Source: Bradyrhizobium sp. AT1 (lineage in GTDB: Bacteria > Pseudomonadota > Alphaproteobacteria > Rhizobiales > Xanthobacteraceae). Taken from it: a stretch of DNA of 64,000 bases. The notes under the pieces were generated by a model that had not been told where the DNA came from, made no database searches, and saw only the letters and a list, made by a program, of their open reading frames with translations. Each line of letters begins with the position of its first letter. The first letter of the stretch is position 1. The stretch is taken from assembly GCF_001590795.1 (NCBI RefSeq), contig NZ_JXDL01000001.1, forward strand, positions 167,911 to 231,910, read 5' to 3'. Positions 1-64,000 of this stretch are shown in pieces. The position numbers and the translations under genes are program-made.

Positions 1-332
1 ACGCTGTCGGGCGTGGTGACGCAATAGCGCTGCCAACCGAACCATCCATAGACGAATTCGCCGACGCTAAACTCCCGCGTATTGCTTTCGACGACCTCGC
101 CGACGGCGAGGGCACGCATCGGCGTGTTCAATGGCACCGGCGCGCTGTAGTTCCCCTCGTCATTGGACCATCCACGCTGCGCCGGATCGACCGAGAGATA
201 GCGGTTTTCAACCAGCATTTCGCCCTCGCCGGGCGCGGCGACCGGCGCGGTCACGAGCGAGAAATGTTCCGCTTGCGGTATCCCATTTGGTCGGGACGTC
301 AGGCGGACCTGCCGATTTTCACGGACGGACAT
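1..332 (-). CDS. NADP-dependent oxidoreductase (MDR family), 5' part only
   Basis: Reading from the ATG at 332 gives 110 codons that run off the left edge of the window. The visible part starts MSVRENRQVRLTSRP and contains the segment VENRYLSVDPAQRGW, followed by a GroES-like beta fold (VGEVVES, VYGWFGWQRY). This matches zinc-free medium-chain dehydrogenases of the CurA / leukotriene-B4 12-hydroxydehydrogenase type, which reduce enone double bonds with NADPH in the cytosol. The Rossmann half is outside the window. The gene is divergent from the MaoC gene at 461 across a 128-base gap that carries a GTAC-type box, so the two probably share control. The substrate is unknown; an enone or enoyl intermediate of the neighbouring pathway is an inference. 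Confidence 0.8.
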   Translation of the reverse strand, partial: MSVRENRQVRLTSRPNGIPQAEHFSLVTAPVAAPGEGEMLVENRYLSVDPAQRGWSNDEGNYSAPVPLNTPMRALAVGEVVESNTREFSVGEFVYGWFGWQRYCVTTPDS

Positions 333-348
333 GAGCGATCCTCATAAG

Positions 349-368
349 TAGTACGCTTGTGTACGATA
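349..368. promoter_or_regulatory. GTAC-N6-GTAC box 1 (candidate operator)
   Basis: TAGTACGCTTGTGTACGATA lies between the divergent genes at 332 and 461. It shares 15 of 18 leading positions with the element at 12076 and resembles those at 11913 and 24212. No binding protein is known; operator function is inferred from recurrence in promoter gaps of the same gene cluster. Confidence 0.45.
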
Positions 369-460
369 TGACTATACGGTAGAAATCGGACGGGAGACAA
401 GGACAGGGCGGCGGCCACGACCGTCGCCTGGCCCTGCAAGAAACAGCAAGAGGCAAGCAC

Positions 461-913
461 ATGGCGGGGCTCTACTTCGAGCAGTTTTCGGTCGGACAGA
501 CATTCGTGCACGAAATCCGGCGCACGGTGACGGACATGGACAACATCCTGTTCTCGTCGCTGACCTACAATCCGGCGGCGGTCCACATCGACCACGAATA
601 CGCCAAGGGCACCGAGTTCGGGAAGCCCTTGATGAATTCGATCTTCACGCTTGGCCTGATCATCGGTCTGTCCGTCCAGGACACGACTCTGGGAACCACC
701 GTCGGCAATCTCGGCATGGAGGATACCAAATTCCCGCGCCCGGTGTTTGCCGGTGACACCCTGCGAGCCGAGACCAAGGTGATTGCCGTCAGGGAAAGCA
801 AGTCGCGTCCGACGCAGGGTATCGTCACATTCGAGCATCGCGGCTTCAATCAGCGCGACGAGGAAGTTGTCTGCTGCCGCAGGAGCGGTTTGATGATGCG
901 GAGGCCGGCATGA
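461..913 (+). CDS. MaoC-like (R)-enoyl-CoA hydratase
   Basis: This 150-residue hotdog-fold protein adds water to, or removes it from, an enoyl-CoA. The segment DNILFSSLTYNPAAVHID (residues about 27-44) is the hydratase-2 active-site region in the variant typical of MaoC dehydratases annotated as mesaconyl-CoA or itaconyl-CoA hydratase-like; the C-terminal strand VTFEHRGFNQRDEEV is also family-like. The start ATG follows an AGAGG ribosome site. Its stop overlaps the start of the CitE-like gene by 4 bases, so the two are translationally coupled. The MaoC-CitE pair suggests hydration of an unsaturated acyl-CoA followed by C-C cleavage, as in itaconate or mesaconate degradation. That exact substrate is not shown by the sequence. 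Confidence 0.88.
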   Translation: MAGLYFEQFSVGQTFVHEIRRTVTDMDNILFSSLTYNPAAVHIDHEYAKGTEFGKPLMNSIFTLGLIIGLSVQDTTLGTTVGNLGMEDTKFPRPVFAGDTLRAETKVIAVRESKSRPTQGIVTFEHRGFNQRDEEVVCCRRSGLMMRRPA

Positions 914-1794
914 AGCTCCGTTCGCTGCTCTTCGTGCCGGCCGACAGCGAGCGAAAGTACGTCAAGGCCTCGGGCGTCGGCGCAGACGCACTGATCCTCG
1001 ATCTCGAGGACTCCGTGGCGCCGGGGCGCAAGGCTTTTGCCCGGGATGCCGTGAAAGGGCTGTTGGGCGGCGGGCCTCGCAACTGGTCGTTCCTGGTCCG
1101 CATCAATCCGTTCGGTACCGGGCTCACGCTCGAGGATCTCGCGGCGGTGGTCCGGCCGGGCCTCGACGGCATCCTCATCCCGAAGGTCAACGGCATCGAG
1201 GATGTCAATCTCGTGTCGCACTATGTCGATGTCCTGGAGGTCGCAACCGGTATCTCGCCGGGGCACGTCAAGCTGCTGGTTGTCGCGACCGAAACGCCTG
1301 CCGCCATGATCGGCTTCAACGGCTACGCCCGCAAGAATGAGCGGCTGGTCGCGATGACCTGGGGCGCGGAGGACTTGAGCGCGGCCTTGGGCGCGCTCAC
1401 GAACAAGGAGTCGGATGGTGCCTGGACCTTCCCGTACCAGGTAGCCCGCGCACAGTGCCTGTTTGCCGCGGGTGCGGCAGGCGTCGCGGCGCTGGATACG
1501 CTTTATGCGGATTTCAGGGATCAGGATGGCCTCGCCGAAAGCTGTCGCCTCGCGCGCCGTGACGGTTTTGTCGGCCGGGTCGCGATCCATCCGGATCAGG
1601 TCTCGACCATCAACACTTGCTTCACGCCGTCGGATACCGACCTCGCGCACGCGCGCCGCGTCGTCGCGGCGTTTGCCGCGGCGCCGGACGTCGGCACGGT
1701 CGGTATCGACGGGAAGATGTACGACATTCCGCACCTGGTTGCGGCGCGGCGAACCTTGGCGTCGGTCGGGGAGGAGCATTCGAATGGACAATAG
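910..1794 (+). CDS. HpcH/HpaI-CitE family acyl-CoA lyase
   Basis: A 294-residue TIM-barrel lyase starting MKLRSLLFVPADSERKY, the usual CitE opening, followed by ADALILDLEDSVAPGRK with the acidic metal/CoA-binding segment and a KVNGIEDV strand. Family members cleave malyl-, citramalyl- or methylmalyl-CoA to acetyl-CoA plus an oxo-acid, using Mg2+. The length suits the CitE/MCL subgroup. The ATG lies inside the MaoC stop region (4-base overlap), and its own end overlaps the next acyl-CoA dehydrogenase by 11 bases, so all three form one operon. A 3-hydroxyacyl-CoA thioester made by the MaoC partner is the most likely substrate (inference). Confidence 0.88.
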   Translation: MKLRSLLFVPADSERKYVKASGVGADALILDLEDSVAPGRKAFARDAVKGLLGGGPRNWSFLVRINPFGTGLTLEDLAAVVRPGLDGILIPKVNGIEDVNLVSHYVDVLEVATGISPGHVKLLVVATETPAAMIGFNGYARKNERLVAMTWGAEDLSAALGALTNKESDGAWTFPYQVARAQCLFAAGAAGVAALDTLYADFRDQDGLAESCRLARRDGFVGRVAIHPDQVSTINTCFTPSDTDLAHARRVVAAFAAAPDVGTVGIDGKMYDIPHLVAARRTLASVGEEHSNGQ

Positions 1795-2971
1795 GTCGTT
1801 CTCCAAACAGCTCGATGTGCCCGAGGACCACGCCGCGATCCGCGAAGGCGTGCGCGCAGTCGTGACGCGTTTCGATGACGAGTACTGGCTGGCGCGCGAC
1901 GACGACGGCGAGTTTCCGCGTGAATTCCATCGTGCGATGGCGGAAGCCGGCTGGCTCGGCATTACGATGCCCGAAGAGTATGGCGGCTCCGGGCTGGGCG
2001 TCACCGAGGCCGCGATCATGATGCATGAGGTCGCAAGCCACGGTGGCGGCATGACGTCGGCATCCGCCGTGCATATCAATCTGTTCGGGCCGCACCCGAT
2101 CGTGGTCAAGGGGACCGATGAGCAGAAGCGACGCTGGGTGCCGCGTCTGGTTTCGGGCGAAGACCAATGCTGCTTCGGCTTCACCGAGCCGGATGCCGGG
2201 CTGAACACCACGCGCATCAAGACCTTCGCCGAGAAAGTCCCCGGAGGCTACCGGGTGCACGGACAGAAGGTCTGGACCTCGACGGCGCAGGTCGCCAACA
2301 AGATCATGCTGCTGACCCGGACCACGAAATTCGAAGACTGCAAGCGGCCGACCGACGGCATCACCATCTTCTACGCCGATCTCGATCGCTCCAAGATCGA
2401 GGTGCGCCGTATCCCGAAGATGGGGCGCAAGGCGGTGGATTCCAACGCCATCTTCATCGACGGCCTGTTCATTCCGGAGGCCGATCGGATCGGTGAGGAG
2501 GGGAAAGGGTTCTCCTACATCCTGCATAGCCTCAACCCGGAGCGGATCCTGATTGCGGTTGAAGCGATCGGGATCGGACAGGATGCACTTCGACGGGCAA
2601 CGCAGTACGCCAAGGAGCGTATCGTGTTCGACCGTCCGATCGGCCAGAACCAGGGGATCCAGCATCCTCTCGCCGAGAAATGGATGTATCTGGAGGCTGC
2701 ATGGTTGATGGCCATGCGCGCGGCTTGGCTCTACGATACCGACAAGCCGTGTGGCGCCGAGGCCAACAGCGCCAAGCTTCTCGGCGCGCGGGCCGGTCAC
2801 GATGCCGCCTGGCAGGCGATCATGACCCATGGCGGCTTTGGCTACGCCAAGGAGTATCACGTCGAACGGCTGTTCCGCGAGGTGTCGATCACCCGGCTGG
2901 CGCCAATTACGGAGCAGCTGATTTTGAGCTTCATCGCCGAGAAGGTGCTCGACCTGCCGAAGAGCTACTGA
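1784..2971 (+). CDS. acyl-CoA dehydrogenase
   Basis: A 395-residue flavoenzyme that introduces a 2,3 double bond into an acyl-CoA. The start chosen is the ATG at 1784 (MDNRSFSKQLDVP) inside the end of the lyase gene; longer readings only overlap the lyase in another frame. Domains in order: alpha-helical N-terminus (WLGITMPEEYGGSGLG), the FAD-binding beta domain with CCFGFTEPDAGLNTT and QKVWTSTAQVA, and the C-terminal helical domain with RIVFDRPIGQNQGIQHPLAE and GGFGYAKEYHVER. The last helix reads TRLAPITEQL, without the usual EGT/GGT turn, so the catalytic base is not placed as in medium-chain enzymes. It is the third gene of the MaoC-CitE operon. Confidence 0.9.
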   Translation: MDNRSFSKQLDVPEDHAAIREGVRAVVTRFDDEYWLARDDDGEFPREFHRAMAEAGWLGITMPEEYGGSGLGVTEAAIMMHEVASHGGGMTSASAVHINLFGPHPIVVKGTDEQKRRWVPRLVSGEDQCCFGFTEPDAGLNTTRIKTFAEKVPGGYRVHGQKVWTSTAQVANKIMLLTRTTKFEDCKRPTDGITIFYADLDRSKIEVRRIPKMGRKAVDSNAIFIDGLFIPEADRIGEEGKGFSYILHSLNPERILIAVEAIGIGQDALRRATQYAKERIVFDRPIGQNQGIQHPLAEKWMYLEAAWLMAMRAAWLYDTDKPCGAEANSAKLLGARAGHDAAWQAIMTHGGFGYAKEYHVERLFREVSITRLAPITEQLILSFIAEKVLDLPKSY

Positions 2972-2989
2972 CGCGCGGCTGGAAGCGCG

Positions 2990-4135
2990 TCAGAGGTTGC
3001 GGGAGATCAATTCCCGCATGATCTCCGAGGTACCGCCATAGATCCGCAATACGCGCGCGTCTGCGAACAGCCGGCAGATCTCGTATTCGCGCATGAAGCC
3101 GTAGCCGCCGAAGAATTGCAGGCACTGATCGACCAGCCGCCCGTGCATCTCGGTGACCCAGAGCTTTGCAGTCGATGCAGCATGGGTGGTCAGCTCGCCG
3201 CGGATATGTTGGCTGAGGCACTGATCGACATAGGCCCAGCCGACCTGAAGGTCGGATTTGAGGTCGGCAAGCTTGAAGCGCGTGTTCTGAAAGGTCCCGA
3301 TCGCCTGTCCGAACGCCTTGCGTTCCAGGACATAGGCCTTGGTGATGTCGAATGCCTTCTGCGCTGACGCGATCGAGTGGAGTGCGATCGTCAACCGCTC
3401 CTGCGGCAGCTCGCTCATCAGGGCTGCCATCGCGCCGCCTTCCGAGCCCAAGAGGTTGGTTACGGGCACCCGGACTTGGTCGAAGAACAGCTCCGACGTA
3501 TCGGAGGAGAGGTGGCCCAGCTTGTCGAGGTTGCGGCCATGGCGAAAGCCCGGCCGGTTGGTTTCGACGAGGATCAGGCTCATGCCGCGGGAGCCGCCGT
3601 CCGGGTTGGTGCGGGTCACCACGATGACGAGGTCGCACATCTGTCCGTTGGAGATGAAGGTCTTCTGTCCGGAGATGACGTATTCGTCTCCCTCGCGGAC
3701 GGCTCGCGTGCGAATGCCCTGTAGGTCGCTGCCGGTTCCGGGCTCGGTCATGGCGATGGCACAGACGGCCTCGCCCGAGATCATGCGCGGCAGCCATGTC
3801 TTCTTCTGCTGCTCGGTGCCGTAGCTCAGGAGATAGCCGCAGCAGACGTCGTTGTGGACCGAAAAGTCGGTCGCTGGACCCGCGAAGCCCGAATAGGCCA
3901 GTTCTTCGATGACGACGGCATTGTGGCGGAAGTCGCCGCCGATGCCGCCGTACTCTTCGGACACCTGGGGGCAGAGCAGGCCGGCCTGGCCAGCCGCCGG
4001 CCACAATGCGCGATTAATGATCCCGGCCTTCTCCCATTCCTGGAAGTGTGGCGCGATTTTGGACGCGGCGAAGCGTCGGACGCTTTCGCGCAGCAGGGCG
4101 TGCTCTTCGTCGAATACTGGGCGATTGGGCAGCAT
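2990..4135 (-). CDS. acyl-CoA dehydrogenase
   Basis: A 381-residue acyl-CoA dehydrogenase. Visible family segments are PQVSEEYGGIGG, the FAD motif IAMTEPGTGSDLQ, FISNGQMCDL, RKAFGQAIGTFQNTRFKLADLK and FFGGYGFMREYEI. The C-terminal turn is YGGTSEIM, with glycine where medium-chain enzymes have the catalytic glutamate, as in long-chain/isovaleryl-type members whose base sits on another helix. It is the last gene of a minus-strand run (acyl-CoA dehydrogenase, SDR, BadI-like, BKACE, this gene), 23 bases after the BKACE stop. Its paralogue at 6731 opens the same run, which suggests two desaturation steps on related ring or side-chain thioesters. Confidence 0.9.
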   Translation of the reverse strand: MLPNRPVFDEEHALLRESVRRFAASKIAPHFQEWEKAGIINRALWPAAGQAGLLCPQVSEEYGGIGGDFRHNAVVIEELAYSGFAGPATDFSVHNDVCCGYLLSYGTEQQKKTWLPRMISGEAVCAIAMTEPGTGSDLQGIRTRAVREGDEYVISGQKTFISNGQMCDLVIVVTRTNPDGGSRGMSLILVETNRPGFRHGRNLDKLGHLSSDTSELFFDQVRVPVTNLLGSEGGAMAALMSELPQERLTIALHSIASAQKAFDITKAYVLERKAFGQAIGTFQNTRFKLADLKSDLQVGWAYVDQCLSQHIRGELTTHAASTAKLWVTEMHGRLVDQCLQFFGGYGFMREYEICRLFADARVLRIYGGTSEIMRELISRNL

Positions 4136-4158
4136 ATCTGTCGGCCATACGTTGGGAG

Positions 4159-5088
4159 CTAGAAGGCGACCTTGTCGCCGCCCTTGAGCTGAAGGATTTC
4201 ACGCGCCTCGTCGGGACTTGCGATCTCGAGCCCGAGGCCTTCGATGATCTTGCGTACCTGCGTCACCTGAGTCGCGTTGGTTTCGGCGAGACGGCCTGCA
4301 CCGATCCAGAGGCTGTCCTCGAGTCCGACGCGGACATTGCCGCCCATCGCCGCCGCCATCGCGGCAACCGCCATCTGCGCACGACCGGCGCCAAGCACCG
4401 ACCAGCGGTAGTTGCCGCCGAAAAGCCGGTCCGCCGTCCGCTTCATGTGCATGACGTCGTCCGGATGCGAGCCGATGCCGCCGAGCAGCCCAAAGCACGT
4501 CTGGATGAAGAGGGGAGCCTTGACCAGCCCCTCCGTCCAGAAATAGTGCAGGTTATAGAGATGGCTCGTGTCGTAACATTCGAACTCGTAGCGCACGCCG
4601 GAACTGTTCAACGTCTCCAGCGCATAGCGGATATCCTTGAACGAGTTGCGAAAGACGAGGTCGTGCGAGCCCTCCAGCATCTGGGGCTCCCAGTCGTATT
4701 TGAACGACTTGTACCGCTTCAGCATCGGAAACAGACCGAAGTTCATCGAGCCCATATTGAGGCTCGCGACTTCCGGCCTCCAGGTCGCCGCCGGACGTAC
4801 GCGCTCCTCGACCGTCATGTAGGGCGAACCACCCGTCGTCAGGTTCACGACGACGTTGGAGCCCTGCTTGATCACGCGCAGGAAGGGCTCGAAAGCCTCC
4901 GGCGATTGATCCGGCCGTCCGTCGACGGGATTGCGCGCGTGCAGATGCACGATCGCGGCCCCTGCCGCCGCAGCGCCGAGCGCGGCTTCGGCGATCTCCG
5001 CCGGCGTCACCGGCAGGTGCGGTGACATCGATGGCGTATGGATCGATCCTGTGACCGCGCAGGAGATGATGACCTTGTGGGGCGCCAT
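4159..5088 (-). CDS. beta-keto acid cleavage enzyme (BKACE, DUF849)
   Basis: A 309-residue TIM-barrel protein starting MAPHKVIISCAVTGSIH. The segment VHLHARNPVDGRPD (residues 47-60) carries the paired histidines that bind the active-site metal in BKACE/Kce enzymes, and ATWRPEVASLNMGSMNFG is also typical. The family condenses a beta-keto acid with acetyl-CoA to give acetoacetate plus a new acyl-CoA. The start was placed at the ATG at 5088, because upstream in-frame codons run into the BadI-like gene, whose stop is 7 bases away. Set beside BadH/BadI-like genes, it could process a keto-acid made after ring opening; the true substrate is unknown. Confidence 0.88.
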   Translation of the reverse strand: MAPHKVIISCAVTGSIHTPSMSPHLPVTPAEIAEAALGAAAAGAAIVHLHARNPVDGRPDQSPEAFEPFLRVIKQGSNVVVNLTTGGSPYMTVEERVRPAATWRPEVASLNMGSMNFGLFPMLKRYKSFKYDWEPQMLEGSHDLVFRNSFKDIRYALETLNSSGVRYEFECYDTSHLYNLHYFWTEGLVKAPLFIQTCFGLLGGIGSHPDDVMHMKRTADRLFGGNYRWSVLGAGRAQMAVAAMAAAMGGNVRVGLEDSLWIGAGRLAETNATQVTQVRKIIEGLGLEIASPDEAREILQLKGGDKVAF

Positions 5089-5095
5089 GGCGGCC

Positions 5096-5890
5096 TTAGC
5101 GTGCAAATTTGTGGAAGTCCGGGTCGCGCTTCTCGTTGAAGGCCGCGACGCCTTCCTTCGATTCCGCCGTGTCATAGAACAGCTTCACCGCGTGGAGGGC
5201 GAAGTTGCTGATGCCGCGGATGTTGTCGGAATCTGCGTTGAAGGAGCGCTTTGCGAGCGCGATCGCGGTCGGCGAGCGCTGGGCGAGCTTGTCGGTCCAG
5301 TCCTTCACGGCAGCATCGAGCTGCGCCATCGGAACCACCTTGTTGACGAGACCCATCTCGCGCGCCTGCTCAGCGGTATATCGCTCGTTCAGGTACCAGA
5401 TCTCCCGCGCCTTCTTGTCGCCGACATGACGGGCGAGGAAAGCCGTTCCCCAGCCGGCATCCACCGAGCCGACCTTGGGCCCGACCTGGCCGAACTGGGC
5501 GTGATCCGCGGCAATCGTCATGTCGCAGAGCGTTGCAAGCACGTTGCCGCCGCCGATCGCAAATCCGTTGACCCGGGCGATTACGGGCTTCGGCACGTCG
5601 CGGATCAAGCCCTGGATCTCGTCGATCGGGAGTCCGACCACGCCGCGGCCGTCATACTGGCCTTCATGAGCGGATTGATCGCCGCCGGTGCAAAAGGCTT
5701 TCTCGCCGGCGCCGGTGAGCACAATGCTTGCGACATTGCGGTCGTTGGCGGCGAGCTGGAAGGCCTGGATGAGCTCGTCGAGCGTCCGCGCGCGGAAGGC
5801 GTTATAGACCTTCGGCCGGTTGATGATGATCCATGCGGCGCGGTCGCGGATTTCGTAGATGACGTCGGTGAATTGCTTGGGATCGGTCAT
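5096..5890 (-). CDS. badI: BadI-like 2-ketocyclohexanecarboxyl-CoA hydrolase (crotonase fold)
   Basis: A 264-residue crotonase-fold enzyme closely resembling R. palustris BadI as I remember it. Shared blocks include IYEIRDRAAWIIINRP at the N-terminus, FCTGGDQSAHEGQYDGRG (67-84), RDVPKPVIARVNGFAIGGGN (97-116), the MenB-like FGQVGPKVGSVDAGWGTAFL (133-152) and KKAREIWYL. BadI opens the ring of 2-ketocyclohexanecarboxyl-CoA by hydrolytic retro-Claisen cleavage to give pimelyl-CoA. It lies directly downstream of a BadH-like dehydrogenase that would make its keto substrate, as in the bad cluster. A GAGGAC ribosome site precedes the ATG. The ring might carry extra substituents here, so the exact substrate is inferred; other family members are naphthoyl-CoA synthases (MenB). 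Confidence 0.85.
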   Translation of the reverse strand: MTDPKQFTDVIYEIRDRAAWIIINRPKVYNAFRARTLDELIQAFQLAANDRNVASIVLTGAGEKAFCTGGDQSAHEGQYDGRGVVGLPIDEIQGLIRDVPKPVIARVNGFAIGGGNVLATLCDMTIAADHAQFGQVGPKVGSVDAGWGTAFLARHVGDKKAREIWYLNERYTAEQAREMGLVNKVVPMAQLDAAVKDWTDKLAQRSPTAIALAKRSFNADSDNIRGISNFALHAVKLFYDTAESKEGVAAFNEKRDPDFHKFAR

Positions 5891-5908
5891 GGCATGTCCT
5901 CGCGCAGG

Positions 5909-6667
5909 TTAGATCATGTTCATTCCGCCGGAGACGGAAATGGTTTGCCCGGTGATGAATCTTCCGTCGTCGGAGGCCAGCATCGCGACGATTCCGCCAT
6001 AGTCGTCCGGCTCGCCCATGCGGCGGAGCGGAATGCCCCTGAGCATGGCGTCCTTCCATTTCACGGCGTGCTCGCCCTCGCCAAGCACGGCCGCCATCAT
6101 CGGCGTATTGGTCGGACCGGGGCAGACGGCGTTGAGCAGGACATTCTTGCGCGCCAGTTCGCGGGCCAGCGACTTGGTAAAGGAGATCAGCCCGCCCTTG
6201 CAGGCGGAATAGACCGCCTCGTCGCTGGTGCCGACGCGCGCGGCATCGGAAGCGATATTGACGATGCGGCCGCCGCCGCGCTCGGCCATCAGCGGGGCAA
6301 TCGCCTTGTGCGTGTTCAGCGGGCCATAGAGGTTGATGCGGATGATCTTGTCCCAAAGTTCCCTGTCAGTCTTCAGGAAAGGCATCGGCCGGTCCCAGCC
6401 GGCATTGTTGACCAGGAGCCAGATCGGTCCCAGCTCGGCCTCGACCTTGGCGACCGCGGCATCTACGGATTCCGGGTCGCCGACATCGACGGCATAGGTC
6501 TTGATGACAGCCTTCGGAGCGAGCTTTGCGGTCTCTTCGCCGCCTTGCGGATTGATATCGAAGATCGCGATCTTGCAGCCTTCCTCGGCCAGCCGCAGCG
6601 TCAATCCTCGTCCGATGCCCTGTCCGCCGCCGGTCACGACGGCCACTTTTCCCGATAGGCCCTTCAA
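5909..6667 (-). CDS. badH: BadH-like 2-hydroxycyclohexanecarboxyl-CoA dehydrogenase (SDR)
   Basis: A 252-residue short-chain dehydrogenase with TGGGQGIG (12-19) for NAD binding, NNAG at 87-90, and the catalytic S140, Y153, K157 (IASDAARVGTSDEAVYSACKGG). The IVNIASDAARVG block and the C-terminal ITGQTISVSGGMNM strongly recall R. palustris BadH, which oxidises 2-hydroxycyclohexanecarboxyl-CoA to the ketone. The start is TTG at 6667 behind GGGAGAT. The BadI-like hydrolase follows after 18 bases, which fits a hydroxyl-to-ketone-to-ring-opening sequence. Generic SDR function on another acyl-CoA remains possible. Confidence 0.82.
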   Translation of the reverse strand: MKGLSGKVAVVTGGGQGIGRGLTLRLAEEGCKIAIFDINPQGGEETAKLAPKAVIKTYAVDVGDPESVDAAVAKVEAELGPIWLLVNNAGWDRPMPFLKTDRELWDKIIRINLYGPLNTHKAIAPLMAERGGGRIVNIASDAARVGTSDEAVYSACKGGLISFTKSLARELARKNVLLNAVCPGPTNTPMMAAVLGEGEHAVKWKDAMLRGIPLRRMGEPDDYGGIVAMLASDDGRFITGQTISVSGGMNMI

Positions 6668-6730
6668 CGTCGATCTCCCTTGTCGCTTGTCGTTTCTCTG
6701 GTGACCTTCGATTTATCAAAGGTGAGGAGG

Positions 6731-7912
6731 CTATGAAGCCGACCCGTTCTTTTGGATGTCATATCCCCGCTGCGAATACATTTGCCGCGCGATGATCGTC
6801 TTCATGATCTCGATCGAGCCGCCGGCAATCTTCACTACACGTGCGTCGGCATAGGCTCGGGCAATCGGATATTCCCACATATAGCCCCAGCCGCCGAAGA
6901 GCTGGAGGCATTCGTCGACGGTTTCGCAGTGCAGCTCGGATGTAAACATCTTGGCCATTGCCGCATCGACGGGATCGAGCTTCCCTTCCATGAACAGAGC
7001 GATGCACTTGTCGGTAAAGACGCGCGCGACGGTGGCCTTGGTCCTGAGTTCGGCCAGCTTGAACTGCGTGTTTTGGAAATCAGCGAGTTTCTGGCCGAAG
7101 GCGCTCCGTTCAGAGGTGTATTGCAGCGTCCAGTCGATCACGGTCTCGGTGACGGTCGCCGACCGGATGGCCTGCGCCAGCCGTTCCTGCGATAGCTTGG
7201 TCATCATCTGCGCAAAGCCCCTGCCTTCCGCGCCCAGCATGTTGCTGGCGGGAATGCGGACATTGTCGAAGAACAGCTCGGAGGTGTCTTGCGCCCTCAT
7301 GCCGAGCTTTTCCAGATTTCGGCCACGCTTGAAGCCGTCACGGCTACTCTCGACGATGAATAGAGTGACGCCCTTGGCGCCGGCCTGGCTGTCGGTCTTG
7401 GTTGCCAGCACGATGAAATCGCAGAGCTGGCCATTGGAGATGAAGACTTTCTGGCCGCTGATGACGAAATCGTCGCCATCACGCGTCGCGCGAGTCCGGA
7501 TCGCCTTGAGGTCGCTGCCGGCGTGAGGTTCGGTCATGCCCAGCGATCCGATCGCTTCGCCCGAGACCATCTTGGGAAGCCATTTTCGCTTCTGGGCTTC
7601 GGTTCCGAATGACAGCAGATAGGTGGCGACCAGGTCGGTGTGGATGAGGAAGCCGGGGCCGCTGGCGCCGGCGCGCCACAGTTCTTCAAACACGACGACG
7701 TCGAAGAGGTAGTCAAGGCCCATGCCGCCATACTCCTCGGGCACGGTGCAGCAGAGCAGGCCGGCTGCGCCGGCCTTCAGCCACAGATCTCGCGGGACGA
7801 TGCCATCCTCTTCCCATTTGGCATGGAACGGGACGATCTCGCGCTCGACGAAGCGGCGGACCGTCTGCCGGAAAATCTCATGTTCCTCGCGAAAGATGGT
7901 GCGCTCGATCAT
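6731..7912 (-). CDS. acyl-CoA dehydrogenase
   Basis: A 393-residue acyl-CoA dehydrogenase, first gene of the minus-strand ring-degradation run. Motifs: PEEYGGMGLDYLFD, the FAD motif LGMTEPHAGSDLKA, FISNGQLCDF, SSELFFDNV-like TSELFFDNVRIP, ERSAFGQKLADFQNTQFKLAEL and FGGWGYMWEYPIA. The C-terminal turn is AGGSIEIM, again without the medium-chain-type glutamate. The ATG at 7912 was preferred to an in-frame TTG two codons upstream. Its promoter gap, shared with the crotonase at 8042, carries a weak copy of the GTAC box. It may desaturate an alicyclic acyl-CoA ahead of the BadH/BadI steps (inference). Confidence 0.9.
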   Translation of the reverse strand: MIERTIFREEHEIFRQTVRRFVEREIVPFHAKWEEDGIVPRDLWLKAGAAGLLCCTVPEEYGGMGLDYLFDVVVFEELWRAGASGPGFLIHTDLVATYLLSFGTEAQKRKWLPKMVSGEAIGSLGMTEPHAGSDLKAIRTRATRDGDDFVISGQKVFISNGQLCDFIVLATKTDSQAGAKGVTLFIVESSRDGFKRGRNLEKLGMRAQDTSELFFDNVRIPASNMLGAEGRGFAQMMTKLSQERLAQAIRSATVTETVIDWTLQYTSERSAFGQKLADFQNTQFKLAELRTKATVARVFTDKCIALFMEGKLDPVDAAMAKMFTSELHCETVDECLQLFGGWGYMWEYPIARAYADARVVKIAGGSIEIMKTIIARQMYSQRGYDIQKNGSAS

Positions 7913-7935
7913 TGTCAAAACACGTCCCGTCTGAT

Positions 7936-7960
7936 TTAGTTTGCTAGTGTACAGTATTTG
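7936..7960. promoter_or_regulatory. GTAC box 2, degenerate
   Basis: On the minus strand this reads TGTACACTAGCAAACTAAAT, which shares GTACACTA and the downstream spacing with the box at 11913 but has AAAC for the second half site. It sits between two divergent genes of the cluster. It is the weakest member of the set and may not bind anything. Confidence 0.25.
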
Positions 7961-8041
7961 GTTGGCGAGTACAACTCGAAACGCGGAACAGCCAAGTTAG
8001 ATCGTACATCAACGCACGGTAGCGGGAAGGGAGAGGAGATC

Positions 8042-9340
8042 ATGGCATTCGGACCGGAGCTGAAGCAGTTTCGCATCGAGCTATCGAAAGAGCGCGTCCT
8101 GCACCTCATCTTCGACATGCCGGGAAGATCGATGAACGTGTTTTCGAATGCGGCAATCGAGGAGCTTGACCTGTTTGCGGGCTGGCTCAGGCAAAGCGAT
8201 GTGGTTGGCGTTGTCATCCGATCCGGCAAGTCATCCGCCTTCTGCGCGGGCGCCGACCTGGCCGAGCTTGAGACGGCCTACGACATGATCATGGCGGCGC
8301 CGCCTGACGCGCGCGATCGTCTAGCCTTCGATCACTTCTTTCGATTGAGCCATGGCCTGCGCCGGCTCGAGACGGCCGGCAAGCCGGTTGCCGTGGCGAT
8401 CGGCGGCCTCGCGCTGGGCGGTGGCTGCGAGTTCGCGCTTGCAGCGCATCACCGGGTGATCGCCGATCATCCGCAGGCGACATTTGGTTTGCCCGAATCG
8501 CTCGTCGGATTGCTGCCGGGCGGCGGTGGAACACAGCGATTGCCGCGCCTGATCGGCATCGAAGCGGCGCTGCCCGTGTTGCTCGAAGGTGCGCGGCTCG
8601 GCGGACAGGCGGCCCTTGCTGCCGGGCTTGCCCATGAATTGGCCGCACCGGGCGAGGAAGTCGCGGCCGCTGAGCGTTGGGTGCTGTCGCGACCGCAGGC
8701 TGCGCAGCCATGGGATCAGCCGACCTGGAGCGTCGCGGATGCGGCAGGCGTGAGGGCAGCCATAAGAGAGAAGCGAAACAAGATGCTGGCCGAGACGCTC
8801 GGCCACTATCCAGCTCCGTCAGCTATTCTCGACTGTGTCGAACAGGGACTGCCGCAAGACTTCGACACCGCCATCCGGACCGAGATGAAGATTTTCGCAA
8901 AGCTGATCCAGAGGCGGGAGCCGCGCAACATGATCAGGACATTGTTCCTCGGACGGCTCGACCATGAGCGGCTGAAAAAGAAGGGCATGAATCCCAAGAT
9001 TGCCGACGCCGTCACCGCGGTGTGGAAGGCGCTCGGCGTTCCATCGGAGTGCGGCAAGGAGCTCTCCGAAGCATTTGCGAGGGCAGGTTTTCGTGTCGAT
9101 CGGCCGCGCAAGGTCGAGTTCGATGGGCACATCGCAGGAGCGGTCTACTGGCACGACGACGAGCCGAGGACCTGGGGTAAGGAGCTGTTGCGCGCGCGCC
9201 TGGCGGATGCCGAGGCCGCGGCCGTGAGCTGGCGATCCCAGCTTGACGAGGCGGAACGCCGGGCTGCCGACTATGTCCTGGTCACGCAGGCGGGCTTTCC
9301 CGCCTATCTCGGCGGCCTGTTTGCCGCCGGGCTGAGCTAG
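8042..9340 (+). CDS. enoyl-CoA hydratase with FadB-like linker but no dehydrogenase domain
   Basis: A 432-residue protein. Residues 1-240 form a crotonase domain with oxyanion segments SSAFCAGADL (64-73) and GGLALGGGCEF (121-131) and both catalytic glutamates present (E130, E152 in GLPESLVGLLPG). Residues about 270-330 (HYPAPSAILDCVEQGLP, NMIRTLFLGR) resemble the linker that joins hydratase and 3-hydroxyacyl-CoA dehydrogenase halves in FadB/FadJ. The Rossmann GxGxxG that should follow is absent; only a short tail ending AGFPAYLGGLF, like the far C-terminus of FadB proteins, remains. The start at 8042 follows GGGAGAGGAG. It heads a two-gene operon with a CoA-transferase 25 bases downstream. 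Confidence 0.85.
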   Translation: MAFGPELKQFRIELSKERVLHLIFDMPGRSMNVFSNAAIEELDLFAGWLRQSDVVGVVIRSGKSSAFCAGADLAELETAYDMIMAAPPDARDRLAFDHFFRLSHGLRRLETAGKPVAVAIGGLALGGGCEFALAAHHRVIADHPQATFGLPESLVGLLPGGGGTQRLPRLIGIEAALPVLLEGARLGGQAALAAGLAHELAAPGEEVAAAERWVLSRPQAAQPWDQPTWSVADAAGVRAAIREKRNKMLAETLGHYPAPSAILDCVEQGLPQDFDTAIRTEMKIFAKLIQRREPRNMIRTLFLGRLDHERLKKKGMNPKIADAVTAVWKALGVPSECGKELSEAFARAGFRVDRPRKVEFDGHIAGAVYWHDDEPRTWGKELLRARLADAEAAAVSWRSQLDEAERRAADYVLVTQAGFPAYLGGLFAAGLS

Positions 9341-9365
9341 TCAGTGCCCCGGAGGGAGAAAAGTC

Positions 9366-10556
9366 GTGTCCAGACCGCTTGAAGGTATCAAGGTTCTCGA
9401 TCTTTCGAAGGTGCTCGCGGGTCCGCTCTGCGCGCAATATCTCGGAGATCTCGGCGCCGAGGTGATCAAGGTCGAAGCGGTGGGGCAGGGAGATGAGACG
9501 CGCGGATGGCCGCCGTTCCCCGCGCCCGGCCTCGGCGCCGTGTTTCTGAGCGCCAATCGCAACAAGCGAAGCATCGCCATCAACATGAAGTCCGACAAGG
9601 GCCGCAAGCTGGTGCATGAGCTCGCGAGGTCCGCTGATGTCGCAATCGAGAGCTTCGGCACCGGAGTTGCCGAACGGCTGGGAATCGATGCCGCGAGCCT
9701 GTGTGCGCTTAACGACCGGCTGATCCATTGCAGCATATCGGGCTTTGGCCGGACGGGACCGCTGAAGAATTCCCCCGGCTACGACGTGATCCTGCAGGCC
9801 TTCAGCGGGATCATGTCCATGACGGGCGATGAGGGCGGCGGCTATATCCGCAGCCCGATTTCACCGATCGATCAGATGACGGGCGTGCACGCCTTCAGCG
9901 GCATACTTGCCAGCCTCTTTGCGCGTGAGAGGTCGGGCAAGGGGGCGGCGATCCAGGTGTCGCTGTTCGATACCGCGTTGGGACTGCTGGGCTACAACCT
10001 CCAGACCTTCTGGGACCGGGGAACGCAGCCGGCCAAGTGTGGCTCCAGCCATGAGTCGCTGTGTCCGTATCAGGCCTTCGAGACTGCGGACGGGCCGATC
10101 ATGATCGGGGTGGCCAACGATAATCTCTGGCGTAAGTTCTGCGCGGTCGCCGGTCTGAGCGCGATCGTGGACGACCCGAAGTTCCGCACCAATGCCGAGC
10201 GGGTCAAGCACCGCGCCGAGACGCTTCACCATGTGCAATCGGTGCTCGCGACCCAGACCGTCGTGCATTGGAATGCAGTGCTGAACGAGGTCGGCATTCC
10301 CTGCTCGCCGATCAATACGCTCGCGCAGCTTCTGGACCATCCGCACACCCGGGCCGACAAGCTGATCATGCAGTACGATCATCCTGCGGCCGGAAGCCTG
10401 AATTGCGTCGGCCACCCCGTCACGTTTGTCGGAGAGGAGCGCAGCCCCGGCCTGCCGCCGCCGATGCTGGGCCAGCACACCGACGACGTGCTCGAGGAAT
10501 TGGGGCTCTCCGCGGCGAGCATCGCTGAGCTGCGCGGTGAGGAGATCGTCAGTTGA
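9366..10556 (+). CDS. family III CoA-transferase (CaiB/BaiF)
   Basis: A 396-residue CoA-transferase that moves CoA between a donor thioester and a free acid. It opens MSRPLEGIKVLDLSKVLAGP, has the family block GDLGAEVIKVEAVGQGDETR (27-46), and places aspartate 169 (SPISPIDQMTG) where formyl-CoA transferase has its catalytic aspartate. The start is GTG behind CGGAGGGAGAAAA. It follows the crotonase in an operon and is one of three such transferases in the island. The acid activated is unknown; the cluster suggests a bulky alicyclic or terpenoid acid. A racemase of the same fold (AMACR type) is the main alternative. Confidence 0.9.
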   Translation: MSRPLEGIKVLDLSKVLAGPLCAQYLGDLGAEVIKVEAVGQGDETRGWPPFPAPGLGAVFLSANRNKRSIAINMKSDKGRKLVHELARSADVAIESFGTGVAERLGIDAASLCALNDRLIHCSISGFGRTGPLKNSPGYDVILQAFSGIMSMTGDEGGGYIRSPISPIDQMTGVHAFSGILASLFARERSGKGAAIQVSLFDTALGLLGYNLQTFWDRGTQPAKCGSSHESLCPYQAFETADGPIMIGVANDNLWRKFCAVAGLSAIVDDPKFRTNAERVKHRAETLHHVQSVLATQTVVHWNAVLNEVGIPCSPINTLAQLLDHPHTRADKLIMQYDHPAAGSLNCVGHPVTFVGEERSPGLPPPMLGQHTDDVLEELGLSAASIAELRGEEIVS

Positions 10557-10622
10557 TTGGCACGCTGGTCGCGCACGCGATGTGGCCGCTCAAGTCGTGG
10601 TGATGAGCGGCAGCCGGTGATG

Positions 10623-10645
10623 CCTGCCGGGCGACGCCCGGCAGG
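10623..10645. terminator. hairpin between convergent genes
   Basis: CCTGCCGGGC and GCCCGGCAGG form a perfect 10-base-pair stem with a 3-base loop. It stands between the convergent CoA-transferase and binding-protein genes. No T run follows on either strand, so it may be a weak bidirectional terminator or an RNA-end protector. Confidence 0.5.
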
Positions 10646-10663
10646 TTGGGGATGCTGCCGTTC

Positions 10664-11860
10664 CTAGTCGTCGAGCAACTTCCAGGACGTCTTGTCGAAG
10701 ATGGCCATGCGCAGGGAACGGTAGGGAGCGTAGTTCTCCTTGGAATTGGTCAACTCGATTCCCGGAAGAAGCATGCCGACGCGCTCCTTGTTGAAACTCG
10801 TGGCCTGCGCAAGCAGGTTCTCGCGTGTCAGATTGTCGCCACATCGCTGCAGGCCCTTTGCGATGGCTTGCGCATTGATGTAGCCGGACAGTGCAATGAA
10901 GTCGTTCGGGCTGTCGTTCGGCGCCCACTTCTTCATGAACGCGACGTAGTCCTTGACCTCGGCGTCTTCGGCCCAGGCAGGATCACTGGTCTGCTTGGCA
11001 AACTGTGTCGTATAGGCGCCTTGGACATTGTCGAGTCCGGCCGGCGTCAGCACGCCCTGGATGGAGTTGACGGGGCTGGCCAGAAACTGAACGGGTTTCC
11101 AGTTTATCTCGTTGGCCTTCTTGAGACCTTGGGCCGCAAATTTGGGTGTCGTAAAGTAGATCAGCGTGTCGGCTCCCGACGCCTTGAGTTTGAGAATCTC
11201 GGAGTCGATCGTCGGATAGCTGAGTTCGTAGGATGCTTCCGCGACGATCTTTGCCGTGCTGTCGGCGCCCAGGCCCGCCTTGAGGCCCGTGAGGTAGTCC
11301 TTACCGTAGTCGTCGTTCTGGTAGAGCACGGCAATCTTCGCGTTCGGCATCTTCTTGAGAATGAATTTGGCGAAGGTGGTGCCCTCCATCTCGAATGGGG
11401 GATAGAACGGGACCGTCCAAGGGAAGTTCTGCGGGTCATTGAAGCGGCGTCCGCCGGCCGAAATGAAGACCTGGGGAACCTTGTTCTGGTTGAGATATTT
11501 TTGAACGGCCACATTCGGCACTGTGCCCACGGTCCCCACCTCGGCCAGGACGCCGTCATCGTCCACCAGCTTGCGGGTTTGTTCGATGGCCTTTGGCGGG
11601 CTGAATGCGTTGTCGAGCGATATCAGATTGATCTTTCTGCCATTAATCCCGCCGGATTCATTGAGCATCTGGAAATAGCCGCTCATGACGCGGCCATAGC
11701 TCGAGAAGGCGGAAGCCGGGCCGCTGTAGGGGACGGTCTGGCCGATCTTGATCTCGGTGTCTGTGACGCCGGGGCCATATTGTTTGTCGGCAGCGCAGGC
11801 TTCGAAGATGGCGCCGGATAGGAAGAGGACAGTAGCGCTGACTAGAATCGAAGTTCTCAT
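10664..11860 (-). CDS. ABC transporter periplasmic substrate-binding protein (Liv-type)
   Basis: A 398-residue secreted binding protein. The start at 11860 gives a signal peptide MRTSILVSATVLFLSGAIFE with cleavage near ACAA-DKQ, behind GGGGGAAAG; a longer reading adds 20 residues with no signal character. The mature part (KQYGPGVTDTEIKIGQT, SGPASAFSSYGRVMSGYF, AEVGTVGTVPNVAVQKYL, YQNDDYGKDYL) is type I periplasmic binding protein of the branched-chain amino acid/aromatic-acid group. No permease or ATPase gene is adjacent, so it probably feeds a transporter encoded elsewhere. It is a paralogue of the protein at 13438. A GTAC box lies upstream. Confidence 0.9.
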   Translation of the reverse strand: MRTSILVSATVLFLSGAIFEACAADKQYGPGVTDTEIKIGQTVPYSGPASAFSSYGRVMSGYFQMLNESGGINGRKINLISLDNAFSPPKAIEQTRKLVDDDGVLAEVGTVGTVPNVAVQKYLNQNKVPQVFISAGGRRFNDPQNFPWTVPFYPPFEMEGTTFAKFILKKMPNAKIAVLYQNDDYGKDYLTGLKAGLGADSTAKIVAEASYELSYPTIDSEILKLKASGADTLIYFTTPKFAAQGLKKANEINWKPVQFLASPVNSIQGVLTPAGLDNVQGAYTTQFAKQTSDPAWAEDAEVKDYVAFMKKWAPNDSPNDFIALSGYINAQAIAKGLQRCGDNLTRENLLAQATSFNKERVGMLLPGIELTNSKENYAPYRSLRMAIFDKTSWKLLDD

Positions 11861-11912
11861 GCTTTCCCCCATGTCGTTTCTTGTGAGCGTATGACGGAGC
11901 TGCGATCTCAGT

Positions 11913-11932
11913 AAGTACACTACTATACCATA
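11913..11932. promoter_or_regulatory. GTAC-N6-ATAC box 3
   Basis: AAGTACACTACTATACCATA lies about 55 bases upstream of the binding-protein start at 11860. It keeps the 6-base spacing of the boxes at 349 and 12076 and the trailing CATA/GATA. Operator function is inferred. Confidence 0.4.
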
Positions 11933-12075
11933 TTCTGGGAAACGAAAATGGAGAGTTTGGAGGGCGCGGGCTTTTCGGATTTGCGCGCATTGCGCTGCGG
12001 GATGATCGATTCAGTAGCGGCTATTGCTGGTTTCAGCAGAGCCTTGCCTTGACGGCATATTGATTGTGGTTCAGA

Positions 12076-12095
12076 TAGTACGGACGTGTACGAAT
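12076..12095. promoter_or_regulatory. GTAC-N6-GTAC box 4
   Basis: TAGTACGGACGTGTACGAAT lies 35 bases upstream of the phosphotransferase start at 12130. It is the closest match to the box at 349 (TAGTACG, then GTGTACGA). Its place suggests overlap with the promoter. Confidence 0.45.
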
Positions 12096-12129
12096 TTGCC
12101 GGTGAGACGGCCGGCGTAGGGGAGGGACC

Positions 12130-13302
12130 ATGGCTGCCTCAGGCGCAACGGCACTGGCCGCGCTGAAGATCGGTGGACGGGTCGCCTTCGAGCGACTGAT
12201 GAGACCGAAGGCGCGGCGGGCGGAGGACGTGCCATGCTCGCCCGACGCCATTACGCCCGAATGGCTGACTGCTGTGCTCTGTCAGAACGTCCCTGGCGCG
12301 GTCGTAATCGGGGTCGTCGTCAAGCCGTCCAGCGCGGGCACCCATGAACGGCATCAGTTGATCATCAGCTACAACGAGGCTGGTCGGCGTGCGGGCTTGC
12401 CTGGATCGATCTTCACAAAATCGCTGCCCAGCGTCGTGACGCGGATGATCGGCGGATTTAACGGTACCGCGCGGGTCGAGGGTCGCTTCTACATGCAGCT
12501 CCGACCGCAGCTCGAGATCGAGGCCCCGATCGCCTATCACGCCGCTTCAGACCGCAAGACGTTTGCGTCGATGTTGCTCCTGGAGGACATGGTCGCAACG
12601 AAGTCGGCGACGTTCTGCAATGATCGGACTTACGTTTCGCGCGAGATGGCGGAGGACATGATCGACGTCCTTGCCGCGCTCCACGCCCGCTTCCACGGCG
12701 CCAGTGAGCTTGCGACCCGCTATCCCTGGGTGGCCAGCTATCCGCGCTGGTTCACGATCGGCGCGGCGAAGATGAGCCTGGAGTACTACACCCGCAAGGC
12801 CTTCGACGCCGCCGCGCGCGTCATTCCCGCAAGCGTGCTGGCGCAGCGCGACGAGGTGTGGCCGGCCGCCACCCGTGCTCTCGCTGTCCACGACAATGAG
12901 CCGCAGGGGCTGATTCACTCCGACGTGCATATCGGAAACTGGTATCGCACGGGGGCGGGCAGGATGGGCCTGTGCGACTGGCAATGTCTTGCCCGTGGCC
13001 ATTGGTCGCGCGATTTTTCGTATGCGGTGACCGCGGCACTGACACCCGACGACCGCCGCAAATGGGAGAAGGATCTGCTCAATCGCTACCTCGACCGGTT
13101 TGCTGAACTCACCGGCGCCCGCCCGGATTTCGACACCAGCTTCCTGCGCTACCGCCAGCAGATGGTGCACGCACTGCTGATGTGGACGATCACCCTATGC
13201 CACTCGCCGCTCTTGCCCGCCATGCAATCGGAAAAGACCACGCTCGCCATGATCGAGCGCATCTCGACGGCGATGGCCGACCTGGATGCACTGCGTAGCT
13301 AA
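12130..13302 (+). CDS. APH-family phosphotransferase (ecdysteroid-kinase/EcKinase-like)
   Basis: A 390-residue kinase-fold protein. The catalytic loop HSDVHIGNWY gives H263, D265 and N270 (Brenner motif), and LCDWQ supplies the metal-binding D283 in place of DFG. GTHERHQLIISY and GSIFTKSLP fit the nucleotide-binding N-lobe. Such proteins phosphorylate small hydroxylated molecules; relatives of this subtype occur next to lipid, steroid and acyl-CoA genes. The ATG follows GGAGGGA. It is monocistronic, flanked by two minus-strand binding-protein genes, with a GTAC box in its promoter. The substrate could be an alcohol form of the catabolised compound, but nothing in the sequence fixes this. Confidence 0.8.
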   Translation: MAASGATALAALKIGGRVAFERLMRPKARRAEDVPCSPDAITPEWLTAVLCQNVPGAVVIGVVVKPSSAGTHERHQLIISYNEAGRRAGLPGSIFTKSLPSVVTRMIGGFNGTARVEGRFYMQLRPQLEIEAPIAYHAASDRKTFASMLLLEDMVATKSATFCNDRTYVSREMAEDMIDVLAALHARFHGASELATRYPWVASYPRWFTIGAAKMSLEYYTRKAFDAAARVIPASVLAQRDEVWPAATRALAVHDNEPQGLIHSDVHIGNWYRTGAGRMGLCDWQCLARGHWSRDFSYAVTAALTPDDRRKWEKDLLNRYLDRFAELTGARPDFDTSFLRYRQQMVHALLMWTITLCHSPLLPAMQSEKTTLAMIERISTAMADLDALRS

Positions 13303-13437
13303 CCGTGATCGGCAGGGCCTTGGCTCATGCGATCCGGGTTTGTGCTGCGGTAATCCAGAGCGGCGGCCAGCCGAGCGCACCGCACATGCTGGGGACAGCG
13401 CGCTGGTCTCGGCCTGACCGCCATCAGCGGCGTTGCG

Positions 13438-14652
13438 TCAGTCGGCGGAAATTGGGTCGCCGGAGATCGCCCAGCTGGTACCGTCGAACTTGGCGATGCG
13501 GAGAACCTTGAACGGCGTATAGTCCCCGGGCGACGTGCTGATCGAGACGCCTGGAAGCATCAGGGGCATTCGGGTGCCGTGAAGCGATGTCGCCTGGCGG
13601 ATGAGGTTCTCCCGGGTCAATTCGTCCCCGCACTTCTTCAGCACGGTGGTGAGAGCGTTCACATTCATGTAGGCGACCAGGACGGAATAGTCGTCGGGAT
13701 TGGCCGACGGGGCGTACTTCTTCAGAAAGCCCTTGTACGCCTTCATCTCCTCGTCGTCGGCCCAGGCAGGATCTCCCGGCTGCTTGAGGAATTGCGTGGT
13801 GACCAGTCCCTTCGATGCGTCGAGCCCGGCCGGCTTCAGGACCGTTTCGACCGATGCCGTCGAGCCGCCGATGATGTGGAGCGGCCTCCAGTTGAGCTCG
13901 TGCGCCTTGCGGATCGACTGAGCCGCGGCTTTTGCCGACGACTGCTCGATCAACGTGTCGACGCCGGCCGCCTTGAGCTGAACGATCTGGGAGTCGATCG
14001 TCGGATCGGCCAGCTCGTAGGAGGCCTCGGCGACGATCTGCGATGCCTTTACGCCAAGACCGGCGCGCAATCCCTTGACATAGTCCCGACCGAAATCGTC
14101 GTTCTGGAACAGGACGCCGATTTTCGCGTCCGGCTTGGCGTTCAGGAGGTATTTTGCGATGACCCGTCCTTCGGTCTCGAAATCGGGATAGAGCGGCACC
14201 GTCCATGGGAAGGTCTTCGGATCGTTGAATCGACGTCCGCCGGCGGTGATGAAAAGCTGCGGGACCTGTTTGGAATTGAGATATTTCTGGATTGCGACGT
14301 TTGGGACCGTGCCGATGGTGCCCACCTCGGCGAGTATGCCGACGTCCTCTATGAGCTTGCGCGACTGTTCGACCGCCTTCGGCGCGCTGTAGGCGTTGTC
14401 GAGTTGCGTGAAACTGATCTTGCGCCCGTTGATCCCGCCCTGTTCGTTGATCATGTCGAAATAGCCGACGACGGCGCGGCCGGCGCCGGCACCGAAGGCC
14501 GAGGCGGGGCCGCTGAGCGGCGTCGATTGCCCGAGCTTGATCTCGGTATCGCTGGCCCCCGGACCATAGTCCTTTTGCGCGTGAAGTGGCGTCGATGCGA
14601 GCGCCGCTGACGCCGCAATAATGAAGAGAGAGCGGCCAAGGTGCCTGTTCAA
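13438..14652 (-). CDS. ABC transporter periplasmic substrate-binding protein (Liv-type)
   Basis: A 404-residue secreted binding protein. The start is TTG at 14652, placed by GGGAGGA seven bases upstream and by the signal peptide it opens (MNRHLGRSLFIIAASAALAS, cleavage near LHAQ). The mature part is clearly paralogous to the protein at 10664: YGPGASDTEIKLGQS, SGPASAFGAG, AEVGTIGTVPNVAIQKYL, GGRRFNDPKTFPWTVPLYP, FQNDDFGRDYVKGLRAGLG. It lies 35 bases after an acyl-CoA dehydrogenase stop, so uptake and oxidation are co-expressed. No membrane or ATPase components are nearby. Confidence 0.9.
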   Translation of the reverse strand: MNRHLGRSLFIIAASAALASTPLHAQKDYGPGASDTEIKLGQSTPLSGPASAFGAGAGRAVVGYFDMINEQGGINGRKISFTQLDNAYSAPKAVEQSRKLIEDVGILAEVGTIGTVPNVAIQKYLNSKQVPQLFITAGGRRFNDPKTFPWTVPLYPDFETEGRVIAKYLLNAKPDAKIGVLFQNDDFGRDYVKGLRAGLGVKASQIVAEASYELADPTIDSQIVQLKAAGVDTLIEQSSAKAAAQSIRKAHELNWRPLHIIGGSTASVETVLKPAGLDASKGLVTTQFLKQPGDPAWADDEEMKAYKGFLKKYAPSANPDDYSVLVAYMNVNALTTVLKKCGDELTRENLIRQATSLHGTRMPLMLPGVSISTSPGDYTPFKVLRIAKFDGTSWAISGDPISAD

Positions 14653-14687
14653 GATGTTTCCTCCCAAGTTTGATTGTTTTTTGGTTC

Positions 14688-15827
14688 TTATCGTAGAAGC
14701 TCGCGGGCGATGACCATTCTCTGGATCTGGTTGGTGCCCTCGAAGATCTGGGTCAATTTGGCGTCGCGCATCATGCGCTCGACCGGATAGTCCATGGTGT
14801 AGCCGTAGCCGCCGAAGATCTGTACGGCGTCGGTCGTCACCTTCATGGCCATGTCGCTGCCGACGCACTTGGCCATGCTGGCCAGCACGTTCAGGCGCTT
14901 CCAATCGGCCGCGTCGCCGGCACGCGCGCACTCGTAGACGAGGGCGCGCGCCGCTTCGATCTGCATGGCCATGTCGGCGAGCATGAATTGCACGCCCTGA
15001 AATTCGGAGATCGATTTCTTGAACTGCTTTCGCTCTTTCGCGTAGGCGACGCAGACATCGAGCGCGCCCTGGGCCAGTCCGACGGATTGCGCGCCAATGG
15101 TCGGACGGTTGAGGTCCAGGGCGCGCATCGACGCCCGAAAGCCCTTGCCTTCCTCTCCGACGAGGTTTTCGATCGGTACCCGGACGTTGTCGAAGAAGAT
15201 CGGCGTGTTGGGCGCGCCGCGAAAGCCCATCTTGCGCTCGTGTCGGCCGAATGTGATCCCCGCCATGTTCTTCGGCTCGACGATGAAGGCGCTGATGCCG
15301 TCGGCGCCGGGACTGTCGCTCGTCCGCGCCATCACGACGATATAGTCGGCCGCCACGCCGTAGCTGCACCATTGCTTGCGGCCGTTGAGGACGTAGCAAT
15401 CGCCGTCTTTCCTGGCGCGTGTGTTGATCGCGGTCACGTCGGAGCCGGCCTGCGGCTCTGAAATGGCTATCGCGGTTACGATGCCGCCTTTCGCGACGAT
15501 AGGCAGGTATTTCTTGCGCTGCTCTTCGGAGCCGAAGTGAAGCAGCGGCATGATGAACATGGTGTTCAGCGCGGCAATCGACGCGCAGGCAGGGGAGAAC
15601 TTGGAGATCTCCTCCCGTGCGATGCAGGCCATGGTCAAATTGCCGTTCGGCCCGCCATATTGCTCGGGGACCCAGAGTTGCATCAGTCCCATCTCGCCGA
15701 AGAGCTTCACGAGCTCCAGGGGAAAGCGATCGGTCTCGTCGATTTCGGCCGCGATCGGCGCCACGTGCTTGGTGGCCATCTTCCTGACGTTGTCACGAAA
15801 GGCGATCTGCTCCTCGGTGAAGCTCAT
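14688..15827 (-). CDS. acyl-CoA dehydrogenase (short/medium-chain type)
   Basis: A 379-residue acyl-CoA dehydrogenase with all classical motifs: [16 protein letters not shown] at the start, [12 protein letters not shown], the FAD motif [51 protein letters not shown], and the C-terminal [17 protein letters not shown], which retains the catalytic glutamate of medium-chain enzymes (FEGT). The start at 15827 (MSFTEEQ) follows GGAGAC. It is divergent from a GntR regulator at 15909 across an 81-base gap with palindromes, so GntR probably controls it. The binding-protein gene at 13438 follows in the same operon. Confidence 0.92.
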
Positions 15828-15873
15828 GGACGTCTCCGGTGGTTTTTTCTTTGGGAGGCCGAAAAAGTGGCTT

Positions 15874-15906
15874 CCATTGAATGGGTGATCCATTTAATAA
15901 TTCACC
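15874..15906. promoter_or_regulatory. palindromes in the acyl-CoA dehydrogenase/GntR gap (candidate operator)
   Basis: CCATT-G-AATGG (15874-15884) is a perfect 5-base-arm palindrome. It overlaps a second inverted repeat, GGTGA at 15884-15888 with TCACC at 15902-15906. Both lie in the 81-base divergent gap just before the GntR start, a usual place for a FadR-type autoregulator to bind. Confidence 0.45.
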
Positions 15907-15908
15907 GC

Positions 15909-16775
15909 ATGTCGACCAAGTCAAGCCCCCAAGCCCCCGCCAGTCCACGCACGGCATCGCCCAAGCGGCGGAGCCGGACTTCGGATCATCGTGCAGCCGG
16001 ATCGCCCGCGCCGCTGGCCTTTCGGCCCATTCACACGCGCCGCGCCTTCGAGGAGATCTGCGAGCGGATTCGCGAGCAGCTCGCGCTCGGGGTTCTCAAG
16101 CCGGGTGACAAGCTGCCGCCGGAGCGCGATCTCGCGCAGCAACTCGGGGTGAGCCGCAACGTCCTGCGCGAGGCCTTGCGCAGCCTGGAAATGGCCGGTG
16201 TGCTTCGGCTGCAGAAGGGCGTGAAGGGCGGTGCCTTCGTTCAACAGGGCGACACCTCGCGGATGAACGTGGTCATGCGCGACATGTTGAGCCTGGGGAC
16301 GATCTCGGTGCGCGAGCTGTCGGAGGCGCGCGTGCATGTCCTCGACCTCGTGGTGCGGCTTGCCAGCGCGAACGCGCGGCAGTCGGACTTCGAGGCGCTT
16401 CAGGCGAATGTCGAGCGCACCGACCTCGCAACCCGCGAGGGTCGTCTGCTCGATCGCGTCGAGTGCGCGCGAGAGTTCTACAAGTTGCTCGCCGTGGCGA
16501 GCGGCAACAAGGTGATCGCCATGATCACGGATGCCGTCACCGAGATCCATATGCGGTTCGTCTATGCGAAGGTGGCGTCGAGCGGGGTTGCGATGGCGCG
16601 GCTGGTCGAGAGGCGACGGCAGTTCCTGGCGGCGCTGCGCGCGCGAAATGCGACCGCCGCTGCGCGATTGATGCGCAGTCATCTGGGGGCGGTTCAGAGA
16701 ATGCTGGAGCAGGATCCCGGTGCCATGTCGCTGCAGATCGCGTTGGCGGAGATGAAGCCCGGCATGAGGCGGTAA
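15909..16775 (+). CDS. GntR family (FadR subfamily) transcriptional regulator
   Basis: A 288-residue regulator. After a basic N-terminal extension (about 40 residues, rich in S, P, R) comes the winged helix: RAFEEICERIREQLALGVL, KLPPERDLAQQLGVSRNVLREAL, SLEMAGVLRLQKGVKGGAFV. The rest is an all-helical FCD/FadR-C ligand domain with VLDLVVRLASANARQ and an HMRF segment that probably contributes to metal or ligand binding. Family members bind acyl-CoAs or small acids. The ATG at 15909 was chosen because it lies right after the divergent operator region. It stands between the acyl-CoA dehydrogenase at 14688 and the plus-strand run starting at 16835, and may control both. Confidence 0.88.
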   Translation: MSTKSSPQAPASPRTASPKRRSRTSDHRAAGSPAPLAFRPIHTRRAFEEICERIREQLALGVLKPGDKLPPERDLAQQLGVSRNVLREALRSLEMAGVLRLQKGVKGGAFVQQGDTSRMNVVMRDMLSLGTISVRELSEARVHVLDLVVRLASANARQSDFEALQANVERTDLATREGRLLDRVECAREFYKLLAVASGNKVIAMITDAVTEIHMRFVYAKVASSGVAMARLVERRRQFLAALRARNATAAARLMRSHLGAVQRMLEQDPGAMSLQIALAEMKPGMRR

Positions 16776-16781
16776 GAGACC

Positions 16782-16800
16782 ATCCGGCGAGGCGCCGGAT
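16782..16800. terminator. hairpin after the GntR gene
   Basis: ATCCGGCG and CGCCGGAT form a perfect 8-base-pair stem around AGG. It starts 6 bases after the GntR stop and ends 34 bases before the next start. There is no T run, so termination would be weak and partial read-through into the next operon is possible. Confidence 0.4.
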
Positions 16801-16834
16801 CGCAGGATGAACAATAAAATCAGAGGAGGAAGAT

Positions 16835-17644
16835 GTGTCCCGCTATGATCGATATGAGTGCTTGACCGTCGATGTCGCCGACAACGTCGCGACGGTGACC
16901 TTGAACCGGCCGCAGGCGCGCAATGCCATCAATCAGAAATTGATCCGTGAGTTCCGAACGATCTGGGACGATCTGGCCGACGATCACGCCGTCAACGTCG
17001 TGATCCTGACCGGCGCCGGGGAATTCTTCAGCGTCGGCGGCGACGTCAAGGCAATGTCGGAACGGCCGGGCGGCGATGTGCTGGAAGAAGGCGAGGTCCA
17101 CGACCCCATGGTCAGCCGTCGCGGGGTGACCCGCCAGCTCGAGCTCGACAAGCCGATCATCGCGGCCATCAATGGCGATGCCATCGGCCTTGCGGCGACG
17201 CACGCGCTGCTCTGCGACATCACGGTGATGGCCGAAGATGCGCGCATCGGCGACACTCATGTCTCGCGCGTGGGCCTGGTTGCTGGCGACGGCGGGACGG
17301 TGATCTGGCCGCTGCTTATCGGTATCAACAAGGCCAAGGAGTTTCTCATTCGCGGGACCCTCTTGAAGGGCAAGGAGGCCGAGCGGATTGGCCTCGTCAA
17401 TCATGTCGTACCTCGAGCGGAGGTTTTGTCGAAAGCCCGTGAGATCGCCGTCGAGCTCGCGAACGGCCCGACCTGGGCCATTCGATGGACCAAGCTGTCG
17501 ATCAATCAGATCGTCAAGGACCGGGTGAACATGCTGCTCGAGGCCTCGATGGCGCTGGAACAGGTGACGTTCGAGACCGCCGACCACAAGGAAGCGACGA
17601 CGTCGTTCAAGGAGAAGCGCAAGCCCAGGTTCGGCCAGGGCTAA
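16835..17644 (+). CDS. crotonase-superfamily protein lacking both hydratase glutamates
   Basis: A 269-residue crotonase-fold protein beginning at GTG behind GAGGAGGAAGAT. The oxyanion segments FFSVGGDVKAM (64-74) and INGDAIGLAATHAL (112-125) are recognisable, but the two catalytic glutamates of enoyl-CoA hydratase are replaced by T122 and H142, and an aspartate (D152, in VAGDGGT) stands in the loop that usually reads PGAGGT. Members with VAGDGG are common beside steroid and terpenoid acid genes and may be isomerases, hydrolases or lyases. It is the first gene of a plus-strand run: crotonase, fused acyl-CoA dehydrogenase, CoA-transferase, alcohol dehydrogenase, P450. The reaction cannot be assigned. 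Confidence 0.85.
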   Translation: MSRYDRYECLTVDVADNVATVTLNRPQARNAINQKLIREFRTIWDDLADDHAVNVVILTGAGEFFSVGGDVKAMSERPGGDVLEEGEVHDPMVSRRGVTRQLELDKPIIAAINGDAIGLAATHALLCDITVMAEDARIGDTHVSRVGLVAGDGGTVIWPLLIGINKAKEFLIRGTLLKGKEAERIGLVNHVVPRAEVLSKAREIAVELANGPTWAIRWTKLSINQIVKDRVNMLLEASMALEQVTFETADHKEATTSFKEKRKPRFGQG

Positions 17645-17651
17645 TCGGCCT

Positions 17652-19892
17652 ATGGACGCGACGGGACTTCCAGGAGACGACATCAGGGAGATGCTCCGCA
17701 ACTCCCTGCGCGGATTTCTGGCCGCGCGATGGAACGTCGACTGCATCAGGCGCGGACCATCGCCGCAGGAGGTTGTGGCGATATGGACCGCGCTGGTGGG
17801 GCAGGGCGTTGCCAGCCTTGGCAGCAATCCAGATGAAGGCGGACTCCGCGAAGTTGCGGTCGTGCTCGGAGAGCTTGGTCGCGCCGCGTGCCCGGCTCCA
17901 ATGTGGTCCGCGGCGCTCGCAAATCTCGCGCTCTCGACCTCACGGTCCGAGGCAGCGGCCGATTGTCTCGGTCGGCTGCACGCCGGCTCGGCGCGGCTGG
18001 CGCTTTCGTTCGGCAGGCTCGACCCGGACTCCGGCGCGGGCGTGATCCGAGTCAAAGGTGATCGTGCGGACGGAATGGTCCGATTTGTCGAGGCGGCGGG
18101 AAGTTGCACGCATCTGCTCGTGGCGATTGACCGGTCGGTTCTGGGGCTGGTCGCGCTGGACAACGCACGGGTGGAGATCGTTCCGACCCGCGCCATGGGG
18201 GCGTGGGGCCTCTGCGAGGTCCGGCTGAACGAGGCCCCTGTCACGCCCATTGCGCTGGAGGACGGCGGGCTCGACGATTTGCTGCTCAAGGGAAAGCTGG
18301 CGCTGGCGGCACGGGCGCACGGCGCCGCTCGGCGCGCCTTCGAACTGGTGACGGACTATGCCAGGGAGCGCCATCAATTCGGCCAGCCGATCGGACGATT
18401 CCAGGCGATCCAGCACAAGCTCGCCAATGGTCTGATCGCCCTCGAAGGCGTGCGGCTGATCGTCGATCATGCGGCGAAATTGCATGATCTGGACGATCGC
18501 GAGTGGCGCTACTTCGCCAACTGCGCGGTTGCATTCGCAAGCGGGGCCTTGCGGCAGGCCTCCCTCGAGACCCATCACGCGTTCGGAGCCATCGGTTATG
18601 CCGATGAACACGAGGCGCCGCTGCACTTCAAGCGGGTGCACCTTGACACGCTTGCGCTGGGAGGAGCGTCGCAGGCCAAACGGCTGCTGGCTTCGTCCCT
18701 GCTTGATCCCGATAGCTCCGGCCTGCCCGAATATGATCTCGGCCCCGCCGGCAACGCGTTGCGCGAGCAGGTGAGGGGATGGCTCGGACAGAACTGGTCC
18801 GGGGGGCGGAAGGCCGAATTCGAGCGCAAGCCGTTCGCCAAGCGCGAGTTCGATGCCGAGTTCGCACGCGATATCGGCATGACCGGTTGGGTCGGCCTCG
18901 GCTGGCCTCGGGAGTTCGGCGGCCAGGCGCGTTCGGCGCTCGAACTGATCGCCTTCATGGAGACGATGGAGCGCGGTGAGGCGCCGCGCATCGGTGCTGC
19001 GATCCAGGCCAATGCTCTGATGATGTTTGGAACGCGCGAGCAGCAGCAACGATATTTGCCGGAGATCCTTCGCGGCGAGGCCATGCATGGCATGGGCTAT
19101 AGCGAGCCCCAGGCCGGTTCCGACCTCGCGGTGTTGCGCACCAGCGCGGTGCGCGACGACGATCACTGGGTGATCAACGGTCAGAAGATCTGGACAACGA
19201 CGTGGTGGGGAAAATACATGTTCCTCGCCGCGCGAACGGACAAGGATGCGAAGCCGCCGCACGCCGGCATCAGCATGTTCATCGTGCCGATGGACGCCGA
19301 GGGCGTCACGATCCGGCCGGCGACCACGATGTACGACGGCTCCTTCGCCAACATCTTCTATGACAACGTCCGCATACCCCTCGACAACATCGTCGGCGAG
19401 GTCAATGGCGGGTGGAAGGTCCTGACCGGCGCGCTTGCGTTCGAGCGTGGCCTCGTTGGCGGCGGCATCGTCCTGAAGGTCGCTCATGCATTTGAGCAAT
19501 TGCGCCGGCATGTCATGGCGAAGGACGAGACCGGTACGGCGCTGAGCGACGATCCCATCGTTCGCGATAGAATGGCGACACTGGCCGCCGAGATCGAGAT
19601 CGGACGCCAATTGATGATGCACTGCGCGGAGCTGGCCGCCGACGGCCTGACGCCGCCGGAATATGGCGCGATCAGCAAGGTGTTCTCCGGGGAGTTGATG
19701 GAACGTTTCGGTGAGACGGCCCTCGACATTCTTGGCATGCGCGCGACGCTGTCCGAGCAGATGCCGGGTGCGATCGACAACGGCAGGTTCGAGCAGAACC
19801 TGCGTCATTCGTTGATGTGGGTCATCAGTATCGGCACCAACGAAATTCAGCGAAGCCTCATCGCGCAGCGGGCGCTTGGGCTGCCGAGATAG
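17652..19892 (+). CDS. fused double acyl-CoA dehydrogenase
   Basis: At 746 residues this is about twice the usual acyl-CoA dehydrogenase. The N-terminal half (about 1-375) keeps the C-terminal helical domain (ERHQFGQPIGRFQAIQHKLAN, HHAFGAIGYADEHE) but lacks the FAD-site TEPxxGSD block and ends LALGGASQAK. The C-terminal half (about 385-746) is complete: [56 protein letters not shown] and ISIGTNEIQRSLIA. The arrangement imitates heteromeric acyl-CoA dehydrogenases of steroid side-chain degradation, where one subunit contributes FAD contacts and the partner is degenerate. It starts 7 bases after the crotonase stop. The likely job is desaturation of a bulky acyl-CoA (inference). Confidence 0.9.
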   Translation: MDATGLPGDDIREMLRNSLRGFLAARWNVDCIRRGPSPQEVVAIWTALVGQGVASLGSNPDEGGLREVAVVLGELGRAACPAPMWSAALANLALSTSRSEAAADCLGRLHAGSARLALSFGRLDPDSGAGVIRVKGDRADGMVRFVEAAGSCTHLLVAIDRSVLGLVALDNARVEIVPTRAMGAWGLCEVRLNEAPVTPIALEDGGLDDLLLKGKLALAARAHGAARRAFELVTDYARERHQFGQPIGRFQAIQHKLANGLIALEGVRLIVDHAAKLHDLDDREWRYFANCAVAFASGALRQASLETHHAFGAIGYADEHEAPLHFKRVHLDTLALGGASQAKRLLASSLLDPDSSGLPEYDLGPAGNALREQVRGWLGQNWSGGRKAEFERKPFAKREFDAEFARDIGMTGWVGLGWPREFGGQARSALELIAFMETMERGEAPRIGAAIQANALMMFGTREQQQRYLPEILRGEAMHGMGYSEPQAGSDLAVLRTSAVRDDDHWVINGQKIWTTTWWGKYMFLAARTDKDAKPPHAGISMFIVPMDAEGVTIRPATTMYDGSFANIFYDNVRIPLDNIVGEVNGGWKVLTGALAFERGLVGGGIVLKVAHAFEQLRRHVMAKDETGTALSDDPIVRDRMATLAAEIEIGRQLMMHCAELAADGLTPPEYGAISKVFSGELMERFGETALDILGMRATLSEQMPGAIDNGRFEQNLRHSLMWVISIGTNEIQRSLIAQRALGLPR

Positions 19893-19901
19893 GAGTTACG
19901 C

Positions 19902-21110
19902 ATGCCGGAGCAGCAACCAGCAAGCCTGCCACTCGAGGGGGTTCGCGTACTCGACTTTTCGATCATGCTGGCCGGCCCCTATTGCGCAAGGCTGCTCGCC
20001 GACGGGGGCGCGGAGGTCATCAAGATCGAGCCGCCCGAAGGGGACGACATGCGTTTGCGAGCGCCGCTGCGCGACGGCCACAGCGCGTATTTCGGTCAGC
20101 TCAATGCCGGGAAGCGCAGTCTCGCCCTCGATCTGAAGAGCGCTGATGCGATCAAGCTGGTGCACGAGCTGGTCAAGGAGACCGATATCCTGGTCGAGAA
20201 TTTCCGGCCCGGCGTGATGGACCGGCTCGGCCTCGGCTACGACGCACTGCGGGCGATCAATCCGCGCCTGATCTATTGCTCGATCTCGGGCTACGGACAA
20301 ACAGGTCCGGCCGCGGAGCGCGCTGCCTACGCCATGATCGTGCATGCCGAGAGCGGCTTTGATCGCTCGCTGATGCGGTATGCCGGCGATCGCGACCGGC
20401 CGGCGGCGGGTGCCGTTTTTGTCGCAGACGTGCTCGGCGGCATCTTCGGCTATTCGGCGATCCAGACCGCCATGGTCCAACGTGCCCGAACCGGGACAGG
20501 TCAGCGGATCGATGTCGCCTTGATGGACTGCATGCTCAACCTGCTCGTCTACGAATTGCAGGAAGCGCAGTTCCCGCCCCAAGCGCCGAGGGCCGCTTAT
20601 GGTCCAGTCCGGGCCTCCGATGGCGATATCCTGATTGCGCCGATCACGCCGCGAAACTTCGCCGCTCTGTGCGAGGTGACGGGGCAGGGCGAGCTCGCGA
20701 ACGACCCGCGTTTCGGGACGGTGCCCGGCCGGGCCGCGAACTGGACCGCGATGATGCAGGTCGTCGAGAAATGGACCGAGCAGCATACGGTGCGCCAGTG
20801 TATGGCTGCCCTTGATAAGGCGGGCGTTCCCAGTGCCGAATATCGCGATCCGAAAGCTGCCTTGAGCGACCCGCACCTCCTTCAGCGAGGCGCATTCGCC
20901 ACGATCGCCGATAGCGCTGGGGAATTCCTGGGCGTCAATGCGCCATGGAAAATGTCGGGAGGGTCGACGGCGATGCAGCGGGAGATCCCCGCGGTCGGAG
21001 CCCACCGGGACGATGTGCTGTCCCGGGTCCTGGGGCTCTCCGGTGAAGCCATCGCCGGCCTTGCAGAAGCGGGGGTGTTCGGAAGCCCCAACGCCCGGTC
21101 GAAAGGTTAG
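19902..21110 (+). CDS. family III CoA-transferase (CaiB/BaiF)
   Basis: A 402-residue CoA-transferase: LEGVRVLDFSIMLAGPYCAR (11-30), DGGAEVIKIEPPEGDDMR (34-51), YCSISGYGQTGP (125-136) and catalytic aspartate D176 in VADVLGG. It begins 9 bases after the fused dehydrogenase stop, within the same operon. The C-terminal segment PAVGAHRDDVLSRVLGLSGE-like is usual. It probably activates an acid by transfer from a succinyl- or acetyl-CoA type donor in the cytosol. Similarity to alpha-methylacyl-CoA racemase is inherent to the fold, and racemisation of a branched acyl-CoA is the alternative. Confidence 0.9.
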   Translation: MPEQQPASLPLEGVRVLDFSIMLAGPYCARLLADGGAEVIKIEPPEGDDMRLRAPLRDGHSAYFGQLNAGKRSLALDLKSADAIKLVHELVKETDILVENFRPGVMDRLGLGYDALRAINPRLIYCSISGYGQTGPAAERAAYAMIVHAESGFDRSLMRYAGDRDRPAAGAVFVADVLGGIFGYSAIQTAMVQRARTGTGQRIDVALMDCMLNLLVYELQEAQFPPQAPRAAYGPVRASDGDILIAPITPRNFAALCEVTGQGELANDPRFGTVPGRAANWTAMMQVVEKWTEQHTVRQCMAALDKAGVPSAEYRDPKAALSDPHLLQRGAFATIADSAGEFLGVNAPWKMSGGSTAMQREIPAVGAHRDDVLSRVLGLSGEAIAGLAEAGVFGSPNARSKG

Positions 21111-21142
21111 TTCGCACGAGCGCGCCGGAGGCCACCCGTCCC

Positions 21143-22258
21143 ATGAAAATCATTGCTGCGATAGCAAATGGGCCGCGCGATCCGTTCGAGATCGAGCCCT
21201 GCGAACTCTCGGCGCCGCGAGCCGAGGAAGTCATGGTCCGGGTGCACGCGTGCGGCATCTGTCACACCGATCTGGCGGTCAAGCTCGGACACATCCCGGT
21301 GCCGATGCCGAAGGTTCTGGGCCATGAAGGGGCGGGCGTGATCGAAGAGGTCGGCCCCGGCGTGACGTCCTTTCAACCCGGCGACGATGTGTTGATGAGC
21401 TTCGGCTCATGCGGTGAGTGTTCGAATTGCCGCGACGGCGCGCTCGGCTATTGCGATCAGTTTCGTGCCATCAATCTGTTCGGAAACCGGCCAGGCGGCT
21501 CGGCGCTGAGGCGTGGCGGGAGCGAGCTGGGCGGGCATTTCTTCGCGCAATCGGCCTTCGCAACCCATGCGATCGCCACCACCAGGAACATCGTCAAGGT
21601 CGATGCCGATCTGCCGCTCGAGCTTCTTGCGCCGCTCGGATGCGGCATCCAGACCGGGATGGGATCGGTCATGAACGTGCTTCGGCCGCAGGCCGGGAGC
21701 TCGATCGCGGTCTTTGGCGTCGGCGCAGTCGGCCTCTCCGCCATCATCGCGGCGCGGATCGTCGGCTGCTCGACGATCGTCGCCGTCGACGTCGTCCCCG
21801 AGCGGCTGCGCATGGCGCGAGAACTGGGCGCGACGCATGCGGTGTCAGGCCGCGCCGATGATCCGGTGGCGGAGATCGTCGAACTGACGCGAGGCGGGGC
21901 AAATTTTTCGCTGGATACGACGGGTGTACCAGCGGCCGTGGCGAGCTCCATCAATTGCCTGCGTGCGAGAGGCACCAGCGCGCAGGTTGCGGCGCCGCCC
22001 CGCGGGACCCTCTACGCGGCCGAAGCAAGCGTCGTGGTCGGTCGGGGAATTGGCATTCGCGGCGTCGTCGAGGGCGATGCCAACCCCCAGCTGTTTATCC
22101 CGCGAATGATCGGTTTCTTCCGAGACGGGCGGTTGCCGCTCGACAAATTCGTCAAGACTTATCCGCTCGCAAGGATCAACGAGGCTGTTGACGACCTCGA
22201 GAGCGGCCGTGTGGTCAAGCCCGTTCTGACCATGCGGGAGATCGGGAGCACGACATAA
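21143..22258 (+). CDS. zinc-dependent alcohol dehydrogenase (aryl/terpenoid-alcohol type)
   Basis: A 371-residue medium-chain dehydrogenase. The catalytic zinc site is C40-H41 (CGICHTD), H61-E62 (GHEGAG) and a later cysteine in LAPLGCGIQTG; the structural zinc lobe has C90, C93, C96 and C104. The NAD fold reads FGVGAVGLSAI. This pattern fits class III-like and aryl-alcohol or geraniol dehydrogenases (XylB type) that oxidise hydrophobic primary alcohols to aldehydes. It lies between a CoA-transferase and a P450, so oxidation of an alcohol formed by the P450 is an attractive inference. Its start is 32 bases after the transferase stop. Confidence 0.9.
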   Translation: MKIIAAIANGPRDPFEIEPCELSAPRAEEVMVRVHACGICHTDLAVKLGHIPVPMPKVLGHEGAGVIEEVGPGVTSFQPGDDVLMSFGSCGECSNCRDGALGYCDQFRAINLFGNRPGGSALRRGGSELGGHFFAQSAFATHAIATTRNIVKVDADLPLELLAPLGCGIQTGMGSVMNVLRPQAGSSIAVFGVGAVGLSAIIAARIVGCSTIVAVDVVPERLRMARELGATHAVSGRADDPVAEIVELTRGGANFSLDTTGVPAAVASSINCLRARGTSAQVAAPPRGTLYAAEASVVVGRGIGIRGVVEGDANPQLFIPRMIGFFRDGRLPLDKFVKTYPLARINEAVDDLESGRVVKPVLTMREIGSTT

Positions 22259-22286
22259 GAGATAAAACAAGCAGGGAGGAGGAGAG

Positions 22287-23522
22287 ATGCTCGATATCGC
22301 ATTGGACAACGCAATCGCCGATCACAGGACCTATGGGAGTGTCGAGGCGCAGCACCGGCTGTTTGGCCGCCTGCGGCGTGAGGATCCGGTCCATTGGACA
22401 CAGCCCGTCGGGTATCGGCCGTTCTGGACCATCACGAAATATGCCGACATCATCGAAATCGAGCGCCAGCCCGATCGCTTCATCAATGCGCCCAGGACCA
22501 AGCTGCTCAGCATCGAGTTCGAGAGCAAGGTGAAGGAGGCGATGAGCGGCAAGCCGATGCTGGTCCGGGCGCTGCCGCAGATGGATAATCCGGATCATGC
22601 CAAGTACCAGAAGCTGACCCACGCCTGGTTTCAGCCGCGCCACATTCGAACACTTTCGGAGCGCATGGCGGCGCTCGCAAAGGACAGCGTCGACCGTCTT
22701 GTCGAGATGGGGAGCGCGTGTGACTTCTACAACGAGATCGCGATCTACTATCCGTTGCGTGTCCTGATGACGATCCTTGGACTGCCGCGGAGCGATGAGG
22801 AGCGGCTGCTGAAGATTACCCAGGCTTATTTCGGCGGTGGGGATCCGGAGATGCAGAAGGGCTCCGACCTGATCGATGCCACGATTGCCTATGTTGATTA
22901 TTTCAAGGACGTCGCGCAGGAGAGGCGAAGAAATCCGAAAGACGACGTGGCAACGGTGATCGCGACGTCCGAAATCGACGGGCGGCCGATCGAAGACTTC
23001 GAGGCCTATTCGTACTACATTGCTCTGGCGAGCGCGGGCCACGATACGACGAGCGCCACCATCGCCGGCGGGTTGCTTGCCTTGATCGAAAATCCGGATT
23101 GCATGGCCCGACTTCAGCGTCAGCCGGATTTGTTGCCCGACGCGGCGGAGGAAATGGTGCGTTGGGTGTCGCCCGTCAAGCACTTCTTCCGTACGGCCGC
23201 GGCCGACTACGAGCTTCGCGGCAAGACGATCAGGGCCGGGGACAGTCTGCTCATCAGCTATCCCTCGGGCAATCGCGACGAGGAAGCTTTCGATCGCCCC
23301 TTCGAATTCATTCCCGACCGCTCGCCCAATCGTCATCTCGGTTACGGGTTTGGCATTCATGCGTGCATCGGCAGGCACCTTGCCAAGGCGGAGGTCGTGG
23401 CCTTCTTCCGCGAACTGCTGAGCAGGGTCGAGCGGATCGAACTCGCTGGCGAGCCGGCCTGGACCGAAACTTCCTTCCTCGGGGGAGTGAAGCGGCTGCC
23501 GGTGCGCTATTCGGCACGGTAG
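22287..23522 (+). CDS. cytochrome P450 (soluble, bacterial class I)
   Basis: A 411-residue P450. The I-helix oxygen-binding motif is AGHDTT (250-255), the ExxR pair is E289-R292 (EEMVR), and the haem ligand is C360 in GYGFGIHACIGRHLA. There is no membrane anchor, so it is cytosolic and needs a ferredoxin and a reductase; none is encoded beside it. The ATG follows GGGAGGAGGAGAG. It closes the operon after the alcohol dehydrogenase. Hydroxylation of a hydrocarbon-rich substrate is expected. The CYP family cannot be named with certainty from memory. Confidence 0.93.
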   Translation: MLDIALDNAIADHRTYGSVEAQHRLFGRLRREDPVHWTQPVGYRPFWTITKYADIIEIERQPDRFINAPRTKLLSIEFESKVKEAMSGKPMLVRALPQMDNPDHAKYQKLTHAWFQPRHIRTLSERMAALAKDSVDRLVEMGSACDFYNEIAIYYPLRVLMTILGLPRSDEERLLKITQAYFGGGDPEMQKGSDLIDATIAYVDYFKDVAQERRRNPKDDVATVIATSEIDGRPIEDFEAYSYYIALASAGHDTTSATIAGGLLALIENPDCMARLQRQPDLLPDAAEEMVRWVSPVKHFFRTAAADYELRGKTIRAGDSLLISYPSGNRDEEAFDRPFEFIPDRSPNRHLGYGFGIHACIGRHLAKAEVVAFFRELLSRVERIELAGEPAWTETSFLGGVKRLPVRYSAR

Positions 23523-23568
23523 CAGGCCTCGGACGATCGCGGCGCGTGCGCTCCCGACGGCAACGGGG

Positions 23569-24063
23569 TCAGGTCTTTGAGGGCGGGGGCGGCGCGGCCG
23601 CGGCTTTTGCGATTGCCAGCATGCACTTGAGAAAGTGCGCGCGATCCTCCTTGCTCAAGGGGGCAAGCAGGGAGGTCTGAAGTTCGGCGGCGGCGGGCAC
23701 GACGCCCAGGAGGGCCTCTTCGCCCTTGGCGGTGATCTGAACCTGGATCGACCGGCGGTCTTCCAAATTGTTTCTCTTCGAGATCAGCTTCCGTGCCGTC
23801 ATTCTTTTGAGCATCTCGCTCAGCGTATTTCGATCGCTGCTGACGCGCTCCGCGAGGGCGGAGGGGGTGAGCGGACCGTCCTGATAGAGTGCGATCAACA
23901 CGCCAAACTGCCGCGGCGTGATGTCGCTCTGGCCGGTCAGGTCCTGATAGAGAACGTCATAGCGGGCCTCGAGCAAGCGAAGCAGAAATCCGATTCCCCC
24001 TTCGAGGCGCCAGTTGCGCGCGATATCCGCCGCGCTCGCACTTGTTCCTTTGGGGGCTGACAT
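23569..24063 (-). CDS. MarR family transcriptional regulator
   Basis: A 164-residue winged-helix regulator: NWRLEGGIGFLLRLLEARYD, DITPRQFGVLIALYQDG, LTPSALAERVSSDRNTLSEML (recognition region) and KRMTARKLISKRNNLEDRRS (wing with the DxR signature). MarR proteins act as dimers and release DNA when bound by aromatic or acidic ligands. The gene is divergent from the HicB-like/Rieske operon at 24271; the 207-base gap holds an ATTTGC-N4-GCAAAT palindrome and a GTAC box. It is the nearest candidate regulator of the oxygenase operon. Confidence 0.9.
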   Translation of the reverse strand: MSAPKGTSASAADIARNWRLEGGIGFLLRLLEARYDVLYQDLTGQSDITPRQFGVLIALYQDGPLTPSALAERVSSDRNTLSEMLKRMTARKLISKRNNLEDRRSIQVQITAKGEEALLGVVPAAAELQTSLLAPLSKEDRAHFLKCMLAIAKAAAAPPPPSKT

Positions 24064-24183
24064 GCCGTCATTGATCCGAATTGTCGAAATACACCTAGGC
24101 GTTAGCAGCTTAGCCCAGAGCTCTCAACCCCGCTCCGATCGGCGTCCGGACAAGCCGCCCGGCTCGGTCGCCCACCTGCCTCA

Positions 24184-24199
24184 ATTTGCTATTGCAAAT
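24184..24199. promoter_or_regulatory. ATTTGC-TATT-GCAAAT palindrome (candidate MarR operator)
   Basis: A perfect inverted repeat with 6-base arms and a 4-base spacer in the gap between the MarR gene and the divergent oxygenase operon. Size and sequence style suit a MarR dimer site. Confidence 0.45.
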
Positions 24200-24211
24200 C
24201 GTTCGCCAAGA

Positions 24212-24231
24212 TAGTACGTATACGTATCAAT
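24212..24231. promoter_or_regulatory. GTAC box 5
   Basis: TAGTACGTATACGTATCAAT begins with the same TAGTACG as the boxes at 349 and 12076, and contains a 12-base perfect palindrome TACGTATACGTA. It is 40 bases upstream of the HicB-like start. The second half site is GTAT rather than GTAC. Confidence 0.4.
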
Positions 24232-24270
24232 GGAAGACGCCAGCGAAATGGCATCGCCGGGGAGGACTGC

Positions 24271-24591
24271 TTGAATCTGCGCGAGCTGTTGTCGATTCCC
24301 TATCTTCTTGAAGCCGAGGCGGTTGAAACCGAGCCCGGCCAATGGCTCGTGCGACTGTCCTACCCTGAACTGCCCGGCTGCATCTCGGAAGGCGTCGTCA
24401 TCGAGGATGCCCTGAAGGAACTGGAGCGGCGCCGGATCGAAACGATCGTGGGCCTCGTGGAGACGGGACGGGCACCGCCAGTGCCGCGGAAGCCGTTGGC
24501 CGCGGCCGATCCGCTTTGGACAGCAAATGATCTCGGACTGTCGGGCCGCGTGGCGCCGCTCCTGGGCTGTACGCCCGGGCAAGACGCCTGA
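24271..24591 (+). CDS. small HicB-like protein
   Basis: A 106-residue protein with the HicB partial RNase-H-like fold: WLVRLSYPELPGCISEG is the typical strand-turn, followed by EDALKELERRRIETIVG and a proline-rich end APPVPRKP. HicB proteins are antitoxins to HicA, but no HicA-like ORF is next to it and the C-terminal DNA-binding domain of long HicB forms is missing. The start is TTG at 24271, placed by GGGGAGGA. A 14-codon reading from the ATG at 24230 ends in a TGA that overlaps this start. It is the first gene of the Rieske oxygenase operon, so a regulatory or accessory role there is possible. Confidence 0.65.
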   Translation: MNLRELLSIPYLLEAEAVETEPGQWLVRLSYPELPGCISEGVVIEDALKELERRRIETIVGLVETGRAPPVPRKPLAAADPLWTANDLGLSGRVAPLLGCTPGQDA

Positions 24592-24618
24592 TGGTGCGCG
24601 ATTCAATGGAGAAGACTC

Positions 24619-25938
24619 ATGCTCTCACGCGAAGACAATGAACGGCTGGTGAAGGTTGGAAAGGGCACCCCCCTCGGGGATCTCTTCCGCCTTTACTGGA
24701 TTCCCTTCCTGCCATCCGCAGATCTGGTCAATGACGGGCAGCCGAAGCGCGTCAGGCTGCTGGGCGAGGATCTCGTTGCCTTCAGGGATTCGGAGGGGCG
24801 TGTCGGGCTGGTCGATCAGGCTTGTCCGCACCGCGGCGCACCGATGATCTTCGCAAGGAACGAGGACTGCGGCCTGCGATGCGTCTACCACGGCTGGAAA
24901 TTCGACGTGACGGGCGCCACGACGGACATGCCGGCAGAGCCGGTCCGCAGCCGGCTCAAGGAGCGGGTGCGGATCAAGGCTTATCCCTGCCGCGAGCGCA
25001 ACGGGATGATCTGGACCTACATGGGTCCCGACCAGGCCGAGCTTCCGCCGCTGCCGAATGTCGAATGGAATCTGGTTCCGCAGGAGCACGTGCATATCTC
25101 GCTGCGCGTCCAGGAGTGCAACTGGCTTCAGGCCGTCGAGGGCGAGATCGACTCCGCCCACGCGCCGCTGCTGCACGGTCGATTGGATTCCCAGGGCACG
25201 ACGAGTGCATGGATCCAGAAGCGCGACCTGCGCCCGACGTTCGAATGCATCAAGCAGGATTTCGGGATGAGCATCGCGGCGCGGCGGAACTACGATGCCA
25301 ATACGCTGTATTGGCGCGTCAATCAGTTCCTCCTGCCGTTCTATACGCTGGTTCCCCCGTTGTCGCCGTTCCCCGATCTCAGCGGTCACGCCTGGGTGCC
25401 GATCGACGACGAAAACACGCTCTGCATCATGTTCTCGTATCATCCGTCGAAGCCGCTGCTGCCGAAGACGCGGCAAGTGTTCTCGGAAGGACATAATGGG
25501 CGCGAGAGCGGGCACGCCAGCCGCCACGCGCTCGTGCAGCACCCGGTGACGGTCCCCTATGCGGACTACTGGACCAAATACAATCCGCAAAACGGCTTCC
25601 AGTTCGACTATGAGGCGCAAAGGGCGACCTGGTTCTCGGGCCTGCCGGGGCTCTGGGTCCAGGACGGCGCCTGCCAGAGCGGCGTGTCGCCGATCTTCGA
25701 TCGCACCAGGGAGAATCTGTGCTCGAGCGACACCGGGATCGCGATGACCCGTCGCTTCATCCTGGAAGCGCTCGGAGCCTATCGCGATCACGGCACCAAG
25801 CCGAAGGGCGTGACCGATCCTGACGTCTTCATGGTGCGCGCCGTGTCGATGCGGCTGCCGCCAGAGGAGTCCTGGGTCGACGTCGGTGCACCTTTCATGC
25901 GCGCCAGGCTCGGCGCCGATTTCGGGTACGAGCTGTGA
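24619..25938 (+). CDS. Rieske non-heme iron oxygenase, phthalate dioxygenase-like
   Basis: A 439-residue oxygenase subunit. The Rieske cluster is bound by C69-H71 (CPHRGAPM) and C88-H91 (CVYHGWKFD). The mononuclear iron site is N168 with D178, H181 and H186 in EIDSAHAPLLH. The fold and length match phthalate 4,5-dioxygenase and related alpha-only enzymes that work with a flavin/ferredoxin reductase, which is encoded 24 bases downstream. Members demethylate, hydroxylate or dihydroxylate aromatic acids. Here the substrate may be an aromatic or unsaturated ring acid feeding the CoA pathway (inference). Confidence 0.92.
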   Translation: MLSREDNERLVKVGKGTPLGDLFRLYWIPFLPSADLVNDGQPKRVRLLGEDLVAFRDSEGRVGLVDQACPHRGAPMIFARNEDCGLRCVYHGWKFDVTGATTDMPAEPVRSRLKERVRIKAYPCRERNGMIWTYMGPDQAELPPLPNVEWNLVPQEHVHISLRVQECNWLQAVEGEIDSAHAPLLHGRLDSQGTTSAWIQKRDLRPTFECIKQDFGMSIAARRNYDANTLYWRVNQFLLPFYTLVPPLSPFPDLSGHAWVPIDDENTLCIMFSYHPSKPLLPKTRQVFSEGHNGRESGHASRHALVQHPVTVPYADYWTKYNPQNGFQFDYEAQRATWFSGLPGLWVQDGACQSGVSPIFDRTRENLCSSDTGIAMTRRFILEALGAYRDHGTKPKGVTDPDVFMVRAVSMRLPPEESWVDVGAPFMRARLGADFGYEL

Positions 25939-25962
25939 ACGTTTCACGAAGCGCGGCTGCCC

Positions 25963-26925
25963 ATGACTGAGATCATGATCGAACTCCGCGTCAAGCGCAT
26001 CGCCTATGAGGCTGATCGGATCAATTCCTATGAATTGATCGCGCCGGCGGGCGGCGATCTCGATCCCTTCACGGCCGGAGGCCACATCGACCTCCATCTG
26101 TCGAACGGCATGATCCGCAGCTATTCGCTGGTCAACGATCCGGCTGAGCGCCACCGCTACGTCATCGCGATCAACAGGGAGCCGGCGGGGCGCGGCGGCT
26201 CGCGCTTCCTGCATGACAATCTCAGGGTGGGCGACATCGTCAGCGTGTCGCGACCGCGCAACAACTTTGCGCTTTGCGAACAGGCCGAGCATTCGGTCCT
26301 GATCGCGGGCGGGATCGGAATCACGCCGTTGCTGTCCATGGCCCGCCGCCTCGACGCGTTGGGGCGCTCTTGCCAGTTGTTCTATGCGGCCAGGGCGCGG
26401 CACGCCGCCGCATTTCTCGACGAGATCGAGGGGCTCGGGCCCAAGGGGTTCGTGAAGGTGCATCTCGACTTCGACGACGAGCGATCGGGCCGCATGTTCG
26501 ATCTGTCGGCCATCGTCGATCGTGCGCCCGCGCAGGCTCACCTCTATTGCTGTGGCCCGCAGCCGATGCTCGAAGCATTCGAGGCGGCGACGAAGGAGCG
26601 GCCGGCAGGTCACGTGCACGTGGAATACTTCCAGGCCAGGGAAGCCCCCGCCATCGAAGGCGGTTTCGACGTGAGGCTCGCGCGCAGCAACCGGACCATC
26701 GCGGTCAAGGCCGGAAAAACCATCCTCGATGCGTTGCTTGATGCGGGGATCGCCGCAAATCACGCCTGCTCGGAAGGCGTCTGCGGCACGTGCGAGACGC
26801 GGGTGCTCGAGGGCATCCCTGACCACCGGGATCAATTTCTCAGCAAGGACGAGCAGGCATCGAACAGGACGATGATGATCTGCTGCTCGGGAGCGAGGTC
26901 GGGCACGCTGGTGCTGGACCTCTGA
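25963..26925 (+). CDS. phthalate dioxygenase reductase-type oxidoreductase (FMN, NAD, 2Fe-2S)
   Basis: A 320-residue electron-transfer protein. The flavin-binding segment is RSYSLV (52-57), the nucleotide fold has AGGIGITPLLSMA (115-127), and the C-terminal plant-type ferredoxin domain has C269, C274 and C277 (HACSEGVCGTCE) with a fourth cysteine at 307 or 308 (ICCSG). This order (FMN, NADH, 2Fe-2S) defines the phthalate dioxygenase reductase family. It would pass electrons from NADH to the Rieske oxygenase directly upstream. It might also serve the P450 at 22287, which lacks its own partner. Confidence 0.93.
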   Translation: MTEIMIELRVKRIAYEADRINSYELIAPAGGDLDPFTAGGHIDLHLSNGMIRSYSLVNDPAERHRYVIAINREPAGRGGSRFLHDNLRVGDIVSVSRPRNNFALCEQAEHSVLIAGGIGITPLLSMARRLDALGRSCQLFYAARARHAAAFLDEIEGLGPKGFVKVHLDFDDERSGRMFDLSAIVDRAPAQAHLYCCGPQPMLEAFEAATKERPAGHVHVEYFQAREAPAIEGGFDVRLARSNRTIAVKAGKTILDALLDAGIAANHACSEGVCGTCETRVLEGIPDHRDQFLSKDEQASNRTMMICCSGARSGTLVLDL

Positions 26926-26956
26926 AAACAACAAAGTCGTCAACGGGGTGGATGTC

Positions 26957-28180
26957 ATGAAAGTCGCTTTACGCATTTTGGGAATGTCTTTCCTCATCGC
27001 GAGCGTGTCTTCGCCCGCGTGGGCGGATTCAGCACGGACCATGAAGATCGGCGTTCTCAACGATGCTTCCGGCCCGTATTCGGACAACGCGGGTGAGGGA
27101 TCGGTCACGGCGGCTAGGATGGCGGCCGAGGACTTCATGCAGCAGCACCCCGACTTCAAGGTCGAGATCATTTCGGCGGATCACCAGAACAAGGCGGATA
27201 TCGGGGCGGCCATCGCCCGCCGCTGGATCGAGCAGGAGAAGGTCGATGCGGTCGCGGACGTGCCCAACTCGGCGGTTGGTCTCGCCGTCAACGAGATCGT
27301 TCGTGGCAGCAGGGCGGCGTTGATCGCCTCCAGCGCGGCTTCGTCCGATCTGACGGGGAAGTACTGTTCGCCCAACACCATCCAGTGGACGTTCGACACC
27401 TGGGCGGCGTCGCACACCATCGGCAATTTCCTGGTCCGTCATGGCGGCAAGAAATGGTACTTCATCGCCACCGACAATGCGCTTGGCAAGTCCATGGTGC
27501 GGGACGGTACCTCGGTGATCAGTGCGGGCGGCGGCACCGTGGTCGGGTCGGTCAATGTCCCCATCAACAACGCCGATTACGCCTCGTTCATACTTCAGGC
27601 AGACGCGTCCGGCGCCGACGTGATCGCGTTCGCGACCGCCGGCGGCGACACCGTCAGCCTGATCAAGCAGTCGGCGGAGTTCGGGTTGAAGCAAAGCGGC
27701 AAGACCTTCGCCGCGCTGCTGACCACGACGAACGATGTCGAGGCGAGCGGGCTTGCCGTAGGACAGGGCCTCATCATCACCCAGCCGTTCTATTGGAACA
27801 TGAACGATGCCAGCCGTACCTGGTCGGCGAAGTTCAGCGCGCGTCAACATGATCAATCGCCAACGGCCTTCCATGCCGGGGTCTATTCCTCCGTGCTCGC
27901 TTATCTGAATGCCGCACTGGGCGCAGGCACCAACGATGCCCAGGCCGTCATCCGCAAGATGAAGGAACGACCGATCGATGACGCGCTCTTTGGCCCGGTC
28001 GTGGTGCGGGCGGATGGTCGTGCCATCCACAACATGTACATTCTGAAAGTGAAGGGGCCCAAGGCCTCGAAAGGCAAGTGGGATCTTCTCGAGAATGTCG
28101 GCGTGCTGAGCGGACCCGAGGCGTTTCGTCCGGTCGACCAGGGCGGATGCAACATGGTTGAGCAATCGAAGGGCAATTGA
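26957..28180 (+). CDS. ABC transporter periplasmic substrate-binding protein
   Basis: A 407-residue secreted type I binding protein. The ATG at 26957 follows GGGGTGG and opens the signal peptide MKVALRILGMSFLIASVSSP, with cleavage near AWA-DSA. The mature part has IGVLNDASGPYSDNAGEGS, SADHQNKADIGAAIARRW and VADVPNSAVGLAVNE. It belongs to the same subgroup as the protein at 62913, not to the pair at 10664/13438. It is co-transcribed with the Rieske oxygenase genes, so it probably delivers that enzyme's substrate. No permease genes accompany it. Confidence 0.9.
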   Translation: MKVALRILGMSFLIASVSSPAWADSARTMKIGVLNDASGPYSDNAGEGSVTAARMAAEDFMQQHPDFKVEIISADHQNKADIGAAIARRWIEQEKVDAVADVPNSAVGLAVNEIVRGSRAALIASSAASSDLTGKYCSPNTIQWTFDTWAASHTIGNFLVRHGGKKWYFIATDNALGKSMVRDGTSVISAGGGTVVGSVNVPINNADYASFILQADASGADVIAFATAGGDTVSLIKQSAEFGLKQSGKTFAALLTTTNDVEASGLAVGQGLIITQPFYWNMNDASRTWSAKFSARQHDQSPTAFHAGVYSSVLAYLNAALGAGTNDAQAVIRKMKERPIDDALFGPVVVRADGRAIHNMYILKVKGPKASKGKWDLLENVGVLSGPEAFRPVDQGGCNMVEQSKGN

Positions 28181-28233
28181 CGCGGGTCGCAGCGATATCC
28201 TGAGAAGGCTGTCGCGCAAACTATGGATGCACC

Positions 28234-29523
28234 ATGCTTGACAATATCGAAGCCGACTTTCCCGAGCATACGCCGCGACGCCCCGATGCGCCGAAGGCAC
28301 TGGCGGGAATACGGGTCGTCGATTTCTCTCACTTCATCGCCGGGCCGTTCGCGACGATGATCCTGGCGGACATGGGGGCCGAAGTCGTCAAGATCGAGGC
28401 GCCCGGCCGCGGCGACGATCTCCGGCGCTATCCGCCGGTGCATCCAGAGCTGAAGCACGGTGCGCCGTTCGTCTGGACCAACCGCAACAAGCAGAGTGTG
28501 GCCCTTGACCTCAAGTCGCCGGAGGGCGTTGCGGTCGTGCGGGAGCTGATCGCGATCGCAGATGTCGTCGTCGAAAATTTCTCGACCGGCGTCATGGACC
28601 GGTTCGGGCTCGACTATGAGGCTTGCCGAAAGATCAAGCCCGACATCATCTACTGCTCGGTGTCGGCTTATGGACGCGATGGGGCGTTTGCGGACCGGCT
28701 CGGTTTCGATCCGATCGCACAGGTCGAAAGCGGCTTTGTGTCCATGAACGGCTATGCCGATCGCGAAGGGGTGCGGGCACTGTCGCCCGTCATGGACATC
28801 AGCACGGCGATGATGGCCTGCAACGCGATTCTCGGCGCGCTCGTTGCGCGCGAGCGGAGCGGCCTGGGCCAGGCGATCGAGGTCTCGCTGTTCGACAATG
28901 CCGTGCTGATGACGGGCTATGCCACGATGCAGCACCTGTTCACGGGCGCAAATCCGCAGCGGCACGGAAACACCAGCCCGGACACCTGCCCGTCGGGTGT
29001 TTTTCAGGCGCGGGACTGCGCCTTCTACATCAACTGCGGTAACGACAAGATCTTTCAGCGCCTGATGTCGCAGGTGGTTGGTCGAGCCGATCTGGCCGCG
29101 GCCGAAATCTATGCGACCGGACCCGACCGCATCCGGCGGCGGGATGAGCTGTTCGCGATCCTCGGCGATGCGTTTGCGCAACAGCCCTGGGCCCATTGGC
29201 AAACGCGGATGCGGGCAGCCGGCGTTCCCTGCGGACAGGTACGCACGGTCGGGGAGGCGATCCGGTCACCCGAAGCGCGGGAGCGCGGTCTGGTCACCCG
29301 CATCCCGGACGACAAGCTGGGCTGGATCCCGAACGTCAGCCTGCCGATCCGCTATTCGCAAACACCCATCGTGGACCCCGTGGCGGCGCCTGCAGTCGGA
29401 CAGCACACCGCAACTGTGCTGCGGGAGCTGCTCGGCTACGACGGTGCCCGTCTCGCGCGGCTCGCAGCGGCCGGTGCTTTCGGTGCCGACGTGGCAAAAC
29501 CGGCGGAGGAGGCAAAGACGTGA
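28234..29523 (+). CDS. family III CoA-transferase (CaiB/BaiF)
   Basis: A 429-residue CoA-transferase with ALAGIRVVDFSHFIAGPFAT (22-41), ADMGAEVVKIEAPGRGDDLR (45-64), YCSVSAYGRDG (140-150) and catalytic aspartate D188 in SPVMDISTAM. It has about 20 extra N-terminal residues. Its TGA overlaps the GTG of the thiolase-like gene by 3 bases (GTGA), so the two are translationally coupled. The likely role is to load CoA onto the acid that the thiolase/DUF35 pair later cleaves (inference). Confidence 0.9.
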   Translation: MLDNIEADFPEHTPRRPDAPKALAGIRVVDFSHFIAGPFATMILADMGAEVVKIEAPGRGDDLRRYPPVHPELKHGAPFVWTNRNKQSVALDLKSPEGVAVVRELIAIADVVVENFSTGVMDRFGLDYEACRKIKPDIIYCSVSAYGRDGAFADRLGFDPIAQVESGFVSMNGYADREGVRALSPVMDISTAMMACNAILGALVARERSGLGQAIEVSLFDNAVLMTGYATMQHLFTGANPQRHGNTSPDTCPSGVFQARDCAFYINCGNDKIFQRLMSQVVGRADLAAAEIYATGPDRIRRRDELFAILGDAFAQQPWAHWQTRMRAAGVPCGQVRTVGEAIRSPEARERGLVTRIPDDKLGWIPNVSLPIRYSQTPIVDPVAAPAVGQHTATVLRELLGYDGARLARLAAAGAFGADVAKPAEEAKT

Positions 29524-30716
29524 ACGCGGCAGCGCGGGCCGAACGCACGCTCAGAGGCCGCGTCGCCGTTGTCGGGATCGGCGAGACGGATTACTACCGG
29601 CATGGCGCATCGCCGGACCCGGAATTCAAGCTGGCGCTGAAGGCCATTCTGGCGGCGTGCGGCGATGCGGGAATCGATCCGCGCGACATCGATGGGTTCG
29701 CCTCCTATAGCGAGGAACGGAGCGAAGCGTCCCGGCTTGCCGCAGCGCTCGGCACACGACGGCTTCGTGCTGCGACGATGCAGTGGGGCGGGGGAGGCGG
29801 TGGCTGCTGCGCTGCGGTCGCCAATGCAGCGGCCTCGATCATCGCAGGCCTCGCGGACTGCGTGGTCGTGTTTCGTTCGCTCGCGCAGGGTCAGTATGGC
29901 CGGTTCGGGCAGGCGACCGGCATCGATACGATTTCGGGCGAGAAGGCGTACCTGATGCCGTACGGCGTGCTGGCGCCGCCGCAACGCTTTGCGATGCGCG
30001 TGCGTCGCTACATGCACGAGCACGGCGTGAAGCAGGAGGCTCTGCGGGCGATCGCGCTGGCGTCCTATCATCATGCGCAATCGAATCCGCGTGCGGTCAT
30101 GTACGGCAAACCGCTGGACGAGTCCAAATACGATGCGTCGCGCTGGATTGCCGAACCGTTTCATCTCTACGATTGCTGCATGGAAAACGACGGCGCGGCC
30201 GCGCTCGTGCTTGTGCCTGCTGAGCGCGCCAAGGAGTTCAAAAACACGCCGGTCTACGTGCTCGGTGCGGCCGTCGGATCCGGATATCGGACAGGAGCTA
30301 TTCCGCATAACTCGCCGCGCTATGCCAGCGCCAGCTTCGACACGGTGGCGCCCGATCTCTACGCGATGGCCGGTCTCGGCCCATCCGATGTCGGCGTCGT
30401 TCAGTGTTATGAGAACTTCACGGGCGGCGTGGTGATGGCGCTGGCGGAGCACGGGTTCTTCAAGCCGGAGGAAGCAAACGAGTTCTTGAAGTTTGAGAAC
30501 TTGATGGCTCCATCCGGTCGCCTGCCGCTGAACACCAGCGGCGGAAATCTCGCCGAGTGCTACATGCACGGTTTCGAGCTGGTGCTCGAGGCCGTACGCC
30601 AGGTGCGCGGCGTGTCGACCAGCCAGGCGAAGCGGAACGATGTGGCGATGGTCATCGGCGGTCCCATGGTGACGCCGGTCAGCAATCTTCTCCTCGGCTC
30701 GGAGGCGACACTGTGA
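29520..30716 (+). CDS. thiolase-like lipid-transfer-type protein (Ltp2/SCPx-like aldolase subunit)
   Basis: A 398-residue thiolase-superfamily protein. The GTG at 29520 sits in the GTGA overlap with the transferase. Blocks: GRVAVVGIGETDYYRHG, a glycine run ending in C96-C97 (GGGGGGCCAAVANAA), YDCCMENDGAAALVLV, VGVVQCYENFTGG and LNTSGGNLAECYMHG. These fit the nonspecific lipid-transfer thiolases that pair with a DUF35 protein; in steroid side-chain degradation such pairs act as retro-aldolases on 3-hydroxyacyl-CoAs rather than as thiolases. The DUF35 gene follows with another GTGA overlap. True thiolase or aldolase activity cannot be told apart from sequence alone. Confidence 0.88.
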   Translation: MNAAARAERTLRGRVAVVGIGETDYYRHGASPDPEFKLALKAILAACGDAGIDPRDIDGFASYSEERSEASRLAAALGTRRLRAATMQWGGGGGGCCAAVANAAASIIAGLADCVVVFRSLAQGQYGRFGQATGIDTISGEKAYLMPYGVLAPPQRFAMRVRRYMHEHGVKQEALRAIALASYHHAQSNPRAVMYGKPLDESKYDASRWIAEPFHLYDCCMENDGAAALVLVPAERAKEFKNTPVYVLGAAVGSGYRTGAIPHNSPRYASASFDTVAPDLYAMAGLGPSDVGVVQCYENFTGGVVMALAEHGFFKPEEANEFLKFENLMAPSGRLPLNTSGGNLAECYMHGFELVLEAVRQVRGVSTSQAKRNDVAMVIGGPMVTPVSNLLLGSEATL

Positions 30717-31174
30717 GCAGCAACAGGCGCCTGACCTATCTTCCCGACGGTCTGCCCATTCCGGTTGCGGAGCCCGATGGCCTGTCGGCACCGTACTGGG
30801 CGGGGCTGCGCCGCAACAGGCTAATGGTGCAACGGTGCGGCCATTGCACAACGTGGCAATTCGGACCGGAATGGATCTGTCATCGCTGCTATGCCTTCGA
30901 TCCCGAATGGACAGAGATCGATCCTCAAGGACGGATCTTCAGTTGGGAGCGGGTCTGGCATCCTTCGCACCCGGTCCTGAAGCAGCACGGTCCGTATCTC
31001 GCCGTGCTCGTGGAGATTCCGCATGCTGGCAGCGTGCGGATGGTCGGCAATTTGCTGGGTGACCCGATGCAGAACATCTCGATCGGAGCGCAGGTCGAAG
31101 GGGTGTTCGAGCATCATCTCAGTTCTGACCCGCCGTACTCTCTGCTGCACTGGCGGCTTTCCTCTGCCCTCTGA
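30713..31174 (+). CDS. DUF35 OB-fold/zinc-ribbon protein (partner of the thiolase-like protein)
   Basis: A 153-residue protein. The N-terminal zinc ribbon has C42, C45, C56 and C59 (RCGHCTTW, ICHRCY), followed by an OB-fold with DPQGRIFSWERVWHPSHP. Family members bind acyl-CoA and form a complex with thiolase-like enzymes, as ChsH2 DUF35 domains do with Ltp2. The GTG at 30713 overlaps the thiolase TGA. It is the last gene of the oxygenase/CoA operon that began at 24271; 360 bases of non-coding DNA follow. Confidence 0.9.
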   Translation: MSSNRRLTYLPDGLPIPVAEPDGLSAPYWAGLRRNRLMVQRCGHCTTWQFGPEWICHRCYAFDPEWTEIDPQGRIFSWERVWHPSHPVLKQHGPYLAVLVEIPHAGSVRMVGNLLGDPMQNISIGAQVEGVFEHHLSSDPPYSLLHWRLSSAL

Positions 31175-31534
31175 CGCGAGACGAGAGCCTCTAGGAGGTC
31201 CTACGGTTTGTCTGAGTGCGAGAGTAGCACCCGTTCGATCTGGCCGCGAATGCCATGAGGTGCTTGCGCAGAACCTACCAGCGCGTTCCTGATCTTTGAC
31301 GGTATTTGAAGCTGCGGCGCACCAGTGTGGGCATGGCAATCTTGGCTAGGCAGGCAGCCCTGATTAGTCGATTGACTCCGATAGTTGGCGGATTGGCTAG
31401 CATTGCGCGCGGCTCGAATTTTTCTGTGAATTCAAGACTGAAGAATTGAGGCGGATGTACAGTCGGCGTTTGTCCGTCAGATCTGAAAAAATGTGCTTGC
31501 AGATCAACGGCGAGGCGTCGTTCGAAATGATTGA
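31175..31534. other. intergenic stretch at the right end of the catabolic island
   Basis: No supported gene, RNA or clear repeat was seen. Base composition becomes visibly less GC-rich from about 31380 onward, in line with the start of a small accessory patch. Confidence 0.5.
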
Positions 31535-32059
31535 GTGGGAGTAGGGGGATTGCTCCGCATTCTGCAGCGAGCGGCCGTCTTCGCGATTGTCATGATCGCT
31601 GCTTCCCATGGCGCGAGCGCGACTGTCCTCCTCGCGCCGGAGGGCCAGTTTTTCTCTGCGAGTTTTCCCAAGCAACCGAGCCAAAAGATCTCGGAGAAAG
31701 CCGGGGTGGTACACACCATCTACTCTTCGCCAGAGAAGGAGAGGTTTCTCATGATGTCGCATGCGCTCTGGTCGACTGATGCGGATCCCACGATTGCAAT
31801 GCAATTGGTCCTGAACGGATTCACTGACCAAATTTCGGGCGAGCTGCTTTCGATCGAAAAGAGGAACTTCATTTCCGCGACCGGCAAGAAACTTGCCGCC
31901 AAGCACTTTACGTTCGCCAGTTCGAAGGTTTGGGGCGAAGGTCTCATCGTGATGTCCGGTCGACACACCTACCTCATCCAGGTGGTGGTCCGGAAACCTT
32001 CCACAGGCTTGGATGACGTCGGCAAGAAGTTCATCTCTTCATTCAAGGTATTGAACTAA
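31535..32059 (+). CDS. hypothetical secreted protein
   Basis: A 174-residue protein with an N-terminal hydrophobic stretch (AAVFAIVMIAASHGASA) that looks like a signal peptide cut near residue 29. The mature part is about 145 residues, with EGQFFSASFPKQP near its start and HTYLIQVVVRKPSTGLDDV near its end, a pattern seen in small periplasmic proteins of unknown role. The start is uncertain: GTG at 31535 and TTG at 31550 are both possible, and neither has an ideally spaced ribosome site. It is less GC-rich than the island to its left. No function can be assigned. Confidence 0.6.
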   Translation: MGVGGLLRILQRAAVFAIVMIAASHGASATVLLAPEGQFFSASFPKQPSQKISEKAGVVHTIYSSPEKERFLMMSHALWSTDADPTIAMQLVLNGFTDQISGELLSIEKRNFISATGKKLAAKHFTFASSKVWGEGLIVMSGRHTYLIQVVVRKPSTGLDDVGKKFISSFKVLN

Positions 32060-32091
32060 CGCGCCGGCTCACGACGTCGGCGAGCACCGCC

Positions 32092-32520
32092 TCATGCGCC
32101 GCGTACCGGATTGAAAACCTTGATTCCAACGAAGTCCTTTTCGTTGTCCGTCACCACCACACAGTCGTTTACGTCGGCGACCGCGGCGATGATCATGTCG
32201 AGCGCGCTTCGCGGTTTGCCCGCCGTTTTGCCTTCGGCCATCAGCCGTGCCCAGACGAATGCCGCCTTGTCGTCGAAGGACAGGATGCGGCCCGAAAAAA
32301 GCGCTTGCGGTCCTTCGGGTCCCGAGAACCAGACGTCGAGGATGTCGCGCTTCCTGCCGCGCGGTTTCTCCAAAATGCCGCGGCGGATTTCAGCGACGGT
32401 CAACGAGGCAACGAACAGATCCTCGTCGCGCTGCGCCGACATCCAGGACAGTAGATTTTCTGACGGGTGCGGCTTGACGACGTTGCTGATGATGTTGGTG
32501 TCGAGGAGATAGCGCGTCAC
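32092..32520 (-). CDS. vapC: PIN-domain toxin, VapC/FitB type
   Basis: A 142-residue PIN-domain RNase. Acidic metal-binding positions are visible in YLLDTNIIS (D7), VAEIRRG, SALDMIIAA and VVTDNEKDF, the standard four-acid pattern. VapC toxins cleave tRNA or rRNA until neutralised by the VapB partner. The GTG at 32520 overlaps the antitoxin TGA (GTGA), so the pair is translationally coupled in the usual antitoxin-first order. Confidence 0.9.
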   Translation of the reverse strand: MTRYLLDTNIISNVVKPHPSENLLSWMSAQRDEDLFVASLTVAEIRRGILEKPRGRKRDILDVWFSGPEGPQALFSGRILSFDDKAAFVWARLMAEGKTAGKPRSALDMIIAAVADVNDCVVVTDNEKDFVGIKVFNPVRGA

Positions 32521-32816
32521 AGGTCGACCTTGCGGCCCTTTTCACGGGGGCGAGACAGATCGAGATCGGCGCCGACGAGCGGGGAGCGACGCAATGCGGC
32601 GAGAATGCCACCGGGCTTCGGCGACTGGCCGCCGACCGATTTGCTCACGGTGGCGCGAAGCGCCATAGCCTCCGGGGTATCCTCCGACAGTCGTTTGGCA
32701 AGCGAACGGATCAGATCGCGGTCGGCGTTCCGGCCGAGCACCTCGAAACGCGCCAAGCCGCGCTTACCGAGGCGTGACCGATAGTTCTGGATGGCGCGCT
32801 TCTGTGAGTTTCCCAT
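32517..32816 (-). CDS. vapB: antitoxin partner of the PIN toxin (VapB-like)
   Basis: A 99-residue protein starting MGNSQKRAIQNYRSRLGKRG, rich in arginine and lysine, with FEVLGRNADRDLIRSLAKRL typical of antitoxins that bind DNA through an N-terminal ribbon-helix-helix-like part and mask the toxin with the C-terminal tail (DLDLSRPREKGRKVDL). The ATG at 32816 was chosen because longer readings pass through a repeat-bearing intergenic region. It precedes and overlaps the PIN toxin gene. Confidence 0.8.
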   Translation of the reverse strand: MGNSQKRAIQNYRSRLGKRGLARFEVLGRNADRDLIRSLAKRLSEDTPEAMALRATVSKSVGGQSPKPGGILAALRRSPLVGADLDLSRPREKGRKVDL

Positions 32817-32907
32817 GGAGCCTCGACTATTTCCAGTAATATAGCCGGAAATCCGGAGGTCTACAACCGCCCGAGCCGCCGCTCTCTTCCTGATCGGCGC
32901 GCAGCCC

Positions 32908-32942
32908 GTAGGATGGGTTGAGCCCAGCGAAACCCATCGCGC
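32908..32942. repeat. short REP-like palindrome
   Basis: GATGGGTT (32912-32919) pairs with AACCCATC (32931-32938) around an 11-base loop, preceded by CCGTAG. This is the style of a dispersed intergenic repeat common in Bradyrhizobium genomes. The rest of the 373-base gap (32817-33189) holds no supported gene. Confidence 0.5.
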
Positions 32943-33189
32943 TAGAACGAGAGTTGATAGTTTCGCGTTCGCTCTCCCCTCCTGCGAAACCCTGGCATTG
33001 CGTGAAGTTCGGGTTATGCAAAGACCCGTCTCTGTGTAACCTCCACCGGCGGCATCGTTGCCGATCACGACCCCTTCGACATGAGACCGCCACGCGCGTC
33101 ATCGACGAGGTGAGGGGCGTGAACCGAACCAGGTGGTGCATGCAAGGATGACGATTGATCCAGATCGGACCGCGATCTAGCATTGGGTC

Positions 33190-33630
33190 ATGGATACCGA
33201 ACGACGAATTGAACACCTGGAAGGGGCGCTAGGGGCCAGCTTGCCTGCGGCCTATCGTGCTTTCCTGGAGTCGCATAGGGAAGACCCATCTCGCCCGGTT
33301 CAGGTCGTTTCGACCAATCCGGACTATTGGGATGTCGACCAATTCTTCGAAATCGGCGATGGGGACAGCTACCTTCAGATCGATCATTGTTATGAGCTGG
33401 TCGGGGACGTGCTTCCCGAAGGGATGTTGCCGTTTGCCGAGGACGGGGGTGGCAACTTCTATCTTCTGGATTGCCGCGACGTACCGGGTACCGGTGCCGT
33501 CTATTGGTGGGATCACGAACAGGAGCTCGGTGAGGATCGCGTGGAGTTGGTGGCGGCGAGCTTCCCGGAGTTTCTCGCGGTTCTGGTCCCCGATCCCGAC
33601 GAGCTTCCGGGTGACGAAGACAAGCAATAG
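33190..33630 (+). CDS. SMI1/KNR4 (SUKH) family protein
   Basis: A 146-residue protein of the SUKH-1 fold: EHLEGALGASLPAAYRAFLE at the N-terminus, VDQFFEIGDG, then MLPFAEDGGGNFYLLDCRD and VYWWDHE, the usual glycine-rich centre. The protein is strongly acidic. In bacteria many SUKH proteins are immunity factors against nuclease or other polymorphic toxins, often as orphans. No toxin gene lies beside it, but PIN modules flank it on both sides. Confidence 0.85.
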   Translation: MDTERRIEHLEGALGASLPAAYRAFLESHREDPSRPVQVVSTNPDYWDVDQFFEIGDGDSYLQIDHCYELVGDVLPEGMLPFAEDGGGNFYLLDCRDVPGTGAVYWWDHEQELGEDRVELVAASFPEFLAVLVPDPDELPGDEDKQ

Positions 33631-33695
33631 GAGGGGGGTGGGGCGCTGGGATAGGGTGAGCGGCAAACGAGGCCGTTCCTCTAACTTGCGGTGAC

Positions 33696-33715
33696 TTACA
33701 TATGGATGTATGTAA
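33696..33715. promoter_or_regulatory. TTACATA-N6-TATGTAA palindrome (candidate antitoxin operator)
   Basis: Perfect 7-base arms with a 6-base spacer end 5 bases before the ATG of the antitoxin-like gene at 33721. Antitoxins commonly repress their own promoter from such a site. The TATA-rich core may also overlap the promoter. Confidence 0.5.
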
Positions 33716-33720
33716 CCTGC

Positions 33721-34026
33721 ATGGCCTACATCGGCATCCGCGATCTCCAGAAAATCTCCGGCGAAGCCATCGGAGCCCTGCCGGGCCCGACGCCGGTGAA
33801 GTCGGGCGAGCGGACGGTGGGGCTGCTCATTCCGCTCAAGGCGGCCGATCCGGATCGTCTTGCGGCGGTCCTGCGGCGCGCTGAGGCGTTGGGCAGGGGA
33901 CGTGATGCGAAGGCGGACGATGCGGCGCTGGCTGGATTCGGCGAAGTCGATCCGGTCGATTGGTCGCCCGCAGCGGTGAAGGCCCTGACCGGCAAGCCTG
34001 GCAAGCGGCGCAAGCCGAAGCCGTGA
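33721..34026 (+). CDS. antitoxin-like protein (Phd/YefM-related)
   Basis: A 101-residue protein starting MAYIGIRDLQKISGEAIGAL, with PVKSGERTVGLLIPLKAADP, the layout of antitoxins with an N-terminal DNA-binding part, and a lysine/arginine-rich tail (GKPGKRRKPKP). The ATG at 33721 lies just after the operator palindrome; an upstream in-frame start would read through it. Its TGA overlaps the GTG of the PIN protein, as expected for a toxin-antitoxin pair. Confidence 0.75.
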   Translation: MAYIGIRDLQKISGEAIGALPGPTPVKSGERTVGLLIPLKAADPDRLAAVLRRAEALGRGRDAKADDAALAGFGEVDPVDWSPAAVKALTGKPGKRRKPKP

Positions 34027-34463
34027 GAGCGCCGTCGACAACCCTTGTCGTTGACGCGGCCATCCTGATCGCCGCGGTGCGGGGCCGCAGCTCCGGCGCC
34101 ATGCTTCGAGCGGCTGAAGGCACTATCCTTGTCACGACGGACCGTGTGGTTCAGGAAGCACGCCGGCGGATCGAGCTGGGTTTGAAACGGCCGGAACTGC
34201 TCGCCGTGCTCGACGATCTCGCGGAATTGCTGACGGTTGTCCCCGTCGTCGCGCTGGAGCCCTTTCTCGGCCGTTGCGAAGAGACCCTTCGCGATGCGGT
34301 GCCGAGCCGCAATGGGTCGTTACGCGATGCTCACGTGCTGGCTTTGGCTTGGAGTGTGGATGCCGACGTCTGGACAACCCACCGCGACTTTGCGGGAACG
34401 GGAGTCGCGACGTGGTCGACGCCCAACCTCATGCGGGCACTTGCGGAAGCTGATCCGCAATAG
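34023..34463 (+). CDS. PIN-domain protein, putative toxin
   Basis: A 146-residue PIN-domain protein. The acidic residues are in LVVDAAILIAAVRG (D11), VVQEARRRIE and SLRDAHVLALAW, with VWTTHRDF near the end. It starts at GTG 34023 inside the antitoxin stop (GTGA). The expected action is metal-dependent RNA cleavage, countered by the upstream antitoxin. Confidence 0.82.
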   Translation: MRAPSTTLVVDAAILIAAVRGRSSGAMLRAAEGTILVTTDRVVQEARRRIELGLKRPELLAVLDDLAELLTVVPVVALEPFLGRCEETLRDAVPSRNGSLRDAHVLALAWSVDADVWTTHRDFAGTGVATWSTPNLMRALAEADPQ

Positions 34464-34565
34464 AAGCCTCCAGTTCATCGCGCAGCCCACCGGCGGAAAC
34501 GCGGGATCTCCGCCGCGGCGCCCCGTGGTACGAGGCTGAGAGTATTTGTCCCGGAGCTACCCCTG

Positions 34566-35813
34566 ATGTCCGTCCCGCCCACCCAGCCAACTGCGTCCGA
34601 ATCCGATCCCGAAACCCTCGGCTGGATGCGCGGTTTCCCGCCATCCCCCGACCGCCTCATCACCTTCCAGGACGGCTCCTTCCGCAACTTCCCCGAACTG
34701 CGCTGGGCCTGGAGCAACATCCGCCAGCTGGTGCCGACCGTGAATGTCTGGCGCGGCGTAGGGCCGGCATCACCTCTGCCGCGGGCGGAGCAGGACATCG
34801 GCGCGGTCGCCTCGACCACGATGGATGGCCGGCCCATGACCTTCGCAAAGATGCTGGAGGAGACCTACACCGACGGCATCGCGGTGCTGCATCGGGGCAA
34901 GCTGATCTACGAGCGCTATTTCGGCGCGTTGAAGCCGCACAAGCCGCATATCGGGATGTCCGTCACGAAGTCGTTCACCGGTGTGCTCGCAGGGATTCTG
35001 GTTGCCGAGGGCAAGATGGATCCGCAGGCGCCGGTCACCGACTATGTGCCGGAGCTGAAGGCGAGCGCGTTCGGCGATGCGCGGGTGCACGAGGTCATGG
35101 ATATGACCACGGCGCTCGCCTACACCGAGGTTTACACCGACAAGAATTCGGATGTCTGGGGCCTGCGGCGCGCCAACGGCATGGCGCCGATCCCGCCGGA
35201 TTATGACGGCCCGACCAACATCTTCGATTTCCTCATTGCGCAGAAGAAGCAGGGCGAGCACGGCAAGGTGTTTGCCTACAAGACCGTCAACACCGACGTC
35301 CTGGCGTGGATCTGCCGGCGCGTCAGCGGGCTGACGCTGGCGGAGCTCTTGTCCGAGCGGATCTGGCAGCCGATGGGTGCCGAGGAGGACGCGCATTATC
35401 ACGTCGACTGCATCGGCACCGAGAGCGGCGGCGGCGGTCTCTCCACGAGCTTGCGCGATCTCGCCCGCTTCGGCGAGACCATGCGCAACCACGGCCGCTT
35501 CAACGGCCGCCAGATCGTGCCGTCTCAAGTCGTCGAGGACATCGCGCGCGGCGGCGACCCCGAAAAATTCAAGCCGGCCGGCTACACCACGCTGCCCGGC
35601 GCGTCCTATCGCAATCAATGGTGGGTCACGCACAATTCGCACGGCGCCACCATGGCGCGCGGCGTCTACGGCCAGGGCATCTATGTCGACCCCAAAGCCG
35701 AGATGGTGATCGCGCGCTACGCCTCGCATCCCGTCGCGGGCAACGCCGCTAACGATCCCGTGACGCTACCGGCCTACATGGCGCTGGCCAAGGCGCTGAT
35801 GGCGGGCGGGTGA
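34566..35813 (+). CDS. serine hydrolase, beta-lactamase/6-aminohexanoate-dimer hydrolase family
   Basis: A 415-residue hydrolase of the penicillin-recognising fold. The nucleophile motif SxxK is in IGMSVTKSFTGVLAG (around residues 136-150), and MTTALAYTEVYTD and GGGGLSTSLRDLARFGE are typical of the NylB-like subgroup (6-aminohexanoate-dimer hydrolase and related esterases). No signal peptide is visible, so it is probably cytosolic. It is monocistronic, followed by a large inverted repeat. Confidence 0.88.
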   Translation: MSVPPTQPTASESDPETLGWMRGFPPSPDRLITFQDGSFRNFPELRWAWSNIRQLVPTVNVWRGVGPASPLPRAEQDIGAVASTTMDGRPMTFAKMLEETYTDGIAVLHRGKLIYERYFGALKPHKPHIGMSVTKSFTGVLAGILVAEGKMDPQAPVTDYVPELKASAFGDARVHEVMDMTTALAYTEVYTDKNSDVWGLRRANGMAPIPPDYDGPTNIFDFLIAQKKQGEHGKVFAYKTVNTDVLAWICRRVSGLTLAELLSERIWQPMGAEEDAHYHVDCIGTESGGGGLSTSLRDLARFGETMRNHGRFNGRQIVPSQVVEDIARGGDPEKFKPAGYTTLPGASYRNQWWVTHNSHGATMARGVYGQGIYVDPKAEMVIARYASHPVAGNAANDPVTLPAYMALAKALMAGG

Positions 35814-35828
35814 GGGCGCGGGCCTCTT

Positions 35829-35935
35829 CGTAGCCTGGATGAAGCGAAAGCGTAATCCGGGACTGACCAACTGCATTTGCGCGATTGCCCGTGCAGAACG
35901 AACCCCGGATTGCGCTGCGCTCCATCCGGGCTACG
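35829..35935. repeat. dispersed inverted repeat (REP-like)
   Basis: CGTAGCCTGGATGAAGCG (from 35829) pairs imperfectly with the mirrored copy ending CTCCATCCGGGCTACG at 35935, with inner arms AATCCGGG and CCCGGATT. The motif is a familiar intergenic repeat in Bradyrhizobium-type genomes. It lies between convergent genes and may help end transcription. Confidence 0.6.
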
Positions 35936-35980
35936 AGGTCAGCCAAAGCCGCAACCTCCGTCGATCACGTCCGTCACCCG

Positions 35981-36340
35981 CTAAGCGGCGCCATCATGCG
36001 CCTCTTGCCAATGCGGATAGGTGACGTAGGCGGTCACGGCGCCTTGCTCGTGTGAGCGGATCGTGACGGTCTCGCCCTTCGGCATGTAAACGATCTCGCC
36101 GGGACCTGCGGTGACGGTCGTGCCTGCGCTGGTGACCGAGAGCTTTCCTTCCAGCACGAGCATGACGTCGTCGACGCCGAGCTTCTCGTCCAGGCTCTGG
36201 TTCGGCGCGTAGCGGCCGAAGCCGATGGTGATGGGGCCACCGTGACGCTGGTCGATCACGTTGGCGGCGAAGATGTCACTGTTCTGTCCCGGCGAGCGTT
36301 CGAACGATGCGTCGGCGATGGCGAATTTGCGAACTTTCAT
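35981..36340 (-). CDS. cupin-domain protein, EutQ-like
   Basis: A 119-residue single-cupin protein: VIDQRHGGPITIGFGRYAPNQ, then DDVMLVLEGKLSVTSAGTTV, AGPGEIVYMPKGETVTIRSH. The metal-binding histidines of motif 1 are mostly absent, as in EutQ-type cupins, while the PKGE motif and a single late histidine remain. The ATG follows GGAAGG. It is divergent from the SRPBCC-ArsR operon, and the ArsR-type palindrome lies in the shared gap. The ligand is unknown. Confidence 0.8.
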   Translation of the reverse strand: MKVRKFAIADASFERSPGQNSDIFAANVIDQRHGGPITIGFGRYAPNQSLDEKLGVDDVMLVLEGKLSVTSAGTTVTAGPGEIVYMPKGETVTIRSHEQGAVTAYVTYPHWQEAHDGAA

Positions 36341-36442
36341 GAAAAGCCTTCCGTCTGGTCCATGGCGGGCGAGGACGGATAGACGCTCCAGCGCGTGTAT
36401 TGTTCACGCGGCCTGCGGGGCGGTTTGACGCAGCAACCAGCT

Positions 36443-36468
36443 CTAATATAAGAATTGACTTATATTAG
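36443..36468. promoter_or_regulatory. CTAATATAAG-N6-CTTATATTAG palindrome (ArsR operator)
   Basis: Perfect 10-base arms with a 6-base spacer, 47 bases before the start of the SRPBCC gene whose operon encodes an ArsR regulator. ArsR/SmtB proteins bind AT-rich palindromes of this shape over their own promoter. The identity of the binder is an inference, though a strong one. Confidence 0.7.
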
Positions 36469-36514
36469 CAGAGAGCGATATTCCTGATCGAACGAAACGA
36501 CCGGGAGGAACGCC

Positions 36515-37177
36515 ATGCAGTTCGATGTCGCCAGAGTTCTGGGCCTTGTGACGCGTTCGGTGACGAACTTCGAGAAGGACGGCAAACCTGCAAGCACGGT
36601 GACCCTGACGCGGCTTTACGACACCAGCGTCGACGATCTCTGGGACGCCGTGACCAGCAAGGAGCGCATCCCGCGCTGGTTCGCGGCGATCGAGGGGGAT
36701 CTCCAGCTCGGCGGACGATACCAGGTCAAGGGCAATGCGGGCGGCACCATCACGGCCTGTTCGCCGCCGACGCATTTTGCGGCGACGTGGGAATTCGGCG
36801 GCGCGGTGAGCTGGATCGACGTCAAGCTGGCGGTAGAACGAAGCCAGGCGCGTTTGACGCTCGAGCACACCGCGATCATCGAGGATCATTGGAATCAGTT
36901 CGGCCCGGGTGCGGTGGGGATCGGCTGGGATCTCGCCCTTGCGGGGCTGGAGCGATATGTTGCGACCGGCGCATCGGTCGACCACGAGACGGCCGAAGCG
37001 TGGATGGGCTCCCCGGAGGGCAAGGACTTCATGACGACCAGCGGCGGGTTTTGGCGTGCGGCGCATGTCGCAAGCGGCGTCGATCCTGACGAGGCGAAGC
37101 TGCGCTCGGACCGCACCATCGCGTTCTATCGCGGCGAGATGCCGCCCGACGTCGCTCATCCCGGCACGGGAAGCTGA
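36515..37177 (+). CDS. SRPBCC/AHSA1-domain protein
   Basis: A 220-residue START-like protein: VTLTRLYDTSVDDLWDAVTS, IPRWFAAIEGDLQLGGRYQV and the GW-containing C-terminal helix (VGIGWDLALAGLERY) fit the activator-of-Hsp90-ATPase-1 homologue family, which binds hydrophobic ligands. Such proteins very often form an operon with an ArsR regulator; here the ArsR gene overlaps by one base (TGATG). The ATG follows GGGAGGA. Its role is unknown. Confidence 0.85.
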   Translation: MQFDVARVLGLVTRSVTNFEKDGKPASTVTLTRLYDTSVDDLWDAVTSKERIPRWFAAIEGDLQLGGRYQVKGNAGGTITACSPPTHFAATWEFGGAVSWIDVKLAVERSQARLTLEHTAIIEDHWNQFGPGAVGIGWDLALAGLERYVATGASVDHETAEAWMGSPEGKDFMTTSGGFWRAAHVASGVDPDEAKLRSDRTIAFYRGEMPPDVAHPGTGS

Positions 37178-37539
37178 TGCAAATCTTCGAGGTCCTTGCC
37201 GATCCCGTGCGCCGCCGCATCCTCGAACTGCTGGCGCGTGGCGAAATGGCGTCCGGCGAGGTCGTCGAATTGATCGGCGCCGAGTTCGGGATCACCCAGG
37301 CGGCGGTCTCGCAGCATCTCAAGGTGTTGCGCGAGAGCGGCTTTGCCAACGTCCGGGCCGAGGCGCAAAGGCGCCTCTATTCGGTCGATGTCGCAGGACT
37401 TCGCGCGGTGGATGACTGGGTCGGTCAGTTCCGGAATTTCTGGGAGCCGAAGCTGGACGCGCTGGCGACCGAGATCGCACGCGGTAAACGCGAGCGCCGC
37501 AACGCGCCGGTCACCAAGCGGAGCGGGAAGAGGGCGTGA
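37177..37539 (+). CDS. ArsR family transcriptional regulator
   Basis: A 120-residue winged-helix protein: IFEVLADPVRRRILELLARG, VELIGAEFGITQAAVSQHLK, VLRESGFANVRAEAQRRLYSV. There are no cysteine metal sites, so it belongs to the metal-independent ArsR group that pairs with SRPBCC proteins. It most likely represses its own operon at the palindrome at 36443-36468. A basic tail (RKRERRNAPVTKRSGKRA-like) ends the protein. Confidence 0.9.
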   Translation: MQIFEVLADPVRRRILELLARGEMASGEVVELIGAEFGITQAAVSQHLKVLRESGFANVRAEAQRRLYSVDVAGLRAVDDWVGQFRNFWEPKLDALATEIARGKRERRNAPVTKRSGKRA

Positions 37540-37548
37540 GTGCGATGC

Positions 37549-37602
37549 GTAGGGTGGATTGGCTGTCGGCTGCGCGCAGCGCAGTCGGGGGTCGATCCAC
37601 CA
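37549..37602. repeat. REP-like inverted repeat
   Basis: GGTGGAT (37553-37559) and ATCCACC (37595-37601) flank a GC-rich centre, preceded by GCGTAG. It resembles the dispersed GTAGGGTGGATT-type repeats of Bradyrhizobium and separates two convergent operons. Confidence 0.5.
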
Positions 37603-37668
37603 TTTCCTCATCGCGTCGTGCGGCTAGATGGCTTTGCAAATCCTCCCTTCGAGCGGCGTTTCCAAGCT

Positions 37669-37905
37669 TCAAGCCCGGAGCCAGCGCTGAAGGTCGTCCG
37701 TCTTTGGCAGGCCACCGGCATGGACGACCTTGCCGTCGATGACGATGCCCGGCGTCGAGATGACGCCGAATTTGGCGATCGCCTCGTAGTCGGTGATCTT
37801 CTCCACGGTCACGTCAACGCCGAGCTTTGCCGCTTCGGCCTTGACCATCTCCTCGGTCGTCTTGCAGCGGGCGCAGCCCGGGCCCAGTACCTTGATGTCT
37901 CTCAT
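37669..37905 (-). CDS. thioredoxin-fold small protein (TM0996/MTH895 family)
   Basis: A 78-residue redox protein starting MRDIKVLGPGCARCKTTEEM, with the active-site CxxC at C11-C14 and the cis-proline region STPGIVIDGK. These mini-thioredoxins are commonly encoded beside permeases with a CSC motif and beside ArsR regulators. It starts 11 bases after the permease stop, so it is the second gene of that operon. It probably hands thiols, or keeps the permease cysteines reduced (inference). Confidence 0.88.
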   Translation of the reverse strand: MRDIKVLGPGCARCKTTEEMVKAEAAKLGVDVTVEKITDYEAIAKFGVISTPGIVIDGKVVHAGGLPKTDDLQRWLRA

Positions 37906-37916
37906 GACGTGTCCTT

Positions 37917-38963
37917 TCACGAAAACAGGGCGTTGAAAAGGAAGCCGACCGCAAGGATTCCGCAAGCGACCACGGTGACGAAGACCGCGATCAGCTTTAG
38001 GCTCAGCACCTTGCGCAGGATGATCATTTCGGGAAGCGACAGCGCGATCACCGACATCATGAAGGCGAGTACGGTACCGAGCGCCATACCTTTGCCCAAC
38101 AGGGCCTCGACCACCGGGATGATGCCTGCTGCATTGGAATACATCGGGATGCCGAGGGCGACTGCGGCCGGCACGGACCACCACGCGTCGGCGCCCATGA
38201 TCCGCGACAGCAACTCGGCAGGTACGTAGCCGTGGATGAAGGCCCCGGCTGCGATCCCGGCGATGATCCAGTACCAGACTTTGCCGACAATCTCCTTGAC
38301 GGCGTTCCAGCCGGCCTCGAACCGATCGACCCAGCTCATCTGGTCGGGCTGGAGATCGATATCTCCCGCGCGGACATTGCGAACCCATTCCTCCAACCAG
38401 CCTTCGAGATGCAGGCGACCTATGACCCAGCCCGAAACGACGGCAACGGCAAGTCCGAAGGCCAGATAGGTGAGGGCAACGCGCCACCCGACGAGTGCGA
38501 ACAGCAGTCCGAGTGCGACCTCGTTGATCATGGGAGCGGCAATGAGGAAGGAGAAGGTCACGCCCAGCGGAACACCTGCCGAGACGAAACCGACGAACAG
38601 CGGCACCGCCGAGCAGGAACAGAACGGCGTGAAGACGCCGAGGCCGGCCGCTGCGATGTTACCCAACCCTTCGCGCTTGCCCGCCAACATCGCGCGCGTG
38701 TGCTCCGGCGAAAAGAAGGTTCGCACGATCCCCATGGCAAAGACCACGAGGGCCAGCAGCATCAGCACCTTGGGTGTGTCGTAGAGGAAGAACTCGATCG
38801 AGGAGGCGAGCGCGCTGCCCTGGGGGATCGGCATTCGCGCGACCGCCGATCGCGAAAAATCCTCGAGTTGTCGGTAAATTGCGAACCATGCGACGATCGC
38901 GACTGCGATGCCGCCGATCCATGCAACGGGAGAACGCCTGAATCCGAGTGCCTGGGTGGTCAT
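37917..38963 (-). CDS. permease of the DUF318/ArsP (YraQ) family
   Basis: A 348-residue inner-membrane protein with about eight hydrophobic segments. The family signature TPFCSCSAVPLFVGF carries the CSC pair implicated in metalloid or metal thiolate handling, followed by APMINEVALGLLF. The second half repeats the fold (GIPMYSNAAGIIPVVEALL). The ATG at 38963 (MTTQALGF) was chosen over longer readings that have no membrane or start signals. With the thioredoxin-like gene downstream it looks like an export system for a thiol-reactive metalloid or metal; substrate not shown. Confidence 0.88.
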   Translation of the reverse strand: MTTQALGFRRSPVAWIGGIAVAIVAWFAIYRQLEDFSRSAVARMPIPQGSALASSIEFFLYDTPKVLMLLALVVFAMGIVRTFFSPEHTRAMLAGKREGLGNIAAAGLGVFTPFCSCSAVPLFVGFVSAGVPLGVTFSFLIAAPMINEVALGLLFALVGWRVALTYLAFGLAVAVVSGWVIGRLHLEGWLEEWVRNVRAGDIDLQPDQMSWVDRFEAGWNAVKEIVGKVWYWIIAGIAAGAFIHGYVPAELLSRIMGADAWWSVPAAVALGIPMYSNAAGIIPVVEALLGKGMALGTVLAFMMSVIALSLPEMIILRKVLSLKLIAVFVTVVACGILAVGFLFNALFS

Positions 38964-39111
38964 GTCACGCGACCTTGCGCTTGATCGAACATGGCAATCC
39001 GGACGAGGCCAAGCGCGTCGCGCCGCGTCTGGCAACTCTGGCGACGCGTCTGGCTTGTTGCTTGTGCGGGCAAACCATGGAAAGTGGTTACGCGCCGACC
39101 GGCATGCGTGC

Positions 39112-39127
39112 ATTGACCTTTGTCAAT
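39112..39127. promoter_or_regulatory. ATTGAC-CTTT-GTCAAT inverted repeat
   Basis: Perfect 6-base arms, about 150 bases upstream of the permease start in the gap between permease and deformylase-like genes (38964-39238). It may be an operator for the permease operon. No other feature was seen in this gap. Confidence 0.3.
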
Positions 39128-39238
39128 TCACCGGGCCTCAATCGGCCGCGACGTTTGCGAGGTCAGCGGCGGGTTCTTGGACCGGCGGTCAGCCCGTGCC
39201 CTGGCGATCGCGCCGCCCGGACCCGCCGCAAGCAAAGC

Positions 39239-39739
39239 TTACGCATTCCGCCCCATCTTCTCGTACTTCTTCACCAGCCGCTCCCGCTTCAGCCGCGACA
39301 GCCGCTGGATCCAGAACATTCCGTCGAGCTGGTCGATCTCGTGCTGATGGCACACTGCGCGCAAAGCTTCCGACTCCTCGGTTCGAATGCTGCCGTCGAG
39401 ATCCTGATAGCTGATCCGCACCCGCGCGTGCCGCTGCACCTCGTCGTTGACGCCGGGCATCGAGACGCTGCCCTCGCGGTGCATGATCATCTCGGGGGAG
39501 ACCCACTCAATGACCGGATTGACGTAGGTGAGGGGGCCGTCCTTCGCGTCCAGCTCGAGCACCACAACGCGCAAGGGCACCCCGACATGCGGCGCGGTGA
39601 TGCCGATCCCGGGCGCAGCGCGCATCGTCTCCAACAGATCCTGCGCGAGCTCGCGCAAGCCGTCGTCGAACGCAGTCACAGGGCGGGCCGGCAACGCCAG
39701 CCGGCGGTCGGGATAGCGGAGGATAAGGCGGATGGTCAT
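39239..39739 (-). CDS. peptide deformylase-like protein with altered metal site
   Basis: A 166-residue homologue of peptide deformylase, which removes the formyl group from new proteins using Fe2+ or Zn2+ held by one Cys and two His. Here the three motifs are changed: GIGITAPH51 (Q to H), EGS91VS (metal-binding Cys to Ser) and H133EIDQ137 (second metal His to Gln). Only H133 of the three normal ligands is left, with the catalytic E134. The overall length and the remaining fold are normal. It matches the deformylase-like group known in rhizobia. Catalysis as a deformylase is doubtful. It has its own AGGAG site. Confidence 0.85.
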   Translation of the reverse strand: MTIRLILRYPDRRLALPARPVTAFDDGLRELAQDLLETMRAAPGIGITAPHVGVPLRVVVLELDAKDGPLTYVNPVIEWVSPEMIMHREGSVSMPGVNDEVQRHARVRISYQDLDGSIRTEESEALRAVCHQHEIDQLDGMFWIQRLSRLKRERLVKKYEKMGRNA

Positions 39740-39788
39740 GGGAAGCTCCTACCACTCACGGATCATTGAAGCATCCCGCCTTGACTGC

Positions 39789-39806
39789 CTACCAACTGGA
39801 AGGTAG
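39789..39806. promoter_or_regulatory. TetR operator, copy 1
   Basis: CTACCAACTGGAAGGTAG stands 9 bases before the TetR start at 39816 and matches 15 of 18 bases with the element at 40455. The arms CTACC and GGTAG are complementary. Confidence 0.65.
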
Positions 39807-39815
39807 CTAATCTCC

Positions 39816-40400
39816 ATGAGCAACGTCTCCACCACCGCCGACGACATCCTGGCCTGTGCACGCACGCTGATCATCGCGGGCGGATATAACGGCTTCAGCT
39901 ACGCCGACATCGCCGACGTGGTCGGCATTCGCAAGCCGAGCATCCACCATCATTTCGCCAGCAAGGTCGATCTGGTGCGCACCCTGGTGTCGCGCTATCG
40001 CGAGGAGGCGCAGGCGGGATTGGCGGCCCTCGAGCGCAACATCCCGGACCCGCGCGACCAGCTCGAAAACTATGTGGCCTATTGGGAGGCGTGCATCACG
40101 GATGCAAGCGCTCCCTTCTGCGTCTGCGCGCTGCTCGCCAGCGAGCTTCCGATCCTCCCCGAGGAGGTGGCGCTGGAGGTCCGTGCCCATTTCCGTTCCC
40201 TGGCGTCGTGGCTGACCTCGGTGCTGGAGCGGGGCAAGCGGAAGGGACGGCTGCATCTGTCCAGCTCTGCGAAGGTCGAGGCTGAGGGATTTATGGCGAC
40301 CGTTCACGGCGCGATGCTGTCGGCCCGCGCCTATGGCGATCCCAGGATGTTCGGGACCATCACCCGGCCGCTGCTGGACCGGCTGTCCACCAGACACTGA
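39816..40400 (+). CDS. TetR family transcriptional regulator
   Basis: A 194-residue regulator. Helix-turn-helix: NGFSYADIADVVGIRKPSIHHHFASKVDLV (about residues 28-57, in pieces GFSYADIADVVGI and KPSIHHHFASKVDL). The C-terminal part is a ligand domain with CVCALLASELPILPEEV, as in the YxaF/LmrA-like group that senses small molecules. An 18-base palindrome lies just upstream, and the same element lies before the next gene at 40483, so TetR probably represses both. Confidence 0.9.
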   Translation: MSNVSTTADDILACARTLIIAGGYNGFSYADIADVVGIRKPSIHHHFASKVDLVRTLVSRYREEAQAGLAALERNIPDPRDQLENYVAYWEACITDASAPFCVCALLASELPILPEEVALEVRAHFRSLASWLTSVLERGKRKGRLHLSSSAKVEAEGFMATVHGAMLSARAYGDPRMFGTITRPLLDRLSTRH

Positions 40401-40454
40401 AGACAAGACGTGCCAGGGGCGCGAGGCCGCTCCGTGCTGACTTTCGCGCGTAAT

Positions 40455-40472
40455 CTACCAACTAGTAGGTAA
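40455..40472. promoter_or_regulatory. TetR operator, copy 2
   Basis: CTACCAACTAGTAGGTAA lies 10 bases before the start at 40483, sharing the CTACCAACT core and GGTA arm with the copy at 39789. Its recurrence at the same spacing supports joint regulation by the TetR protein. Confidence 0.65.
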
Positions 40473-40482
40473 GGAGAAGACA

Positions 40483-41061
40483 ATGAAAGCTCGTGAGATG
40501 ACTCCGGACATTGCCGACCATGCGCAATGGCTGAAGCAGTATTATTTCCTTCGCGCCGCGTTTTCGGTCGCCTGGGTCATTGCGGCCTTTGCGATCGCGC
40601 CGTCGTCGGCGGTGGTCTCTGCAACGCTGCTGGTCGCGTATCCCGCGTGGGACGCCGCGGCCAATTATCTCGACGCGCTCTGCAGCGGCGGGTTGAACCG
40701 AAACCGCACGCAGGGCCTGAACGTGCTGGTTAGCCTCACGACTACACTCGCGGTCGTGCTGGCCTTGCAGGTCAGCATGAATTGGGTGCTCGGGATTTTC
40801 GGCGCCTGGGCGATCCTGTCCGGATTGCTCCAGCTTGGTACGGCCGTGCGGCGCTGGAAGCGCTTCGGCGCGCAATGGGCCATGGTGCTCAGCGGCGGGC
40901 AGTCAGCGCTCGCCGGCGGCTTCTTCATCTTTCAGGCCACCATGCCAGCAATCCCGTCGATCGCGAACGTCGCGGGCTATGCCGCGGTCGGCGCGCTCTA
41001 CTTTCTGGTCTCGGCGGTCTGGCTCACGATCAGCACGTGGCGCCGTGGCGCAGCCCTCTGA
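40483..41061 (+). CDS. DUF308/HdeD-like membrane protein
   Basis: A 192-residue protein with about six transmembrane segments (AAFSVAWVIAAFAIAPSSA, VLVSLTTTLAVVLALQV, WVLGIFGAWAILSGLLQL, LAGGFFIFQ, AAVGALYFLVSAVWLTI). The repeated short loops and the RRWKRFGAQW linker fit the DUF308 group. Function is unknown. The ATG follows AAGGAGAA. TetR control through the operator at 40455 suggests an inducible role, perhaps in envelope stress or efflux support (inference). Confidence 0.8.
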   Translation: MKAREMTPDIADHAQWLKQYYFLRAAFSVAWVIAAFAIAPSSAVVSATLLVAYPAWDAAANYLDALCSGGLNRNRTQGLNVLVSLTTTLAVVLALQVSMNWVLGIFGAWAILSGLLQLGTAVRRWKRFGAQWAMVLSGGQSALAGGFFIFQATMPAIPSIANVAGYAAVGALYFLVSAVWLTISTWRRGAAL

Positions 41062-41078
41062 GGTTTTATTGCGGACGT

Positions 41079-41540
41079 TCACTTGTCTGGATACGGGGTC
41101 CCGTCCTTGTGCAGGAACCGGCCGTCGGACGCCGGGCTCATCATGTCGATGTCGGAGCAGGTGATGAGGTCATCCTGCGAGCGCGAGCCGACTTCGAGAT
41201 AGACCGCCGTCACGTCCGACCGGTTGATCATGTGATGGCCGTTGCCGCTGCCTTTCGGGAAGGCGGCGCAATCGCCCGCGCGCAGCACGGTTTCGCCGCC
41301 GTCCTCGACCAGCGTCACTTCACCTTCGAGGATGTAGACGAACTCGTCCTCGTGCGAATGCCAGTGCCGCTGGCTCGACCAGCCCCCCGGCGGCAGGCGC
41401 ATCAGATTGACGCCGAAATCCCTAAGGCCGCCGGCGTCGCCGAGCCGCTTGCGGATGCGCTCGGCGCAAGGCGCGTCAAAGGGCGTCGGATAGCCGGAGC
41501 CTTTGCGGGCCGGCACGGCAGCGATGTCGATCTTTGGCAT
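41079..41540 (-). CDS. cupin-domain protein
   Basis: A 153-residue single-cupin protein. The metal-binding motif is RHWHSHEDEFVYILEG (three histidines/glutamate of motif 1), followed by GDCAAFPKGSGNGHHMINRS (motif 2 with a histidine). This subgroup is often annotated as a cupin of unknown function or a sugar/metabolite-binding protein. It is divergent from nothing nearby and follows the LysR gene on the same strand, 57 bases after it. Confidence 0.85.
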   Translation of the reverse strand: MPKIDIAAVPARKGSGYPTPFDAPCAERIRKRLGDAGGLRDFGVNLMRLPPGGWSSQRHWHSHEDEFVYILEGEVTLVEDGGETVLRAGDCAAFPKGSGNGHHMINRSDVTAVYLEVGSRSQDDLITCSDIDMMSPASDGRFLHKDGTPYPDK

Positions 41541-41597
41541 GGAGGAATCCCCTGTAACTTTGGGCAGGGATGGTCATGATGGTGTTGGCGTCGGCAA

Positions 41598-42515
41598 CTA
41601 TGCCCACACCGGCGGCGACCCGATTGAGTCCCGCAGCGCGGCAGTCAGGATCGTCAGTTTGGCAGACGGCTGAGCGAGGGCACGCAACAGATAGACACCG
41701 GCCTTCGTCTCGTTCCACCGTTCGCCATCGAGCGGGATTCGTGTCAATGAACCGGCACGCACATCTGTCCCGACGACCCAGTCTGCCAGGAATGCGATGC
41801 CGATGCCGGCGAGTGCCGCGAGCCGCATCGCTTCGAAGTCGTCGCATCGAAACACGGCTTGTGGTCCCGGCGCTGCGCCCGCGGGGTGACCAAGCACGTC
41901 CGTCCAGCCCAGCAGGTCGGCGCCGTGCAATTTGTCAATCAGCCGATGGCCGGTGAGGTCTTTCGCTGCGGCCGGTGTGCCGTGACGATCGAGATAAGCA
42001 GGGGTGGCGACCAGCAGCCTGTTCTGCGAAGCCAGCTTGGTCGCGATGAGCGTGCTGTCTGCAAGTTCGCCGATCCGGATCACCGCATCGAGCCGCTCCA
42101 GCACGGGATCTGCGAGCCTTTCCGTGAGATCGAGCTCGACCGTGAGGCCGGGATGATCCCGCATCACCGTTTCCAGCGTGGGGATCACGTAGCGCTTGCC
42201 AAAGGTCGGAAAGCAGGCAAGGCGAAGAACGCCGGCGACCGCACCGTCGAAAGCGGCGATCTCGGCATGCGTGTCGGCGAGGTCGTCGAGCAGCCGCTGC
42301 GCGCGTTCGAACAGTCGTTCTCCGGCATCGGTCACCGCGAGCGCGCGGGTCGAGCGCACCAATAACGGCACGCCGACACTGTGCTCCAGCGCGTCGATCT
42401 GCCTGACGATGGCCGAGGGCGTGACACCGCGATGACGGGCGGCGCTGGAGAAGCTCCCACCACGAACCACGTCGACATAGATTGCCAGATGTTCCGCAAA
42501 ACGCGGGTCTTTCAT
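41598..42515 (-). CDS. LysR family transcriptional regulator
   Basis: A 305-residue LysR protein: HLAIYVDVVRGGSFSSAARH and TPSAIVRQIDALEHSVGVPL form the helix-turn-helix, then LLVRSTRALAVTDAGERLF and the two-lobed effector domain (VAGVLRLACFPTFGKRYVIP). It is divergent from the SRPBCC-quinone oxidoreductase operon at 42638, across a 122-base gap with T-N11-A type repeats. It probably controls that operon in response to a small molecule. Confidence 0.9.
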   Translation of the reverse strand: MKDPRFAEHLAIYVDVVRGGSFSSAARHRGVTPSAIVRQIDALEHSVGVPLLVRSTRALAVTDAGERLFERAQRLLDDLADTHAEIAAFDGAVAGVLRLACFPTFGKRYVIPTLETVMRDHPGLTVELDLTERLADPVLERLDAVIRIGELADSTLIATKLASQNRLLVATPAYLDRHGTPAAAKDLTGHRLIDKLHGADLLGWTDVLGHPAGAAPGPQAVFRCDDFEAMRLAALAGIGIAFLADWVVGTDVRAGSLTRIPLDGERWNETKAGVYLLRALAQPSAKLTILTAALRDSIGSPPVWA

Positions 42516-42516
42516 C

Positions 42517-42577
42517 TTTGCGCCTTTCGCAAAAGGGTTTCGAGCTCAACGTTCATTATCATCACCTCTCGAAAACC
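42517..42577. promoter_or_regulatory. candidate LysR binding region
   Basis: TTTGCG-CCTTT-CGCAAA (42517-42533) is a perfect 6-base inverted repeat of the T-N11-A class next to the LysR start. GGGTTTCGAG (42535-42544) pairs nearly perfectly with CTCGAAAACC (42568-42577). Both lie in the LysR/SRPBCC divergent gap. Confidence 0.35.
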
Positions 42578-42637
42578 GTATCTCGTCTCCCCAAGGCGGG
42601 CCTTACCGGCCCAAGCCCTTGAATGGAAGGAGATATC

Positions 42638-43189
42638 ATGAAGGTTCTCGATCGTATCCTGTCGCAATCGGCCTATACCGCGGTCATTGACGTGCCTCTC
42701 GACCGAGTGGACATCGCCGAATGGCTGTTCACGCTCTCTGAAGCCGAATATCTGCGTTGCTGCCCGCCTGATCACATTGCGGCCGGCGTCAGTTCCACAG
42801 ACGACGGGCGCCGGATGATGATCAATGTCGAGCAAATCGGCACCGGGCTGGTCATACAGCACTATGTCGCGGAGGAGGCCGGCAAGAGCTACTGCCGCAT
42901 GAATTCGATCTCCGACGTGTTTACGACAAATGGCCGGACCCAGGTCAACGTGATCTGGGAGCTGAAGGCCGAAGCAATTGATGAAGGCCACACACGCTAC
43001 ACCAACAGCGTGACGGCACACCCGACCGATGTCTTCATGGCATTCCTGGACAAGCACGGCATTTCCTTCGACGACGCCGCCAACGCGCGCCAGGCGGCCG
43101 GAAGCGACCACAATCGGCGGGAGACGCCGTTGTTCGCCGCCAGCATCGCGCGGCGCGCCAAGGCCCATACGAAGGAGCAGGCAAAATGA
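42638..43189 (+). CDS. SRPBCC-like protein
   Basis: A 183-residue protein with a START-like pattern: YTAVIDVPLDRVDIAEWLFT, EYLRCCPPDHIAAG, VNVIWELKAEA, TRYTNSVTAHPTDVF. The ATG at 42638 sits 2 to 3 bases after an AAGGAGATAT site at normal spacing; the ATG at 42623 lacks one. It overlaps the quinone oxidoreductase start by 4 bases. It may bind a hydrophobic ligand. No closer function can be given. Confidence 0.7.
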   Translation: MKVLDRILSQSAYTAVIDVPLDRVDIAEWLFTLSEAEYLRCCPPDHIAAGVSSTDDGRRMMINVEQIGTGLVIQHYVAEEAGKSYCRMNSISDVFTTNGRTQVNVIWELKAEAIDEGHTRYTNSVTAHPTDVFMAFLDKHGISFDDAANARQAAGSDHNRRETPLFAASIARRAKAHTKEQAK

Positions 43190-44169
43190 AGGGCGTCGTC
43201 TATGACGGCTTCGGTCCGGCGGAGGTTCTCCGCCTGGCCGAAGTATCGAGGCCGGAGGTTCGCCCTCACGATCTCCTGGTGCGTGTCAAGGCGGCAGGCG
43301 TCAACCGCGCGGATATTCTCCAGCGAAACGGCGCCTACGGCAACCAGAGCTTTGGCGAGAGCACTCTGCTTGGCCTCGAACTGGCGGGTGAGGTCGTTGG
43401 CGTCGGCAGCGCAGTCGACGACGTCTCGATCGGACAGCGTGTGATGGCGATCGTCGGCGGCGGCGCGTATGCCGAATTCGCTCGGGTCGACCGTCGCATG
43501 GCGACCAGGATTCCGGACAATATCTCGTTCGTCGAGGGCGCGGCGATCATGGAGTCATTCGTCACGGCGGTCGAGGCGGTCTCACATGTTGCGGGCGTTG
43601 GGCAAGGTCAAACCGTCCTGGTTCACGGGGCGGCGGGCGGAGTGGGCTCCGCCTGCGTGCAGGTCGCCCATGCCCTGGGCGCCACCGTCTACGCAACGGC
43701 GAGCGCTTCGCGGTTGGCGGATGTCGCCGGCATCGGCGCCGCCGCCGTGATCGACTACCGCGGCGACGATTTCGAAAGTGTCGTCACTGGACTGACCGAT
43801 CATCGCGGCGTTGACGCCGTCATCGATTTCGTCGGCGGCGATTACCTGCCGCGCAACCTCCGCAGCCTTCGGCCCGGCGGCACCCTGGTTCAAGTTGGCA
43901 TCTTGAGCGGCCAGCACGCCCCCTCGATTCCGCTCAACCTGCTGCTCCACAACCACCTGCGTTTGGTGGGCACCGTCATGAAATCGCGAGGCGTGGACGA
44001 GAAGCGGGCGATGGTGCGTCGTTTCTCCGAAGCGTTCTTGCCGCTGTTCGAGTCGGGTCGGCTGAAACCGTTGGTCGACCGGGTGTTTCCGCTGGAACGG
44101 GCCGCCGATGCCCATCGCAGCGTGGAGCGCGGCGGAGGATTCGGAAAGGTGGTCTTGGCGGTGGACTGA
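43186..44169 (+). CDS. NAD(P)H-quinone oxidoreductase (zinc-free MDR family)
   Basis: A 327-residue quinone reductase: MKGVVYDGFGPAEVLRLAEV, VKAAGVNRADILQRNG, GLELAGEVVGVG, and VHGAAGGVGSACVQVAHALG (NADPH-binding AxxGxxG). There are no zinc ligands. Homologues of the PIG3/QOR group reduce quinones or enones with NADPH in the cytosol. Coupled to the SRPBCC-like gene and probably under the divergent LysR, it fits a response to an electrophile or quinone. Confidence 0.9.
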   Translation: MKGVVYDGFGPAEVLRLAEVSRPEVRPHDLLVRVKAAGVNRADILQRNGAYGNQSFGESTLLGLELAGEVVGVGSAVDDVSIGQRVMAIVGGGAYAEFARVDRRMATRIPDNISFVEGAAIMESFVTAVEAVSHVAGVGQGQTVLVHGAAGGVGSACVQVAHALGATVYATASASRLADVAGIGAAAVIDYRGDDFESVVTGLTDHRGVDAVIDFVGGDYLPRNLRSLRPGGTLVQVGILSGQHAPSIPLNLLLHNHLRLVGTVMKSRGVDEKRAMVRRFSEAFLPLFESGRLKPLVDRVFPLERAADAHRSVERGGGFGKVVLAVD

Positions 44170-44433
44170 GCGCGCGGGAGCATCGCGCTTGTGATTGGCG
44201 GGATCATGACATCGTGCCCGTGTTTTGCCCGACACGTCAAATCGCCCCCACGGTTTCGCAAAGCACAGGGCTCGCAAGTCCTTGATCCCGTTGAGTCCGC
44301 CTACTGTGCATGGGGTTGTTTTTCGACTTTTCTATTGGCAGGTGACAAAGGGCTCGGCAAAAATGTCGTTCCATTGTCGGCCGACGTAGTTCCCATTCGT
44401 CTTCTCCCCAGACAGATCTCACGGGAGACCCAA

Positions 44434-45654
44434 ATGACCCAATCCCCCTATCGCTGGGTGATCGTCGCCGCCGGCGGCCTGCTCGGCTGCGTCGCCATCG
44501 GCGGCATGTTTTCGCTGCCGGTGTTCCTGCAGCCGATCGCCAAGGACACCGGCTGGTCGGTGACCGGCATCTCCAGCGCGATGACGATCGGCTTTCTGGC
44601 GATGGCGTTCACGAGCATGGTCTGGGGCACGCTGTCGGACCGCTTCGGGCCGCTGCCGGTGGTGCTGACGGGATCGACCGTGCTGTCGGTCAGCCTGTTT
44701 GCCGCGAGCCATGCGACCTCGCTTCTGGCGTTCCAGTTCGTGTTCGGCCTCCTGACCGGCGCGTCCTGCGCGGCGATCTTCGCGCCGATGATGGCGACCG
44801 TCACCGGCTGGTTCGAGACCCATCGCAGCCTCGCGGTGTCGCTGGTGTCGGCCGGCATGGGCATGGCGCCGATGACGATGGCGCCGCTCGCGGCCTGGCT
44901 CGTCTCCGGCCACGATTGGCGCACCTCGATGCAGATCATGGCGCTGGTGGTCGGCGCCATCATGATCCCGGTCTCGTTCCTGGTGCGCCGTCCGCCCGCG
45001 CTGATGCAGGCCGCGGCCGCCCCGTCGGGCGAGGGGGCCGGGCCGGGTGAGATGTCGCGAAGCGAGGCGCTGCGCTCGCCGCAATTCCTGGTCCTGCTCG
45101 CGACCAATTTCTTCTGCTGCGCCACCCATTCCGGTCCGATCATCCACACCGTCAGCTATGCGGTGAGTTGCGGCATCCCGCTGATCGCGGCGGTGACGAT
45201 CTACAGCATCGAGGGGTTTGCCGGCATGGGCGGGCGCATCGCCTTCGGCCTGATGGGCGACCGGTTCGGCGCCAAGCGCGTGCTGGTGTCCGGCCTGTTG
45301 TTGCAGGCGTTCGGCGCGCTGGCTTACGTCTTCGCGCACCAGCTCGCGACCTTCTACGCGGTCGGCGCCATCTTCGGCTTCATCTATGCCGGCACCATGC
45401 CGCTCTACGCGGTGCTGGTGCGCGAGAACTTTCCGCTGCGCATGATGGGCACGGTGATCGGCGGTACCGCGATGGCCGGCAGCCTCGGCATGGCCACCGG
45501 CCCGCTCGCCGGCGGCATGATCTACGACGCCTTCTCCAGCTACGCCTGGCTCTACATTGCCTCCTGGGCGATGGGCCTCGGCGCGTTCCTGATGGCGATG
45601 ACCTTCAAGCCGTTCGCAAAACCGCAAGGGCAGGTGGCGCCGGCGGCGGCGTGA
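44434..45654 (+). CDS. MFS transporter (monocarboxylate/oxalate-formate-like)
   Basis: A 406-residue membrane protein with twelve predicted transmembrane segments in two halves. The N-half has WSVTGISSAMTIGFLAMAFT, then WGTLSDRFGPLPVV (motif A-like DRFG). The C-half has GGRIAFGLMGDRFGAKRVLV. Members of this group move organic acids by symport or antiport. The ATG at 44434 follows GGGAGACC, and upstream in-frame codons (44191-44433) show no transporter features. The 264 bases upstream hold no other gene. Confidence 0.88.
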   Translation: MTQSPYRWVIVAAGGLLGCVAIGGMFSLPVFLQPIAKDTGWSVTGISSAMTIGFLAMAFTSMVWGTLSDRFGPLPVVLTGSTVLSVSLFAASHATSLLAFQFVFGLLTGASCAAIFAPMMATVTGWFETHRSLAVSLVSAGMGMAPMTMAPLAAWLVSGHDWRTSMQIMALVVGAIMIPVSFLVRRPPALMQAAAAPSGEGAGPGEMSRSEALRSPQFLVLLATNFFCCATHSGPIIHTVSYAVSCGIPLIAAVTIYSIEGFAGMGGRIAFGLMGDRFGAKRVLVSGLLLQAFGALAYVFAHQLATFYAVGAIFGFIYAGTMPLYAVLVRENFPLRMMGTVIGGTAMAGSLGMATGPLAGGMIYDAFSSYAWLYIASWAMGLGAFLMAMTFKPFAKPQGQVAPAAA

Positions 45655-45675
45655 GTGTCGGATCGAGGCGCGGCG

Positions 45676-46062
45676 TCAGAGCTGCGCCTCGATTGCGGGC
45701 TTGTCGATCACCGACCAGACCTGCCGGATCCTGTCGTTGCCGAATTCGTAGAACACGTTCTCGCAGAACGAGACGCGCTTTCCGTTGACGGCAAGTCCCA
45801 TGAACGTCCCGACCGGCGTGCAATCGAACTGCAGCCGCGCCGCGATTCGGGGCGGGTCCGAGATCAGCAGCGCGATGTCGAAGCGCAAGTCCGGGATGTC
45901 GCGAAAATCCCGCTCCAGCATCGCGCGATAGCCGGAGAGGCCAACCGACCGGCCGTTGTGGACGACATCGTCATCAACGAACCGGCCGAGCGACGGCCAG
46001 TCCTGCCGGTTCAGGCAGGCGATGTAAGCGCGGTAAGTCTCGGCGAGGTCGTCTCTGGTCAT
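45676..46062 (-). CDS. SnoaL-like/ester cyclase protein (NTF2 fold)
   Basis: A 128-residue NTF2-fold protein: DLAETYRAYIACLNRQDWPS, LGRFVDDDVVHNGRSVGLSG, YRAMLERDFRDIPDLRFDIA, and a C-terminal FYEFGNDRIRQVWSVIDK. Asp and His residues in the pocket are consistent with SnoaL-type cyclases or small-molecule binding proteins, yet most such single proteins have no known substrate. The ATG follows GGGGAG. Confidence 0.8.
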   Translation of the reverse strand: MTRDDLAETYRAYIACLNRQDWPSLGRFVDDDVVHNGRSVGLSGYRAMLERDFRDIPDLRFDIALLISDPPRIAARLQFDCTPVGTFMGLAVNGKRVSFCENVFYEFGNDRIRQVWSVIDKPAIEAQL

Positions 46063-46120
46063 GTCGAAGCTCCCCTTGCGGCTTCGACCTTAACGCGCAG
46101 GGGTCGCGAACCGGTCCAGC

Positions 46121-46993
46121 TCAGAGGCGTTTTTCGAAGAACAGGTCGGGATAAGGGTCGTCGTTGAAACGCGGAATCTCGCGCCAGCCGGTGCTGCGGT
46201 AGAGCTGGCCGGCCTCGGGCAGGGCGCTGTTGGTGTCGAGCCGCAAGAGCGCAATGCCGAGCCCGCGCGCGGCATCCTCGGCTGCATCCATGAGGCGCCG
46301 GCCGAGCCGCAATCCGCGTGCGGCGGGGGCGACCCACAAACGCTTGATCTCGGCGTAGCCGTGATCGGTTCCCTTCAGGCCGACGCAGCCGATCGGCAGC
46401 GTGTCCGACATCGCGACGATGAAGCTGCCGCGCGGCCGCCGCATGTCCTTGGCATCCGGATCTCTCGAAAGAGAAACGTCAAAACCCTGGCTGAAGCGGC
46501 GGCCGAGCTCGGCATAGTACTCGCCGAGGCAGTGGCGCGCTTGCTCGCTGCGCGGATCCATCTCGTCCAGCGCAATGCGCTCGCGCGTCAGGGTGGAGGC
46601 GATCAAATCCATTGCCGCCAGCAGTGCCTCGGCCTGCGAATGTTGCGCGAGGAAACCTTCGGCCTGCGCGTTCGACAGCGCCTCATAGGATGCGAACTCG
46701 CGCTTGCCGGTCCTCGTCAATTTGGCGACGCGCCGGCGTGCATCGTCCTGATGCGCTTCGGTCTCGACCAGCCCTTCGTCCTCGAGGCTGCGCAGCAGGC
46801 GGCTCATCAGCCCGGAATCGAGGCCGAGATAGTCACGAATCTCCGCCACGTCCGAGCGCCCGTGACCGATCGCATTGAGCACGCGTGCCGCGCCCAGCGG
46901 CCGGCCACGGCCCAGGAATGAGGTATCGAGCGCGCCGACCGCGGAGGTGACGGCACGATTGAAGCGGCGGACACGGGAGACGGGATCGAGCAT
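46121..46993 (-). CDS. MarR-GNAT fusion protein
   Basis: A 290-residue two-domain protein. Residues 1-140 are a MarR winged helix (LNAIGHGRSDVAEIRDYLGL, DSGLMSRLLRSLEDEGLVET, DDARRRVAKLTRTGKREF). Residues about 150-290 are a GNAT acetyltransferase (GCVGLKGTDHGYAEIKRLWV, APAARGLRLGRRLMDAAEDA with the RxxGxG/A CoA loop). Fusions of this kind are common in rhizobia, and the acetyltransferase may act on the regulator's ligand. A long palindrome overlaps its start codon, which implies autoregulation. Confidence 0.92.
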   Translation of the reverse strand: MLDPVSRVRRFNRAVTSAVGALDTSFLGRGRPLGAARVLNAIGHGRSDVAEIRDYLGLDSGLMSRLLRSLEDEGLVETEAHQDDARRRVAKLTRTGKREFASYEALSNAQAEGFLAQHSQAEALLAAMDLIASTLTRERIALDEMDPRSEQARHCLGEYYAELGRRFSQGFDVSLSRDPDAKDMRRPRGSFIVAMSDTLPIGCVGLKGTDHGYAEIKRLWVAPAARGLRLGRRLMDAAEDAARGLGIALLRLDTNSALPEAGQLYRSTGWREIPRFNDDPYPDLFFEKRL

Positions 46994-47020
46994 GATGTCT
47001 GACTTTAGTCAGATATCATG
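46991..47020. promoter_or_regulatory. 30-base palindrome over the MarR-GNAT start codon
   Basis: CATGATGTCTGAC (46991-47003) pairs with GTCAGATATCATG (47008-47020) at 12 of 13 positions around TTTA. The left end is the start codon itself on the minus strand. A MarR dimer bound here would block both transcription and initiation. The remaining 285 bases up to 47305 hold no clear feature. Confidence 0.65.
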
Positions 47021-47305
47021 CTCAGTCAATGGTTTCGACGGCAGCGGGGTTCCCGCCGGCGAACGGTGGCGGTTCGGGCGTCTCCCGAGATCGCAAACCG
47101 GCTGGCCGACGTGCTCTCCGCGCTTGCCCCGAGCTTGCGCGGTGGGACAGCTTGACGATCCCGTGATGGCGGGGCGACGCGGATCGCTCCGGCAATCGTC
47201 TGTGCCGTGACGGATGCATTGTGATTTGTGCCCGTGCTGGAGACCGCTACCATGCGCTGGCTGGCGCCGAACACGGACCAGCCAGCACAAGCACTGGGAG
47301 GCGAC

Positions 47306-48970
47306 ATGAGTGAACAGGAACGCAAGGTCAAGGGATCGGATCTGTTCGTCGCGGCGCTGGAGAACGAGGGCGTCGATCGCATCTTCGGCATTCCCGGCGA
47401 GGAGAATCTCGATCTCGTGGAATCGCTCCGTACCTCCAAAATCGAGCTGGTGCTGACCCGTCACGAGCAGGCTGCCGCCTTCATGGCCGCTACGCATGGG
47501 CGGCTGACCGGCAAGCCCGGCGTCTGCCTGTCGACTCTTGGACCTGGCGCGCTCAATCTGTCGACGGGCGCGGCCTATGCGCATCTCGGCGCGATGCCGA
47601 TGATCCTGATCACCGGCCAGAAGCCGATCATGAGCAGCCGGCAGGCGCGCTTCCAGATCGTGGACGTGGTCGCGACCATGAAGCCGCTGACCAAGCTGTC
47701 ACGCCAGATCGTCAGCGCCTCCAGCATTCCAACCGTGGTGCGCGATGCCTTTCGTGTCGCAATGGAGGAACGGCCGGGCCCGGTGCATCTCGAACTGCCC
47801 GAGGACATCGCCGGCGATGAGGTGACGGCGGCGCCGGCGATCCCGGTGCATCCGATCGAGATCCCGGTCGCCCATCGCGCCGCGCTCGACCGTGCCGCCG
47901 AGATGATCATGGCTGCAAGGCGCCCGCTGGTGATGATGGGCGCGGCGACCAGCGGGCCACGCTCGACCCACGGCATCGCAAGCTTCGTGCGGCGCACCGG
48001 CATTCCGTTCTTCACGACGCAAATGGGCAAGGGCACCGTGCCAGGCGGCACCAATCTCTATATGGGCACCGCCGCGCTCTCCGAGCGTGATTATGTCCAC
48101 GACGCCATCGATGCCGCGGACCTGATCGTCGCGATCGGTCACGACCCCATCGAGAAGCCGCCCTTCATCATGGGTCCGTCCGGGCCGAAGGTCATTCACG
48201 TCAGCTACACCTCGGCCAGCGTCGAGCAGGTCTATTTTCCGGATGCCGAGGTTGTCGGCGATGTCGGCCCGAGCCTGGAGCTGCTCGCCGACCGGCTCGA
48301 AGGCAAGCTGCCGCAGGCTGCGGCGCTGCTGCCGCTGCGCGAAGAGATCCTGGGGCACATTGCCGACCGCGCCACCGAGGCGCGCTGGCCGCCGACGCCG
48401 CAGCGCATCGTGCACGACATCCGCCAGGTGATCCCCGAGAACGGCATCGTCGCGCTCGACAACGGCATGTACAAGATCTGGTTCGCGCGCAACTACCGTA
48501 CTCGCCTCGCCAACACGCTGCTGCTCGACAACGCGCTGGCGACCATGGGCGCCGGCCTGCCGTCGGCGATGATGGCCGCGATGCTCTATCCCGACCGCCG
48601 CGTGCTCGCGGTCGCAGGCGACGGCGGCTTCATGATGAACAGCCAGGAGATGGAGACCGCCGTCCGCCTCAAGCTCAACCTCGTCGTGCTGGTGCTCGAG
48701 GACAACGCCTACGGCATGATCCGCTGGAAGCAGGCGGTGGATCGTTTCGCCGATTACGGCATGACCTTCGGCAATCCGGATTTCGTCCAGTACGCGCAGG
48801 CCTATGGCGCGAAGGGGCATCGGATCGAGAGCATCGACAGCTTCGGCCCGACGCTGGACGGGGCCTTCAAACAAGGCGGCGTGCACCTGGTCGTGATCCC
48901 CATCGACTATGCGGAGAACGTGCGCGTGCTGGTGGACGAGTTGCGGGCGCATGAGAAGGCGAAGGGGTGA
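47306..48970 (+). CDS. acetolactate synthase large subunit-like ThDP enzyme
   Basis: A 554-residue thiamine-diphosphate enzyme. Domains: PYR (IFGIPGEENLDLVESL, catalytic E54 in RHEQAAAFM), central FAD/regulatory domain (GAATSGPRSTHGIA), PP domain with GDGGFMMNSQEME (438-450) and NAYG (467-470) forming the Mg-ThDP motif. The family condenses pyruvate to 2-acetolactate. No small subunit gene is next to it, so it could be a catabolic (AlsS-type) or related 2-oxo acid enzyme. The ATG follows GGGAGGCGAC; in-frame codons 47228-47305 lack similarity. Confidence 0.88.
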   Translation: MSEQERKVKGSDLFVAALENEGVDRIFGIPGEENLDLVESLRTSKIELVLTRHEQAAAFMAATHGRLTGKPGVCLSTLGPGALNLSTGAAYAHLGAMPMILITGQKPIMSSRQARFQIVDVVATMKPLTKLSRQIVSASSIPTVVRDAFRVAMEERPGPVHLELPEDIAGDEVTAAPAIPVHPIEIPVAHRAALDRAAEMIMAARRPLVMMGAATSGPRSTHGIASFVRRTGIPFFTTQMGKGTVPGGTNLYMGTAALSERDYVHDAIDAADLIVAIGHDPIEKPPFIMGPSGPKVIHVSYTSASVEQVYFPDAEVVGDVGPSLELLADRLEGKLPQAAALLPLREEILGHIADRATEARWPPTPQRIVHDIRQVIPENGIVALDNGMYKIWFARNYRTRLANTLLLDNALATMGAGLPSAMMAAMLYPDRRVLAVAGDGGFMMNSQEMETAVRLKLNLVVLVLEDNAYGMIRWKQAVDRFADYGMTFGNPDFVQYAQAYGAKGHRIESIDSFGPTLDGAFKQGGVHLVVIPIDYAENVRVLVDELRAHEKAKG

Positions 48971-48989
48971 CGACAGCGATCTCGCGCCC

Positions 48990-49130
48990 CGGACGCAGCG
49001 CCCTTGGCGGTGCGCTGCTGAGCCGGGGCCCACGCATCCGCGAGCTCTGCGGCTTCCTGGGTCCCGGCTCTGCGCGGCAACGCGAAGAGCGTTGCAGCGC
49101 GTCCGGGACACGAGAGGAACACTTGTGTCG
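48990..49130. repeat. degenerate dispersed repeat
   Basis: The gap between the ThDP enzyme and the Lin0512 gene contains GGGTCCCGGCTCTGCGCGGC and GCGTCCGGGACACGAGAGGA, fragments of an intergenic repeat frequently met in Bradyrhizobium. It is not a clean hairpin. Recognition is from memory only. Confidence 0.35.
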
Positions 49131-49183
49131 CGCTCTCCGATCGCCGACACTCCGAACCGCTTTACAACCACAGGAATGAAAAA

Positions 49184-49531
49184 ATGACCCGCGTTCGTTG
49201 TGTCACCGAGATGGGCATGGGCGTCGACGTCCACGGCAGGGACGCCACCAAGGCGGCGAAGCGCGCGGTGTCGGATGCCATCAGGCATTCGAGCCTCGGC
49301 TTCTTCCGGATGATCGGCAAGACCGCGAACGACATGTTCGTCGATGTCACGATCGGTGTGCCCAACCCCGAGGCGGTGGACAAGGAAGCGGTTGCGAAGG
49401 AGCTGCCTTACGGCACGGTGACCGTCACCGCGGTCAAGGGCGGGCTGGAGATCCCCTCGGCCACGGAAGTGGCCAACGACCCCATCCTGATCGCCAACGC
49501 CGCCGTCATCGTCAGCTTCGACAAGGACTAG
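49184..49531 (+). CDS. Lin0512 family protein
   Basis: A 115-residue protein: MGMGVDVHGRDATKAAKRAV, SDAIRHSSLGFFRMIGK, NDMFVDVTIGVPNPEAVDKE, VTVTAVKGGLEIPS. This is the conserved Lin0512 family found across bacteria, of unknown biochemical role; a ring-forming hexamer is known for the fold. It precedes the GNAT gene by 4 bases, so the two may be co-expressed. A weak AGGAA site precedes the ATG. Confidence 0.88.
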   Translation: MTRVRCVTEMGMGVDVHGRDATKAAKRAVSDAIRHSSLGFFRMIGKTANDMFVDVTIGVPNPEAVDKEAVAKELPYGTVTVTAVKGGLEIPSATEVANDPILIANAAVIVSFDKD

Positions 49532-49535
49532 GCCG

Positions 49536-50228
49536 GTGTCCGACAGCGATGAGGCGCTGCTGGATCATCCGATCTGGAGCGCGTTGACGACCAGCCACAA
49601 GCATCTGGCCGAGGGCGGCCCGCGAGCGCTGCGCTATCCCGTCGACATGACGCCGTTCGCCGACATGGCCGACATGTCCGCAGCGAGCTTTGCCGCGCTG
49701 CGCGATCTCTTGTCAGGCACGCAGGTCGCCGCATTGTTCACGCCGGAGCCGGTCGAGATGCCCGCCGGTTTCAAGGTCGTGCTGGCCGAGACCGGCGAGC
49801 AGATGATCGGATCGCCCGCCGACAGTCCGCTGCGCGACGCCGAGATCGTCACACTGGGAGCGGCAGACGTGCCCGCGATGGTGGCGCTGGTGGAGCTGAC
49901 GAAGCCGGGTCCATTCGCGCTGCGTACCCATGAGCTCGGCACGTTCCTCGGCATCCGCGTCGGCGGTGAATTGGTTGCTATGACGGGCGAGCGAATGAAG
50001 CCGGGCAAGTTCGTCGAGATGACGGCGGTCTGCGTGCACCCGGACTATCGCGGGCGCGGCTATGCGCAGGCACTGCTCGCGGCGGTCGCGCGACGGATCG
50101 AGTCGCGCGGCGAAATCCCATTCCTGCACGTGTTTTCGAACAATACATCCGCGATCGGGCTCTACCAGCGGCAGGGCATGCGGATCCGGCGTCGGCTCTA
50201 CGTGACGGCGTTCATGCGGGAAGAATAG
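49536..50228 (+). CDS. GNAT family acetyltransferase (FR47-like)
   Basis: A 230-residue protein with an N-terminal extension of about 100 residues and a GNAT domain: VTLGAADVPAMVALVELTKP, FLGIRVGGELVAMTGERM, VEMTAVCVHPDYRGRGYAQA (acetyl-CoA loop RxxGxA), LHVFSNNTSAIGLYQRQGM. The start is GTG at 49536. It acetylates an unknown amine. It lies directly after the Lin0512 gene. Confidence 0.9.
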   Translation: MSDSDEALLDHPIWSALTTSHKHLAEGGPRALRYPVDMTPFADMADMSAASFAALRDLLSGTQVAALFTPEPVEMPAGFKVVLAETGEQMIGSPADSPLRDAEIVTLGAADVPAMVALVELTKPGPFALRTHELGTFLGIRVGGELVAMTGERMKPGKFVEMTAVCVHPDYRGRGYAQALLAAVARRIESRGEIPFLHVFSNNTSAIGLYQRQGMRIRRRLYVTAFMREE

Positions 50229-50300
50229 GCGCCTCACGGGGCGCTCTTCATTTCCTGCGAATTTCCGCTATATCCAACCCAACCAAGATTGGGGAAACGC

Positions 50301-51485
50301 ATGGACGCCAGAACGACCGAATTTTCCGCCATGCGGATTGCGATGCAGCGTTACGTCGATCAGGAGATCATTCCCGGCGTATCCTGGGCCGTGCTGCGCG
50401 GGCGCGAGGTGGTCGATCAGCAATGCGTCGGCTTTGCCGACCGCGAGGCGAACATTGCGCTGCGGCCCGACCACATCTTCCGCGCTTTCTCCAACACCAA
50501 GATCTTCGTCACCTGCGTGATCATGCTGCTGGTCGAGGAAGGTCGTATCGGGCTCGATGACCCGATCGAGAAGTTCCTGCCGCAGCTCGCCAATCGCAAG
50601 GTGCTGAAGCAGGGTGCTGCGAGCCTTGCCGATGTCGAGCCGGCCAAGAGCCCGATCACCATCCGCCAGCTCCTGACACATACCTCCGGTCTCAGCTACG
50701 GCATCTTCGATCCCGGCACGGTGCTGTTCAAAGGCTACAACGAGGCGCGCGTGCTCAATCCGCTGACGCCGCTCACCGACATGATCGACAAGCTCGCCGA
50801 TCTGCCGCTGTCCTATCATCCCGGCACGGCCTGGGAATATTCCGTGGCCACCGACGTGCTCGGCCGCGTCGTGGAGGTTGTCTCGGGCAAGTCGCTTGAT
50901 GCCTTCCTCAAGGCGCGCATCTTCGATGTCCTCGGCATGACCGACACCGGCTTTCATGTGCCCGAGTCGCAGCAGGGCAGGCTGGTTGCGCTCTACACGG
51001 GCGCCGACGTGCTCGATCCCATGAAGCCGGGCCTCACGCGTGCCGACAATCTGCCGTTTCTGCAAGCCTATCGGCAGCCATTCCCGCGGCTCTCGGGCGG
51101 CGGCGGCCTGGTGTCGACCCTGCCGGACATGCTCGCGCTGGTCCGCGCATTGTTGCCGGGGTCGGATGCGCTGCTGAAGCCGGAGACGCTGCGGCAGATG
51201 ATGACCAACCAGCTGCCCGCGGGGCAGACCATCCGCTTCGCCAATCTCGGCCCGATCCCGGGCAAGGGCTTTGGCCTCGGCGGCGCCGTCACCTTCGCGC
51301 CGACGCCGCTTGATCCGCCCAACTCCACAAGCGAATTCCAGTGGGGCGGCCTTGCCGGCACCCATTGGTGGATCTGCCCTGAGGCCAATACCGCCGGCGT
51401 GCTGATGGCCCAGCGCTACATGGGCTTCTGGAACCCATATTTCTTCGAGTTCAAGCGCCTGGCCTATCAGGCCGTCGGGAGTTGA
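50301..51485 (+). CDS. serine hydrolase, beta-lactamase family
   Basis: A 394-residue hydrolase. The SxxK nucleophile is in IFRAFSNTKIFVTC (S-N-T-K), with the second-motif tyrosine in TAWEYSVATDVLGRVVE and HTSGLSYGI, as in EstB-like esterases and class C beta-lactamase relatives. No signal peptide is seen. The ATG at 50301 was preferred to an in-frame TTG four codons earlier. A hairpin follows the stop. Confidence 0.88.
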   Translation: MDARTTEFSAMRIAMQRYVDQEIIPGVSWAVLRGREVVDQQCVGFADREANIALRPDHIFRAFSNTKIFVTCVIMLLVEEGRIGLDDPIEKFLPQLANRKVLKQGAASLADVEPAKSPITIRQLLTHTSGLSYGIFDPGTVLFKGYNEARVLNPLTPLTDMIDKLADLPLSYHPGTAWEYSVATDVLGRVVEVVSGKSLDAFLKARIFDVLGMTDTGFHVPESQQGRLVALYTGADVLDPMKPGLTRADNLPFLQAYRQPFPRLSGGGGLVSTLPDMLALVRALLPGSDALLKPETLRQMMTNQLPAGQTIRFANLGPIPGKGFGLGGAVTFAPTPLDPPNSTSEFQWGGLAGTHWWICPEANTAGVLMAQRYMGFWNPYFFEFKRLAYQAVGS

Positions 51486-51486
51486 T

Positions 51487-51523
51487 CCGAAAAGATTTCG
51501 CGCGGTCCGCGAATCCTTTTCGG
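51487..51523. terminator. imperfect hairpin after the serine hydrolase gene
   Basis: CCGAAAAG and CTTTTCGG form the outer stem, TTCGCG and CGCGAA the inner stem, around CGGTC. It directly follows the stop at 51485. No T run follows, so its strength is uncertain. Confidence 0.4.
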
Positions 51524-51580
51524 TCGGCAGGTCCTCTTGATGGTCGAGGCAATTCGCCTCGGCACATCTCGGAGGATGCG

Positions 51581-51790
51581 ATGGCATTTTACAGGAAGAA
51601 CATCGGCGGCCTGCACCAGGCGGTGCGGATTGCCTTGGGCGTGGCGGTGGTGGTCGCGGCATTCATCTATCTGGCCGGTGCGACGGCATGGCTGGTGGCG
51701 CTGGGCGGCGCCGGCTTCGCGCTGACCGGCCTCGTCGGCTATTGTCCGATGTGCGCGATGGCAGGGATCGGACGAGGGGGCGTGTCGTGA
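51581..51790 (+). CDS. DUF2892 small membrane protein
   Basis: A 69-residue inner-membrane protein with two hydrophobic segments (ALGVAVVVAAFIYLAGATAW and VALGGAGFALTGLVGY) and an ending CPMCAMAG. This is the YgaP-tail/DUF2892 pattern, in which the CPxC motif may be redox- or metal-active. The ATG follows CGGAGGA. Its TGA overlaps the GTG of the sigma factor gene (GTGA), so the two are coupled. Confidence 0.85.
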   Translation: MAFYRKNIGGLHQAVRIALGVAVVVAAFIYLAGATAWLVALGGAGFALTGLVGYCPMCAMAGIGRGGVS

Positions 51791-52308
51791 GCGCGGCTGC
51801 GATCTCGCCAAAGCTGTTCGAGGCCGCGCGGCTCGGCGATCCCGATGCGATTGCCTCGCTGCTCCAAACGGCGCAGCCGGACATCCGCCGCTATGCGCGG
51901 GCGACCTGCCGGAGCTCGGCGGATGCCGAGGACGCAGCTCAGGAGGCGCTGTGGATCCTGTTCCGGCATGTCGGCACCATCCGTTCGCTGCTGGCGTTTT
52001 CGGCCTGGCTGTTCAGCGTGGTTCGCCGCGAATGCCTGCGGCTGGCGCGAAAGGCGGGCCTCGCGCCGGCTGCTGAGCTGGAGGAGGTGGAAGCCGCATT
52101 GCTGTCGCGTCCCGAAGCGGATCTGCGGCTCGACGTGGCCGCGGCGTTTGAGGCGCTGCCGCCGCATTATCGCGATGTCGCGCTGATGCGCGACGTCAAG
52201 GAGATGACGATCGACGAAATCGCCGAAGCGCTTGGTGCCACCAGGCAGACTGTAAAGGCGCGCCTGCACCGCGCCCGTGCCCTGATGCGCGAATATCTGA
52301 CGAGATGA
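51787..52308 (+). CDS. ECF-type RNA polymerase sigma factor
   Basis: A 173-residue sigma-70 family protein with region 2 (DPDAIASLLQTAQPDIRRYA, DAEDAAQEALWILFRH) and region 4 (ALPPHYRDVALMRDVKEMTI, DEIAEALGATRQTVKARLHR). The size is that of an ECF sigma factor. No anti-sigma gene is visible; the small CPMC-motif membrane protein upstream, translationally coupled to it, is the only candidate for a partner. A strong hairpin follows. Confidence 0.9.
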   Translation: MSAAAISPKLFEAARLGDPDAIASLLQTAQPDIRRYARATCRSSADAEDAAQEALWILFRHVGTIRSLLAFSAWLFSVVRRECLRLARKAGLAPAAELEEVEAALLSRPEADLRLDVAAAFEALPPHYRDVALMRDVKEMTIDEIAEALGATRQTVKARLHRARALMREYLTR

Positions 52309-52329
52309 CAGACGATCGAACGTCCAAGA

Positions 52330-52365
52330 AAGAGAAATGGGCGGGAGACATCTGGCCTCCCGCCC
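52330..52365. terminator. bidirectional terminator between sigma factor and rtcB
   Basis: GGGCGGGAG (52339-52347) and CTCCCGCCC (52357-52365) form a 9-base-pair stem. On the minus strand it is followed by ATTTCTCTTTCTT, so it ends the Y-RNA/Ro60/rtcB transcript; the plus-strand sigma operon also converges on it. Confidence 0.7.
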
Positions 52366-52375
52366 GCTGGTTGCG

Positions 52376-53716
52376 TCAGTCCTTCCACGGGTCGAACTCG
52401 CCTTCGCCGGCCATGGCGACGGCGAACGGCCGCAGCGTGTGCAGCACCTTCACGGTCCCGGCGTGCTGTGCCAGCACGTCCGGCAGACGGCGATAGGCCA
52501 TCGGGCTCTCGTCGAGGTCGGCACCGATCAAGGTGACGCCGCGCTCGTTGAGCCACTGGTCCATCTCCGCGCGCGAGAAGCGCCGCTTCGCCTCCCGTCG
52601 CCCGAACAGGCGGCCGGCGCCGTGCACGGTCGAGTAGAGCGAGGCCTTGGCTTCCGGACTGTCGACGCCTTCGAGAATGACGGCGTCGTCGCCCATCGAG
52701 CCGCCGACGAATCCCTTCTGGCCGGGAAACGCCGGCGTCGCGCCCTTGCGCACCACCCACAGATCCTTGCCGTCGTGAGTCTCACACCAGGCATAATTGT
52801 GGTGGTTGTGCACGCTCTCGGTGACGCTGCCGCCGATGATCTGGCGGACGCGCTCGACGACCCACTCGCGGCCCGCATAGGCATATCGCCCGGCGAGCTG
52901 CATCGCCGCGATGTAGCGGCGGCCGAGTTCGCTATCCTCGTCGACCACGGCGGGCGGGACGTTCATGCCGTCCTTGCCGCCGGCGGCCTTGAGGTAGCGC
53001 GTCGCGGAGGTGTGCCCGAGACCGCGGCTTCCGAAGTGGACGCCGATCCAGACGAAGCCGTCCTCGTCGCGCATGAGATCGACGTAATGGTTTCCCGACC
53101 CGACCGTGCCGAGCTGGCTCACCGCCTTCTGACGGTAGGCCTCCATGTCGCTCTCGCGCCAGGCATCGCCGTCGTCGAACAGATCGTGCTCGGCGCGTTC
53201 GGCATTGGCACGGCCGACGCCGAACGAGATCGTCCTGGCGACGTCGCGGATGATCGTCGGCACGAGGCTTGCGATGTCGTCGAAGCGCGTGTCGAGGCGG
53301 GCCGCCATGTTGCCGCAGCCGATGTCGAAGCCGACGCCGGAGATGCTGATCTGCTTCTCATAGGCGATGACCCCGCCGACCGGCTGCGCATAGCCGAGAT
53401 GGCCGTCGGCACAGATCACGCCGGACACGACGTTGCCGACCGCCATGCAGTTGCGCATCTGCGCGATCGTCGCGTCTTCGTGCGGGCCGAACACCTTCAG
53501 CGGCGCGTTCTGGAAGCGGGCATCCTGCATCCGGAACTCGGCGATCGAGCTGGCGGTCGCATTGGCCTCACGGGCCAGATGCTCCTTGCGCGCGGCATCC
53601 TTGTACAGGCACCAGGCCGGCTGGCCGCGTCCTTCGCCGACGCGCGAGTCGGGATCGACACCGGCAGCGAGGCAGAGCTCGCGGGCGCGTTCCATGTAGG
53701 GATCGGGTCGTCGCAT
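52376..53716 (-). CDS. rtcB: RNA-splicing ligase RtcB
   Basis: A 446-residue RNA ligase that joins 2',3'-cyclic phosphate or 3'-phosphate ends to 5'-OH ends with GTP and Mn2+. Visible key residues are D104 and H106 (CADGHLGY), C134 (GFDIGCGN), H210 (GSGNH), H227 (VHFGSRGLG) and the guanylylated histidine H365 (STVHGAGRLFG). Length is usual for the RtcB1-like subgroup. An AAGGA site precedes the ATG. It follows the Ro60 gene on the same strand after 112 bases, in an RNA-repair operon with Y RNAs. Confidence 0.95.
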   Translation of the reverse strand: MRRPDPYMERARELCLAAGVDPDSRVGEGRGQPAWCLYKDAARKEHLAREANATASSIAEFRMQDARFQNAPLKVFGPHEDATIAQMRNCMAVGNVVSGVICADGHLGYAQPVGGVIAYEKQISISGVGFDIGCGNMAARLDTRFDDIASLVPTIIRDVARTISFGVGRANAERAEHDLFDDGDAWRESDMEAYRQKAVSQLGTVGSGNHYVDLMRDEDGFVWIGVHFGSRGLGHTSATRYLKAAGGKDGMNVPPAVVDEDSELGRRYIAAMQLAGRYAYAGREWVVERVRQIIGGSVTESVHNHHNYAWCETHDGKDLWVVRKGATPAFPGQKGFVGGSMGDDAVILEGVDSPEAKASLYSTVHGAGRLFGRREAKRRFSRAEMDQWLNERGVTLIGADLDESPMAYRRLPDVLAQHAGTVKVLHTLRPFAVAMAGEGEFDPWKD

Positions 53717-53783
53717 GGTCTTAGGTCCTTGTCATTCCACGCGCACCATAGAGGCGCGGGCGGATCATTTCAGAGAGTTCGCA

Positions 53784-53814
53784 GGCCCCGGGCGCAAAGG
53801 CTGCGTCCGGGGCC
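53784..53814 (-). other. strong hairpin between the Ro60 and rtcB genes
   Basis: GGCCCCGGGCGCA (53784-53796) pairs with TGCGTCCGGGGCC (53802-53814) along 13 positions with one G-T pair. In the minus-strand transcript no T run follows, so it is more likely a processing, stability or ribosome-stalling element than a terminator. In the plus direction ATTTTC follows. Confidence 0.55.
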
Positions 53815-53828
53815 ATTTTCGTTGTGCA

Positions 53829-55154
53829 TCAGTGCAACGCCGTCTCCGACGCCGCGATCCACGCGACCACGGCCTCTGAGAAGCCGTTGACGCGGGTCCA
53901 GGCGCCGTGGCCGACGCCGTGCTGATACGAAGCCACGTTCACTATGGTGCCGCGCGCCCTGGGCTCGGGCACCTCGTCGTGGCTCTGCTCGTCGGTGAAG
54001 ACGATGAGGCGATCGCCCTTGCGGTCGATCTCCGCCACCGCCTTGCCGAGCCAGGTCCCGCTATGCGGCTGCGAGTTGATGATCGCATCGCGAAGCGCGA
54101 AGCCGCGACGGGGAGGGACCTTCACCACCCTGTCGGAGAAGGTGAAGATCTCGACCTCGTCGCAGATCTCGCGTGCGAGAATCGCCAGACCGCACGCCGC
54201 CTCCGCGCGCGTCATTTCCGACTGCGCGGAGAGGGTCGCGAACATCGAGCCCGACACGTCGATCAGGAGCCGGGTGCGGCCCGGAAGCCGCACATGGTCC
54301 TTGACCGACTTGAGCATCGCAGCCTCAAGCTCGGGCTCGAAGTCCGGCGCATAGCGCGCCGCCGTGATGAAGCGGTAGGGAAGGATACGATCCGTCCGCA
54401 TCGCCTCGATCGCGCCTGCGATGGTCTCGCGCGGGACCTGCGCAGTCTGCATCAGCCGCAGGTTGCGCAGCAGCGCCAGGCCGCCGAGCTTGCGCTCGGC
54501 GATCAGCCGCTCGAAGGTCTCGCGCTTGCTCTTGCCGGCCGAGAGCGAGACCTCCCAGGTGTCGGGGGAGGCGAGCTCGCCGTCGACGAGCTGCTTCCAG
54601 ACCTTCGCCTGCTCGGCGTCCTTCGGCTTGGCGTGCACCAGAAACAGCACGTCCCTGATCCGCACCGCGCCGTCGCGGTCCCACTTGGCGAGCTGGTAGG
54701 CGTCGAACTTGGTCAGCGCGCGGGCAAGACCCTTCTTGACCTGCGCGGAGACCGGCTGACGCTTGCGCTGCTGCATCGGCCCCAGCGCGTCCGCCCAGTA
54801 GATCGCGAGCAGCTCCGTCATCTCGTCGGGCCGCTGGATCACCTGAGCGAGCGTGTCAGCCACGAGGGCGCGGTGCTTTTCGCTGCGCGCCATCTCGCGG
54901 ATGACGAGCAGCGGCGCATGCCGCAGCTTCATCACCTCGCGCGCCTCGATCGCGAGCTGCGCGACGCGCGCAGGCGCGACCTTGGGCACCAGGGCCTTGA
55001 TGCGGTCGGCGATCGCGACGCCATCCTCGTAGAACTGGTCCTCCCACAGGAGGCAGTTCATCAGCGCGCGCTTCAGCTCCATCTCGGGCGTAAAGCGGAC
55101 TGCGCGCGCGCCCTCCCGCGTGAAGGCGCGAACGATCTTGTTGAGCCTGACCAT
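53829..55154 (-). CDS. rsr: TROVE-domain Ro60 orthologue (Rsr-like RNA-binding protein)
   Basis: A 441-residue protein. Residues about 20-285 form the HEAT-like TROVE ring (ALMNCLLWEDQFYEDGVAIA, KLRHAPLLVIREMARSEKHR, KRQPVSAQVKKGLARALTKF, WEVSLSAGKSKRETFERLIA). Residues about 290-441 form a von Willebrand A-like domain with the MIDAS motif DVSGSM (D299, S301, S303) and FTFSDRV. Ro60 and bacterial Rsr bind Y RNAs on the outside of the ring and misfolded RNA ends in the hole, and guide exoribonucleases. The ATG follows GAGGAGG. Four Y-RNA-like units lie directly upstream on the same strand, and rtcB follows. Confidence 0.93.
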   Translation of the reverse strand: MVRLNKIVRAFTREGARAVRFTPEMELKRALMNCLLWEDQFYEDGVAIADRIKALVPKVAPARVAQLAIEAREVMKLRHAPLLVIREMARSEKHRALVADTLAQVIQRPDEMTELLAIYWADALGPMQQRKRQPVSAQVKKGLARALTKFDAYQLAKWDRDGAVRIRDVLFLVHAKPKDAEQAKVWKQLVDGELASPDTWEVSLSAGKSKRETFERLIAERKLGGLALLRNLRLMQTAQVPRETIAGAIEAMRTDRILPYRFITAARYAPDFEPELEAAMLKSVKDHVRLPGRTRLLIDVSGSMFATLSAQSEMTRAEAACGLAILAREICDEVEIFTFSDRVVKVPPRRGFALRDAIINSQPHSGTWLGKAVAEIDRKGDRLIVFTDEQSHDEVPEPRARGTIVNVASYQHGVGHGAWTRVNGFSEAVVAWIAASETALH

Positions 55155-55194
55155 GACGGCCTCCTCTTGGGTTGATTGTCGAATGAAGCGGGGT

Positions 55195-55329
55195 GCCGGG
55201 GAACTAGCGAGTGCTGAACTGCCCTTGCGGGCAAGTCACACGCTCTACCGCTGAGCTACGGACTTTCGTCCGGAAGGAATCGAACCTTCGACATTGCGAT
55301 CCGAAGTAACAGCGCTCTTCACCACCGGC
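55195..55329 (-). ncRNA. yrlA: Y-RNA-like (YrlA-type) RNA, unit D
   Basis: Minus strand, 135 nt. The closing stem pairs GCCGG with CCGGC. Then comes the conserved internal loop TGGTGAA against GCTAGTTCC, and an inner stem GAGCGCTG with CAGCACTC. Inside is a permuted tRNA mimic. The T arm is GAAGG-TTCGATT-CCTTC (55289-55273). It is followed at once by an acceptor-like hairpin CGGAC-GAAA-GTCCG (55272-55259), then a D arm GCTC-AGCGGTA-GAGC (55256-55242). A further hairpin TGCCC-GCAA-GGGCA follows at 55233-55220. The unit ends 41 bases before the Ro60 ATG. YrlA RNAs of other bacteria bind the Ro60 orthologue and imitate tRNA in this way. Confidence 0.82.
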
Positions 55330-55348
55330 GGTGGGGAACGAAGGGACA

Positions 55349-55504
55349 CGATCCGGGAACAGGCGATTCTGTGACCCGGCAAGCGACAGCTTGCCGGAAA
55401 GCGCTCTGGCCACTGAGCTACCGGTGCATGGTACACCGGGCGGGATTCGAACCCGCGACCTCTCGCGTGATAGGCGAAGTAACAGAGATCTTCACCACGG
55501 ACCG
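55349..55504 (-). ncRNA. yrlA: Y-RNA-like (YrlA-type) RNA, unit C
   Basis: Minus strand, 156 nt. Closing stem CGGTCCG with CGGATCG (one G-T pair), internal loop TGGTGAA against GCCTGTTCC, inner stem GATCTCTG with CAGAATC (one bulged C). Core: T arm GCGGG-TTCGAAT-CCCGC (55456-55440), hairpin CCGGTG-N7-CACCGG (55439-55421) in place of the acceptor end, and D arm GCTC-AGTGGCCA-GAGC (55418-55403). A 9-base-pair hairpin CCGGCAAGC/GCTTGCCGG (55397-55376) follows. It is the most complete tRNA mimic of the four. Confidence 0.82.
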
Positions 55505-55514
55505 TGATGGGGTT

Positions 55515-55637
55515 GGCGGGGAACGAGCGATGCTGTTGCTGCCCTTGCGGGCGATCCGCCTTGCGGCGCGCAGGGTTCGAACCTGCTCGGCGCTTTCGCG
55601 CCTTTACCACGAAGTAACAGGCATCTTCACCACCGCC
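55515..55637 (-). ncRNA. Y-RNA-like RNA, unit B
   Basis: Minus strand, 123 nt. Closing stem GGCGG with CCGCC, internal loop TGGTGAA against GCTCGTTCC, inner stem GATGCCTGTT with AACAGCATC (one bulged C). It has a hairpin GGCGC-GAAA-GCGCC, a T arm GCAGG-TTCGAAC-CCTGC (55586-55570) and a hairpin CGCC-GCAA-GGCG, but no D arm. A GCCC-GCAA-GGGC hairpin matches the one in unit D. The Ro60-binding end is therefore kept and half of the tRNA mimic is lost. Confidence 0.75.
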
Positions 55638-55669
55638 AGGCCGGTGCTTTTGCATCGGCCGTTGAGGGG

Positions 55670-55855
55670 AACGCTGGGGAACGGGCGATATCGGCTTTCA
55701 GTGACGACAACACAGTCCCTATCCTTGCGGACGGATCCTGCGCCGGGCCGCGTGCGAACCTTTTCCGAGGCCGCATCCCGGTGCGTGTGTCAAAGGCGGG
55801 AGGCATACCCGCTTTGCCGTATGGAGAAGTATCCGACATCTTCACCACCAGCGTC
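55670..55855 (-). ncRNA. Y-RNA-like RNA, unit A (divergent)
   Basis: Minus strand, 186 nt, first in the array. Closing stem GACGCTGG with CCAGCGTT (pairs throughout with one G-T), internal loop TGGTGAA against GCCCGTTCC, inner stem GATGTCGG with CCGATATC. The ends thus match the other units exactly. The core differs: a CATAC/GTATG hairpin, a T-loop-like TTCGCAC (55758-55752) without a clear stem, an ATCC/GGAT hairpin, and no D arm. Confidence 0.7.
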
Positions 55856-56092
55856 GGTTGAGCCGCGATGAGCGCGGCAAACCGAGTTACAAAAATTCTG
55901 TCGCGGCGCTGTCGACGCGCCGCAAATTGCGAACCATTCGGGTTCGCTCTGCCATCGGTGTCCGGCTCATCGCCTCGTTCCCTCCGGCAGGCCCCGCGCA
56001 GCTAGGCACGCGCCTCTCCAGCGCGAGCCCCGAGATCCGGGTCTCTCGTTCCGGCGATTGCCGGGTTGTTCGATCGGGCCGTGCGGAAGGCA
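55856..56092. other. upstream region of the Y-RNA array
   Basis: No gene is supported here. A perfect hairpin GCGAACC-ATTCG-GGTTCGC lies at 55929-55947. The promoter for the minus-strand Y RNAs should be within this stretch, close to 55860-55900, but no convincing -35/-10 pair was recognised. Confidence 0.35.
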
Positions 56093-56222
56093 ATAAAAAA
56101 CCCTCCGGAGCGGCAGGCTCGGGAGGGTCCGTGAGAAGCGGACGATCGATCTTGCGGTCAGGCAAGATCGCTCCCATGAGCCGGGCATGCGCCATCGAAT
56201 AGCTTTTGGCTATTCGGCATGC
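56093..56222 (-). ncRNA. structured small RNA with Rho-independent terminator
   Basis: On the minus strand three hairpins follow each other. The first is GAATAGC/GCTATTC (56215-56197) inside a GCATGC/GCATGC frame (56222-56185). The second is GATCTTGC/GCAAGATC (56169-56148). The third is ACCCTCC/GGAGGGT (56128-56100) followed by a TTTTTT run, a clear intrinsic terminator. Short open readings such as MPNSQKLFDGACPAHGSDLA cross the first two hairpins, but the density of perfect stems argues for an RNA. It ends before the Y-RNA promoter region. Its family was not recognised. Confidence 0.55.
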
Positions 56223-56360
56223 TGACAATTCTTTCGTAGCGGTATGACATCGCTCGGTTCATGGTGCTTGTCGCAAACGGAAGTGTCTGCGAGGGCGCGG
56301 GACATACGCCCGCAACTTGCGGATGTCAAGCGATGTGCGTGCGAAAATCGAAAATGACGG

Positions 56361-57035
56361 ATGCGTGACGTGCCGGCCTATCTCGGTCTCGATGGATTTC
56401 GCTTCGGTTGGGTTGCTGCGTGGATCGACGAACGCGGCGATCACGGCTTCGATTTTTCGCCGGGACTTACACGTCTGCTCGCGATGCCGCACGCGCGCGC
56501 GATGATCGACATGCCGATCGGATTGAACGTGCGCGGATATCGCGCGTGCGATCTGCGCGCGCGTGAGCTGATCGGCCCTGCGGTGTTTCTCGGTGCGCGC
56601 CGCGGGCTCTGGGCGTTCCCGGACATGGCCGCGGCCAATCGCTACTACTGGGAGCACGAGGGCAAGGGCAGGGGCGTCTCGGCGCAGCTCTGGAACATCA
56701 GAGACAAGCTGAGGGAGGTCGACGACGTCATGACGCCGACGCGGCAAGCGACGATCGGCGAAGCTCATCCGGAATTGATCTTCTGGAATCTCGCGGGTCA
56801 GGTCCGGCTCGAACCGAAGACGTCGCCACGCGGCCGGATGCAACGCATTGCTCTGCTGAGGGACCGGGGTTTCACCAAGGTCGAACGTTGGCTGGCGCTT
56901 CGGCACGGCACCGGCATCGGCCGCGACGATCTCATCGACGCGTGTGCCTGCGCGGTTGCGGCGCGCGACAGCATGCATTTCGTCGGTGACGGCAAGACCG
57001 ATCCGCGCGGCTTGCGGATGGAGATCAACTATTGA
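56361..57035 (+). CDS. DUF429 family protein
   Basis: A 224-residue protein with the RNase-H-like DUF429 pattern: YLGLDGFRFGWVAAWID at the start, MIDMPIGLNVRGYRACDLRA, TPTRQATIGEAHPELIFWNL and DDLIDACACAVAARDS, placing acidic residues (D13-type, D in IDMPIGL, E in GEAHPE, D in DLIDA) as in nuclease-like folds. Function is unknown; a predicted nuclease is the usual suggestion. It starts at ATG 56361. Confidence 0.85.
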   Translation: MRDVPAYLGLDGFRFGWVAAWIDERGDHGFDFSPGLTRLLAMPHARAMIDMPIGLNVRGYRACDLRARELIGPAVFLGARRGLWAFPDMAAANRYYWEHEGKGRGVSAQLWNIRDKLREVDDVMTPTRQATIGEAHPELIFWNLAGQVRLEPKTSPRGRMQRIALLRDRGFTKVERWLALRHGTGIGRDDLIDACACAVAARDSMHFVGDGKTDPRGLRMEINY

Positions 57036-57097
57036 ACCTTGCGTCGTTCCGCTCGTTGCCTAGATTGGCGCGCATCAACATCAGATTGCAGGTCCCG

Positions 57098-57802
57098 ATG
57101 TCCGATCTCTCCTCCTTTCCCATCACCAAGCGCTGGCCGGCCAAGCATCCCGAGCTGCTTCAACTCTACTCCCTGCCGACGCCGAACGGCGTCAAGGTCT
57201 CGATCATGCTGGAGGAGATCGGACTTCCCTACGAAGTCCATCTCGTCGATTTCGGCAAGGACGACCAGAAGACGGCTGAATTCCTCTCGCTCAATCCGAA
57301 TGGCAAGATCCCCGCGATCCTCGATCCCAACGGTCCCGGCGGCAGGCCGCTGCCGCTGTTCGAGTCCGGCGCGATCCTGCAATACCTCGCCGAGAAAACC
57401 GGCAAGCTGCTGCCGCAGGATGCCGCGCGCCGTTACCAGACCATCCAGTGGGTGCATTTCCAGATGGGCGGCATTGGGCCGATGTTCGGCCAGGTCGGCT
57501 TCTTCCACAAATTCGCCGGCAAGGACTTTGAGGACAAGCGGCCGCGCGACCGCTACGTCGCCGAAGCCAAACGCCTGCTCGGCGTGATGGAGACGCATCT
57601 TTCCGGCCGGCAGTGGTTCATGGATGACGACTACACCATTGCCGACATCTCCATGCTCGGCTGGGTGCGCAATCTCATCGGCTTCTACGGTGCCGGCGAT
57701 CTCGTCGAGTTCACCCAGTTCAAATCGGTCGGCGCCTGGCTCGAACGGGGGCTTGCGCGTCCGGCGGTGCAGCGCGGGCTGAACATTCCGCAGCGGCCGT
57801 AA
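57098..57802 (+). CDS. glutathione S-transferase-like protein (YghU/YfcG type)
   Basis: A 234-residue GST: N-terminal thioredoxin fold (LQLYSLPTPNGVKVSIMLEE, SLNPNGKIPAILDP, PLFESGAILQYLAE, the ES motif for glutathione) and a helical C-terminal domain (TIADISMLGWVRNL, N-capping box). NGVKVS is typical of the YfcG/YghU group with disulfide-bond reductase activity. The ATG at 57098 was chosen; in-frame codons from 57032 overlap the DUF429 end. Confidence 0.9.
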   Translation: MSDLSSFPITKRWPAKHPELLQLYSLPTPNGVKVSIMLEEIGLPYEVHLVDFGKDDQKTAEFLSLNPNGKIPAILDPNGPGGRPLPLFESGAILQYLAEKTGKLLPQDAARRYQTIQWVHFQMGGIGPMFGQVGFFHKFAGKDFEDKRPRDRYVAEAKRLLGVMETHLSGRQWFMDDDYTIADISMLGWVRNLIGFYGAGDLVEFTQFKSVGAWLERGLARPAVQRGLNIPQRP

Positions 57803-57804
57803 GG

Positions 57805-58587
57805 CTAGCCCAACGCCTTGTAGGTCATGTAGAGCGCCATGAGCGAGACGAGGGCGATCATGGCCCGGCGGAGCGCCGAACGGCTGACGCCGTTGGCCAT
57901 GCGTGCGCCGAGGTCGGTGCCAACCCAGAGGCCGGCGAGAATGCCGATGATGGCCGGCCAGCCGACCATGAGTCCCTTGCTCCAGTAGATCCAGGCTGCC
58001 GGAAGGTTGGTCGGGATCACCGAGAAGACGAGGCTGACGAGTTGCGCCTGATGTTGTGGCACGCGAAGCCCGGCGGCGAGGCCGACGGTGATCGCAAGGC
58101 CGCCGCCGATGCCCATGAAGCCGGAGGAGAAGCCCGCAAGCGTGCCGATCAGGAGCAGGGGCAGCCAGTGAAGGTGATCGCGCTCGCCGGCTTCAAAGCT
58201 GCTGTCCTTGCGCTCGCGGCGCAGGATCAACAGCGCGATCAGCGCGACGAGATAGACGACGTAAGTCCACTGCAGAACCTGGTCGGAAACCGCTGCCGCG
58301 GCGTAACCGCCGCCGGCGCCGCCGACGAGAAAGCCGATGCCAATCCAGACGATCCACGGCAACGGGCTGCGATTGCCGCTCTGCCAGTAGCGGCGCGCGC
58401 CGGCGAGACCCGTCGGCGGAATTTGGGTGATCAGCGAGGTGCCCTGGGCGACGTGTTGCTCGGCCCCGAGCAGCAGCACGGAGAAGATCACGAGGCCGCC
58501 TCCGGGGCTCGTCCCCGTGAAGCCCGATGCCAGACCTGCGAGCAGACCGACACCGCCACCGGCGAGGAGTTCATGGAGCCAGGACAT
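57805..58587 (-). CDS. TauE/SafE family sulfite/organosulfur exporter
   Basis: A 260-residue membrane protein with about eight hydrophobic segments. Family segments: GLLAGLASGFTGTSPGGGL and, in the second half, GTLAGFSSGFMGIGGGLAIT, the repeated GxxxGxxxGxGGG element of TauE/SafE. Such proteins move sulfite, sulfoacetate or related anions across the inner membrane. It follows the TetR gene after 3 bases, and its stop lies 2 bases from the convergent GST stop. Confidence 0.9.
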   Translation of the reverse strand: MSWLHELLAGGGVGLLAGLASGFTGTSPGGGLVIFSVLLLGAEQHVAQGTSLITQIPPTGLAGARRYWQSGNRSPLPWIVWIGIGFLVGGAGGGYAAAAVSDQVLQWTYVVYLVALIALLILRRERKDSSFEAGERDHLHWLPLLLIGTLAGFSSGFMGIGGGLAITVGLAAGLRVPQHQAQLVSLVFSVIPTNLPAAWIYWSKGLMVGWPAIIGILAGLWVGTDLGARMANGVSRSALRRAMIALVSLMALYMTYKALG

Positions 58588-58590
58588 CGC

Positions 58591-59223
58591 TTACGTTCTG
58601 GCTCGCCGCTTGACTTCGGGCTTGGCCGTGCGAAAGCCGTCGATCACGCCGGCCACGGCCGTCATGCAGGCCTCGACGTCAAAATCCTCGCCCCAGCATT
58701 TTTGCAGCACAAAGCCCTGGAAGATCGCGATCAGCACGCGTGCGATCGCATCCGCCCCGAGGTCGCGGCGGATGAGACCGTCGTGCTGGCCGCGCTCGAC
58801 CAGCGCCACGATCAGAGCGCGCGGCATGTCGATGCCTTCGACCACGCTGGTGCGGACGCGGCGGTTGCGCAGGGCTTCGGCCCAGCCGTGGATGCCGACC
58901 CGGCGGCGGGCTTCGCCGGCAGGGTCGGTCAGCCATTGCGCGTAGACGCGGATCAGCGCGCGAAGTCCTTCGATCGGGTCGCCGGATCCTTGCGCGACCG
59001 AATTGAGCACGGCTTCGCGGCGATGCCGGTCGTCGGCGAGCGCCTCGATCAGATCGTCCTTGCTCTGGAAGTAGAGATAGACCGCGCCATGGCTCAAGCC
59101 CGATCGCTTCACGATGTCGGCCATGCCGGTCTGGTGAAAACCGTCGTCGGCGAAGCAGGCGAGGGCCGCCTCGAGGATTTGCTGCCGCCGGCCTTCGCGT
59201 TGCTTGTCGCTGATCTTGGGCAT
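58591..59223 (-). CDS. TetR family transcriptional regulator
   Basis: A 210-residue regulator starting MPKISDKQREGRRQQILEAA, with helix-turn-helix FADDGFHQTGMADIVKRSGL and SHGAVYLYFQSKDDLIEALA, then a C-terminal TetR_C ligand domain. The ATG at 59223 was chosen because longer readings run into the operator. It is first in a two-gene operon with the TauE/SafE exporter and probably represses it through the inverted repeats at 59250-59314. Confidence 0.9.
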   Translation of the reverse strand: MPKISDKQREGRRQQILEAALACFADDGFHQTGMADIVKRSGLSHGAVYLYFQSKDDLIEALADDRHRREAVLNSVAQGSGDPIEGLRALIRVYAQWLTDPAGEARRRVGIHGWAEALRNRRVRTSVVEGIDMPRALIVALVERGQHDGLIRRDLGADAIARVLIAIFQGFVLQKCWGEDFDVEACMTAVAGVIDGFRTAKPEVKRRART

Positions 59224-59249
59224 TCGGCCGTCCCTAAATAACTGACAAT

Positions 59250-59314
59250 CTGATCGTTTTGCCGTCGCCGGTGGCTGAACCGCAGGAAAGCTGATCAAAA
59301 TAAAAAACGATCAG
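59250..59314. promoter_or_regulatory. inverted CTGATCGTTTT elements (TetR operator)
   Basis: CTGATCGTTTT (59250-59260) recurs in inverted form as AAAACGATCAG (59304-59314), and each is flanked by TGAC-type repeats (ACTGACAAT; TCAGTCAGTCA). The TGACTGACTGA pattern is a common signature of TetR operators. Both lie upstream of the TetR start. Confidence 0.6.
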
Positions 59315-59449
59315 TCAGTCATTTATATTGCCATGGACGAGTTTGGTCAAGTCCGGACCGGGAGGGCCGGAAAGAAGTCCCAGGCAGAAGAGGATGATGG
59401 CGTCGCGAACGCCCCGACCGAGGCGGCGCTGCGGTCCTCGATCGCGCGG

Positions 59450-59821
59450 TTAGAACAGCCGTCCGCCGTTCGGCACCGGCTTGCTCGGCTGCACCAGCAC
59501 GACCTTGCCGTCGGCATCGGGGAAACCGAGCGTCAGCACCTCCGAGATAACAGGTCCGATCTGGCGCGGAGGGAAATTGACGACGGCCGCGACCTGTTGC
59601 CCCACCAACGTCTCCAGCGGATGGTTCTCGGTGATCTGGGCCGAGCTCTTGCGCACGCCGATTGCAGGTCCGAAGTCGATCCAAAGCCGGAACGCCGGCT
59701 TGCGCGCCTCGGGGAACGGCTTGGCATCGACGATGGTGCCGACGCGGATGTCGACCGCGAGGAAGCTGTTGAAGTCGATGGTCGGCGTAGCGGGGGCTGC
59801 GGGATCGTGCGTGACGTGCAT
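59450..59821 (-). CDS. CsaA-like tRNA-binding domain protein
   Basis: A 123-residue OB-fold protein: DFNSFLAVDIRVGTIVDAKP, RKPAFRLWIDFGPAIGVRKS, SAQITENHPLETLVGQQVAA, VNFPPRQIGPVISEVLTLGF. This is the EMAP/Arc1p-type tRNA-binding domain as a free-standing protein (CsaA), a homodimer that binds tRNA and has been described as a secretion chaperone. The start at 59821 gives the normal N-terminus (MHVTHDPAAPA). It is divergent from the ArsC/Spx-like gene. Confidence 0.88.
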   Translation of the reverse strand: MHVTHDPAAPATPTIDFNSFLAVDIRVGTIVDAKPFPEARKPAFRLWIDFGPAIGVRKSSAQITENHPLETLVGQQVAAVVNFPPRQIGPVISEVLTLGFPDADGKVVLVQPSKPVPNGGRLF

Positions 59822-59926
59822 GGGATGTCCGTTCGGCGAGTTGGCGTCGTTCGCAATATTGTCGCGCGAACCGGAGTTTCGTACAACGCCATGAACATCA
59901 CGACACGGCCATGCGCGGGGGACGTC

Positions 59927-60280
59927 TTGCCCAACATCATCTACGGCATCAAGAACTGCGACACCATGAAGAAGGCGCGCGCCTGGCTCGATGACCATGG
60001 CGTGCCTTATGCGTTTCACGACTACAAGGCGGCAGGCGTCGAAAAGGACAAGCTCAAGCAATGGAGCGACAAGGTCGGCTGGGAAACGCTGCTCAATCGC
60101 GCCGGGACGACGTTCAAGAAGCTGCCCGAGTCCGACAAGGAGGGCCTCTCCGAAAAGAAGGCGCTGGCCCTGATGCTAGCGCAACCATCGATGATCAAGC
60201 GGCCGGTGCTGGAAATCGGCGGCAAGCTGCTGGTCGGCTTCAAGCCGGACATCTATGCCAAGGAAGTCAAGAAGGGCTGA
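59927..60280 (+). CDS. ArsC/Spx family protein (YffB type)
   Basis: A 117-residue thioredoxin-fold protein: IIYGIKNCDTMKKARAWLDD with the single cysteine of the N-terminal motif, TTFKKLPESDKEGLSEKKAL and PSMIKRPVLEIGGKLLVGFK. YffB-like proteins bind glutathione. Homologues usually begin close to IYGIKNCDT, so TTG at 59927 behind GGGGGAC is preferred; an ATG at 59891 in the same frame would add 12 residues with no ribosome site. Confidence 0.88.
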   Translation: MPNIIYGIKNCDTMKKARAWLDDHGVPYAFHDYKAAGVEKDKLKQWSDKVGWETLLNRAGTTFKKLPESDKEGLSEKKALALMLAQPSMIKRPVLEIGGKLLVGFKPDIYAKEVKKG

Positions 60281-60283
60281 CTG

Positions 60284-60925
60284 CTAGTTCAGCTCGATAA
60301 TCTCGGTGGGGACGCCGGGCTGGTCCGCAAACTCGACCAATTCGGCCGTCGCGATGCGGCCGGGCGCCCGATGAAACAGCTCGCGGTCGATCACCGCGCG
60401 CAGCTTCGGACGCGGCAGCGCGTCATTTCCGCGCATCAGATTCTTGATCTCGAAACCGCCGTCCTCGCAGAAGGTCTTGACCGAGGCGATGACGTGACAG
60501 ACCTTGCCGTCGGTCTGGAAAGGCAGCAGCAGCCGTTCATAAGCGACGATGCGCCCGTAGATGTCGTCGACATCGGCAACGCTGTAGACGGGCAGGGCGC
60601 GCGCCACGCATTGGTGATAGATCGGCATCACGAAAGGCGCCAGGCGCGGCCCGAGATAATCGTCGAGCAGCACGCCCTTGCCGGTATGTCCATAGGCCCG
60701 CGAGATGCGCGTGTTTTCGCTCTGGATGGTGAGCCGCGGCACCGGCGTCGAAGCGTCCACCGTGTAATAGATGAGATCCGACAGCTCTTCCTCGAGCCGC
60801 GCAGGCTGATATTCCCAGACCGCCGGCGCAATCTGCTGGCGCGCGTAAAGTCGCAGCCACGTGTTCAGGAGATCACGTTGCCTGATCGACTTGACGACGG
60901 AAGGAGCGGCGCTTGCGAGATCCAA
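60284..60925 (-). CDS. PAS-domain protein (PAS_5 family)
   Basis: A 213-residue protein of the PAS_5 family frequent in rhizobia: RQRDLLNTWLRLYARQQIAP, ISRAYGHTGKGVLLDDYLGP, CVARALPVYSVADVDDIYGR, YERLLLPFQTDGKVCHVIAS. It lacks kinase or output domains, so it is a sensor or adaptor of unknown partner. The start is TTG at 60925 behind GGGGAA. It converges on the ArsC-like gene with a 3-base gap. Confidence 0.82.
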   Translation of the reverse strand: MDLASAAPSVVKSIRQRDLLNTWLRLYARQQIAPAVWEYQPARLEEELSDLIYYTVDASTPVPRLTIQSENTRISRAYGHTGKGVLLDDYLGPRLAPFVMPIYHQCVARALPVYSVADVDDIYGRIVAYERLLLPFQTDGKVCHVIASVKTFCEDGGFEIKNLMRGNDALPRPKLRAVIDRELFHRAPGRIATAELVEFADQPGVPTEIIELN

Positions 60926-61294
60926 GACAATATTCCCCGAACGTCAAAACCTGCGCATGATCTCCGGTACGGGAAAATTTTTGATGAAGGCTGGCGCGCC
61001 GGACGAAAGACCGTTAACGACGGCTTGACGAGCGGTGCTTTCGCGAACCGGGAGGCCGAGCAGGCGCGACATCAAACGTCTCCGACTAAGGGAGCATTTG
61101 TATCCCAGCCGGAGGCCTGATCTGCTCAGCTTTCCGCCTTGCCTAACCCCCGTCACCTCCGGCATATTCCGCGCCCGGAGGCGGCGTTCCGGATGGGCTC
61201 CAAGGAGTGGCTCCAAGGACTTGATCCAGGGCCTCCGGAAAGCCGAAGCAACAAGGATAGCGACGCAGCTAGCGCGTGGCAGGGGGAAATCTGT
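60926..61294. other. intergenic region before the liv-type ABC operon
   Basis: This gap separates the divergent PAS gene and the ABC transporter genes. No further gene, repeat or clear operator was recognised; it should hold the promoters of both units. Confidence 0.4.
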
Positions 61295-62042
61295 TTGGCC
61301 GATGAGTTCATTCTCGAAACGGAAGGCTTGACCAAGGAATTCGCGGGCTTCTTCGCCGTCCGCGACGTTGCGCTCAAGGTTCGCCGTGGGAGCATTCATG
61401 CGTTGATCGGCCCGAACGGGGCCGGCAAGACGACCTGCTTCAATCTTCTGACCAAGTTCCTCAAACCGTCCGCCGGAAAAATCCTCTACAAGGGGCAGGA
61501 CATTACCGCGATGGCGCCGGCCGACGTCGCGCGCCTGGGGCTTGTTCGTTCATTCCAGATTTCGGCGGTGTTTCCGCATCTCACCGCGCTGGAGAACGTC
61601 CGTGTCGCGCTTCAGCGCCAGCACGGCTCTTCGTTCGATTTCTGGCGCTCCAAGTCGGTGCTCAACCGCTTCAACGATCGCGCGCGGGACTTGTTGAACG
61701 ATGTCGGCCTCAACGAGTTCGCCAACACGCCCGCGGTCGAGATGCCCTATGGGCGCAAGCGCGCACTGGAGATCGCAACCACGCTCGCGCTCGACCCGGA
61801 GATGATGCTGCTGGACGAGCCGATGGCCGGCATGGGCCACGAGGACATCGACAAGATCGCGGCGCTGATCAAGCGTATCTCCGCGAAATATACCATTCTG
61901 ATGGTCGAGCATAATCTAAGCGTCGTGGCCAACCTCTCCGACATCATCACCGTGCTGACGCGCGGCCAGGTGCTCGCGCAAGGTCATTACAGCGAGCTCA
62001 CCAAGGACGAGCGCGTCAAGGAAGCTTACCTGGGAGCCGGTC

Positions 62043-62050
<8 letters not shown>
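61295..62050 (+). CDS. livG: branched-chain-type ABC transporter ATP-binding protein (LivG)
   Basis: A 251-residue ATPase: Walker A GPNGAGKTTC, signature region EMPYGRKRALEIA in the place of LSGGQ, Walker B MMLLDEPMAGMG and the switch histidine in MVEHNLSV. These are LivG features of the HAAT transporter family. The start is TTG at 61295 behind AGGGGGAA, giving the expected N-terminus MADEFILETEGLTKEFAG. It overlaps the LivF gene by 8 bases. Together with the binding protein at 62913 it forms an import system for an amino-acid-like or aromatic acid. Confidence 0.92.
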
Positions 62051-62801
<751 letters not shown>

Positions 62802-62802
62802 A

Positions 62803-62867
62803 GCATGATCCGGACCCGGAGGGCCGCGTTAGCGCAAAGCGTGTAGCGGTTCTCCGAAAGGATCATG
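62803..62867. repeat. RIME-like intergenic palindrome
   Basis: GCATGATCCGGA (62803-62814) and TCCGAAAGGATCATG (62853-62867) form the two arms of a dispersed rhizobial repeat (usual form GCATGATCCGGAAAA ... TTTTCCGAAAAGATCATGC). It lies inside the operon between livF and the binding-protein gene, where a stable RNA stem could set relative expression. Confidence 0.65.
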
Positions 62868-62912
62868 TTCGAGACGAAACTGCCAACGAGAAAATTCAAG
62901 AAGGAAAGTTGC

Positions 62913-64000
62913 ATGAAGACCAGGTCGATTGCGTCATTGCTGCTGACCACCGCGCTGACATTCGCTGCGGCGGGCGTCGCGTCCGCGCAGGACAAGACGG
63001 TCAAGATCGGCGCGCTGTCCGATCAGTCCGGCCTCTATGCGGACCTCGGCGGACCCGGCTCGACACTCGCCGCGCAGATGGCCGTCGAGGATTCCGGCCT
63101 TGCTGCGAAGGGTTGGAAGATCGACATCATCTCGGGCGATCATCAGAACAAGCCCGACATCGGCACCGCGATCGCGCGGCAATGGTTCGACGTCGACAAG
63201 GTCGACATCATCGTCGACGTGCCGAATTCCGGCGTGGCGCTCGCCGTCAACAACGTCATCAAGGAAAAGAACGGCGTTTACATCAATTCGGGCGCCGCGA
63301 CCTCGGACCTGACCAACGCGCAGTGCTCGCCGAACACCGTGCACTGGACCTACGACACCTACATGCTGGCCCATACCACCGGCCAGGCGCTGGTGAAGGC
63401 CGGCGGCGACACGTGGTTCTTCCTGACCGCGGACTACGCCTTCGGCGCCGCGCTCGAGCGCGATACCACCGCGGTCGTCACCGCCAACGGCGGCAAGGTG
63501 GTCGGCGGTGTCAAGCATCCCTTGAACACGCCCGACTTCTCGTCCTTCCTGCTCCAGGCGCAGTCGTCCAAGGCGAAGATCATCGGCCTCGCCAACGCCG
63601 GCGGCGACACCACCAATTCGATCAAGCAGGCGGCCGAGTTCGGCATCGGCAAGGGCGGGCAGAAGCTCGCCGCGCTCTTGCTCTTCCTCACCGACATCAA
63701 GGCGATCGGCCTCGAGACGGCGCAGGGCCTCAGCTTCACCGAGACGTTCTACTGGGACATGAACGACCAGACCCGGGCGTTCTCGAAGCGCTTCGCCGAC
63801 AAGATGAAGAACAACGCGCCGCCCACCATGGTGCAAGCCGGCGTCTATGCGGGCGTGCGTCACTACCTCAAGGCGCTCGAAGCTCTCGGCGGCAATCCCC
63901 ACGACGGCGTCAAGATCGTCGAGAAGATGAAGTCGATGCCGACGGAAGACGATCTGTTCGGCAAGGGCGAGATCCAGCCCAACGGCCGGACCATCCACAA
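62913..64000 (+). CDS. ABC transporter periplasmic substrate-binding protein, 5' part
   Basis: 362 codons are visible before the window ends. The signal peptide is MKTRSIASLLLTTALTFAAA, with cleavage near VASA-QDK, and the ATG follows AAGGAAAG. The mature part (VKIGALSDQSGLYADLGGPG, SGDHQNKPDIGTAIARQWFD, IVDVPNSGVALAVNN, SFTETFYWDMNDQTRAFSKR) is a close paralogue of the orphan protein at 26957. It belongs with LivG and LivF; the permease genes are presumably beyond the right edge. Related Rhodopseudomonas proteins bind aromatic acids, so the ligand need not be an amino acid. Confidence 0.92.
   Translation, partial: MKTRSIASLLLTTALTFAAAGVASAQDKTVKIGALSDQSGLYADLGGPGSTLAAQMAVEDSGLAAKGWKIDIISGDHQNKPDIGTAIARQWFDVDKVDIIVDVPNSGVALAVNNVIKEKNGVYINSGAATSDLTNAQCSPNTVHWTYDTYMLAHTTGQALVKAGGDTWFFLTADYAFGAALERDTTAVVTANGGKVVGGVKHPLNTPDFSSFLLQAQSSKAKIIGLANAGGDTTNSIKQAAEFGIGKGGQKLAALLLFLTDIKAIGLETAQGLSFTETFYWDMNDQTRAFSKRFADKMKNNAPPTMVQAGVYAGVRHYLKALEALGGNPHDGVKIVEKMKSMPTEDDLFGKGEIQPNGRTIH

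Follow-up and report, generated by a model that had tools for sequence, protein, structure and literature searches.

The window analysed here is a stretch of 64,000 nt from Bradyrhizobium sp. AT1 (assembly GCF_001590795.1, contig NZ_JXDL01000001.1, positions 167,911-231,910 of the forward strand). On its minus strand, four units, U1 to U4, precede a gene for a TROVE/Ro60-like protein (rsr), itself followed by a gene for an RtcB-like RNA ligase (Table 1). A first-pass annotation of the sequence had described the four as a tandem array of Y RNA-like RNAs upstream of a Ro60 gene, and all were located exactly where it had placed them. Measured from outer stem to outer stem, that is between predicted ends, U1 to U4 span 186, 123, 156 and 135 nt, and U4 ends 40 bases before the rsr ATG.

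The Ro60 assignment holds as well, the rsr product matching Pfam TROVE at 46.3 bits (cut-off 23). It scores 21.7 bits with the Ro60 vWA model, under the cut-off of that model, and because it reaches only 19.3 of 900 bits with the NCBI Rsr equivalog model we regard this Rsr as divergent. Its PDB relatives by sequence are the TROVE proteins 9l5y and 9kop (E ~1e-24). The ligase scores 226.5 bits with its model.

Relatives were sought by scanning one genome per species with short exact Rsr peptides, which favours close relatives. The best 80 of the 112 loci with an Rsr relative were retained, from Bradyrhizobium, other Hyphomicrobiales, Hyphomonadaceae, further Alphaproteobacteria and three Acidobacteria; with the window they make up 81 entries. 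An rtcB gene lies 3' of rsr on the same strand, within 1500 bases, in 36 of the 80 related loci, and was not found in 38 where at least 1500 bases are available past rsr. Thus, coupling with RtcB is not general. RtcR and RtcA gave no match in the Bradyrhizobium sp. AT1 genome, the E. coli control being positive for both; consequently, this is not a Salmonella-type operon and its regulation differs.

Table 1. Predicted genes, RNA units and structural elements around rsr (positions of the window)
Feature	Positions	Strand	Remarks
Promoter-like TTGACA-17-TATGTC	56301-56329	minus	TTGACA in 40/41 aligned entries; putative function
Leader ORF, 30 codons + stop	56158-56250	minus	ATG in 66/66 aligned sequences
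Covarying hairpin around leader-ORF stop	56148-56169	minus
Intrinsic-terminator-like hairpin with T run	56095-56127	minus	by eye; kept to Hyphomonadaceae
Second terminator-like hairpin	55891-55923	minus	just 5' of U1; closes conserved structured stretch 55891-56080
U1, predicted Y RNA unit 1	55855-55670	minus	handle + long variable domain
U1 T-arm stem	55796-55812	minus	loop TATGCCT; TTCGAAT-like in many relatives
U2, predicted Y RNA unit 2	55637-55515	minus	R1 covariance model 44.6 bits
U2 GAAA-capped hairpin	55589-55602	minus
U2 T arm	55570-55586	minus
U2 capped stub	55557-55568	minus
U3, predicted Y RNA unit 3	55504-55349	minus	Rfam YrlA 36.9 bits
U3 anticodon arm	55462-55478	minus	loop CTATCAC
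U3 T arm	55440-55456	minus
U3 acceptor stub	55421-55439	minus	ACCA in cap
U3 D arm	55403-55418	minus
U3 extra hairpin	55376-55397	minus
U4, predicted Y RNA unit 4	55329-55195	minus	Rfam YrlA 37.2 bits; R1 82.4 bits
U4 T arm	55273-55289	minus
U4 acceptor stub	55259-55272	minus
U4 D arm	55242-55256	minus
U4 hairpin	55221-55232	minus
rsr, TROVE/Ro60-like protein, 441 aa	53829-55154	minus
rtcB-like RNA ligase, 446 aa	52376-53716	minus	112 bases 3' of rsr

The four units share one covarying handle

All four units carry the same handle, composed of an outer stem, one bulged U, a GG/CC step, an internal loop of UGAA against GCNNGUU and an inner stem. The strands TGGTGAA and GCNNGTTCC are invariant across U1-U4. 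The closing stems differ in sequence and still pair as annotated, e.g. GGCGG/CCGCC, CGGTCCG/CGGATCG and GCCGG/CCGGC, and the single bulged C of the inner stem reported for two units is seen by eye in U2 and U3. The loop had been read as TGGTGAA facing GCnnGTTCC: the invariance of its strands is right, their being wholly unpaired is not, since RNAalifold pairs the GG of TGGTGAA with the CC of GTTCC, which yields the bulged U, the GG/CC step and the smaller internal loop given above.

Pairing of the outer stem was assessed on units found by motif only (TGGTGAAGA, then the next GTTCCC at most 215 bases away, the stem itself not being used). This gave 264 units, at least one in 78 of the 81 entries. 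With the true partner, positions 2, 3, 4 and 5 of the outer stem are paired in 99.2, 99.2, 96.6 and 93.9% of units; when the partner is swapped within the array (732 swaps), these values fall to 62.8, 71.7, 38.9 and 73.9%. As many as 44 distinct 5-bp outer stems occur among the 264 units. The covariation had been put forward as a mark of selected RNA structure, which the swaps bear out, and the pairing is kept in related strains. Folding of single sequences gives z values of -0.51 (U1), -2.14 (U2), -4.12 (U3) and -1.77 (U4), unremarkable for all except U3. On the alignment of U4 alone (A2, in which the outer stem of rows L045, L046 and L048 is misaligned), RNAalifold proposes another fold without the outer stem; the structure named here far outscores it on the identical alignment.

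Specificity of the handle and probable kinship with Y RNAs

Searched without mismatch in the 7.53-Mb genome, a 22-base handle pattern finds the four units only. Two mismatches add 8 sites, as against 3 for a backward-pattern control. Among 289 genomes of the class, three match: that of strain AT1 (four sites), G004 (two) and G037 (one). In G004 the matches stand upstream of an 80%-identical Rsr, and a looser scan finds seven handles there, two of them with a common 3' end; G037 is devoid of TROVE. Seven of the 289 genomes have a TROVE gene, and five of these (G283, G042, G045, G148 and G252) contain neither an Rsr relative (tblastn, 1e-8) nor a handle (scan). The pattern was also searched in 2.9 million viral contigs, where it occurs in 59 stretches, 29 of them with an rsr relative too; since no rsr relative is found in the other 30 fetched stretches, many of the matches would be due to chance.

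R1, a covariance model of U3 built from 26 rows including the window U3 itself, scores 181.3 bits on U3, 82.4 on U4, 44.6 on U2 and 32.7 on U1, and matches nothing else in the window. In 23 chosen sources (242,773 bases, including phages, a Deinococcus plasmid and an Acidobacteria locus), every match at E<0.01 lies upstream of rsr. At E<=1, the AT1 genome gives 21 hits: the four units, six fetched hits that all proved to be tRNA genes (Asn, Asp, Trp, Phe, Arg and Met) and 11 others.

The Rfam YrlA model matches U4 (37.2 bits) and U3 (36.9 bits, partial) at E ~3e-5 and leaves U1 and U2 unmatched; no unit attains the gathering score of 69, so they are not filed as RF02553. ARAGORN called no tRNA in the window. 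Bacterial Y RNAs in the broad sense lie beside a Ro60/Rsr gene, have a bulged or looped end stem and come with a tRNA-like domain, and all three features are found at this locus. Together with the YrlA matches and the handle, present at 78/81 rsr loci and in about half of the matching viral stretches beside an rsr relative, they support the view that the units are predicted bacterial Y RNAs. The survey of Chen 2014 is said to report at least one tRNA-like Y RNA per species.

Predicted tRNA-like folds

At least two of the RNAs are predicted to fold like a tRNA opened elsewhere in the chain. As deduced from its sequence, U3 represents a whole tRNA cloverleaf in circularly permuted order, the chain being opened immediately 5' of the anticodon stem: the handle is followed by an anticodon arm (5-bp stem, 7-nt loop), the variable loop AGGTC, a T arm, a capped acceptor stem and a D arm. 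U4 has no anticodon arm; U2 retains the T arm alone; U1 has, in this clade, a T-arm stem without T loop and no tRNA features. The graded tRNA mimicry noticed at first was right and even understated, as U3 retains its anticodon arm.

In the alignment of U3 (26 sequences), 97.1% of cells are paired and 9 of 41 pairs show two-sided changes, a count equalled in 17 of 500 shuffles; the covariation score is 0.203, against 0.100 for shuffled and at most 0.055 for slid alignments. The U4 alignment (21 sequences) has 95.4% of cells paired, two-sided changes at 7/31 pairs and a score of 0.168, against 0.090 shuffled and at most 0.098 slid; its further pair types do not rise above shuffles, 171/500 of which reach the count. 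As shuffles ignore kinship, weight is given here to the slid and swapped controls instead.

Type A modules, to which U3 and U4 belong, were also un-permuted by script and submitted to ARAGORN, which called 75 of 127 as tRNA (50 of 60 for the third place of the array), against none of the 127 raw units and none of 635 shuffled modules. The un-permuted window U3 is called tRNA-Asp with anticodon ATC; the window U4 is not called. A T arm is present in at least one unit at 73/76 loci with two or more units, and 56 of the 209 units with a T arm display an anticodon-like arm (7-nt loop, U33, R37), as do 0.9% of shuffles. Along the rsr tree (45 entries), anticodon positions 34, 35 and 36 change 13, 15 and 15 times, position 37 twice and U33 never; the mean for 134 fourfold sites of rsr is 4.6 (95th percentile 12, maximum 18). 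Columns of the extra hairpin are equally fast, with up to 16 changes, so that the triplet varies freely or diversifies without being unique in this respect; array-to-array exchange could also have inflated these counts. At the acceptor cap (55421-55439; A1 columns 72-84), 11 of the 26 U3 sequences read NCCA, one base and the 5' strand; the cap looks as though the two ends of one tRNA had been ligated to each other.

A second arrangement, type B, comprises the U2 units of ten loci of the Bradyrhizobium type and four further units, each from a different Hyphomonadaceae-like locus. Strict motifs picked 7 sequences and looser ones 16, of which two are type A (L004 second unit, L060), leaving 14 aligned. 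Its predicted order is D-arm 3' half, anticodon-like hairpin without a proper anticodon loop, T arm, acceptor stub and D-arm 5' half, the handle leaving from the D loop. In the alignment, 91.5% of cells are paired, 13 of 39 pairs show two-sided changes and the covariation score is 0.182 (0.075 shuffled, at most 0.087 slid). The D stem, 87% paired, has no two-sided change, hence covariation gives no support to this helix. The window U2 would be a reduced type B module.

Array size, phages and plasmids

Looser detection, in which the stem itself was used, gives 301 units in the 81 entries: four units in 49 entries, three in 12, five in 7 (two of them, L002 and L025, include a doubtful far-upstream match), six in one, seven in two, two in 5, one in 4 and none in one. 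Low counts are lower bounds because some loci are cut off close to the array. In 42 of 52 Bradyrhizobium-type entries the number of units within 1000 bases is exactly four; units at the same place align across relatives, and their order is conserved. Four in a row, held to be unusual at first, is thus the usual number here, with a maximum of 7, or 8 in one phage when two methods are combined.

By tblastn, 82 phage records out of 50,697 and 20 plasmid records out of 72,556 contain an Rsr relative, with identities no higher than 60%. Stretches from four phages and from one Deinococcus plasmid were read. In Caulobacter phage CcrPW the scan finds seven units (outer stems of 7 to at least 12 pairs) and R1 an eighth place; in a Xanthomonas phage each method gives three, and further ones are visible by eye; in Brevundimonas phage Bambus the scan gives three and R1 four; in Kikimora the scan gives none and R1 four (E<0.01); in the plasmid the scan gives two. 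Scans of the reverse strand found no unit in any of the nine sources tested. These phage loci resemble the window by similar tandem handles before a TROVE gene (Brevundimonas, Caulobacter, Xanthomonas); they differ by GGTGGCGTAG or GGTGGTGTAG in many units, and two of the four records label one unit as a tRNA (tRNA-Ser or tRNA-Thr).

The tRNA-Ser of Kikimora (L159 2766-2840) and the tRNA-Thr of 10KY502B (L162 2759-2826), annotated before rsr, coincide with the anticodon arms of handle-borne Y RNA candidates. In the Y RNA candidates of viral contigs L148 (~3646) and L149 (~1627), anticodon stem and T arm are identical and the anticodon loops read CTGTGGA and CTGTTAA, respectively. The CcrPW unit at L161 ~2619-2755 has, by eye, the look of a Ser/Leu-like tRNA with a long variable arm, its neighbours being class I-like. 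Two Brevundimonas phages also match the Rfam permuted tmRNA model a few kb from rsr (L159 6341-6686, 57.7 bits; L160 6765-7022, 57.9 bits; gathering 47).

A leader element upstream of the array

Upstream of U1 lies a leader element (56330-56095, minus strand) comprising a promoter-like site, a short ORF, a hairpin around its stop codon and a terminator-like hairpin. The ORF has 29-35 codons among relatives; its frame is open in 66/66 sequences, the other frames in 32 and 22. The stop-codon hairpin shows two-sided changes at 5 of 6 pairs. A leader profile matches 71 of 80 rsr loci, a few at the terminator end alone and L055 downstream of rsr only. Among 41 genomes (that of AT1 and 40 relatives), 11 have this Rsr, and 10 of these carry the leader; the other 30 genomes lack it, the 15 rsr-free ones of the same genus among them, and so does G320, which has an rsr (54% Rsr). 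Rfam gave no credible match at the leader. A small stem, GGTTTGCCGCG/CGCGGCTCAACC, stands immediately 5' of U1.

We consider an attenuator, a small protein gene and a separate RNA as candidate identities for this element. Codon positions do not support a conserved protein, the minority bases being distributed as 149/133/97 over positions 1/2/3 (30 ORFs, 34 codons). A consensus scan of 53700-56450 found no sigma-70-like promoter, nor did it report the promoter-like site at 56301-56329; having also missed the hairpin at 56127-56095, it is weak for terminators. Sigma-54/RtcR control appears unlikely: the TGG-N9-TGC at 55936-55922 is kept in place in 6 of 68 entries and RtcR is absent. Such sites stand at other places in some loci.

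Discussion

That bacterial Y RNAs mimic tRNA, and do so in circularly permuted form, is already known (PMC11472068). In YrlA, of 90-150 nt, the basal stem binds Rsr and the tRNA-like domain PNPase (PMC8394870), the Y RNA thus tethering Rsr to PNPase (PMC8394870, PMC4726728), and the structure 6CU1 can be superposed on tRNA once a circular permutation is allowed for (PMC11472068). The units described here are like YrlA (RF02553; Salmonella 6CU1) by their place beside rsr, their basal stem with internal loop and their circularly permuted T, acceptor and D arms. Unlike YrlA, they remain below the Rfam cut-off and come as four different units. Moreover, U3 has an anticodon arm with a 7-nt loop, whereas the Rfam YrlA consensus and the part of PMC8394870 at hand show D, T and acceptor arms only. 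As in the Salmonella rsr-yrlBA-rtcBA operon, rsr, Y RNAs and rtcB are together; in contrast to it, the Y RNAs are 5' of rsr, number four instead of two and have a leader ORF element upstream. Compared with the RtcR-controlled RNA repair operon, rtcB is beside rsr here, whereas rtcA and rtcR are absent from the genome. The lower stem of vertebrate Y RNAs, the Ro60 site, is likewise a helix close to the ends in which one bulged nucleotide precedes unpaired bases (PMC4726728); its bulge is a C instead of the U found here, no kinship is shown, and the same paper denies homology between the Y RNAs of bacteria and those of vertebrates. In the available parts of the literature searched, a scope in which the primary survey (Chen 2014) does not fall, there is no mention of arrays of four or more, of an anticodon arm, of a D-loop opening or of a leader element.

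We consider it fairly probable that the four handle-sharing RNAs bind Rsr and that their tRNA-shaped domains serve as adaptors through which enzymes that handle tRNA are brought to Rsr, for the repair or decay of RNA. The array would be transcribed as one unit with rsr and rtcB and the precursor cut into single RNAs, one of which would be held by each Rsr ring. The tRNA-like part could then recruit partners such as PNPase, as described for Deinococcus, or RtcB, and different units may attract different partners. An adaptor set with several tRNA faces would extend the known model of a Y RNA tether between Rsr and PNPase. Points against it are that no unit attains the YrlA gathering score, that U1 is without tRNA features in this clade, that coupling with rtcB is not general and RtcR and RtcA are absent, that no sigma-70-like promoter scored, that two terminator-like hairpins stand between the promoter-like site and U1, and that some pair counts of U3 and U4 are also reached by shuffles.

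Alternatively, the RNAs could be decoys: tRNA look-alikes held by Rsr would divert anticodon nucleases or other attackers of tRNA, RtcB would reseal the cuts, and phages would do likewise. The anticodon-like arms with U33 and R37, the rapid turnover of positions 34-36 around a fixed U33, the capped acceptor end, the adjacent rtcB and the arrays of phages all fit such a role, and PMC7790460 raises YrlA as a possible competitive inhibitor of the nuclease. However, the extra hairpin changes as fast and array exchange may inflate the counts, an anticodon arm is missing from every unit of the window except U3, and Salmonella YrlA is not a substrate of that nuclease according to PMC7790460; we judge decoys unlikely. 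A wider version appears quite unlikely: a bank of tRNA decoys under translational control. It would combine acceptor-capped permuted look-alikes presented by Rsr, whose anticodons run an arms race with tRNA-cutting toxins and nucleases; a 30-codon leader ORF, its stop within a switch hairpin, which opens the operon when translation stalls upon tRNA damage; and an array copied by phages as counter-defence. In this version, the fact that the tRNA circle is opened at two different points (5' of the anticodon stem or within the D loop), together with a relic of CCA at the joint, would mean that the mimic arose from a circularised tRNA.

It is also conceivable, and in our opinion very unlikely, that the array acts chiefly as a structured 5' UTR controlling rsr and rtcB, its units not being separate RNAs. 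The closeness of the last unit to the rsr ATG would suit this role, as would the leader ORF and terminator upstream and the consensus scan, which reported no minus-strand terminator-like hairpin between units and is weak on this point as it missed one at 56127-56095. On the other hand, each unit is closed by its own handle, resembling a family of trans-acting RNAs, Y RNAs are separate molecules in known systems, and the number of units varies from 1 to 7 with the locus. Finally, that an overlapping ORF (136 aa on the minus or 166 aa on the plus strand, both open in the window) is a real gene is rejected as having next to no probability, such ORFs being kept, with at least 90% stop-free coverage of the best match, in just 3/46 and 7/46 Bradyrhizobium-type loci.

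Returning to the adaptor set, one handle combined with permuted tRNA folds suggests that Ro60 likely draws on several tRNA look-alikes encoded at this locus. Work on bacterial Y RNAs covers few species, and the literature available to us describes one or two RNAs for each. Four different mimics of tRNA attached to a common Ro60 handle, with a full predicted cloverleaf including an anticodon loop among them, would offer a direct probe of what the variable part recruits. The handle search reveals unrecognised Y RNA candidates in phages, two of them annotated as tRNAs, and the leader ORF would provide a testable switch for an rsr operon devoid of RtcR.
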